33,203 nucleotides of DNA from Sedimentisphaerales bacterium (GTDB lineage Bacteria; Planctomycetota; Phycisphaerae; Sedimentisphaerales; Anaerobacaceae): positions 1-33,203 of the forward strand of contig JAUVXL010000017.1 in assembly GCA_030603595.1 (NCBI GenBank), in the 5' to 3' direction. A program made the position numbers and the translations under genes. The notes under the pieces were generated by a model. The model was not told the DNA's origin. It made no database searches and saw only the letters and a list, made by a program, of their open reading frames with translations. Numbering within the stretch: the stretch's first letter is position 1; the number at the start of each line of letters is the position of its first letter. Shown piece by piece: positions 1-33,203 of this stretch.

Positions 1-3000
1 CGGCGTCGATTTTCTTATCGAGAGCAAGGAGGGCGACAGGATCCTTCACGGCGGCAGGATCATACCGGAGAGAGGCAGTTGGATCGAGATAGGCGTTACT
101 CACAAAGATGTTCTGGCGGTGAAAATCGACCAGTCCAGCAAGATACCCGCTACAGTTTTCTTGCGTGCGATTGATTCCAGGTATGGAACCACCGATGAGA
201 TTCTTCGACTTTTCTACGAGACCAAGAAGGTCGCCCTAAACAAGCTCGCGCCGACGATGTGGGCCGTTGAGGACATCGTGGACATCGAAACCGGCGAGAT
301 CATAGTGAAAGCCGGAACTCAGTTCAGCGACAGGGTCTCTATCGTCCAGGAAGCCCTCTCGGCCCCCAAGAGCAAGAGCGCCAAGAGCAAGAAGAAAGTG
401 AAGAAATCGAAGAAGAAGAAGACTGCGGTCGGGATCGAGGTTATCGAGTCGCCGCGTGATACTATGATTCTGACGACGCTTAGGGAGGATGATTGTCAAA
501 GTCACGAACAGGCGCTTTTGAAGTTCTATATGAGGCTGCGGCCTGGCAATCCGCCGAATGAAGAGAAGGCCAAGGCGTTCTTTGCCGAGAAGTTTTTCGA
601 TTCGAACCGTTATCGCCTTGGGAGGGTCGGCAGATTCAGGCTCAATCGCAAGTTTGGGCAGTCCGTGAGCGAGGAAGATATGACGCTTCGTCCGGAAGAC
701 TTCCTCAACACAATGAAGTACATCGCGGGCCTACGGAACAACGAGGGCAAGGTGGACGACATCGACCATCTGGGCAACAGACGGCTGCGCACGATTGATG
801 AACTTGCCGCCGATGAAATCAGAAAAGGGCTACTGAAGCTGCGGAAAACGGTTCAGGAGCGGATGAGTATGAAAAGGGACGCCGAAGAGGCGCCTCGCAT
901 CGCCGACTTAGTTAATTCCAAGAGCGTATCGAGCAGCATCAGCTACTTTTTCGGTCGCGGTGAACTAAGCCAGGTCGTGGACCAGACCAACGCATTGAGC
1001 CAGTTGGCTCACGAAAGACGACTCTCAGCTCTCGGTCCCGGAGGTCTCAACAGGAGGCGCGCCGGCTTTGAAGTGCGCGATGTGCACATTAGCCACTATG
1101 GCAGAATCTGCCCGATTGAGACGCCCGAAGGGACAAATATCGGGCTGATCGCCTCGCTGGCAATATTTGCAGCAATAGACGAATACGGATTTTTGCTCAC
1201 GCCTTACCGCAAGGTCAAGAACGGCAAGGCGACCGACGAGGTGGACTATCTTCGTGCCGATGAAGACATGAAGGCAGTCATTGCGGCCCCCAACACCTTC
1301 GATCCGGAGACGAATCGACTCCATAAAGGTCTTGTGCTTGCCATGAAGAATTCGGAACTGGCACAGGTAGCCAGCGAGGAAGTGGACTACGTTGATGTTT
1401 CGGCCAAGCAAATTGTCGGGATTTCAGCGTCGCTTATTCCGTTCCTTGAACACGACGATGCAAATCGTGCGTTGATGGGCTCTAACATGCAGCGTCAGGC
1501 CGTTCCATTGCTCAGGACTGAGCCTCCTCTGGTTGGCACGGGAATGGAAAAGGTAGTGGGGAACAACTCGAGTATGGTCGTTCGCGCCAAGAGTTCCGGC
1601 GTTGTTACCGAAGTGGACGCCACGAGGATTGTCATAGACCAGACCGACGAATATGAGTTGGCAAAATTCATAGGCCTCAATGAAAGGACCTGTCTAAACC
1701 AGAAGCCGATAATCAAACTTGGCGAGAAGGTTCGCAAAGGGCAGGTTATAGCGGACGGCGGGGGCACTTCAGAGGGCATCCTGGCGCTCGGCAAGAACAT
1801 CCTGGTAGGGTTCGTTTCCTATGACGGTTTCAACTTTGAGGACGCCATCATTGTCAGCGAGAGGCTCTGCAAGGACGACAGTTTTACGAGTATTCATATC
1901 GACGAGTTCACTGCTGAAGTTCGCGAAACGCGTCTGGGCAAGGAAGAATTCACGGCGGATATCCCCAACGTTAGCGAAAGGGCGCTGCGTAATCTTGATG
2001 AAAACGGTATTGTCTGCGAAGGCACGCGGATCTGTACGGGGGATATCCTTGTGGGCAAAGTGGTGCCGAAGAGTAAGACGGAGTTGACGCCGGAGGAAAA
2101 GCTACTGCACGCCATATTCGGCAGGGCCGGTGAAGACGTCAAGAATGACTCACTCGAGTTGCCCAGTGGATACGAAGGGGTGGTAATCAAAACCGAGCGA
2201 TTCACGAGGCGTGGCGCCGGCTCCGACGAAGAGAAAGAAGCTCTGGCCGTCCAGATCAAAGAGTATGAACAGCAGATGAGGACGAAGGAGTGCTTCTTGT
2301 TCAGGCAGATGATCGAGGCCGTCCATAAGAAGCTGGAAGTCAACATTATCGACCCCTCGACGCGTCAGAAAGTGGGAGCAAGCGATGATAACGAGGTCAT
2401 CTACGAGCAGATAGAGAACTTCAACATCAAATGGGTAAGGCCCGCCGGCGCACGCGACGATGTTCAGAAAGTCGTCGACAAGTTTTGGGTGAAGATTAGC
2501 GAAGTGCAAGAGGAAAGGACCCGCCGAATCGAAACCCTCAAGCACGGCGACGAATTGCCCAGCGGCGTGCTCCAGATGGTGAAAATCTACGTTGCTATTA
2601 AGAGGCCGCTGTCAATCGGGGATAAGATGGCTGGACGACACGGCAACAAGGGTGTTATCGCCAAGATTATGCCGGAGGAGGACATGCCTTTCCTCGCAGA
2701 CGGGACGCCTCTTGACATATTGCTGAATCCTCTGGGCGTACCGAGTCGAATGAACGTTGGGCAGATTCTGGAAACGCACCTCGGTTGGGTTGCGAAGGTT
2801 CTGGGCTTTAGTGCCGTTACGCCTGTTTTCGACGGAGTAACGGAAGAGAAGATACAGGAATTGACCGCCGAGGCAAATGCCCGCGTATCTCAGAGACGGG
2901 TCGAACTTGAAGAGCGGGGCGGGATTCCGCCGGCAGACGAGTTCTTTGTGACCATCCCGAAGGCGCTCAAGACGCAACTGTATGACGGCAGGACGGGCGA

Positions 3001-3394
3001 GCCGTTCGACCAGAAGGCGACCATCGGATATATCTACATGATGAAACTTCATCACCTGGTGGATGACAAGATTCATGCCAGAGCGACCGGGCCTTACAGC
3101 CTTATTACCCAACAGCCGTTGGGAGGAAAGGCAAGAACCGGCGGGCAGCGCTTCGGCGAAATGGAGGTCTGGGCGCTGGAGGGCTACGGCGCCGCTTATA
3201 CGCTCCAGGAGATGCTGACAGTCAAAAGCGACGATGTCGAGGGTCGGACGAAGATTTACGAGTCTATGGTCAAGGGGCAGAACACGCTTGAAGCCGGCAC
3301 TCCCCTGTCTTTCGACGTGCTGTGCAATGAATTAAGAGGTCTGGGACTCAATATACTGCTTGAGAAGAAACGCTTGGGAAGCAATGCTCTGTAA
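1..3394 (+). CDS. rpoB: RNA polymerase beta subunit, 5'-truncated by window edge
   Basis: This is the beta subunit of the core RNA polymerase, which forms one side of the active-site cleft and holds the rifampicin pocket. The reading frame is open from the first full codon at base 2, and the upstream residues ([11 protein letters not shown], then KIPAT) match the RpoB N-terminal lobe. The real start is therefore outside the window, and the GTG at 119 is not the start. About 1130 codons are present. The rifampicin region (about 955-1040) keeps Gln513, Asp516, Ser522, His526, Arg529 and Ser531 in E. coli numbering, but has Val at 514. [12 protein letters not shown] lies near 2617-2652, and the conserved [15 protein letters not shown] end is near 3150-3195. 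A lysine-rich stretch at about 368-421 is unusual. The gene lies 48 bases before rpoC and is surely cotranscribed with it. Confidence 0.97.
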
Positions 3395-3400
3395 AACTGA

Positions 3401-3426
3401 TTGATTATTGAGCATTCAATCGTCAA
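3401..3426 (+). other. rpoB-rpoC intergenic hairpin
   Basis: The 48-base spacer contains a small stem: ATTGA (3407-3411) pairs with TCAAT (3416-3420) around a GCAT loop. TTGA (3401-3404) and TCAA (3423-3426) can extend it past a 2x2 internal loop. There is no T-run, so it is not an intrinsic terminator. It could be an RNA processing or stability element, but that role is inferred only from position. The rpoC ribosome binding site AAGGGG (3431-3436) follows it. Confidence 0.35.
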
Positions 3427-3442
3427 TTGCAAGGGGCCTTAA

Positions 3443-6400
3443 ATGTTAGGAAGTATTTACGACCGCATCAACGACTATGGCTCGGTTAAGATCTGTTTGG
3501 CCAGTCCGAATGATATTCGCAGTTGGTCTTTCGGCGAGGTTCGCAAGCCGGAGACTATCAACTACCGCACTTACCGTCCGGAGAAAGACGGGCTGTTTTG
3601 CGAGCGAATATTTGGCCCGGAAAGAGACTGGGAGTGCGCGTGCGGCAAGTACAAGGGGACGAAGTTTAAGGGTATCATCTGTGATCGATGCGGCGTAAAA
3701 GTGACGCACAGCCGCGTTCGGCGCAAGAGGATGGGCCATATCAATCTGGCCGCCCCGGTTATCCATATTTGGTTCTTCAAGGCCATCCCCAACCGCCTCG
3801 GGACATTGCTGGCAATGAAAAGCGTGAACCTCGAAAAGATAATCTACTTCCAGGATTACGTGGTTGTGGATGTCGGGCAGACGCCCCTGAAGCTTGGTCA
3901 ATTGCTCAGCGAAGGTGAATACCGAGAGGCGGTCGAGAAGTACGGGGGCGCATTCAAGGCCGTTATGGGGGCCGAGGCCATCAAGGCGTTGTTGACGGCT
4001 CTCGATCTCGAAGCTGTGAGTGTCGAACTCAGGGAGGCGATGGAAAAGACTAACAGCAAGCAGAAGATCAAAGACCTCACGAAACGACTGAAAACCGTCA
4101 ATGAGGTCAGAAACAGCGGCAACAAGCCTGAGTGGATGGTGCTCGATGTAGTTCCGGTTATCCCGCCGGACCTGAGGCCCTTGGTTCTTCTGGAGAGGGA
4201 TAATTTCGCCACGAGCGATCTGAACGATCTTTACAGACGTATCATCAATCGAAACAACCGGCTTAAGAAACTTATCGATCTTAACGCGCCGGATGTCATT
4301 ATCCGTAATGAAAAGCGTATGCTTCAGCAGGCGGTCGATTCACTGTTGGACAACGGTCGTTGTCGCAGGCCCGTTCTGGGCAGCAACAATCGCCCGCTGA
4401 AGTCCCTGACGGATATGATCAAAGGCAAGCAGGGCCGATTCCGCGAGAATCTGCTCGGCAAGCGCGTCGATTACTCTGCTCGGTCGGTAATCGTCGTAGG
4501 TCCCAACCTGAAACTCCATCAGTGCGGGCTGCCGAAGAAGATCGCCCTGGAATTGTACCAGCCGTTTATCATTCGCAAGCTCAAACAACACGGGCTCTCC
4601 GACACGATTAAAAGCGCCAAGAGAATGATCGAACGACGTGACGAGCAGGTCTGGGATATCCTCGAGGAAGTGATTCATCAGCACCCGGTCCTGCTGAACC
4701 GTGCTCCTACGCTTCACCGCATGGGCGTGCAGGCGTTTGAGCCGGTTCTCGTTGAAGGCAATGCCATTATGCTGCATCCGCTGGCGTGCAAAGGCTTCAA
4801 CGCAGACTTTGACGGCGACCAGATGGCTGTTCATCTTCCGCTGAGCGTCGAGGCACAGGCCGAAACACATATCCTGATGATGACTACCGGGAATATTTTC
4901 TCGCCCTCGAACGGTTTTCCAATGGTCGGGCCCTCTCAGGATATGGTTATGGGCAACTACTATTTGACCCATTTTAATGCGCGCGAGTGGGCCGATATCC
5001 ACGGAGACGAAAGGATTGCTGTTTTCAGAGATCCTTTCGAGGCAATGATGGCGCACGATACCGGCAAGATCCATTTGCACACAAAGATAAAGGTCCGTAT
5101 CTCCAAGCAGCTCGAAAGCTGCTCGGACGCATCGTCAGCGGGCAAGGAAAAGAGCGACTCAGCATCCGCGTCGAGGCGATCCGGTGGCACAGTTGTCGAG
5201 ACAACAGTGGGCAGATGCATCTTCAATGATATGTTGCCGGCCGGAATGCCGTTCTACAACGAGACGATGTCACAGAGGAAACTGGGCCAAGTAATCAGTG
5301 ATTGCTTCAAGTACGCAGGTTCCGCCGAGACCATCGATTTGCTCGACAGAATAAAGGATTTGGGCTTCAAACACGCTACACTTGCAGGTCTTAGCTTTGG
5401 CATTACCGACCTGAAAATACCGTCGAGGAAGCCGGAGATCATCGAACAGGCTGAGAAGAGAGTCGATAAAATCCACAAGAACTACGACAATGGTGTCCTC
5501 ACCGAGGGCGAGCGATACAATCAGGTGATCGACGCCTGGACGAATGCTCGTGTTGCCGTTACGAATGAGATGATGCGAGGGCTGAAGGAGGATACTGCAG
5601 ACGACGGGACGCCCTACCTGAACCCGATATTCCTTATGAGCGATTCCGGCGCAAGGGGCAGCGTTGACCAGATTCAGCAGCTTGCCGGCATGAGGGCCTT
5701 GATGGCCAAACCGAGCGGCGAGATTATCGAAACGCCGATCAAAGCGAACTTCCGCGAGGGCCTGACGGTTCTCGAGTATTTTAGTTCAACGCATGGTGCT
5801 CGCAAGGGCCTGGCTGATACTGCACTGAAGACCGCGAACTCCGGCTATCTTACTCGTAAACTTATTGACGTAGCGCAGAATGTGATCGTGATGGAGCGTG
5901 ACTGCCAGACGCTCCAGGGCATTACGAAGAGCGTTGTCAGCCGAGGCGAACAAGTTGATGTCCCGCTCTCGGAGTTGATCGTAGGCAGGACCGCCAGAGA
6001 TAATATTCGCAACCCAATCGCCGACGAGATGATTGTTCGTGAGAACGAGGTGATAACGCACGAAGCGGCGGCAAAGATTGAGGCTCTGGGCCTTGATGCC
6101 ATCAGGGTAAGAAGCCCACTGACCTGTGACAGCGCGTTTGGCATTTGTGCGAAGTGCTACGGTTGGGATATGAGCACGGGTTGTTTGGTCGAAGAGGGCT
6201 CTGCCGTCGGCATTGTCGCGGCACAGTCAATCGGCGAGCCGGGCACTCAGTTGACTCTGCGCACCTTCCACACCGGTGGAGTTGCTGAAAGAGCCATTCT
6301 CGAGCGCCAGCAAAGCGCTCCTCAGGCTGGGAAAATCCAGTATCGTGATATTAACGCCGTCTCGGTCAAGCGGCAAGACGGTGTCCGTGAGGTCGTCGCG

Positions 6401-7792
6401 TTAAAGCGCAACGGTGAAATTGCCCTGCTTGACGCAAAGGACCGTGAACTCGACAGGTTCAAAGTGCCTTACGGCGGAATTATCGTTGTTAAGGACGGAC
6501 AAACGGTCAAAGCTGACGCTCCGCTGTTCAAATGGGACCCTCACCGTATTCCTATCCTTGCTGAAGCCGATGGGATTAGCCGGTTTGTGGACATCGTCGA
6601 AGGTGAGACGATTGGAATTGAAGAAGAACGAAAGGGACAGGCCGGCAAGCCGATCGTCATCGAGCATAAGGGCGACAAGCACCCACAGATTATCGTCGAA
6701 GACGCCAAGGGCAAGATTCTCGACGTACACTATTTGCCTGCGGGAGCGAGAATCGAGGTTATCGAGGGCCAGAAGGTCCAGGCCGGCCAGTTACTTGCAC
6801 ATCAGCCCAGAGCGACCGGCGGCACTCAGGATATTACCGGTGGTCTGCCCAGAGTTACCGAGGTCTTCGAGGCCAGAAAGCCGAAGGATCCTGCTGCTAT
6901 GGCTGAGATTAGCGGACGAGTCGAGTTGCGAAGCGATAAGCGCAAAGGCAAAATGACGATTATTATTCGCAACGAAGAAAGCGAAATGGAGAAAGAGCAC
7001 CATGTTCCGCGCGACCGGCACCTCAATGTTCATACCGGTGACTTGTCCGAAGCCGGTGATGCCCTCACCGACGGACCGCTCGTGCCCCACGATATCCTGC
7101 GAATCAAGGGTGAAGAGGCGCTGCAGAGGTACCTGATCAGGGAAATACAGAATGTCTATCGCTCGCAGAACGTGAATATCAACGATAAGCACATTGAAAT
7201 CATCTGCTCGCAGATGATGCGAAAGATTGAGATCGAGTCTGTCGGGGACAGTTCGTTCCTGCCGGGCGAAGTTGTGGACAAGTTTGTGTTTAGAAAAGAG
7301 AATGATAGACTGACTCACAGTGTCAGAATCGCTAATCCCGGCGATGTAACCGATCTCCAAGAAGATGACGTTATCGACAAGAAAGAGCTTGGCGCTCTCA
7401 ACGAGAAGGTCGAAATGATTGGCGGGACGGCGGCAAAGGGCAAGCGGGCAAAGCCTGCAATCGCCCAGACGCTGCTATTGGGCATTACCAAGGCGTCTTT
7501 GTGGTCGGAGAGCTTCATCGCTGCTGCGAGCTTCCAGGAAACAACGAAAGTCTTGACTCAGGCGTCTTTGGCGGGTAAGATAGACAAACTGTATGGCCTG
7601 AAGGAGAACGTTATACTCGGCCACCTTATACCGGCCGGCACCGCCTTCAAGCCGCACTTGGATATTAGGGTCAAGCACCTCGTCGAGGCGCCGCTGCCCA
7701 AGGAATTTGTTGAAGTTGAAGAGGTTCTCGAAGCCAAGGAGGCCGAGGCGAAGGCCGAAGCCGCCATTAAGGAAGTTTTGGGCATCAAATAA
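3443..7792 (+). CDS. rpoC: RNA polymerase beta' subunit
   Basis: This is the beta' subunit (1449 aa), which carries the catalytic magnesium site of core RNA polymerase. The first zinc site is Cys65, Cys67, Cys80 and Cys83. The absolutely conserved [12 protein letters not shown] is at residues 453-464, with Asp455, 457 and 459 chelating Mg2+. The second zinc site is Cys821, Cys895, Cys902 and Cys905. The trigger-loop region around [16 protein letters not shown] is intact at about 6235-6282. The length is near the usual 1400 aa. A short Ser/Ala/Lys-rich insertion lies at about residues 556-582. The ATG is preceded by AAGGGG with 6-base spacing. It sits between rpoB and rpsL with short gaps, so rpoBC-rpsL-rpsG is probably one transcript. 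Confidence 0.98.
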
Positions 7793-7825
7793 TTACTTGT
7801 TGTTCTGCTGTAAGAGATACACATT

Positions 7826-8191
7826 ATGCCGACTATAAACCAGTTAGTTAGACGTCCGAGGTCAAAGTCAAAGGGCCGAAAAAGAGTTTCCGATATCAGC
7901 GGGTCGCCTCAAAAACGGGGTGTCTGTCTCATTGTCAGGACTCAAACGCCGAAGAAACCGAACTCCGCTCTGCGGAAAATCGCCCGTGTCAGGCTGACCA
8001 ACGGCAAGGAAGTTACGGCGTATATCCCCGGCATCGACCACAACCTCCAGGAGCACAGCACGGTTATAATCCGTGGCGGGCGAGTGCGAGACTTGCCCGG
8101 TGTTCGTTATCATATTGTTCGCGGCGTTCTTGACTGTGCCGGTGTTGCAAATCGCAAACAGGGCAGAAGCAAGTACGGGGCAAAGAAATAG
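7826..8191 (+). CDS. rpsL: 30S ribosomal protein S12
   Basis: S12 (121 aa) lines the decoding centre of the 30S subunit and is the classical streptomycin-resistance locus. The family core is clear: NQLVR near the N-terminus, [11 protein letters not shown] at 41-51, HNLQEHS at 72-78, and DLPGVRYH. Lengths and gaps match E. coli numbering exactly. Lys43, one resistance position, is conserved. Position 88, normally lysine in the motif RVKDLPGV, is arginine here (codon CGA). The start is the only good ATG, 33 bases after rpoC, with a weak purine-rich site (AAGAGA). rpsG follows after 36 bases. Confidence 0.97.
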
Positions 8192-8227
8192 CGCGTAGTA
8201 GAAGTCGAAAAAGACCAGGTACAGAAT

Positions 8228-8701
8228 ATGGCGAAAAAGTTCACAAGTTCAAGTCAGCAGCTTAAGCCGGATCCGAAGCTGAATAGCAAGCTTGTCTCCA
8301 AGTTCATCAACGCTCTGATGTTGGGCGGCAAAAAGAGCACGGCACAACGTGTTTTTTACGATGCTCTCGATATCATCGGCAAGAAGATCACCGATGCCGA
8401 GCCGCTCGAGGTGTTTGAAAAGGCTGTTAATAACGCCAGACCATTGATCGAGGTGCGCAGCAAGCGTGTCGGAGGCGCCAGCTATCAGGTCCCGATGCAG
8501 GTAAGCAGCAAGCGGCAGCAGTCTTTGGCTTTTAGGTGGATATTGGTCTCGGCAAGGGGCAAAAAGGGAAAACCTATGTGCCAGCGTCTTGCAACCGAGC
8601 TCATGGACGCCTATAACGAGACCGGCGGCGCGATGACCACCAGGGAAAACATCCACAGGATGGCTGAAGCGAACAAGGCTTTTGCCCATTTTGCCTGGTA
8701 G
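8228..8701 (+). CDS. rpsG: 30S ribosomal protein S7
   Basis: S7 (157 aa) is a primary 16S rRNA binder that nucleates the 30S head and contacts the E-site tRNA. Family signatures are the [20 protein letters not shown] start, GGKKSTAQ, the [14 protein letters not shown] stretch, and the end motif [18 protein letters not shown]. The length matches the bacterial family. It is the last gene before the strong terminator at 8716-8761, so the rpoB-rpoC-rpsL-rpsG transcript probably ends here rather than running into fusA. The TAG stop is 14 bases before the terminator stem. Confidence 0.97.
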
Positions 8702-8715
8702 TAGCAGGGGTTTAC

Positions 8716-8761
8716 AACTGCCACGGTTCATTATGCCAAGATGACCGTGGCAGTTTTTTTA
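8716..8761 (+). terminator. Intrinsic terminator after rpsG
   Basis: A perfect 12-bp inverted repeat, AACTGCCACGGT (8716-8727) and ACCGTGGCAGTT (8744-8755), has a 16-base loop and is followed by an uninterrupted run of T (8754-8760). This is a textbook Rho-independent terminator. It splits the str-type cluster into rpoBC-rpsLG and fusA. Confidence 0.93.
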
Positions 8762-8767
8762 TTAGCT

Positions 8768-8796
8768 TTGCGAATCATTGTTTGCCGTGCGATACG
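8768..8796 (+). promoter_or_regulatory. Weak candidate promoter for fusA
   Basis: Because a strong terminator precedes fusA, the gene needs its own promoter or read-through. The best candidate is TTGCGA (8768-8773), a 17-base spacer, then GATACG (8791-8796), with TGC immediately before the -10 as in extended -10 promoters. The hexamer matches are only 4/6 and 3/6, so the call is tentative. Confidence 0.25.
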
Positions 8797-8829
8797 CGAG
8801 AAACGATGATAAGCTCCGAGACGATAGTA

Positions 8830-10905
8830 ATGTCGAGTAATTTAGAGAAATTGCGTAATATTGGGATTATGGCCCACATCGACGCCGGTAAAACGACAGT
8901 TACCGAGCGCATTCTCTATTACGCGGGCAAGACTTACAAAATGGGAGAGGTCCACAACGGGACCGCGGTTATGGACTTTATGGAGGAAGAGCAAAAACGC
9001 GGGATTACTATCACCTCCGCTGCGACAAAATGCCCGTGGAAGGAATTCGAGATAAATCTTATCGATACTCCGGGCCATATCGATTTCACGGCGGAGGTCG
9101 AAAGGTCTTTGCGGGTCCTCGACGGCGCTGTTGCCGTATTTGACGGCAGCGAGGGGGTCCAGGCACAGAGCGAGACTGTTTGGAGGCAGGGCCGGGAATA
9201 CAATCTGCCTTGTATCTGCTTTATCAACAAGATGGACAAGATCGGGGCCGATTTCGAGATGTCCGTCGAGAGTATCCGCGACAAGCTGCTGGCGAATCCT
9301 ATTGTTCTCCAGCTTCCTATTGGTGCAGGGGATTCCTTTGCCGGCGTCATAGACCTTATCAAAATGCAGGCTGTGTTTTACAAGACCGAGCAAATGGGCG
9401 CGACTTTCGAAGAGGCCGATATTCCAGCCGATTTGTTGGAAGCGGCCGAGCGGCAGAGACGCGAGACGATCGAACTTGCAGCCGAATACGACGAGGAGTT
9501 GATGGATCGGTATGTCCATGATGAGCCTGTTGGCGCCGAAATGATCTGCCGGGCCATTAGAAAGGGGACTTTGGCCAACGAGCTTCATCCCGTATTTGCG
9601 GGGTCAGCGCTGAAATACATCGGCGTCCAGAGGCTTCTCGATGGCGTGTTGGCCTACTTGCCCTCGCCGCTGGACAGGCCGGTTCTCACAGGACACAACC
9701 CATCCGATAAAAAGAAGGAGATCGCCGTCAAGTGCGACCCGAAGGGCAGTATGGTCGCCCTGGCATTCAAGATTACAAGCGATGCGCACGGAGATCTTTA
9801 CTTTCTGAGGATATATCAGGGTAAATTAAAATCCGGGTCCAGGGTTCTGAATGTTAATCGCGAGAAGCGCGAAAACATTACCAGGATTTTCGAGATGCAC
9901 GCTAAAGAGCGAAAGATCCTGGATTCCGCGTCTGCCGGCGATATCGTGGCGGTCGTCGGCCTGAAACAAACGCTTACCGGGGATACGGTTTGCGACCCGA
10001 AGAAGCCGGTTGCGCTGCCGAGCATAGCGTTTCCTCAGACCGTTATCAATATGTCGATAGAGCCGAGGACTACTGCTGAAAAGGCGAAATTGGGCGAAGC
10101 ACTGGCCGATTTGAAGCGTGAGGATCCCACTTTTGAGTGTAAGTTTGACAGCGAAACGGGCCAGACGATCATCAGCGGGATGGGCGAGCTTCATCTTGAA
10201 GTGCTCCAGCATAAGCTTGTAAAGGAAAAAGGTGTCAACATCAGGGTTGGCAGGCCTCGGGTGGCTTATAAAGAAGCCATCACACGCGCGTCAGAGGTAG
10301 AGGGTAAGTTTGTGCGTCAAACGGGTGGTCACGGCCAATACGGCCATGTTGTCCTAAAAATCGAGCCGCTTATTACCGAGGATGGCCACTGGAGTCGGGA
10401 TATTGAATTTGAGTGCAAGGCGGGGGGAGATGCAGTGCCCAGAGAGTACGTTTCCGACGTTGAGAGAGGGGCCAGAGATGCTTTGGGCTGTGGCGTTTTA
10501 GCGGGCTATCCTCTTGTGGGGCTTAAAGTTACGTTAATTGATGGCTCGTTCCATTCGGTAGATTCGTCGTCGTTGGCGTTCGAGCAGGCTGCCGCTATCG
10601 CAGTAGAAAAGGGGCTCAAGGCTGCAGGGCCGGTGCTGCTTGAGCCAGTAATGCGCCTGGAGGCGATTGTGCCGCAGGCCAATTTTGGCGCCGTGCAGGG
10701 AAGTCTGCTCGCGAAAAGAGGTCTAATCAGCGGTTGTCGCATCCATGGGAATATGCAGGTTATCGACGCCAAGGTTCCGTTGGTTGAAATGTTCGGCTAT
10801 TCGAGTGAAATCAGGAGCGCTACGGCGGGCAGGGGGTCGTTTACTATGGAGCCGCTGAGCTACGAGAAGGTGCCTGACCAGATCGCCGGGCGGATCATTA
10901 TCTGA
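8830..10905 (+). CDS. fusA: Elongation factor G (translocase GTPase)
   Basis: EF-G (691 aa) drives tRNA-mRNA translocation and, with RRF, ribosome recycling. G-domain motifs are all present: AHIDAGKTT (residues 15-23), [10 protein letters not shown] (57-66), DTPGH (79-83) and NKMDK (133-137). Domain IV has GGHGQYGHV and FHSVDSS, which keeps the tip-loop histidine. The start at ATG 8830 gives [18 protein letters not shown], which matches family N-termini. ATG 8806 or TTG 8782 would add 8 or 16 residues without homology. Domain V diverges from the common EYMGDVIGDL pattern, reading [15 protein letters not shown], so it may be one of several EF-G paralogues known in planctomycetes. No tuf follows. 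Confidence 0.95.
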
Positions 10906-10927
10906 CCGAGAAAAAGGTTGAATTTTT

Positions 10928-11090
10928 TGGCATGGTTCAATTCTGGGTGGCAGCCTCAAGCGCAGCTTGGGGATGGCAAAGCTCCGAAAGCGGTGCAACC
11001 ATCCCTCCCTTAGGGAAGGCTGCCACACTCTATGAAACCACAAATAATGTTACCTGGAATTTGATTTATTTGAACCATGCCAGTTTTTTT
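10928..11090 (+). terminator. Terminator-like long hairpin after fusA, loop interrupted by a structured element
   Basis: A perfect 13-bp inverted repeat brackets this region: TGGCATGGTTCAA (10928-10940) and TTGAACCATGCCA (11070-11082). The right arm runs into G plus seven T, then GTG and seven more T. That is the signature of the fusA terminator. Its loop is 129 bases, far longer than usual, because an 80-base four-way-junction element (10947-11026) lies inside it. Whether termination still works with this loop is unknown. Confidence 0.65.
10947..11026 (+). repeat. Palindromic element folding as a linker-free four-way junction
   Basis: Four helices close with no unpaired base at the junction. 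P1 is GTGGCAGCCT (10947-10956) with AGGCTGCCAC (11017-11026). P2 is CAAGC (10957-10961) with GCTTG (10965-10969). P3 is GGGATGG (10970-10976) with CCATCCC (10999-11005), carrying a 22-base apical region. P4 is TCCC (11006-11009) with GGGA (11013-11016). The 26 base pairs are all Watson-Crick. It may be a mobile REP-like palindrome inserted in the terminator loop, or a structured RNA; I recognise no named family. No clear target-site duplication is visible. Confidence 0.7.
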
Positions 11091-11107
11091 GTGTTTTTTT
11101 CAAAATT

Positions 11108-11136
11108 CTCCTCGACGTTTTGTTGACATCGAGGAG
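11108..11136. promoter_or_regulatory. Dyad overlapping the S10 promoter -35 box (candidate operator)
   Basis: CTCCTCGA (11108-11115) and TCGAGGAG (11129-11136) form a perfect 8-bp inverted repeat separated by 13 bases. The -35 hexamer at 11123-11128 lies inside the spacer, directly beside the right arm. A dimeric regulator bound here would block polymerase. The dyad is seen directly; the operator role is inference. Confidence 0.4.
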
Positions 11137-11151
11137 TCGGCGTGGTATATT
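11123..11151 (+). promoter_or_regulatory. Promoter P1 of the S10-spc-alpha superoperon
   Basis: TTGACA (11123-11128, consensus), a 17-base spacer, and TATATT (11146-11151, 5/6) with TGG directly upstream resembling an extended -10. Transcription would start near 11158, leaving a leader of about 420 bases before rpsJ. This is the strongest promoter-like sequence I found in the window, and it follows the fusA terminator T-runs. Confidence 0.82.
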
Positions 11152-11157
11152 CAACGG

Positions 11158-11578
11158 TTTTCAGCCGTAGCGAGCATCGTCAGGGACGACTTTGCGTGAA
11201 ACCAGTTGGGCTGTGGCACGTCTGTAAAATGATGGTCAAGGATGGTTTTGTAGTAGTCTGTCAGACTTTGGGGTGTACCATAAGCCCTCAAGAGGCTTTG
11301 GAAGGGCCAGGGCTGGTCCGAGACCCAGACTCTTTAAGGAAGGCGAGTTACTAAAGCCTCTCCTGCCGAAACGAAACGACGACTTTTGGCTGATTGCATT
11401 GCAGATCAGTCGCACGGTGGAGTTGTTGTTTTGCGTTGCTCTTTTGCTATAAGTTGATATGCAACAAGCTTTTATACGCTTGAGACGATATAGTTCCGAT
11501 AATATATTCTGCGTTGTCTGCTGATTTTGACTGAGTTGGTGGTTTAGGCGACGCCGGTCAGTGGTGCAGAGGACAATT
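11158..11578 (+). promoter_or_regulatory. Long structured 5' leader of the S10 operon
   Basis: About 420 untranslated bases separate P1 from rpsJ. AGAGGCTTT (11291-11299) pairs perfectly with AAAGCCTCT (11353-11361). The same left arm can instead pair with AAGCCCTC just upstream (11282-11289), so two exclusive folds are possible. A TCGTC/GACGA hairpin lies near 11176-11188. Ribosomal protein leaders are often autogenously controlled (L4 acts on the S10 leader in E. coli), but this sequence resembles no leader or riboswitch I know. A 41-codon frame (11229-11354, starting MMVKDGFVVV) lies within it, without a visible ribosome binding site. Confidence 0.5.
11480..11508 (+). promoter_or_regulatory. 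Candidate second promoter P2 of the S10 operon
   Basis: TTGAGA (11480-11485, 4/6), a 17-base spacer, and TATATT (11503-11508, 5/6). The start would be near 11515, giving a short leader of about 65 bases that skips the structured part of the P1 leader. Tandem promoters are common for ribosomal operons. The region is AT-rich, so chance matches are possible. Confidence 0.5.
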
Positions 11579-11893
11579 ATGGCTACAGAAACAGAAAGAA
11601 TAAGAATTAGAATGGAGGCCTACGACCACAGGGCGCTGGATGCCTCTGCTCGCGAAATAGTCGAGCACTCGCGAAAAACGAATGCCCGTGTTAGTGGTCC
11701 GGTGCCGCTGCCGACGAGGATCGAGAGATACACGGTCCTTCGTAGTCCTCACATCGACAAGAAATCTCGTGAGCAGTTTGAGCTTCGGACGCACAAGCGC
11801 TTGATTGATATCCACGAGGCAAACGCGCGAACTGTTGAGGTATTGAACCGCCTGGTCGTTCCTGCGGGAGTTTTTGTAAGGATTAAGGTCTGA
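11579..11893 (+). CDS. rpsJ: 30S ribosomal protein S10
   Basis: S10 (104 aa) is part of the 30S head and, as NusE, also takes part in antitermination. The sequence runs [38 protein letters not shown], then [12 protein letters not shown], all hallmark segments. The start at ATG 11579 ([11 protein letters not shown]) is fixed by AGAGGA at 11568-11573. An in-frame upstream GTG would add six residues and has no such site. It opens the S10 operon; rplC follows 81 bases later. Confidence 0.97.
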
Positions 11894-11974
11894 GTCTGAT
11901 TCGTCTCTTGTAAGTCGCCGCTTGTATGTCCGATGGGCATGAGCGGCGAAATCAGAGAGACCGGAAAAATTATT

Positions 11975-12622
11975 ATGGCGATGTTATTGGGAAAAAAAGT
12001 TGGCATGACCCAGGTTTACGGTGAATCCGGCGTGTTGTTGCCTGTGACGGTAATCCAGGCCGGCCCGTGTATTGTTATGCAGGTCAAAACCGCCGAAACC
12101 GACGGTTACAACGCCGTTCAGTTGGGTTTTGACAATGTGAAGCCGTCTCGCAGAAAAATGCCGCAGATCGGCAGCGCCGAGAAGGCCAAGACCTCGCCCA
12201 AGCGATTTGTCCGCGAAATGCGCTTACCCGATAACGCCGCGGGCGAGTACGAGCAGGGCGATTCTATTACGGTTGGTGTTTTTGCGGAGAATAAATTCGT
12301 TGACGTTGTAGGTACGAGCAAGGGCAAGGGTTTTGCCGGCGTGATGAAACGTCACGGTTTTGGGGGCTTTCCGGCTTCGCACGGCACGGAGCGAAAGCAC
12401 CGGGCCCCGGGTTCTATTGCCAGCTATGCCAGCAATGCCGGGCACGGCGCCGGACCGAAGAAGGGCAAGAAAATGGCCGGACGTATGGGCGGCTGCCGTG
12501 TTACGGCGAAGAATCACGAGTTGGTTGGAATAGACGAGGACAGGAACCTGCTGGTAGTTAAAGGTTCCGTGCCCGGCCCGGCCGGCGGCTATTGCATTGT
12601 CTGCAGCGCCCAAAAGGCCTGA
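11975..12622 (+). CDS. rplC: 50S ribosomal protein L3
   Basis: L3 (215 aa) nucleates 50S assembly and sends a loop toward the peptidyl transferase centre. Family motifs are LLGKKVGMTQVY at the start, GTSKGKGFAGVMKRHGF, HRAPGSI (142-148), GKKMAGRMG and NLLVVKGSVPG. ATG 11975 gives the usual N-terminus; an in-frame ATG at 11939 would add 12 unrelated residues. Between HRAPGSI and KKGKKMAG the loop (149-161) is about four residues longer than in E. coli and contains no glutamine. The residue that E. coli PrmB methylates (Gln150) is therefore absent. Confidence 0.96.
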   Translation: MAMLLGKKVGMTQVYGESGVLLPVTVIQAGPCIVMQVKTAETDGYNAVQLGFDNVKPSRRKMPQIGSAEKAKTSPKRFVREMRLPDNAAGEYEQGDSITVGVFAENKFVDVVGTSKGKGFAGVMKRHGFGGFPASHGTERKHRAPGSIASYASNAGHGAGPKKGKKMAGRMGGCRVTAKNHELVGIDEDRNLLVVKGSVPGPAGGYCIVCSAQKA

Positions 12623-12646
12623 CTATTTGGAGAACGGAAGTAAGCG

Positions 12647-13282
12647 ATGATTGATTTGGTTGTGTACAATCCGGATGGTCGGGAAGTTGACAGCTTGAAG
12701 GTCGATGAGTCGGCTTTTGGCACCGCGGTGAGGTATCCGTTGCTAAAACAGGCCATTGTTATGTATCACGCCAACAAGCGGGTCGGAACTGCTGCGACAA
12801 AAAGCAGGAGCATGGTGGCCGGTTCGAGCAAGAAGCTGTTCAGACAGAAAGGGACAGGAAACGCTCGTGTAGGCAACATTAGAACGGGCAAGCGTGTGGG
12901 CGGTGGCGTTACTTTCGCCAAGAAAGCTCGCGATTTCGGCAAGCGGATGCCAAAGAAACAGAGGAGACTGGCGAGGAATTCTGCGATATTGGCTAAGCTC
13001 CGCAGCAGCAAGGTTGTTGTGGTTGACGGGCTGACTTTCGAGAAGCCGAGGACTAAGGATTTTGTTGGCGTTCTGCACAACCTTAAGATAGATCGCAGTT
13101 GCCTTGTAACCACAGGGCAGTACGATGAGAATCTGTGCAAATCGGCGAGAAATTTGCCGAGAGTTGCAGTCATGCCTGTCGAGCAGTTGAATGCGGGCGA
13201 TATCTGCAGCCACAGCAAGGTGCTGTTCACCAAGGAGGCGTTCTTGTCGGTTTTGAACGAAGATAAGGCAAGCGAAGACTAA
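12647..13282 (+). CDS. rplD: 50S ribosomal protein L4
   Basis: L4 (211 aa) is an early 50S assembly protein lining the exit tunnel, and in enterobacteria it represses its own operon. The tunnel loop segment KLFRQKGTGNARVGNIRTGKR and the following GGVTFAKKARDF are diagnostic, and KKQRRLARNSAI is the helical core. Length is typical (about 205-210 aa). It starts 24 bases after rplC with GGAGAACGGAAG upstream. The C-terminal end (residues 195-211) is weakly conserved and acidic. Confidence 0.96.
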   Translation: MIDLVVYNPDGREVDSLKVDESAFGTAVRYPLLKQAIVMYHANKRVGTAATKSRSMVAGSSKKLFRQKGTGNARVGNIRTGKRVGGGVTFAKKARDFGKRMPKKQRRLARNSAILAKLRSSKVVVVDGLTFEKPRTKDFVGVLHNLKIDRSCLVTTGQYDENLCKSARNLPRVAVMPVEQLNAGDICSHSKVLFTKEAFLSVLNEDKASED

Positions 13283-13294
13283 TAAGGTGTTGGT

Positions 13295-13573
13295 GTGGAC
13301 GATTTTAACATAATAGTTCGGCCTTTAGTTACTGAGCAGGGGATGCACTTTGCCAACGCAAGGAGTGCGTATTCGTTCGAGGTGAACAGCAGGGCCAATA
13401 AGACTCAGATAAAGAATGCTGTGGAAAGGATTTACAGCGTTAAGGTCGATAAAGTCAGAACCGCTAATTGCAGAGGCAAGTATCGTCGCAGAGGCAGGCA
13501 CTTTGGGATGACGCCGAACTGGAAGAAGGCTGTCGTTTATCTTAAGCCGGAATTCCATATTGATTTGTTCTAA
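13295..13573 (+). CDS. rplW: 50S ribosomal protein L23
   Basis: L23 (92 aa) sits at the tunnel exit and docks trigger factor and SRP. The beginning DFNIIVRPLVTEQGM, the segment YSFEVNSRANKTQIKNAVE, and the loop that becomes RRRGRHFGMTPNWKKAVVYL match the family. It begins with GTG at 13295, supported by AAGGTG at 13285-13290; no closer ATG fits. It lies 12 bases after rplD and 33 bases before rplB, so it is coupled within the operon. Confidence 0.95.
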   Translation: MDDFNIIVRPLVTEQGMHFANARSAYSFEVNSRANKTQIKNAVERIYSVKVDKVRTANCRGKYRRRGRHFGMTPNWKKAVVYLKPEFHIDLF

Positions 13574-13606
13574 ATGCTGAAAAGCGAGCGACGGGGTAAT
13601 TGAGTT

Positions 13607-14458
13607 ATGGGTATACGAGTTTACAAACCGACAAGTGCAGGACGCAGGAACAGTTCGGTGAATGACTATGCCGAGTTGACCACCGACAAGCCCGAGAAGT
13701 CGCTGTGCAAACGGATCAAGAAGACGGGCGGCAGGAACCATCACGGCGTTACCACGTCTCGTTTCAGGGGCGGCGGAGCACGCAAAATCTACCGCATGAT
13801 CGATTTCAAACGCAGAAAAGACGGAGTTCCGGCCACTGTTGCGACTATCGAATACGATCCCAACAGAGACTGCTTCATCTCGCTATTGAACTACGCCGAT
13901 GGCGAAAAGAGGTACATTCTGGCGCCGCTGGGTATAAAGGCCGGCGACCGTATTGAGAGCGGTGAGGTCTGTGAGCCGAAAATCGGCAACTCGATGCCCA
14001 TGAGTGCGATTCCGGCAGGCCTGGAGATTCACAACATAGAAATGACCGCCGGACAGGGCGGAAAACTGGTCAGGGGTGCGGGAAACGCCGCCAGAATCGT
14101 TGCAAAAGAGGGCAATTGGGTGACTGTTATCCTTCCGAGCGGTGAAATGCGAATGGTTCGCAAGGAATGCCGGGCGACCATAGGCAGGGTGAGCAATCCT
14201 GATCATCAGAACGTGAGGATCGGAAAAGCCGGGCGAAAACGGCACATGGGGCGAAGGCCACACGTCAGGGGAAAGGCGATGAACCCGGTCGATCATCCGA
14301 TGGGCGGGGGCGAAGGCAGGGCCAACGGCGGACGGCATCCTTGTTCACCGACCGGTGTCCTGGCTAAGGGTGGAAAGACGAGGAATCCGCGAAGTCCAAG
14401 CAATAATAGAATTATTCGAAGGCGCAAAAGCAAAAGGGCTAAACGGTTAGGATTCTAA
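13607..14458 (+). CDS. rplB: 50S ribosomal protein L2
   Basis: L2 (283 aa) is needed for subunit joining and peptidyl transfer. Diagnostic stretches include RNHHGVTTSRFRGGG, KRRKDGVPATVATIEYDPNR, GNSMPMSAIPAGLEIHNIE and the C-terminal bridge region. His230, equivalent to the catalytically important E. coli His229 (mature numbering), is kept. Residue 232 is Met, where the usual motif DHPHGGG has His. The family core is otherwise intact and the length is near 275 aa. It is 39 bases upstream of rpsS. Confidence 0.97.
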   Translation: MGIRVYKPTSAGRRNSSVNDYAELTTDKPEKSLCKRIKKTGGRNHHGVTTSRFRGGGARKIYRMIDFKRRKDGVPATVATIEYDPNRDCFISLLNYADGEKRYILAPLGIKAGDRIESGEVCEPKIGNSMPMSAIPAGLEIHNIEMTAGQGGKLVRGAGNAARIVAKEGNWVTVILPSGEMRMVRKECRATIGRVSNPDHQNVRIGKAGRKRHMGRRPHVRGKAMNPVDHPMGGGEGRANGGRHPCSPTGVLAKGGKTRNPRSPSNNRIIRRRKSKRAKRLGF

Positions 14459-14497
14459 GGGTTAGTTGGCTTTGACAGAAGAATCGAGAAGTTGAAT

Positions 14498-14767
14498 ATG
14501 GGACGATCGCTAAAAAAAGGACCTTTCGTTGATGAAAAGCTGTTCATCAAGGTCAATAAGCAGGTTGATGCCGGCTCTCGCGAGCCAGTCAAGACCTGGG
14601 CGCGAAGATGTACGATAATCCCTGAGTTTGTGGGTTTTACGTTTCTCGTGCACAACGGGAAGATGTTCCATAAAGTTTTTGTAACCGAGGATATGGTGGG
14701 GCACAAGCTTGGCGAGTTTTCGCCGACAAGGACGTTCAAAGGGCATTCGAGCAAGAGAATAACGTAG
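14498..14767 (+). CDS. rpsS: 30S ribosomal protein S19
   Basis: S19 (89 aa) binds 16S rRNA with S13 in the 30S head. It begins [16 protein letters not shown], the standard family start, so ATG 14498 is chosen over the TTG six bases earlier. [16 protein letters not shown] and [18 protein letters not shown] are further hallmarks. A GAGAAG purine stretch (14486-14491) lies 6 bases upstream. The length is typical. rplV begins 62 bases after it. Confidence 0.96.
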
Positions 14768-14829
14768 CCGGCAGGCGCGTATGAGCGATCGTGATCGATT
14801 TGCGAGTCGCCGGATATGAGACATAAGAT

Positions 14830-15378
14830 ATGTTAAGTGCTGAAAAATTCAGAGAGTTATCGCAGGAGCGTCAGATTGACGTTCAGCAGTTGGCCGGCCA
14901 CATTGCTAGGGCGGGCCTGAGCGATGAAGAAGCAAGCGTTGCGATTGCGAATTGGCAGAAGGGTCTTTTCAAGCCAAAGCCACAGACGGAAGACATTCGT
15001 CGGCTGGCTTCTGCCTTGGGCGTAGAGGAAAACGACCTTGCTGACTGGCGTTCATCCTGTCGTTACGCGCCTGTTTCGGCCCGGAAGGCTCGTCTGGTCA
15101 CGCAATTGATAGTCGGCCGACCTGTCCAGGACGCTACGGACATCCTGAAATTCACGAGAAAACGGGCTGCGGGCATAGTTGATAAGGTTCTCAAGACCGC
15201 GATTGCGGACGCTGATGAGCAGAGGGCGGATGTGGATAATCTTTATGTCTGCCGGGCCAGAGTGGATGATGCCGGAGTTCGCATCGGCACAAAAAGATGG
15301 ATACCGAAGGACCGAGGAAGGGCTCATCCGATCCGGAAGAAGGCCTGTCACATACATGTAACGGTGACACAGATATAG
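14830..15378 (+). CDS. rplV: 50S ribosomal protein L22 with N-terminal HTH-like domain
   Basis: The C-terminal part (residues 76-182) is a normal L22, an exit-tunnel protein. It starts at CRYAPVSARKARLVTQLIVGR, passes RAAGIVDKVLKTAIADA, and has the tunnel loop then RGRAHPIRKKACHIHVTV. Ahead of it are about 73 extra residues. They resemble an XRE/Cro-type helix-turn-helix: FRELSQERQIDVQQLAGHI, then NWQKGLFKPKP (41-51), DIRRLASALGVEENDL (55-70). No ATG or GTG lies near the L22 core, so the extension is part of the protein. Ordinary L22 is about 110-120 aa. The L22 assignment is firm; the HTH function is inference. Confidence 0.93.
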   Translation: MLSAEKFRELSQERQIDVQQLAGHIARAGLSDEEASVAIANWQKGLFKPKPQTEDIRRLASALGVEENDLADWRSSCRYAPVSARKARLVTQLIVGRPVQDATDILKFTRKRAAGIVDKVLKTAIADADEQRADVDNLYVCRARVDDAGVRIGTKRWIPKDRGRAHPIRKKACHIHVTVTQI

Positions 15379-15419
15379 TGAACAGTAAGCAATAGCATCG
15401 AATTACGAGATACGGGATT

Positions 15420-16316
15420 ATGGGTCAGAAAGTATCGCCAATAGGTTTCAGGACGGGGATTACGCTGGGGTGGCAGAGCACGTGGTATGCTCCCAAGGCC
15501 AGCTACGGCGATTTTCTCGTCGAAGACCAGAAAATCCGTCGCTTTATCGACCAGAAGTTCAACCGCAGAATGCCGAGGGGCGCGGTAGCCAAGACTGAGG
15601 TTATCAGGACGCGTAACGAAGTGAAAGTTACGCTGCATAGCGCCAGGCCCGGTGTGGTGATTGGCCCCCGAGGCGGAGAAGTCGATAAGCTTAGGGAAGA
15701 GCTTGAAGACTTAACCGGTCGCAAGGTTGGCGTAAATGTTATCGAGATAAAAGAGCCCGACCTCAATGCTAATCTGGTTGGTCAGGCGATAGCCGAACAG
15801 TTGGGCAAGCGGGCCTCATTCAGACGGACTATGAAGCAGTTCTGCGAGGCCGCGATGAACGCAGGGGCTAAAGGAGTAAAGATTATATGCTCCGGGCGGC
15901 TGGGCGGCTCTGAAATGGCAAGGAAAGAAACACAGAAGCTCGGGAGCATTCCGCTGCACACGCTTGACGCCAACGTAGATTACGCTATTACGGTTGCCAG
16001 AACCACGTATGGCGTAATCGGCGTAAAAGTTTGGATTTACAAAGGCAAGTTTGGCGAAGAGATTGAGCCGCGGATACGGCAGCGTCGGCGTCCGCCTATG
16101 CGTGGTGGACGTCCCGGCGGCGGCGGTGCGGGCGGCAGAGGTAGAGGTAGAGGGGCGCCGACAGGTCAAGGCCAAAGCCGAGGCCGTGCCCAAGCCGCAG
16201 TGGCCCCGGTTCCGGCTACGCCGGGCAAATCGGCTCCTGCAGCAACTGAAAAGCCTGCAGTTGAAGCTACTGAGACGCCGGATGCCGCCAAGGCGGAAGG
16301 TGAGCAGACAAGTTAA
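15420..16316 (+). CDS. rpsC: 30S ribosomal protein S3 with RGG-rich tail
   Basis: S3 (298 aa) forms part of the mRNA entry channel and helicase site. GQKVSPIGFRTGITLGWQS opens the protein. The KH domain carries VVIGPRGGEVDKLREEL, and VDYAITVARTTYGVIGVKVW is near the end of the core. E. coli S3 is 233 aa; this one adds a low-complexity tail (residues 220-298). The tail first is Arg/Gly-rich, including repeated RG, then Ala/Pro/Glu-rich and acidic. The frame is continuous to the TAA at 16314. rplP follows after 57 bases. Confidence 0.96.
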   Translation: MGQKVSPIGFRTGITLGWQSTWYAPKASYGDFLVEDQKIRRFIDQKFNRRMPRGAVAKTEVIRTRNEVKVTLHSARPGVVIGPRGGEVDKLREELEDLTGRKVGVNVIEIKEPDLNANLVGQAIAEQLGKRASFRRTMKQFCEAAMNAGAKGVKIICSGRLGGSEMARKETQKLGSIPLHTLDANVDYAITVARTTYGVIGVKVWIYKGKFGEEIEPRIRQRRRPPMRGGRPGGGGAGGRGRGRGAPTGQGQSRGRAQAAVAPVPATPGKSAPAATEKPAVEATETPDAAKAEGEQTS

Positions 16317-16373
16317 AATTCGCTTTGAGGGCGATCTGAAGCGCCCCGATAGGTTTTGTAAGGGAAATGACAA

Positions 16374-16793
16374 ATGGCGATGATGCCGAAAAGAGTTAAG
16401 CATCGCAAGAGCCAGCGAGGCAAAATGAAAGGCAATGCCTCGAGGTGCAATTATGTTGCGTTTGGCGAGTACGGCCTGCAGGTTCTCGAGAGCAGTTGGA
16501 TTACCGCAAAGCACATCGAAGCCGGCCGAGTCGCTGCTACTCATTTCCTTCGTCGCGAAGGTAAGGTCTATATCAGAATATTCCCGCATAAGCCGGTCAG
16601 TTCCAAGCCTTTGGAGACGCGGATGGGCAAAGGCAAGGGCGAACCCGAGTTTTGGGTGGCCAGGGTCAGGCCGGGACAGGTCTGCTTCGAAATCGGGGGT
16701 GTTCAAGAGGACGTTGCAAAACAGGCGCTCGTCAGGGTGGCGCACAAGATGCCTGTGAAATGCAGGTTTGTTAAACGAAGACATGCGCTGTAA
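16374..16793 (+). CDS. rplP: 50S ribosomal protein L16
   Basis: L16 (139 aa) helps shape the A-site of the 50S subunit. Signatures are [18 protein letters not shown], the [10 protein letters not shown] segment, [13 protein letters not shown], and [19 protein letters not shown]. The conserved arginine hydroxylated in E. coli L16 (in RMGKGKG) is present. Three in-frame ATGs occur at the start; 16374 is chosen because AGGGAA (16361-16366) lies 7 bases before it. The upstream S3 tail is in another frame. Confidence 0.96.
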
Positions 16794-16807
16794 GTAGGGA
16801 CGTTGAA

Positions 16808-16993
16808 ATGAAAGCACAGCATTACCGTGAAATGAGTCCGGATGAGCTTGCCTCGCAACTCGAAGAGCTTCAGAGACACTTGTTTGATTTGCGGGCGCAG
16901 GCGGTTACGGAGAAGCTGGAAAACTCCAAGGCTGTTATCAATGTCCGTCGCGACATTGCGAGAGTAAGGACAATTATACGAGAAGGCAAGTGA
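16808..16993 (+). CDS. rpmC: 50S ribosomal protein L29
   Basis: L29 (61 aa) lies at the tunnel exit beside L23 and contacts SRP and trigger factor. The all-helical protein has the usual MKAQHYREMSPDELASQLEEL start and the FDLRAQ, then KAVINVRRDIARVRTI pattern. The length is typical. It begins 14 bases after rplP and ends 37 bases before rpsQ. Confidence 0.94.
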   Translation: MKAQHYREMSPDELASQLEELQRHLFDLRAQAVTEKLENSKAVINVRRDIARVRTIIREGK

Positions 16994-17030
16994 CGTTTTG
17001 CCAAACGCAATTGATGATCGGGAATCGAGT

Positions 17031-17291
17031 ATGCAGGACCGGAAACTTAAGACTTTAACCGGCGTGGTAGTCAGCGACAGCGGTGACAAATCCGTCAAGG
17101 TTGCTATCGACTACAAAGTCAAGCATCCGAGGTACGGCAAGTACGTCAAGCGCAGAATGAAGATAGGCGTGCACGACGAGCAGAATCAAAGCGGTGTCGG
17201 CGATCTGGTTGAGATCGCTCAGTGCAGGCCCCACAGTAAGAGCAAGAGTTGGCGACTTTTGAAGATTGTTCAAAAAGCAGTCAGAGTATGA
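17031..17291 (+). CDS. rpsQ: 30S ribosomal protein S17
   Basis: S17 (86 aa) is a primary 16S rRNA binder with an OB fold. [37 protein letters not shown] and [20 protein letters not shown] are the family core. ATG 17031 has GGGAA (17020-17024) at suitable spacing. An in-frame TTG at 16998 would prepend unrelated residues. The gene overlaps nothing; L14 starts 43 bases on. Confidence 0.95.
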
Positions 17292-17334
17292 ATCGATATT
17301 TGCGATAGGTAGTACGGACGACGAGACTAACACT

Positions 17335-17721
17335 ATGATTCAACAAGAGACAATGTTGGATATTGCCGACAACTCAGGCGTTAAGTCTGCATTGTGCATT
17401 AAGGTCCTCGGAAGGAGCGGCTCGCGAAACAGGGCTACTCGGCCTGTCGCCGGGGTCGGTGATGTTATTTGTGTTGCTATAAAGAAGTCTTTGCCGACGT
17501 GCCAGTTGGACGACAAGAAAGTGCACAAGTGCGTTATCATTCGCACGAAGAGCCCGGTAAAAAGGTCCGACGGCAGCTATGTTAGGTTCGACAGCAACGC
17601 GGCCGTTATGATTGACGCCGACGGCAACCCTATAGGGACGCGAATCTTTGGCGCGGTTGCTCGGGAGTTGCGAGAAAAGAACTATATGAAGATTATCTCA
17701 CTGGCCGGCGAAGTTGTGTAA
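17335..17721 (+). CDS. rplN: 50S ribosomal protein L14
   Basis: L14 (128 aa) contacts 16S rRNA at an intersubunit bridge and is a docking site for silencing factors such as Rsf[27 protein letters not shown], then [13 protein letters not shown] and [25 protein letters not shown] mark the family. ATG 17335 gives the standard first residues; in-frame codons back to 17266 overlap rpsQ and have no homology. A few residues are inserted in the central segment ([10 protein letters not shown]) relative to the usual 122 aa. Confidence 0.95.
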
Positions 17722-17753
17722 ACGCGGCAAGGCCTGACAAGAGGTGCGAGAAA

Positions 17754-18065
17754 ATGGCACTACATGTAAAGAAGAATGATACTGTCGAGGTTATTTCCGG
17801 GGCGCACAAAGGCGCGACAGGCAGAGTGCTCAGAGTCATGCCCGAGAAGAATCTTGTTGTGGTCCAGGGGCTCAATATTGCCAAGAAACACGTCAGGCCT
17901 TCCCGCAAGAATCCGCAGGGCGGCAGGATTAACGTTGAACAGCCTATCCACATTAGTAACGTGCTGCCCGTAAACACGAAAAGCTCGAGGGGCGGCAGGG
18001 TCGGCTACAAGCTTAATAAAGACGGGAAGAAGAAACGAGTTTTCGCCGACGGCCACGAGATATGA
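17754..18065 (+). CDS. rplX: 50S ribosomal protein L24
   Basis: L24 (103 aa) initiates 50S assembly by binding domain I of 23S rRNA. The KOW motif is clear: DTVEVISGAHKGATGRVLRV, followed by VVVQGLNIAKKHVRPS and GGRINVEQPIHISNVLPV. The length matches the family. A GAGGTGCGAG stretch upstream provides the ribosome binding site. rplE follows after a 67-base spacer. Confidence 0.95.
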   Translation: MALHVKKNDTVEVISGAHKGATGRVLRVMPEKNLVVVQGLNIAKKHVRPSRKNPQGGRINVEQPIHISNVLPVNTKSSRGGRVGYKLNKDGKKKRVFADGHEI

Positions 18066-18132
18066 GATCGTCGGGGAGGTGTGATAAGAATTAAGAGCTT
18101 AGAGGCTTAGAAGCTGTAATACAAGGTGTTTG

Positions 18133-18693
18133 ATGGCGCGTTTAAGAGATTTGTATAAGTCCAAGATTGTCTCCGAACTGACGACGGAGTTTGGCTATAA
18201 GAATCCTATGGCTGTGCCCAAGATGGAGAAGGTTGTTGTCTCTATGGGCATAGGCAGGGCTACACAGGACAAGAAGTTCCTGGAGTTGGCCAAGAAGGAC
18301 CTTACAATGATTGCCGGTCAGATGCCTGTTATCTGTAAGGCCAAGAAGAGTGTCTCGAATTTCAAAGTACGCGAGGGTAACGAGACGGGCCTGAAAGTTA
18401 CTTTGCGAGGCGTCAGGATGTACGAGTTTATAGACAGGCTCGTCAATCTGGCCATTCCGCGGGTAAGGGACTTTAGGGGTTTAAGCCTGAAGAGCTTCGA
18501 CGGGAGGGGAAATTACTCGATGGGCGTGGCCGAGCAGAGCATTTTTCCCGAGATCAACCCTGCCGAGATGGAATATCAGCAGGGTATGAACGTAACATTT
18601 GTAACGACGGCAAACAGCGATGATGAGGCCAAGAAGATGCTTCAACTCTTCGGGATGCCGTTCAAGAATCCCGACGAGCAGGGCCGGCTGTAA
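18133..18693 (+). CDS. rplE: 50S ribosomal protein L5
   Basis: L5 (186 aa) binds 5S rRNA and contacts P-site t[20 protein letters not shown], the [23 protein letters not shown] region, [21 protein letters not shown] and EQSIFPEI are diagnostic. The start at ATG 18133 ([11 protein letters not shown]) is backed by AAGGTG (18123-18128); the TTG just before it is less likely. It heads the spc section together with rpsN. Confidence 0.96.
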
Positions 18694-18730
18694 AGGGCAA
18701 ACAAGAAACACGGAAATTTGGAGCGTTTGG

Positions 18731-18916
18731 ATGTCAACCAAAGCACTTGTAAACAAGGCGGCGAAGAAACAAAAGTTTCGCGTCAGGCAGTATAGACGTT
18801 GCCAGCTTTGCGGCAGGTCCAAAGCTGTTTATCGCAAGTTCAAGATTTGCCGCATTTGCTTTAGAACTCTGGCCAACGAAGGAAAGATACCGGGCGTGAG
18901 GAAGGCCAGTTGGTGA
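18731..18916 (+). CDS. rpsN: 30S ribosomal protein S14, zinc-binding type Z
   Basis: This short S14 (61 aa) is the zinc-containing form, unlike the 101-aa zinc-free S14 of E. coli. Four zinc ligands are visible as Cys24, Cys27, Cys40 and Cys43 (CQLC then CRIC). The end [11 protein letters not shown] is the family terminus. ATG 18731 ([13 protein letters not shown]) follows TTGGAG at correct spacing; in-frame codons upstream overlap rplE. A 163-base gap with two hairpins separates it from rpsH. Confidence 0.95.
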
Positions 18917-18943
18917 TAGAAGTGAGTTAAAGTGAGCTAACAA

Positions 18944-18969
18944 GCCCCGACCGTAAGGGAGGGGGTTTT
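18944..18969 (+). terminator. Weak terminator-like hairpin in the rpsN-rpsH gap
   Basis: CCCC (18945-18948) pairs with a GGGG block (about 18961-18964) in an imperfect stem, with CC/GG pairing around GTAA, followed by TTTTA. As it lies mid-operon it may act as an attenuator or partial terminator, or be a repeat fragment. An 8-base periodic stretch, ACGCAATACGCAATACG, follows near 18977-18993. Confidence 0.35.
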
Positions 18970-19022
18970 ATCCTAAACGCAATACGCAATACGACATACT
19001 TAGTGGCATAAAAAAACAAGTT

Positions 19023-19037
19023 CCCGGCGAAGCCGGG
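19023..19037. repeat. Short GAA-loop palindrome upstream of rpsH
   Basis: CCCGGC (19023-19028), loop GAA, GCCGGG (19032-19037), a perfect 6-bp stem followed by TTAAGTT. The same architecture recurs at 29309-29321. There is no T-run on the plus strand; the minus strand shows a T-run 3' of it, but no minus-strand gene needs a terminator here. Likely a small repeat or mRNA stability hairpin. Confidence 0.45.
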
Positions 19038-19079
19038 TTAAGTTCGAGAAACAAATTACAAGATATGAGATAACTGATT

Positions 19080-19478
19080 ATGACTTTGAGTGATCCAATA
19101 GCTGATATGCTCACCCGGATTCGCAATGCCGCGAGGATAAACAGGGCTCAGGTGAATATCAAGGCCTCGAACATCTGCGTGGGCATAGCGAGCGTGCTTA
19201 AGAAGGAGGGCTATATCCTGGATTATGACCGAATCGACGACGGTTATCAGGGTATTATCCGGGCAAGCCTGAAATATGACCAGGATGGCGGCTCTATTAT
19301 TAGCGAAATAACGCGAGTGAGCAAGCCGGGCTGTAGGATTTACTCGGCAGTCGGCGATCTGCCGCGAGTCATGGGCGGTATGGGCATAGCCATTGTGTCA
19401 ACGAGTAAAGGTGTAATGAGTGATAATGAATGCCGTCAAACGAATGTAGGCGGCGAAATTCTTTGTACGGTTAGCTAA
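19080..19478 (+). CDS. rpsH: 30S ribosomal protein S8
   Basis: S8 (132 aa) is a primary 16S rRNA binder and the spc operon repressor in E. coli. MTLSDPIADMLTRIRNA at the start and the end pattern VSKPGCRIY, PRVMGGMGIAIVSTSKGVMSD, GGEILCTV identify it. Its stop codon is immediately followed by the rplF ATG with no spacer, which implies tight translational coupling. It follows a gap containing two hairpins. Confidence 0.96.
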   Translation: MTLSDPIADMLTRIRNAARINRAQVNIKASNICVGIASVLKKEGYILDYDRIDDGYQGIIRASLKYDQDGGSIISEITRVSKPGCRIYSAVGDLPRVMGGMGIAIVSTSKGVMSDNECRQTNVGGEILCTVS

Positions 19479-20060
19479 ATGAGTCGCATAGGGAAAAAAC
19501 CTGTAGAGATTCCGGTCGGCGTTACTGTCGGGCGGAAGGGCCTTAAAATCAAGGTCGTCGGGCCGCTGGCCACACTCGAGATGGACTGCCATCCGGCAAT
19601 CAAGGTCAAGATCGATAAGGCCAATGCCAAAGTGATTGTGCAAAACGACAATCCTCAAGATCGCCGGAGCAAGCAGTTGCACGGGACAATGCGGGCCCTG
19701 ATTGCCAATATGGTCACAGGAGTCAGCAAAGGCTTTGAGAGAAAGATAGAAATATACGGCACGGGATACAATCTCAAAGAGCAAAATGGGAAACTCTCCT
19801 TTCAGGTGGGTTACAGCCATCCGGTGGACTTGCCAATACCCAAAGGGGTAAAAGTGAACATTGACGTGCCCGCGACACGGGGCAACGATGTACCGGCGAA
19901 GTTTGCGCTTTCCGGGGGGGATAAGTGCGTAATTGGGCAGTTCGCTGCGGAGATTCGAGCAATCAGGCCTCCGGAGCCTTATAAGGGGAAGGGTATCCGC
20001 TACGCTGACGAACATGTGCGGCGCAAGATCGGAAAGGCATTTGCTTCCGGAACGGCATAG
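19479..20060 (+). CDS. rplF: 50S ribosomal protein L6
   Basis: L6 (193 aa) lies near the sarcin-ricin loop where elongation factors bind. [15 protein letters not shown], the duplicated L6 folds ([33 protein letters not shown]), and [25 protein letters not shown] near the end are diagnostic. The ATG directly abuts the rpsH stop codon. The length is slightly above the usual 177-180 aa. Confidence 0.96.
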
Positions 20061-20076
20061 TTGGGATAGTGTTTTT

Positions 20077-20442
20077 ATGAATACTGAGAAGATAAGAAAA
20101 GCGGCACGCAGGCGCAGATACCACGTGCGAAAGAAGATCTCTGGAACGCGTGAGCGTCCGAGATTGTCGGTTTTTCGCTCGAACAGGCATATTTACGCCC
20201 AGATTATTGACGACACCGTCGGGGCCACTCTTGTCTCGGCAAGCACACAAGCAAAGGTCTTGCGCGAGCAGATGAGCAATGGAGGGGATAAGAAAGCGGC
20301 GGAGGTCATCGGCGAGGCCATCGCCAAAGAGGCGTTGGGCGTCGGCATTAAGTGTGTGTGTTTTGATAAAAATCGATATAAATTTCATGGCAGGGTCAAG
20401 GCTCTTGCCGACGCTGCGAGAAAAACGGGACTGGTTTTCTAA
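20077..20442 (+). CDS. rplR: 50S ribosomal protein L18
   Basis: L18 (121 aa) binds 5S rRNA together with L5. [37 protein letters not shown] is the classic core, with [33 protein letters not shown] at the C-terminus. The start at ATG 20077 ([12 protein letters not shown]) agrees with the family; the open frame upstream overlaps rplF and is a shadow. rpsE begins 29 bases after it. Confidence 0.95.
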
Positions 20443-20471
20443 TGTTGCAGTAGATTGATTGGAGATGAGAA

Positions 20472-20978
20472 TTGGCTCTTGAACCGGTAAAACTATCCGA
20501 CCAGGAAGAAAGGCCGTTGGAGGATACGGTCGTAAAGGTGTTTCGTTGTTCCAAGGTCGTAAAGGGCGGTCGCAGGTTTAGTTTTGCGGCGCTCGTTGTT
20601 GTCGGCGATCGCGCCGGGACCGTCGGCATTGGCTACGGAAAGGCGAACGAGGTCCCGCTGGCCGTCGAGAAGGGCGTTAAGGATGCAAAGAAGTCGCTGA
20701 ACAAGATTGCCCTGATGGATCGGACGATTCCGCATAGCATCAACGGCAGGTATAGGGCTACGAAAGTGGTTTTGGTTCCGGCGAGTCCTGGTACGGGCGT
20801 TATCGCAGGTTCCAGCGCCAGAGCGGTGCTGGAGTATGCCGGCGTTCAGGATGTTCTGACAAAGGTGTATGGCAGCATGTCCGCCAAGAATGTTGTCAAG
20901 GCTACGCTCGACGGGCTGGTGAGGTTGCGAACCAGGGAAATGGTCGAATCGCTCAGGGGCGTGAAGATTGAGGCTTAA
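20472..20978 (+). CDS. rpsE: 30S ribosomal protein S5 (TTG start)
   Basis: S5 (168 aa) contributes to decoding fidelity and the mRNA entry helicase. The conserved RNA-binding part reads FSFAALVVVGDRAGTVGIGYGKANEVP, and VLVPASPGTGVIAGSSARAVLEYAG is the C-terminal signature. Translation is placed at TTG 20472 with GGAG (20461-20464) 7 bases upstream; the nearby ATG at 20465 is out of frame and stops after five codons. rpmD (L30), normally next, is missing: rplO starts 32 bases downstream. Confidence 0.94.
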   Translation: MALEPVKLSDQEERPLEDTVVKVFRCSKVVKGGRRFSFAALVVVGDRAGTVGIGYGKANEVPLAVEKGVKDAKKSLNKIALMDRTIPHSINGRYRATKVVLVPASPGTGVIAGSSARAVLEYAGVQDVLTKVYGSMSAKNVVKATLDGLVRLRTREMVESLRGVKIEA

Positions 20979-21010
20979 ACAATTGTCAAGAAGACAGTTT
21001 GGTTAGATAA

Positions 21011-21454
21011 ATGTTGAATCACGAAATAACTTCTAAAGCAGGCAAAAACAAAATTCGCAAGCGTCTCGGCAGAGGCACGGGAAGCGGCCGAGGCAAAACG
21101 TGCGGACGTGGGCACAAAGGCGCAGGCAGCAGGGCCGGTTCTACAGCCCTTACGGTTCACGAAGGCGGCCAGATGCCCCTGTTTCGGCGCTTGCCAAAGC
21201 GAGGTTTTAGCAACTATCAATTTGCAAAACGCTGCCAAATCGTGAACGTCTCCCAATTGGAGAGGTTTGACGATGGGGCCGATGTCGGTGTCGAGCAGCT
21301 ATCCGGTGCGGGCTTAATCGACAATCTGAAGGACAAAGTTAAGATACTCGGCGACGGAGTGTTGACAAAGAAATTGAAGGTCGCCGCTCACAAATTCAGT
21401 AAAACCGCCGAGGAGAAAATAGTGGCATCCGGAGGTACGGCCAAGGTGATTTGA
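21011..21454 (+). CDS. rplO: 50S ribosomal protein L15
   Basis: L15 (147 aa) is a late 50S assembly protein. The Gly/Arg-rich N-terminal extension RKRLGRGTGSGRGKTCGRGHKGAGSR threads into rRNA. FEGGQMPLFRRLPKRGF-like sequence (here HEGGQMPLFRRLPKRGF) is the family hallmark. Its position between rpsE and secY is canonical apart from the missing rpmD. A 103-base spacer precedes secY. Confidence 0.95.
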   Translation: MLNHEITSKAGKNKIRKRLGRGTGSGRGKTCGRGHKGAGSRAGSTALTVHEGGQMPLFRRLPKRGFSNYQFAKRCQIVNVSQLERFDDGADVGVEQLSGAGLIDNLKDKVKILGDGVLTKKLKVAAHKFSKTAEEKIVASGGTAKVI

Positions 21455-21516
21455 AGTTGGGGCCTGCTTCAAATCGGGGTAACAGTTGAAAAATGGATGT
21501 TCAAAAGATATGTGAC

Positions 21517-21533
21517 GTCGCCGTAGCGGCGAC
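21517..21533 (+). other. Hairpin in the secY leader
   Basis: GTCGCCG (21517-21523) and CGGCGAC (21527-21533) form a perfect 7-bp stem around TAG in the rplO-secY spacer. It is not followed by a T-run, so it is not an intrinsic terminator. It could tune secY expression or mRNA processing, by position only. Confidence 0.4.
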
Positions 21534-21557
21534 GGCTAAACAAAGGTATGTGAGATA

Positions 21558-22919
21558 ATGTTCGGAACAGTATTCAACATATTCAGAATCCGGGACTTAC
21601 GCAACAAGGTGCTTTTTACCATTGCGTTGATTATAATCTACAGGATCGGCTTTCATATACCGGTGCCCTGCTTCGACCAGAGTGCGATTGAGGCGATAGC
21701 CGAATCTCGCGGTGGAGCGGACACTCCATTGAGCAGGGCTGCCGAGTATATGCAGATGTTTAGCGGCGGAACACTCCAAAAGAGCAGCCTATTCGGACTG
21801 GGTATTATGCCCTATATCACCGCGTCGATTATTCTTATGCTGCTTGGCGAGATAGTCCCGGTGTTGAAGAAGTTGCGGCAGGAGGGCCAGACCGGCCAAA
21901 AGAAGATACAGGAGTACACGCGATACCTAACTGTCCTGATATGTATTATCCAGGCCTTGATGTATATGAAGTTGTTGGGAGGTAGAGGTCTGACGTATCC
22001 CGGCATGTATGGGCGTGCAGTTTTGATGGGTATAGTGGGTATGACCGCCGGGACGGTTTTCTTGATGTGGCTGGGCGAGCAGATAGATGAGTACGGGATT
22101 GGTAACGGTATCAGCCTCATAATTATGGCTGGGATTATTGCCAGGATGCCGTGGGCCATTAGGACGCTTTGGGAGAAGGTTGACTTGACGGTCGGCGCCT
22201 CGGCGGGCGGGGCCGTAGGCCTGGATAAGCTGTTGGTCCTTCTCGGCTCTTTCGTATTCGTGGTCGCCGGCGCCATACTCATTACGCAGGGCCAGCGGCG
22301 CATACCTATCCAGCAGGCCAAGCAGATGCGGGGCCGCAGGGTATATGGCGGCCAGAGGCATTACCTGCCGTTGCGAGTCAACCACGGTGGCGTGATGCCT
22401 ATAATCTTCGCCTCGGCCTTTATGATATTCCCGCCCGTGATAATTAGTCAGTTGGCCCAGAGATTCCCTACATCCGGCGTGCTTGCGACACTGGAGGAGG
22501 CCTTTAGAATGGGAAGCTATACTTACAACGTGCTGTATGTCGTATTGATATTCCTCTTCGCTTATTTCTGGGTTACGGTGCAGTTTCAACCGAAGGAGAT
22601 GGCGAAGAATCTTCGTGATGCCGGCAGTTTCATACCTGGATTGCGACCGGGACGAAGAACCGCTGATTATCTGGAATCTGTGATGACCCGAATAACGTTT
22701 TACGGGGCGTCATTCCTGGCTATTATCGCCGTTGTGCCGTCGCTCATTGCAACACTGCTCGACATCGATTGGCTTGTGGCGTCGTTTCTGGGCGGTACGG
22801 GTTTGTTGATTGTTGTTAGTGTCTCGCTTGATCTCGTACAGAAGATCGAGGCAAACCTGCTGATGAGAAGCTATGACGGTTTCAGCGGAGCCGGCAAAAT
22901 TAAAGGAGCCTACGGATGA
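21558..22919 (+). CDS. secY: Preprotein translocase subunit SecY
   Basis: SecY (453 aa) forms the protein-conducting channel in the inner membrane with SecE and SecG. Ten hydrophobic segments fit the family. Signatures include LFTIALIIIYRIGFHIPVP (first TM), the LGIMPYITASIILMLL segment after the plug, QAKQMRGRRVYGGQRHYLPLRVN (cytosolic loop), GVMPIIFASA, and PKEMAKNLRDAGSFIPGLRPG (ribosome/SecA-binding loop). The last four bases overlap adk (ATGA), so the two are translationally coupled. SecE and SecG are not in this window. Confidence 0.97.
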   Translation: MFGTVFNIFRIRDLRNKVLFTIALIIIYRIGFHIPVPCFDQSAIEAIAESRGGADTPLSRAAEYMQMFSGGTLQKSSLFGLGIMPYITASIILMLLGEIVPVLKKLRQEGQTGQKKIQEYTRYLTVLICIIQALMYMKLLGGRGLTYPGMYGRAVLMGIVGMTAGTVFLMWLGEQIDEYGIGNGISLIIMAGIIARMPWAIRTLWEKVDLTVGASAGGAVGLDKLLVLLGSFVFVVAGAILITQGQRRIPIQQAKQMRGRRVYGGQRHYLPLRVNHGGVMPIIFASAFMIFPPVIISQLAQRFPTSGVLATLEEAFRMGSYTYNVLYVVLIFLFAYFWVTVQFQPKEMAKNLRDAGSFIPGLRPGRRTADYLESVMTRITFYGASFLAIIAVVPSLIATLLDIDWLVASFLGGTGLLIVVSVSLDLVQKIEANLLMRSYDGFSGAGKIKGAYG

Positions 22920-23566
22920 GAATAGTGTTGTTGGGTGCGCCTGGTGCGGGCAAGGGGACCCAGTGTAAGAATATCGTTGCCGAATACGGACTGCAGCATT
23001 TGTCCAGCGGTGATATTCTGCGGCGGAACAGGTCCGCCGGCACGGAACTGGGCAAGAAGGCGCAGAGCTATATGGATGCCGGCGACCTTGTGCCCGACGA
23101 GATTATAATTGAGATGATGAGTGAGGCGGTCAGGCAGGCCCCGTCGCAAGGCTTCATCCTCGATGGCTTCCCGAGAACGGTGAATCAGGCTTGCGAGCTT
23201 GATGAATCGCTCGTCGGCGATGGCGCTATCGACGCCGTCCTGAATCTGAAGATCGACGACAGTATAGTCGAGGCCAGAATGACGGGTAGAAGAAGCTGCC
23301 CGAAATGTGGGGCTGTTTACCATGTTGAAAACATGAAGCCCAAAACCGAGGGCTTGTGCGATCACGACGGCGCCGAACTGGTCCAGCGCCCGGACGATAC
23401 GCCTGAGGTGGTGGCGAATCGACTTGAAACTTACCACCGGCAGACTGAGCCGCTGGTGGATTATTATAGAAAAAATGGCGCCGTATTCGATATCGAGGCT
23501 GATAGAGACCCTGACGACGTTAAGGCTTGCGTTTTTAAGAAATTGCAGACGCTGGTTAAGCAGTAA
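22916..23566 (+). CDS. adk: Adenylate kinase, zinc-lid type
   Basis: Adenylate kinase (216 aa) interconverts ATP + AMP and 2 ADP. The P-loop is GAPGAGKGTQ (8-17). The AMP-binding part has SSGDILR (30-36), and LDGFPRT (82-88) is present. The LID carries Cys128, Cys131, Cys148 and Asp151, the Cys3Asp zinc set known from Bacillus enzymes, so this is the long, metal-bearing form. It overlaps secY by four bases; map follows 40 bases later. Cytosolic. Confidence 0.97.
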   Translation: MRIVLLGAPGAGKGTQCKNIVAEYGLQHLSSGDILRRNRSAGTELGKKAQSYMDAGDLVPDEIIIEMMSEAVRQAPSQGFILDGFPRTVNQACELDESLVGDGAIDAVLNLKIDDSIVEARMTGRRSCPKCGAVYHVENMKPKTEGLCDHDGAELVQRPDDTPEVVANRLETYHRQTEPLVDYYRKNGAVFDIEADRDPDDVKACVFKKLQTLVKQ

Positions 23567-23606
23567 GGTGTGAAAAGACCTTTGAAAATGCAGGATATGA
23601 AATCAG

Positions 23607-24386
23607 ATGGCTATTACGCTTCGTAGTGCAAGAGAAATTGAGTTGATGCGCAAGGCCGGTGCCGTGGTAGCTGGTGTTCTTTCAAAATTACAAGAGATGG
23701 CAAAGCCGGGAGTGACGACCGCCGAGTTGGACACTATTGCTCTGGATATGACGGCTCAGGCCGGTGCGCAGGCCCTGTTCAAGGGTGTCCGCAGCCCGCA
23801 GGCGAGGAATCCGTTTTCCGGCGCGATTTGTGCTTCGATCAACGAGCAGGTCGTGCATGGAATCCCGTCGCCGGATGCCGTACTCAAGGAAGGCGACATC
23901 CTGGGCATCGATTTCGGCGTCAGGCTCGACGGTTACTGCGGAGATGCCGCTGTTACTGTTGGGGTCGGCGAAATCTCGCGCGAACGGCGCAAACTGATGG
24001 ACGTTACGAGGCAAGTGCTCGAATTGGCGATAGCCAACTGTACGCCCTCGGTAAAATGGAGCTATGTAGCCGGTAAGATGCAGGAATATACCGAAGCTGC
24101 CGGCTTTTCCGTCGTTAAGGACTTTGTCGGTCATGGGATTGGCAGAGAAATGCACGAAGAGCCGAGAGTGCCCAACTTCGTCAGCAGCGATTTACAGGCC
24201 AACGATTTTGTGTTGGAGCGCGGCATGCTCCTGGCGGTTGAGCCGATGATTAACGCAGGCAGTGAAGATGTTCGGACCCTGAAAAACGGGTGGACCGTTG
24301 TGACACGAGATTCAAAATGCTCGGCGCATTTTGAGCATACAATTGCAATAATAGATGAAGGTTGTGAAGTGCTGACCACGAAATAG
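23607..24386 (+). CDS. map: Methionine aminopeptidase, type I
   Basis: This dinuclear metallopeptidase (259 aa) removes the initiator Met from nascent proteins. The five metal ligands are all visible: Asp102 (IDFG), Asp113 (GDAA), His176 (GHGIG), Glu212 (VEPM) and Glu243 (FEHT). His84 matches the conserved catalytic-pocket histidine. There is no N-terminal SH3 or zinc extension, hence type Ia-like. AGGAT upstream at 23592-23596 supports ATG 23607. Its place beside adk and infA is the usual one. Confidence 0.97.
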   Translation: MAITLRSAREIELMRKAGAVVAGVLSKLQEMAKPGVTTAELDTIALDMTAQAGAQALFKGVRSPQARNPFSGAICASINEQVVHGIPSPDAVLKEGDILGIDFGVRLDGYCGDAAVTVGVGEISRERRKLMDVTRQVLELAIANCTPSVKWSYVAGKMQEYTEAAGFSVVKDFVGHGIGREMHEEPRVPNFVSSDLQANDFVLERGMLLAVEPMINAGSEDVRTLKNGWTVVTRDSKCSAHFEHTIAIIDEGCEVLTTK

Positions 24387-24442
24387 TGGTGAATAATCGG
24401 TTATGATGTTTATTGTCGGCCGAGATGTGTTGGATATAAAGA

Positions 24443-24658
24443 ATGGTAAAGAAGGACGCAATTAGATTACAGGCTAAGGTGACCGAAGCTTTGCCCAACG
24501 CAGTGTTCAAGGTGGAATTAGAGAACGGCCACAAGATTATAGCGCACGTCTCCGGCAAGATGCGGATGCACTTTATTCGAATCCTGCCCGGCGATACCGT
24601 CGTTGTTGAAATGTCGCCTTATGACCTAAACAGGGGTCGAATAGTCCTTCGACATTAA
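24443..24658 (+). CDS. infA: Translation initiation factor IF-1
   Basis: IF-1 (71 aa) is an OB-fold protein that blocks the A-site during initiation. The pattern [39 protein letters not shown], then [17 protein letters not shown], is the standard sequence from end to end. Its location before rpmJ and rpsM is canonical. No promoter is evident in the 56-base spacer. Confidence 0.96.
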
Positions 24659-24729
24659 GTCCAAAGGCCCGGTTCTGTTCGATGCGGCTACCGAGTCGAA
24701 AGCCGAAGATGTGAAAGCAGATATCGAAA

Positions 24730-24843
24730 ATGAAAGTTAGAAGTTCAGTAAAACGTATGTGTGAGAATTGCAAGATTATCCGGCGCAAGGGCGTTGTGCG
24801 AGTGATTTGCACAAACCCCCGGCACAAGCAGCGTCAGGGTTGA
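24730..24843 (+). CDS. rpmJ: 50S ribosomal protein L36, zinc-binding form
   Basis: L36 is the smallest 50S protein (37 aa) and is easily missed because of its length. Translation starts [16 protein letters not shown] and ends with RHKQRQG. Zinc ligands Cys11, Cys14, Cys27 and His32 are all present, so it is the zinc form rather than the zinc-free paralogue. It lies 71 bases after infA and 44 bases before rpsM, the expected place. Confidence 0.96.
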
Positions 24844-24887
24844 TTGAGGATTCGCCAACAATATGAGCGATTAGAATAGGAGTCAAA

Positions 24888-25271
24888 ATGCCGCGTATAG
24901 TGGGTGTTGACATTCCCAACGACAAGTCGATATGGATCTCGTTGACTTACATCGTAGGCGTAGGTAAATATACCTCCGAGCAAATACTGAAAGAGGCCCG
25001 AATAGAGAAAAGCACGAAGGCCGGCAAGCTCAGCGAAGATGAGCTAAGCCGGATTACGCAGATTATAGACCGCAACTATATCGTAGGCGGCCAGCTTCGA
25101 AGGCAGGTTGCACAGAATATCGCGCGACTCCGCGACATTGCGTGCTACAGGGGGATTCGGCACAGAAGGGGCTTGCCTGTGCGGGGGCAGTGCACCCAGA
25201 GCAACGCACGCACGAGAAAAGGCCCCAGAAAGACCGTTGCCGGCAAGAAGGGCATTAAGGAGAAACGGTAA
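24888..25271 (+). CDS. rpsM: 30S ribosomal protein S13
   Basis: S13 (127 aa) sits in the 30S head and contacts the P-site tRNA with its C-terminal tail. [22 protein letters not shown], the helix-two-turn-helix section, [18 protein letters not shown] and the [16 protein letters not shown] tail are all typical. AGGAG (24877-24881) precedes the ATG at good spacing. A 90-base spacer with a hairpin separates it from rpsK. Confidence 0.96.
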
Positions 25272-25309
25272 ACATTTAGTTGCATCGGCTGATAAGCGGA
25301 CGCTAAGGT

Positions 25310-25328
25310 CGCAAAGAAGCGATTTGCG
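25310..25328 (+). other. Hairpin between rpsM and rpsK
   Basis: CGCAAA (25310-25315) pairs with TTTGCG (25323-25328) across a 7-base loop, within the unusually long 90-base rpsM-rpsK spacer. In E. coli the alpha operon is controlled by S4 at an RNA fold before rpsM; here a fold before rpsK could be a counterpart, but that is inference. Confidence 0.35.
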
Positions 25329-25361
25329 GCACGATACAATGAAGGCAAAACAGGATTAACA

Positions 25362-25742
25362 ATGGCGAAAAGCTCAAAAAGAAAAACCAGAAGGAATGTT
25401 GCCCGGGCTGTTGTCCACATAAAGGCCACTTTCAACAATACGTTGATTACTGTCACCGACGAAAATGGTGATACTATATGTACGAGTTCGGCCGGCTGTG
25501 TCGGCTTTAAGGGATCGCGAAAGAGTACGCCGTTTGCGGCGCAGCAGGCCGCACAGCGGGCCGCCGGCGCAGCGATGCGTAACGGCGTTCGCGAGGTTGA
25601 AATCAGAGTTAAGGGGCCTGGTTCGGGCCGGGAATCCGCTATCTCGGCACTGCAGTCTGCAGGATTGCGTATCGCTTCGATTGAGGACGTTACCCCGCTG
25701 CCCCACAACGGCTGCAGACCGCCGAAACGACGAAGGGTATGA
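25362..25742 (+). CDS. rpsK: 30S ribosomal protein S11
   Basis: S11 (126 aa) lies on the 30S platform near the E-site. [61 protein letters not shown] and the end [13 protein letters not shown] are hallmarks. It follows the spacer hairpin and is 40 bases upstream of rpsD. Confidence 0.96.
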
Positions 25743-25782
25743 GACACCAATAGACCAAGTTTTTTGGAGATAAACAAGAAAG

Positions 25783-26415
25783 ATGGGACGTTACTTAGGT
25801 TCATCTTGTAAACACTGCCGTCGCGAAGGTATGAAGCTGATGCTCAAGGGTGTCAGATGCGAAATGGCAAAGTGCCCGGTCGAGAAGAAACAGAGGAATC
25901 TCGCGCCGGGAATGCACGGCTGGCGCAGAGGGAGGAATAGTGAATATGGCGTTCGGCTGCGCGAGAAACAAAAAGTCAAAAGGTATTACGGGCTGTTCGA
26001 GCGACAGTTTATGAGGTATTTCCATAAGGCTGAACGCATCAAGGGAAATACAGGCGAAACACTGCTCCAACTGTTGGAGCGGCGACTGGATAATGTCGTT
26101 TACAAGTTGAACTTTGCTCCTTCGAGAAAAGCGGCTCGGCAGCTTGTTTCGCACGGACATATCTATGTCAACGGACGCAAAGTCAACGTCAGCGATTACA
26201 CTATAGGAATCGGCGATAGGATTACCGTCAAAGCCGCCGAGAAGAGCGTAAAGAGAATCAAGGAGCAACTGGAAACGAATCCGAGTTTCGCCACGCAGGC
26301 CTGGCTGCAGCTCGTGCGAGAGAAGCCGGAGGCTACCGTTGTGGCCCTTCCGACGCGAGAAGACGTGCAGATTCCCGTCGAGGAGCAGTTGGTTGTGGAG
26401 TTCTGTTCGAGATAG
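25783..26415 (+). CDS. rpsD: 30S ribosomal protein S4, zinc-binding form
   Basis: S4 (210 aa) starts 30S assembly and represses the alpha operon in enterobacteria. Cys9, Cys12, Cys26 and Cys31 reproduce the zinc site of Thermus S4; many bacteria lack it. APGMHGWRRGRNSEYGVRLREKQKVKRYYGLFERQF and the S4 RNA-binding domain (LERRLDNVVYKLNFAPSRKAARQLVSHGHIYVNG) are clear. The ATG follows GGAG at 25767-25770, a rather long spacing. Confidence 0.96.
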   Translation: MGRYLGSSCKHCRREGMKLMLKGVRCEMAKCPVEKKQRNLAPGMHGWRRGRNSEYGVRLREKQKVKRYYGLFERQFMRYFHKAERIKGNTGETLLQLLERRLDNVVYKLNFAPSRKAARQLVSHGHIYVNGRKVNVSDYTIGIGDRITVKAAEKSVKRIKEQLETNPSFATQAWLQLVREKPEATVVALPTREDVQIPVEEQLVVEFCSR

Positions 26416-26451
26416 CTATTTTGAAAGTAAGATTTTAGACCGGAGGCATAT

Positions 26452-27462
26452 ATGCGAGTTACATGGCGTGGTTTGGAACTGCCGAGGCGAGTCGAGCGAG
26501 ATACGAGCGTATCGAGTGATATATACGGCAAATTTTTCATCGAGCCCTTCGAGCGCGGGTTCGGCACCACTATTGGCAACAGCCTGAGACGCGTTCTTCT
26601 TTCGTCGTTGGAAGGAAGCGCTGTGACATCCGTCAAGATAGCCGGCGTGAACCATGAATTCAACTCGATAAAGGGAGTGATGGAGGATGTCACCGACGTT
26701 GTTCTCAACGTTAAGAACCTTGTCATACGCCTCCAAAGCGAAGGGCCCAAGATAATGACCGTTTCGGCGAAAAAGGCCGGCGCCGTGACCGCGGCGGATA
26801 TCGTTGCAGACCCGGCCATTGAAGTGATAAACCAGGACATGCCACTGGTGACGTTGACCGAAAAGGTCAATTTCCAGATGGAAATGGTCGTCGAGAACGG
26901 GCGAGGATACGTTCCTGCTGCAGAGAGGATCGCCGACGCCGACAGATTTGACCAGGAAATTGGAAGAGTACTGCTCGATGCCGTCTATTCACCCATCACA
27001 AGGGTCCGCTATACTACCGAGGATACCCGCGTCGGCCAGAAGACCAACTACGATAGACTAATCCTCGAAATCTGGACCGACGGAACCATCAATCCTGAGA
27101 TGGCGCTCGTCGAGGCCGCGAAGATACTCAGAAAGCACATCAATCCTTTTGTGCAGTACTTCCAGATGGGGGAGGAAACCGTCGCAGGCGAGATCGCCGA
27201 ACATGAGGTCGAAGAAGAAACTGTTGATGAAGAATTGGCACAGAAGCTTAGTTTGGCAATTCAGGAATTGGAACTGTCCGTAAGAGCGAGCAACTGCCTC
27301 GAATCCACGAAAATCGAGACGGTCGGCCAACTCGTGCAAATGAACGAATCAGAATTGCTCAAAATCCGCAGCTTTGGGAAGACCTCGCTGAGAGAAATCA
27401 AGAGAAAGCTTGCCGATATAGGCCTTTCCCTCGGAATGTCCGATGCCGAGGAGCAGTCTTAA
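26452..27462 (+). CDS. rpoA: RNA polymerase alpha subunit
   Basis: Alpha (336 aa) dimerises to scaffold the polymerase and contacts UP elements and activators. The N-terminal domain has FFIEPFERGFGTTIGNSLRRVLLSSLEGSAVTSVKI (dimer and beta/beta' contacts). An acidic linker (EHEVEEETVDEE) leads to the C-terminal domain with LELSVRASNCLESTKIETVGQL and LLKIRSFGKTSLREIKRKL. CGGAGG (26441-26446) precedes the ATG. It is flanked by rpsD and rplQ as in most bacteria. Confidence 0.98.
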   Translation: MRVTWRGLELPRRVERDTSVSSDIYGKFFIEPFERGFGTTIGNSLRRVLLSSLEGSAVTSVKIAGVNHEFNSIKGVMEDVTDVVLNVKNLVIRLQSEGPKIMTVSAKKAGAVTAADIVADPAIEVINQDMPLVTLTEKVNFQMEMVVENGRGYVPAAERIADADRFDQEIGRVLLDAVYSPITRVRYTTEDTRVGQKTNYDRLILEIWTDGTINPEMALVEAAKILRKHINPFVQYFQMGEETVAGEIAEHEVEEETVDEELAQKLSLAIQELELSVRASNCLESTKIETVGQLVQMNESELLKIRSFGKTSLREIKRKLADIGLSLGMSDAEEQS

Positions 27463-27518
27463 TAACCCGGGTCAACACAGGCCCAAATGGTAGTAACTCA
27501 TAAAAGAAAGTTAAAAAC

Positions 27519-28193
27519 ATGCGTCATAGAGTAGCAGGGCGTCGGTTAGGTCGAACAAGCGAGCACCGCTTGGCTATGCGCCGGAACATGGTTTCTTCTC
27601 TCTTTGAGCACGAAACGATTGCAACAACAATCCAGAAGGCCAAAGAAGTAAAACCGTTCGCCGAAAAAATGATTACCTTGGCAAAGAAAGGCACATTGCC
27701 GGCCAGACGCCGTGCTATTTCGCTGCTGGGCAATCGTAATATCGTTGAGCATGAAGACGGCAAAGCCGTCCGAAAAGGTACGGTAATAGGAAAACTCTTC
27801 AGCGAACTGGGCCCTCGCTATCTTGACAGGCCGGGCGGCTATACGAGAATAATCCGCCGGTCCCTAAGGAGGCTTGGTGATAACGGAGAACTCGTTTTGC
27901 TCCAGCTTATAGGCGAGAGAGAAGGTCCGAAGAAAAAGGCCAAGACCACCGCCAAGAAACGCTCTCGAAGGAAGCCCAAGGATACTGCCAAAGTTGCTGA
28001 TCTCGAGGCTGTCGAGCCGGAGAAAGTTGCTGAACTCGAGGCGCCTGCTGAGGCCCCAGTATCTACCGCCGTCGAGGAGGCCCCTGAAACCGAAGAAACG
28101 GTTCAGGCCAAGCAGACTGACCAAGCTGACGAACCCGCCGAAACGCAGGAGGCCGGCCCTGCTGTGCGTGAAAATGCCGACGAAGAAAAATAG
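27519..28193 (+). CDS. rplQ: 50S ribosomal protein L17 with long acidic tail
   Basis: L17 lies near the tunnel exit. [32 protein letters not shown] is the unmistakable start, and [34 protein letters not shown] ends the core at about residue 135. A tail of about 89 residues follows (E. coli L17 is 127 aa in all). The tail begins with a Lys/Arg block, then becomes rich in Ala, Glu, Pro and Thr and is strongly acidic. It is probably disordered. HIT-family gene follows 27 bases on. Confidence 0.95.
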
Positions 28194-28220
28194 ACCTTTG
28201 CCGTGCGGGAGAACCTTGGT

Positions 28221-28637
28221 ATGGGCGCCGACGACTGCATTTTCTGTAAAATGGTGGCGGGGGATATCCCGGTTATCAAGCTTTATGAAAACGAAATCGT
28301 ACTTGCTTTTCTCGATATCTACCCGGTTAGCGACGGCCATACGTTGGTTATTCCAAAGCAGCACTTTGAAAAACTGCACGATTGTCCGCCGGAGTTGCTG
28401 GGTGAGGTCGGCTCACGTCTCGGGAAGATAGCCGGGGCTGTGGCTGCCGCGATGGGATCCGAAGGTTACAATCTATTGTGCAATAATGGCAGGGCCGCGG
28501 GCCAGGTGATTGAGCATCTGCATTTTCACATTATCCCCCGCAATGCCGGCGACGGCGTCTTTGACCGCTGGCCCGCCTACAAGTATCCCGATGGCAAGAT
28601 TGAGGCTCTCGCAGAGGCGATCAGGAAAAACCTGTAA
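28221..28637 (+). CDS. HIT family (histidine triad) nucleotide hydrolase/transferase
   Basis: This 138-aa protein has the histidine triad HLHFH (99-103) that forms the nucleotide-phosphate catalytic site, plus CIFCKMVAGDIP at the N-terminus with CxxC (Cys6, Cys9), a Hint-like zinc start. YPVSDGHTLVIPKQHF matches HINT proteins, which cleave AMP-linked substrates; the true substrate is unknown. ATG 28221 with GGGAGAA (28206-28212) is preferred over an in-frame GTG at 28203. It ends the ribosomal operon. Confidence 0.92.
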   Translation: MGADDCIFCKMVAGDIPVIKLYENEIVLAFLDIYPVSDGHTLVIPKQHFEKLHDCPPELLGEVGSRLGKIAGAVAAAMGSEGYNLLCNNGRAAGQVIEHLHFHIIPRNAGDGVFDRWPAYKYPDGKIEALAEAIRKNL

Positions 28638-28654
28638 ATTTTTCACCACAGTCC

Positions 28655-28683
28655 TTGCCAATCACTGCCGTTTCTGTTATCTT
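28655..28683 (+). promoter_or_regulatory. Candidate promoter for tRNA-fMet
   Basis: TTGCCA (28655-28660, 4/6), a 17-base spacer, and TATCTT (28678-28683, 4/6). Transcription near 28690 would give a tRNA precursor with about 65 bases of 5' leader. The hexamers also lie within the A/T-rich spacer after the HIT gene, so the call is moderate. Confidence 0.45.
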
Positions 28684-28754
28684 GTGGTTTCGTGGCATGT
28701 GTTTTATGTGGATTTAGGTTCTGCAGGAAAGCGGAACATCGAAAAAATAATGGC

Positions 28755-28828
28755 CGCGGGGTAGAGCAGTCTGGTAGCTCGTCGGGCCCATAACCCGGAG
28801 GTCGCAGGTTCGAATCCTGCCCCCGCTA
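28755..28828 (+). tRNA. Initiator tRNA-Met (fMet, anticodon CAT), with C33 and C1/U72
   Basis: The 74-base sequence folds into a full cloverleaf: acceptor CGCGGGG with CCCCGCT, D arm with GG in the loop, anticodon stem TCGGG/CCCGG with the three G-C pairs typical of initiators, and T arm GCAGG-TTCGAAT-CCTGC. The anticodon is CAT (28788-28790). The first pair is a C1/U72 mismatch, fulfilling the unpaired 1-72 rule of bacterial initiators, where A72 is usual. The base before the anticodon is C, where U33 is nearly universal. CCA is not encoded. Confidence 0.95.
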
Positions 28829-28830
28829 TT

Positions 28831-28910
28831 GTGGTAACTGTACTTGTCAAGCATACATGGGACCGTGGTGGCGTCTGATCTAACGTTATAGATTGCAAGC
28901 AGTTACACAC
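28831..28910 (+). other. Long hairpin just downstream of tRNA-fMet
   Basis: GTAACTG (28834-28840) pairs with CAGTTAC (28900-28906). It is extended inward by CTTG (28843-28846) with CAAG (28896-28899), and outward by GTG/CAC with one bulge. An inner ATCTA/TAGAT hairpin (28878-28893) lies in the loop. There is no T-run, so it is not a simple terminator. It may help process the tRNA 3' end or be an unrecognised structured RNA. Confidence 0.35.
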
Positions 28911-29004
28911 CCAAGACCGTCGTTAGCGTTTTCGGCTGTTTTATGCTATCATACTCCCTCTGCAACCGGCTTTTTCACGTTTTGGAGGAGTTGAAATAGG
29001 TCTC

Positions 29005-29139
29005 ATGGACAAGAACCACGATACTATCGCCTTTGCTGTTTCACTAATCATCAAGTTCGTTGATTTTACTCCGGTAGATATCGTAGCGGGACGGATCAAG
29101 ATCAGCAACAAACACCAATTCACCAACTTGAGCGCATAG
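29005..29139 (+). CDS. Possible small ORF of 44 codons, unrecognised
   Basis: The frame MDKNHDTIAFAVSLII, ending NKHQFTNLSA and then TAG, encodes 44 residues with a mildly hydrophobic N-terminal half. GGAGG (28984-28988) lies 16 bases upstream, too far to be a normal ribosome binding site. A TGCTATCAT extended -10-like motif occurs at 28945-28952. It may be a gene remnant or nothing. No family is recognised. Confidence 0.2.
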   Translation: MDKNHDTIAFAVSLIIKFVDFTPVDIVAGRIKISNKHQFTNLSA

Positions 29140-29174
29140 GAATTTGTAATGATAGCAAAGATGGGCAATGTGGG

Positions 29175-29286
29175 AAAGTTGTCATTCCTGCAAAAAGTTG
29201 TCATTCCTGCGCAGGCAGGAATCCAGTCTTTGGGCCTTGGATCCCCGCTACCCGCTTTCGCGGGCACAAGCTTCGCGGGGATGACA
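29175..29286. repeat. dRS3-like palindromic repeat with duplicated end
   Basis: A 17-base sequence AAAGTTGTCATTCCTGC occurs twice, at 29175-29191 and 29194-29210. The second copy begins an inverted repeat of the well-known GTCATTCCYGC...GCGGGGATGAC type (GTCATTCC near 29200-29207, GGGGATGAC at 29277-29285). Such elements are scattered through many bacterial genomes and are best known as dRS3 in Neisseria. Inside lies a further CCCGC...GCGGG stem near 29251-29264. The minus-strand frame here is only the repeat's translation. Confidence 0.75.
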
Positions 29287-29308
29287 GGACGAGGCAATTG
29301 TAGAAGTC

Positions 29309-29321
29309 CCGCCGAAGGCGG
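29309..29321. repeat. Short GAA-loop palindrome
   Basis: CCGCC (29309-29313), GAA, GGCGG (29317-29321), followed by TTAATTT. It matches the form of the element at 19023-19037. No T-run follows. Confidence 0.4.
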
Positions 29322-29339
29322 TTAATTTAAATTCAGGGA

Positions 29340-29368
29340 ATGTCCAATTCCGACTGAAGCATTACAAT
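29340..29368 (+). promoter_or_regulatory. Candidate promoter of the liv cluster
   Basis: ATGTCC (29340-29345, 3/6), 17 bases, TACAAT (29363-29368, 5/6), about 40 bases before the first start codon at 29407. Only the -10 is convincing. Confidence 0.3.
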
Positions 29369-29406
29369 ACAACCCGTGTGCACTCCTACGCTATGAGGGT
29401 AGGATT

Positions 29407-29658
29407 GTGAGAATTTTGGGAGAGCTTGAAAAAATAAAACTCAATTTGGAAAGAAGCTGCATCTTGGAAAAGGATTTCTGTAAAGATGTGATAAGAAATA
29501 TTCAAAGTGACATGGATGTGTTATTGCGGGATCAAGCGATTAATGGCTTTCGTATTCTGATATTTAGCACATGTTTTGCACTTGTCAGTGGCCTGGTGGG
29601 ACCGATGATATCAGCCATATCATGGATAGTGGGACATATTCTTGAATTGCGATGTTGA
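29407..29658 (+). CDS. Small putative membrane protein upstream of livH
   Basis: This 83-aa frame begins at GTG 29407. The N-terminal half is charged and helical, with a coiled-coil look (LGELEKIKLNLERS), and contains two cysteines. A hydrophobic stretch follows (about residues 48-78: GFRILIFSTCFALVSG, then VGPMISAISWIVGHI), enough for one or two membrane segments. Its last seven bases overlap the livH start, so the two may be translationally coupled. No family is recognised, and it may not be a real gene. There is no strong ribosome binding site; GAGGGTAGG (29395-29403) is the best. Confidence 0.4.
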   Translation: MRILGELEKIKLNLERSCILEKDFCKDVIRNIQSDMDVLLRDQAINGFRILIFSTCFALVSGLVGPMISAISWIVGHILELRC

Positions 29659-30557
29659 AACAACTCTTATTAAATGGAGCAATTATAGGCGGCATATATG
29701 CTCTTATCGCACTTAGCTTCACCATCATCTACCGCACGGTAAAGTTCTTTCATTTTGCGCACGGGGTGGTTTATGCGGTGGGGGCATACTTTGCTTACGC
29801 AGTTTTTAGTTGTTGGTTTTTAGTTTTTAGTGAAGAAGGAAGTTATCTAAGCTGGATTGTAGCAGTTCTGGCGAGTGTAACAGGCGCGGGGATAGTCGGA
29901 GTCCTTATTGACCGGCTGGTCTATTTGCCTTTGCGGAGGCACAAGGCGCCCAATCTGGTCTTTCTGATAGCGTCTTTCGGAGTCTTCATATTCATTCAGA
30001 ATCTACTGCAATTGATATATGGGGCGCAAATACTTACTATCCGGACCGGGCCGGTTAAGGAGGGGCATCATATCTTAGGGGCGGTGATTACCGATACGCA
30101 GATTTTGATATTGGTTGTCTCTGTGTTTCTCTGTGTGGCTCTGTGGCTATTTGTTAAGAAGGCCAAATTGGGTAAGGCGATGCGGGCGGTTGCGGATGAT
30201 CCGCTTGCGGCCAGTGTGGTGGGGATCAATCCGGAGAGGATTATCTTGGCGGCGTTTGCAATTGGTTCGGTTCTGGCGGGGGCGGCGGGGATACTTGTTT
30301 CATTGGAGACGAACATTGAGCCTACAATGGGAATGAACGCCATATTGAAAGGGATTATCGCTTCAATCATCGGCGGGATAGGCAGTATCCCCGGAGCGAT
30401 GCTCGGTGGGCTGTTTTTAGGAATCGCCGAGAACTTAGGTATATGGAAGATATCGGCCGGGTGGAAGGACTGCATTGCGTTTGCAATACTGATTGTGTTC
30501 TTGCTGCTAAGGCCGGGCGGCATTATGGGCGTCAAGACGCAGGGGGAGCGGCTGTAG
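29652..30557 (+). CDS. livH: Branched-chain amino acid ABC transporter permease LivH
   Basis: LivH (301 aa) is one of two membrane subunits of the Leu/Ile/Val uptake transporter. About eight hydrophobic segments are seen. NGAIIGGIYALIALSFTIIYR and FFHFAHGVVYAVGAY are typical of the first two, MRAVADDPLAASVVGINPERI is the cytosolic coupling loop, and GGIGSIPGAMLGGLFLGIAENL the C-terminal signature. Two internal stretches look like intergenic repeat DNA read in frame: residues 51-60 (VFSCWFLVFS) and about 157-166 (SVFLCVALWL). The ATG lies inside the end of the small upstream frame. Confidence 0.93.
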   Translation: MLKQLLLNGAIIGGIYALIALSFTIIYRTVKFFHFAHGVVYAVGAYFAYAVFSCWFLVFSEEGSYLSWIVAVLASVTGAGIVGVLIDRLVYLPLRRHKAPNLVFLIASFGVFIFIQNLLQLIYGAQILTIRTGPVKEGHHILGAVITDTQILILVVSVFLCVALWLFVKKAKLGKAMRAVADDPLAASVVGINPERIILAAFAIGSVLAGAAGILVSLETNIEPTMGMNAILKGIIASIIGGIGSIPGAMLGGLFLGIAENLGIWKISAGWKDCIAFAILIVFLLLRPGGIMGVKTQGERL

Positions 30558-30571
30558 CAACATTTAGGAAC

Positions 30572-30673
30572 CACGGATAGACACGGATTAAGGCTGGATT
30601 TATGGACACGGATTTACGCTGATTTACACTGTTGTTTCACTTGTTCTCTGTGATCTCTGTGCCCTCTGTGGCT
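30572..30673. repeat. Tandem short repeats in the livH-livM gap
   Basis: Two related segments, CACGGATAGACACGGATTA (30572-30590) and a GACACGGATTTACG block (30605-30618), are followed by GATTTACAC and a TCTCTGTG-type run (30644-30673, CTCTGTG three times with variation). Such CACGGAT and CTCTGTG phrases are recurrent intergenic repeats in many genomes. The livM start lies 10 bases after the run, and no standard ribosome binding site remains. Confidence 0.6.
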
Positions 30674-30682
30674 GAACCTCTT

Positions 30683-31552
30683 ATGGAATACTTTGTTCAT
30701 ATTCTGGTCATCACGGGCATCTACGTCATTTTGACGCTAAGCCTGAATCTCGTTGTCGGGTACACGGGATTGGCGGCTATCGGCCATGCGGCTTTTTCGT
30801 GCGTTGGGGCTTATGCATCCTCCCTGCTGGCCCTGAACTATGGAGTCTCGCCCTGGCTTGGATTGCTGATAGGAGCATGTACGGCGGCGGTGCTGGGAGT
30901 GGTGGTTGGAGCGCCATCGCTGCGGCTCAAGGGGGACTACCTGGCGCTGGCGACCCTTGGACTGGGTGTAATCGTGTATTCGGTGGCCAAGAACTGGATG
31001 GCGGTGACGCGGGGCCCGATGGGACTGCCGGGGATACCGGGATTCTCGATCTTCGGCGTGCAGATATCGGAAGTGTGGAGCTATCTGATTCTGGTGGCGG
31101 TGTTTGTTGTGCTGACGTATATGGTCATGCGTCGCGTGGTCGAATCGCCGTTCGGCAGGATACTGAGGGCCATTAGGGACGATGAAGTAGCTGCTCTGGC
31201 GATGGGCAAGAACGTAAATAAGTACAAGATGCTCGTCTTCGTAGTAGGCGCTTTCTTTGCAGGAATGGCCGGAAGTCTCTATGCCCACTACATAACATTC
31301 ATCGATCCATCGAGCTTTACCGTGATGGAATCGATCTCGATTCTTCTGATGGTCGTATTTGGCGGCATGGGTTCTCTAAAAGGCTCTTTCGTGGGAGCGG
31401 CAACGTTGGTGATATTACCGGAGCTACTGCGTTTTGTCGGCATGCCGAGTTCGGTCGCTGCACCGCTGAGGCAGATGATATATGGACTGCTGCTGATTGT
31501 TCTTATGCTGAAACGGCCACAGGGAATCTTGGGAACCTATAGGTGGAAATAG
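30683..31552 (+). CDS. livM: Branched-chain amino acid ABC transporter permease LivM
   Basis: LivM (289 aa) is the second permease subunit. [65 protein letters not shown] and [56 protein letters not shown] are diagnostic. ATG 30683 is chosen; an upstream in-frame TTG at 30632 would translate the repeat run. The purine content ahead of the ATG is poor, so initiation may be weak. It ends two bases before the livG ATG. Confidence 0.94.
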
Positions 31553-31554
31553 AA

Positions 31555-32340
31555 ATGCCTGATATCCCAGACATATTGTCTGTCAAGGCTCTGAGCAAGG
31601 AGTTCGACGGCGTTAAGGCGCTTGATAATGTCTCTTTCAATCTAAAGAAGGGCTGCATCATTGCCCTGATAGGTCCCAATGGGGCGGGCAAGACGACTGC
31701 GTTCAATCTAATCACTGGCTTTCTGCCATCGAATGCGGGAAGAGTGGTGTTTGACGGTCGGGAGATTACGTCGTGGACGCCCCACCGAATTGCCAGGCGG
31801 GGAATAGGCAGGACCTTTCAGAACATCAGGCTGTTCGGCCAGATGTCCGCGCTGGAGAACGTGATGCTGGCTTTGCAGTGCGATAAAGTTGAGAGTTTAT
31901 GGGCTGCCCTGCTTCAGAGTAAAACGATGAGGGCAGAGGAGGGGGCAAACAGGCAGCAGGCGTTGGAGCATCTGGATATTGTAGGGCTGGGCGAAAAAAA
32001 GGACGCTCTGGCCGGCGAACTGTCGTATGGGCAGCGGAAATTGCTGGAGATAGCGAGGGCGCTGGCCTTGGGGCCGGAATTGCTGCTGCTGGATGAGCCG
32101 ATTGCGGGGCTGTTTCCCGGTACGGCTGTGAAAATGAAAGAGATAATCCGCAAATTCAAGGACGCCGGAAAGACCATCCTCTTTATCGAGCATGACATGA
32201 AGACGGTGATGGACATTGCTGAGAGAATTGTCGTTCTCAACTACGGCAAGAAAATTGCAGAAGGCACACCTGAGCAGATACAGCAGGATGAAGCCGTGAT
32301 AGAAGCGTACTTAGGCAGGAGGCGGGCAGTTGCTACTTGA
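31555..32340 (+). CDS. livG: Branched-chain amino acid ABC transporter ATPase LivG
   Basis: LivG (261 aa) is one of the two cytosolic ATPases. The Walker A is GPNGAGKTT, the Q-loop is in RTFQNIRLF, the signature is [15 protein letters not shown], the Walker B is LLLLDEP, and the H-loop is in [17 protein letters not shown] 31555 is used because AGGTGG (31540-31545) lies 9 bases ahead; the in-frame GTG at 31543 falls inside that site. It overlaps livF by 11 bases. Confidence 0.95.
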
Positions 32341-33052
32341 GGTCAAAAATCTGTCGGCTCGGTATGGAGTGGTAAAAGCACTCAAGAAGGTCTCCTTTGA
32401 GGTGAGGCAGGGGGAGATCGTCGCTATGATCGGTCCGAACGGAGCGGGCAAGTCAACGGCACTGAAGGCTGTCTGTGGTCTGCTCGCAGCTACAGGGGGC
32501 TGCATTGATGCCGGCGAGATTCTGTTTGAGGGAAACAACATCCAGGGCTTGAGAACGGATGAGTTGGTGGGCAGGGGAGTATCACTGGTGCCGGAAGGCA
32601 GGCGGGTCTTTCCTACAATGACGGTTCTGGAAAACCTCCAGATGGGGGCCTATACGGTGGCAGATAAGGCGAGAGTGCAACAGGATTTGGACTTGGCCCT
32701 GGGGCTTTTCCCAAGGCTTAAGGAAAGGCTCGGCCAGAAAGCAGGGACTTTGTCAACAGGCGAGCAGCAGATGCTGGCTATGGGCAGGGCGCTGATGTTG
32801 AAGCCGAAGCTGCTGCTGGCCGATGAGCCTTCGCTCGGACTGTCTCCGAACTTTATGGAGCTGGTATTCGACAGGCTTGTGGAGATCAATGACAACGGCA
32901 CCAGCGTGCTCTTGGTGGAGCAAAATGCTGTGGAAGCCCTGAGGATTGCCCACAGAGCGTATGTCTTCAATGTTGGCGAAATTGTTCTCAAGGACACTGC
33001 TGAGAATCTATTGTGTGACGATAAAGTCAAGAAGACCTTTCTGGGCGGATAA
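32330..33052 (+). CDS. livF: Branched-chain amino acid ABC transporter ATPase LivF (TTG start)
   Basis: LivF (240 aa) is the second ATPase. [23 protein letters not shown], Walker [34 protein letters not shown] (LivF-specific), signature [16 protein letters not shown], Walker [14 protein letters not shown], and [17 protein letters not shown] identify it. TTG 32330 follows AGGAGG (32317-32322) at 7 bases, the best ribosome binding site in the cluster; no ATG fits. The livG end overlaps the start. Confidence 0.95.
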
Positions 33053-33085
33053 TGTGGACATCTCGCAAAGCACGAAGGCCCAACA

Positions 33086-33203
33086 GTGTTATTGTCCAAA
33101 TTGATAGATGAACGCAAAAAGTATCGCAGCCAAACCAAGCGAAAGTCGCTGAAAGAACTGATTCGATATATTGCTCGCAGATTTGAATTGTGCGATTATC
33201 CAA
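33086..33203 (+). CDS. Start of an unidentified gene, cut by window end
   Basis: A frame opens after livF and runs to the edge without a stop. GTG 33086, with GAAGG at 33074-33078, or TTG 33092 could start it. The visible residues, SKLIDERKKYRSQTKRKSL, then KELIRYIARRFELCDYP, are very basic and helical. No family can be named from 39 codons. It may be transcribed with the liv genes. Confidence 0.4.
   Translation, partial: MLLSKLIDERKKYRSQTKRKSLKELIRYIARRFELCDYP

Follow-up and report, generated by a model that had tools for sequence, protein, structure and literature searches.

The four-armed fold between fusA and the S10 genes of a Sedimentisphaerales bacterium is a small mobile DNA with two mirror-image REP palindromes, inserted into the spacer between these genes. 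It lies in the window, i.e., the whole 33,203-nucleotide stretch of contig JAUVXL010000017.1 that was analyzed, from a genome of 4.3 Mb in 361 contigs (G000 below). NCBIfam matches place rpoB, rpoC, rpsL, rpsG and fusA upstream of it and rpsJ, rplC and rplD downstream. We consider it highly probable that the element is a non-autonomous, MITE-like transposon with 12-bp GGCATGGTTCAA ends, an 8-bp target duplication and AT-rich targets, the centre of which is a REPIN made of two members of a GTGG-footed REP family, 22 nt apart.

Table 1. Positions in the window of the inserted element, its parts and the neighbouring promoter-like site.
Feature	Position	Strand	Basis or length
Left 8-bp target duplication AATTTTTT	10921-10928	.	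7/8 identical to 11082-11089
Whole MITE-like element, 153 bp, non-coding	10929-11081	+	near-full-length copies of 79-91% identity; 27-copy alignment
Left terminal inverted repeat GGCATGGTTCAA, 12 bp	10929-10940	+	pairs with 11070-11081; 96.9% of cells paired in 27 copies
REP 1, GTGG foot and imperfect palindrome, CAAGC/GCTTG tip	10947-10976	+	pattern match; solo fold
Linker between the REPs, 22 nt	10977-10998	+	22 nt in 25/26 parsed copies, 23 in one
REP 2, inverted, TTCCCTAAGGGA tip	10999-11026	-	minus-strand pattern match; solo fold
Four-way junction P1-P4, fold of the inverted REP pair (REPIN)	10947-11026	.	folding and copy alignment
P1	10947-10956/11017-11026		10 bp
P2	10957-10961/10965-10969		5 bp
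P3	10970-10976/10999-11005		7 bp
P4	11006-11009/11013-11016		4 bp
Right sub-terminal part, contains AAATAATGTTACC	11027-11069	+	common to copies; also in the REP-free 66-bp form (L081 = G000:C354, others)
Right terminal inverted repeat, complement of GGCATGGTTCAA	11070-11081	-	27-copy alignment
Right target duplication AGTTTTTT	11082-11089	.	7/8 match to left copy
S10 operon promoter-like site TTGACA-17-TATATT	11123-11151	+	11/12 matches; TTGACA kept in most relatives read

The fold of the element

The initial annotation of this region had described four helices of 10, 5, 7 and 4 bp that follow one another without linkers at 10947-11026, with 26 Watson-Crick pairs that chance would hardly give. 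The helices were confirmed directly from the sequence and all 26 pairs by a pair list, and P1 to P4 were recovered as the minimum-energy fold of the RNA as well as of the DNA on both strands. When folded as RNA, positions 10928-11100 had z-scores against dinucleotide shuffles of -4.71 and -6.18 on the two strands, positions 10947-11026 as single-stranded DNA had z-scores of -6.09 and -5.81, and in each of these four tests 0 of 200 shuffles folded equally well. The outer stem had been given as 13 bp, of which 12 bp (10929-10940/11070-11081) are real, but the 13th pair, 10928-11082, belongs to the flanking duplication. An Rfam search of positions 10800-11500, with E-values up to 5 allowed, yielded no family that reached its gathering score, the best E-value (0.32) being that of an unrelated intron domain.

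Across 27 aligned copies, 97.5% of the cells in the terminal inverted repeat, P1, P2 and P3 are paired. Most of this pairing is conservation, not covariation, because P1 hardly varies, and double-sided changes were seen at three pairs, in one cell each. A further fold had been suggested, in which the left outer arm would pair imperfectly with TGAAACC just after P1. Read by eye in the alignment, AACC is kept there in 5 of the 27 copies, and the copy L003 is without the TGAAACC stretch entirely; this fold was rejected, as the pairing is not conserved across the 27 copies.

The core of the element is two REPs in inverted orientation (REPIN/BIME), and each of them, REP 1 (30 nt) and REP 2 (28 nt), folds alone with an unpaired 5' GTGG foot and an imperfect stem. 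An inverted pair with unlike tips would have to fold as a four-way junction because the paired REPs share their arms but not their tips: the outer arms would pair with each other (P1), as would the inner arms (P3), and each tip would fold on itself (P2 and P4). Tips and linkers could be parsed in 26 of the 27 copies, L221 with its nested palindrome being left out; in 25 of these 26 the tips are unlike. L002 has both tips alike and could form one long hairpin instead of the junction.

Copies, ends and target duplication

A blastn search for further copies, as had been proposed at the outset, returned 41 matches to the 96-base core and 43 to the 156-base element in the window's own genome. That genome holds at least seven copies of the element, short forms included, and copies are present in five other genomes too, in many unrelated places. 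Near-full-length copies of 79-91% identity were found in G000, G011, G014, G015 and G029 (five of 61 genomes), with one more in G071. In a one-genome-per-species collection (84,980 species), from which the window's own genome is possibly absent, a 25-nt pattern joining the left end to the REP foot matched 29 stretches; these lie in five assemblies, each of which bears Planctomycetota or Phycisphaerae in its title. All named matches to the element are from Planctomycetota.

The ends of the element are bordered by a duplication of fixed length. Among 30 flanked elements, 22 have an 8-bp duplication with at most one mismatch, as opposed to 2.8% of cross-paired flanks, and after merging one twice-assembled insertion (L173 and L228, which have identical flanks and are one insertion on two contigs) the count is 21 of 29 distinct elements. 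No such peak is present at other lengths, with 3/30 at 7 bp and 0/30 at 9 bp, and the remaining 8/30 elements have 2-6 mismatches between their 8-bp flanks. The 30 elements were hand-picked from 66 end pairs after the mismatches had been displayed; pairs nested in a longer element, chance-like pairs, the degenerate L026 and L125, and pairs with too little flank were excluded, elements failing the duplication were retained, and L206 was included despite its different interior. The targets are AT-rich, and the duplications flanking dispersed copies are A- or T-rich.

Not all forms of the element carry the REP pair. The 66-bp form L081 is without REPs and has a perfect CAATTATC duplication, and L171 is a single-hairpin form. 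L206 (2074-2212, G000:C243) is a second element of 139 bp, with the same ends, an unrelated interior and a perfect 8-bp duplication. In L164, L221 and L225 (G011), G015:C538 and G011:C87, short segments of the element and REP tips are interrupted by, or have given way to, small GC-rich palindromes (of the CCGCCGCGGCGG type and other kinds), which appear to be nested hairpin replacements. We looked for an autonomous partner among inverted end pairs 0.7-2.5 kb apart; none was found on inspecting 20 regions with unpaired or uncertain GGCATGGTTCAA sites in these fragmented assemblies, nor among the matches listed when 6 genomes were scanned with a 13-mer allowing one mismatch. Most unpaired GGCATGGTTCAA sites looked like chance, and one of them is L206.

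The element thus has the properties of a MITE, being short, non-coding and multicopy, with terminal inverted repeats, a target duplication of fixed length and an empty site in relatives (see below). The notion of a mobile palindromic element, already raised by the initial annotation, is borne out by the copies in this and five other genomes, the target duplications and the empty site.

The REP family and its tips

The most abundant part of the element family is a repeat of about 30 nt, GTGGCAGCC-tip-GGGATGG. The pattern GGCAGCCTN{6,36}GGGATGG gave 59 rows in the window's own genome and 0 for the reversed control. As one repeat was reported twice, there are 58 distinct REPs: 44 stand alone and the other 14 form seven pairs, each of them inverted. 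Five of the pairs lie inside the transposon with its ends and target duplication, and the pairs on C96 and C232 lie outside such ends. At least one copy of the REP pattern was present in 23 of 61 genomes, a set made up of the window's own genome and those of relatives as far out as the order. The REPs are only moderately extragenic, with 15/51 lying in an ORF of at least 120 aa compared with 510/1020 random places.

The tips are replaced wholesale between copies, yet they stay paired. The 145 repeats in the loci that we collected have 67 distinct tips, and 336 of 378 tested tip positions are paired, against 311.8 (sd 3.4) with the 3' arms reshuffled, where 0 of 1000 reshufflings scored as high. 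At P4, four unrelated sequences occur, all of them hairpins: TCCC/GGGA, CATCCCC/GGGGATG, CATCCCGAT/ATCGGGATG and CAAATCC/GGATTTG. We also observed, at about 1400-1460 of L003 (G000:C255), a GTAG-footed palindromic repeat (GTAGTACGGGCTTCCAGCCCGTGC) that adjoins the element copy and is probably a separate REP family.

The link to RAYT genes

The window's own genome has six Y1_Tnp matches. One of them, on G000:C16, is a RAYT of 188 aa that scored 99.2 bits (cut-off 80) against NF047646 REP_Tyr_transpos, the REP-associated tyrosine transposase. REPs lie on both sides of this gene, and these are of a sister type (GGGTGGCACGCTCAAAC...GTTTGGGCGTGGC; CGCTCAAAC stem), not of the window type; no window-type motif was found near the RAYTs of this genome. 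The locus (L094 1090-2010) is a textbook REPtron, in which near-identical arrays of CGCTCAAAC-stem REPs and a third type (GTGTGGCACCTTCAAAC) flank the RAYT on both sides.

The 61 genomes were searched with this RAYT, and 29 of the loci so obtained were scanned for GTGGCA...TGG hairpins. Among these loci, the RAYT clade has 8 near-complete genes of 52-100% identity, six of which have REPs on both sides (one each in G000, G020, G029 and G040, two in G045); the other two, in G030 and G042, have no REP by this pattern. Some REPs were found with 3 of 5 RAYT gene fragments and with 0 of 16 distant Y1 genes, and the reversed control was 0 in all 29 loci. In G029, which has more REP rows (142) than any other genome, the RAYT is flanked by window-type REPs; the gene has an internal stop. 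Across the clade the foot and outer arm are kept as GGGTGGCA..TGG, and the stems differ between RAYTs. G045 has ten matches to the query RAYT, two of them with distinct GGGTGGCA-footed REPs of their own on both sides.

The empty site and alternative explanations

In all relatives read between fusA and rpsJ, the same-genus sisters G001 and G002 included, the element is absent. With the element and one duplication taken out, the joined window flanks align with the spacers of G001, G002 and G015, where the same T-rich spacer runs into TTGACA (this comparison took in the window and 7 of 11 relatives). The initial annotation had counted against its own reading both a joint lack of covariation and of other copies, which was not what we found, and unrelated DNA at the same place in close relatives, which is indeed there and which fits an insertion. 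In the window the element simply occupies the T-rich DNA that separates fusA from the S10 promoter, and the promoter-like site downstream of it is intact after the insertion. Farther downstream, the S10 operon has a long leader (11150-11530), the sequence of which is strongly conserved among relatives. In an alignment of 11 of the 12 fusA-S10 loci (L193, with a long insertion, was omitted), a near-invariant AGGAAGGC/GCCTTTCCT pairing encloses a variable insert, RNAalifold predicts 38 pairs, 5 of them changed on both sides, and no Rfam family reached its threshold on this stretch; it is possibly an undescribed ribosomal-protein leader RNA.

The region had been taken for a fusA intrinsic terminator with a loop made larger by a palindrome that inserted without disturbing the stem, and a stem of 12-13 bp followed by a T-run does exist. 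However, the relatives without the element share the T-rich spacer, so the T-runs are older than the insertion, and the outer stem was not part of an ancestral terminator of fusA; no such stem is present upstream of the T-run in G001, G002, G015 or the other relatives read. The stem arrived with the element as its own inverted repeat, and dispersed copies with their target duplications have it at their ends. A terminator scan, which allows loops of 3-8 only, finds nothing, and, contradicted by the empty site, the terminator reading is scarcely tenable. We regard it as highly improbable that the fold is a structured cis-acting RNA controlling read-through from fusA into the S10 operon, as was also suggested; it is very stable and is in the sense orientation relative to both genes, but the element is absent from the same-genus sisters, its copies sit in many other contexts, and a promoter-like site is kept downstream for the S10 operon. 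A terminator-like or mRNA-stabilising effect of the element is conceivable as a by-product.

Two other readings concern the family as a whole. It is unlikely that a RAYT moves the entire 153-bp unit as a large REPIN, the 8-bp duplications being of other cause. RAYT genes are flanked by REPs of the same superfamily, and the pairs on C96 and C232 are REPINs without long ends, both of which speak for this reading, but the precise 8-bp duplications and the REP-free 66-bp form with its perfect duplication accord with a transposase that acts on the ends. Also against it, we know of no target duplication made by RAYT-type single-strand transfer. Barely conceivable is a palindrome family that is not mobile and is kept to bind a host protein; REPs elsewhere are described as host-protein binding sites in one account (PMC6006769), but the target duplications and the empty site demonstrate insertion and contradict it.

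Proposed mechanism

We therefore return to the MITE-like transposon with a REPIN at its centre. The ends and the duplication are observed, as are the empty site, the many copies, the anatomy of the REPs and their neighbourhood with RAYTs; how such an element would move is drawn from established families. The whole element may be moved in trans by a classical transposase that staggers its target by 8 bp, and a RAYT (TnpA-REP) reading the GTGG foot and the stem may disperse the internal REPs as single-stranded hairpins. A more speculative extension, which we put forward tentatively and think rather doubtful, is a nested element of dual mode, i.e., a classical transposon that captured a RAYT-type REPIN, so that two unrelated chemistries could move it. 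The tips would then be exchanged as cassettes with the four-way architecture kept, which would imply that the junction is recognised or selected; the P4 tips considered here are four unrelated sequences, fully or nearly paired.

Comparison with known systems

The component parts of the element are of known kinds, and the composite of a REPIN inside a MITE appears to be undescribed in the literature searched. Among the matches listed there was no report of REPs inside MITEs or of REPINs inside such a transposon, nor of REPs in Phycisphaerae. Target duplication is typical of bacterial MITEs. RUP, NEMIS, ERIC and others are described (PMC3733652) as short and non-coding, with inverted ends and a foldable transcript, and the element is likewise short, non-coding and foldable with inverted ends. 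Unlike them, it has a REPIN core, and its autonomous partner was not found in the genomes scanned.

Like REPINs and BIMEs, the core of the element consists of two inverted REPs with a short linker, is dispersed and has a predicted single-strand fold, and the legend of one supplement (PMC3116915) mentions both hairpin and "clover" folds for REPINs. In contrast to these, the tips of the window family are unlike in nearly all parsed copies, giving a four-way junction and not one long hairpin, and most pairs in the window's own genome lie inside a transposon with ends and a target duplication. Canonical REPs are described as having a 5' GT[AG]G and lying within 1 kb of a RAYT gene (PMC6006769), and GTGG replaces GTAG in one REP family according to PMC3733652. 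The window family resembles the REPtrons of RAYT/TnpA-REP systems in its GTGG foot, its imperfect stem and the REPs on either side of the RAYT gene; it differs in that the GGGTGGCA..TGG foot and outer arm are constant across the clade while the stems vary, and in its hosts, which are Phycisphaerae-like Planctomycetota.

Significance

What appeared to be a regulatory RNA between two core operons becomes a lineage-specific insertion. The REP-free, single-hairpin, same-tip and different-tip forms make up a natural series for asking by what route REPs enter mobile elements of other kinds and how the tips come to be replaced. The RAYT clade, with its common GTGG foot and outer arm and its diverging stems, makes it possible to test directly which features a RAYT reads.

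Follow-up and report, generated by a model that had tools for sequence, protein, structure and literature searches.

The ribosomal protein uL22 encoded in the window (the whole 33,203-nucleotide stretch of Sedimentisphaerales DNA analysed here) carries at its N terminus a separate domain with the helix-turn-helix (HTH) fold of Cro/C1 (XRE) regulators. The fusion is genuine and, judged by the open-access papers searched, in which no account of an L22–HTH fusion turned up, undescribed. It is rare for a universal ribosomal protein to acquire an entire recognisable domain. Here an essential protein, one of the four at the tunnel exit, bears a Cro/C1 fold across an order of environmental planctomycetes and in two more distantly related families of its class, a clean case for studying the reuse of a DNA-binding fold on the ribosome. 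The function of the domain we infer: that it has been repurposed as a ribosome-surface domain near the tunnel exit is favoured over a DNA-binding regulator and given about an even chance.

The S10 operon is normal in the window, with the uL22 open reading frame (positions 14830–15378, forward strand; ATG start, 182 amino acids) lying between those of S19 (14492–14767) and S3 (15420–16316). The L22 core (15061–15378, forward strand) comprises residues 78–182 and the stop codon, and was delimited by PF00237 (Ribosomal_L22; profile search, residues 78–179, E-value of 1.9e-28), by TIGR01044 (NCBIfam rplV; 90.3 bits against a cut-off of 73.65, model positions 3–103 of 103) and by the predicted structure of the whole protein, in which the core resembles L22 of many ribosomes. 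These boundaries bear out the original prediction that L22 begins at about residue 76 of 182, and its statement that no alternative start lies near the core also stands, the only in-frame candidates being TTG triplets at codons 21 and 63. Relatives throughout the order share the start, with ATG at the identical codon in 52 of 52 aligned Sedimentisphaerales L22 sequences. An internal start at codon 82, inside the core, was rejected: ATG or GTG occurs there in half of the relatives and is absent in the window, and its use would cut the first strand.

Comparison of the window with its five nearest relatives gave pN/pS values of 0.14–0.27 for the N-terminal domain and 0.09–0.15 for the core, and the medians over 73 closer pairs were 0.37 and 0.13, respectively; the domain thus evolves faster than the core yet is constrained, and both are under purifying selection. 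The fusion is no artefact. The fused open reading frame is the only L22 found in the source assembly, and the ribosomes must therefore be supplied with it.

The N-terminal domain is composed of residues 1–72 (14830–15045, forward strand). From the single window sequence the claim of an HTH at residues 5–72 was a guess, as the profile evidence is weak: residues 1–76 alone match HTH_19 with an E-value of 0.0026 and 18.1 bits, below the gathering score of 30.2. The same profile search, which the original prediction had proposed as a check, is far more telling with the relatives. Among 37 N-terminal domains forming a diverse set from three lineages, 16 are matched by HTH_31 (best E-value of 2.8e-8), ten by HTH_3 (best 3.8e-8) and seven by HTH_19 (best 1.1e-8), all at E ≤ 0.01. 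The structure prediction agrees: AlphaFold2, run on the domain alone with 50 related domains as input, returned a five-helix XRE fold with a mean pLDDT of 92.7, comprising helices 4–14, 18–25, 32–43 and 53–63 and a short turn at 67–69. The segment between helices 2 and 3, which had been suspected of being longer than usual, indeed runs from the end of helix 2 at residue 25 to the start of helix 3 at residue 32. Foldseek comparison with the PDB retrieved the regulators P22 c2, C.AhdI and DdrO at a probability of 1.00, with E-values no better than about 0.02–0.04 owing to the small size of the domain; most of the PDB matches listed are regulators of the Cro/C1 type or enzymes that contain a Cro-like domain, at probabilities of about 1. 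Residues 1–72 are thereby confirmed as a separate domain with the Cro/C1 HTH fold, fused to L22. A resemblance to TniQ (E-values of 0.01–0.05) was taken as the common HTH pattern only.

The trait is old and has become fixed across whole lineages. Within the class, 396 genomes were sampled, with families labelled by number (f10, f25, f18 and so on) and per-family totals counted from two lists; the domain is present in all 72 of the Sedimentisphaerales genomes in which L22 was detected, in 86 of 86 f10 genomes and in four of four f25 genomes. The profile search found it in none of about 230 genomes of 19 further families of the class, and the S19–L22 interval of 16 families lacking it, whose L22 loci were read directly, contains no remnant. 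Among the 322 genomes of a phylum-wide sample, the profile search detected fused L22 in this class alone. Each carrier has one fused L22 and, at the profile level, no second copy of the domain. A 912-amino-acid protein from another class matches part of the domain (E-value of 2.7e-5) and contains no L22.

In a FastTree phylogeny of nine ribosomal proteins, the Sedimentisphaerales form one clade, and f10 and f25 are placed elsewhere in the class, beside families without the domain. In the tree of the L22 core, f10 and f25 cluster with f28, f20 and f22 and are again separate from the Sedimentisphaerales; this tree gives no sign of a transfer of whole rplV between the fusion groups, in both respects with weak supports. 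The window sequence, used as a single query, retrieves the L22 domains of f10 with one chance-like exception, and the profile gives one place per genome despite the many HTH candidates present; at the level of sequence, the domains of the Sedimentisphaerales and of the f10/f25 group are specifically alike. Their distribution may reflect one origin followed by losses, or the 5′ portion of the gene may have spread. A 660-amino-acid open frame in f10 with a weak match to the domain was dropped as a chance hit.

The L22 domain and the Cro/C1 regulators P22 c2, C.AhdI and DdrO have the five-helix fold in common, and both show the pattern LA..I, WxKGxxxP and LAxALGV. They differ in that the L22 domain has a longer loop between helices 2 and 3, is fused to a ribosomal protein, has no operator detected at the S10 promoter, and varies at the DNA-reading positions. 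XRE regulators read DNA with the first half of helix 3. The corresponding residues 31–37 are poorly conserved, those at 31–34 and 36 having entropies of 2.75–3.15 bits over the 37 diverse domains, among the highest in the domain, and being highly variable inside the Sedimentisphaerales too. Conservation is found at the C-terminal end of helix 3 and in the loop that follows, a basic strip at residues 40–52 (14947–14985, forward strand). A38, N41, W42, P49 and D55 are invariant in 37 of 37 domains, and positions 40, 44, 48, 50 and 52 are usually occupied by K, R or H. The net charge of the domain is near neutral, with a median of +2.5 and a range of −4 to +8 in the order. No conserved inverted repeat or palindromic operator was found at the S10 promoter, the only promoter examined. 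The variable DNA-reading positions and the lack of a conserved repeat at this promoter speak for a structural role rather than for a regulator that recognises a specific DNA sequence. An XRE-type repressor function of L22, directed at the S10 operon or a different one, would be suggested by the fold, which is that of DNA-binding regulators, and is disfavoured by the near-neutral charge as well; it is accordingly a very improbable explanation. The original prediction had offered two roles, a DNA- or RNA-binding autoregulator and an extension of the ribosome surface; the former, as a binder of DNA, is not supported on these grounds, and the latter is retained as fitting all observations.

We propose that, long ago, the uL22 of these Phycisphaerae gained an XRE-type HTH domain at its N terminus, in frame, and that this domain has since become a permanent structural component of the large subunit. 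Its place would be on the solvent side, where uL22 borders the exit of the peptide tunnel, and it would be held by a strand running straight into the first strand of L22; in the AlphaFold2 model of the whole protein, a single strand (residues 71–80) is continuous from the domain into the core. The conserved strip N41-W42-K44-G45-K48-P49-K50-Q/K52 would contact rRNA or neighbouring proteins, and the domain would no longer read a specific DNA sequence. The incorporation into the ribosome, the site on the subunit and the contacts of the strip are what we infer here, and the proposal predicts visible extra density near the tunnel exit. Cro-like domains occur also inside enzymes such as HppE, as the Foldseek matches show, and are not known to bind DNA there. 

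In general, the tunnel exit is surrounded by four proteins, uL22 among them, and the uL22c of chloroplasts has terminal extensions (PMC5071890); bacterial ribosomal proteins commonly carry extensions, and that on the L22 of Mycoplasma pneumoniae is structured (PMC9534751). Two observations count against a ribosome-surface extension. The near-neutral charge is unlike that of a typical rRNA-binding extension. In addition, 23S rRNA of seven genomes with the domain and eight without it, aligned with that of Escherichia coli, contains no indel or base that separates the two groups, and so no compensating change in the rRNA was seen. The domain could instead be a docking platform, recruiting a protein factor for targeting, nascent-chain processing or hibernation to the tunnel exit. 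In keeping with this idea, such factors bind at the exit, next to uL22 (PMC5071890), the strip at the end of helix 3 and in the loop has an exposed type of sequence, and the domain evolves faster than the core, as surfaces in contact with partners can; the partner is hypothetical, and we consider the platform unlikely.

Two lineage-specific features of 23S rRNA were noted in the same alignment. One genome (G143, locus L287) has about 298 extra bases at E. coli positions 1868–1878, possibly an intervening sequence. Most of the segment at E. coli positions 1489–1509 is lost in f10, f25 and f24 (L288–L291 and L293); this loss is not tied to the L22 domain, as f24 has no domain and the Sedimentisphaerales retain the segment.

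The S10 operon is preceded by a sigma-70-type promoter (11123–11151, forward strand; TTGACA-N17-TATATT), which is near-consensus, has an extended −10 element and a T-rich stretch upstream, and is conserved in the Sedimentisphaerales. A few bases past it, a covariance model places a covarying, hairpin-type leader RNA (11158–11218, forward strand), upstream of S10 and about 3.6 kb upstream of L22. The element occurs in exactly one copy in 70 of 76 Sedimentisphaerales genomes, about one-third of the genomes of the order having supplied the model, so that their matches are not independent; two weak matches lie elsewhere. In the leader, seven of 11 pairs have changed on both sides, a number reached in none of 500 shuffles, and pairing amounts to 97.8%, against 26–49% in slid controls. 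The element has no match in Rfam, and no match was found when it was considered as a mimic of an E. coli rRNA site. It is undescribed and a candidate new leader of a ribosomal protein operon, which would be a natural site of autoregulation.

Autoregulation of ribosomal proteins through leader RNA is a known mechanism, the S10 leader of E. coli being the target of L4 (PMC10931766), and by this precedent free L22 might use its HTH domain to bind the leader of the S10-operon mRNA, from which it is itself translated, and lower expression, as E. coli L4 does. The covarying element directly after the promoter would suit such control, as would the long distances from promoter to S10, which are 239–611 bases in the order and in f10 and f25 mostly exceed those of most families without the domain. 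Long leaders are, however, also found in f18 and f11, which have no domain, and the lineages are not independent; moreover, L4 is the likelier ligand of the leader, and XRE folds are not usual RNA binders. The element is absent from f10 and f25, both carriers of the domain, so the leader does not explain the domain and was rejected as its obligate partner. The suggestion of RNA-level autoregulation made in the original prediction gains a leader RNA in the order, an element that these two fusion families lack, and we regard it as quite unlikely. More broadly, an L22 in dual use, which off the ribosome would recognise its own operon, as leader RNA or as DNA, and shut it down, appears distinctly unlikely; if true, the ribosome would have captured a domain of transcription factors and turned it into a feedback sensor. 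The leader RNA constitutes a separate, testable lead on the control of ribosomal protein operons in Planctomycetota.

Compared with bacterial uL22 as described by TIGR01044 and PF00237, the window protein shares the core sequence, the S19–L22–S3 order, the tunnel hairpin and the single copy, and differs by the addition of a folded N-terminal domain of 72 residues and, throughout the order, by a hairpin about three residues longer. L22 of M. pneumoniae (PMC9534751) and chloroplast uL22c (PMC5071890) likewise bear lineage-specific terminal extensions; those are described as secondary-structure elements or extended tails, whereas the present one is N-terminal and amounts to a complete HTH domain that can be recognised as such. 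PRK12279 (NF008917), L22 with an unknown domain, is also an L22 fusion, and its core part matches the window protein. Its model of 311 positions, however, has L22 at the start and the extra part C-terminal, rather than N-terminal as in the window, and membership was rejected at 55.3 bits against a cut-off of 526, with model positions 11–108, the L22 part only, being matched.

The tunnel hairpin of L22 (15262–15325 in the window) reads DDAGVRIGTKRW in Sedimentisphaerales and DEGPTMKRF in other L22 proteins, the roughly three added residues falling in the loop that helps to form the tunnel constriction. The neighbouring S3 of the window has 298 amino acids and a C-terminal tail (16080–16316) rich in G, R, P and A (GGRGRGRGAPTGQGQSRGRAQ...), which is atypical for S3.
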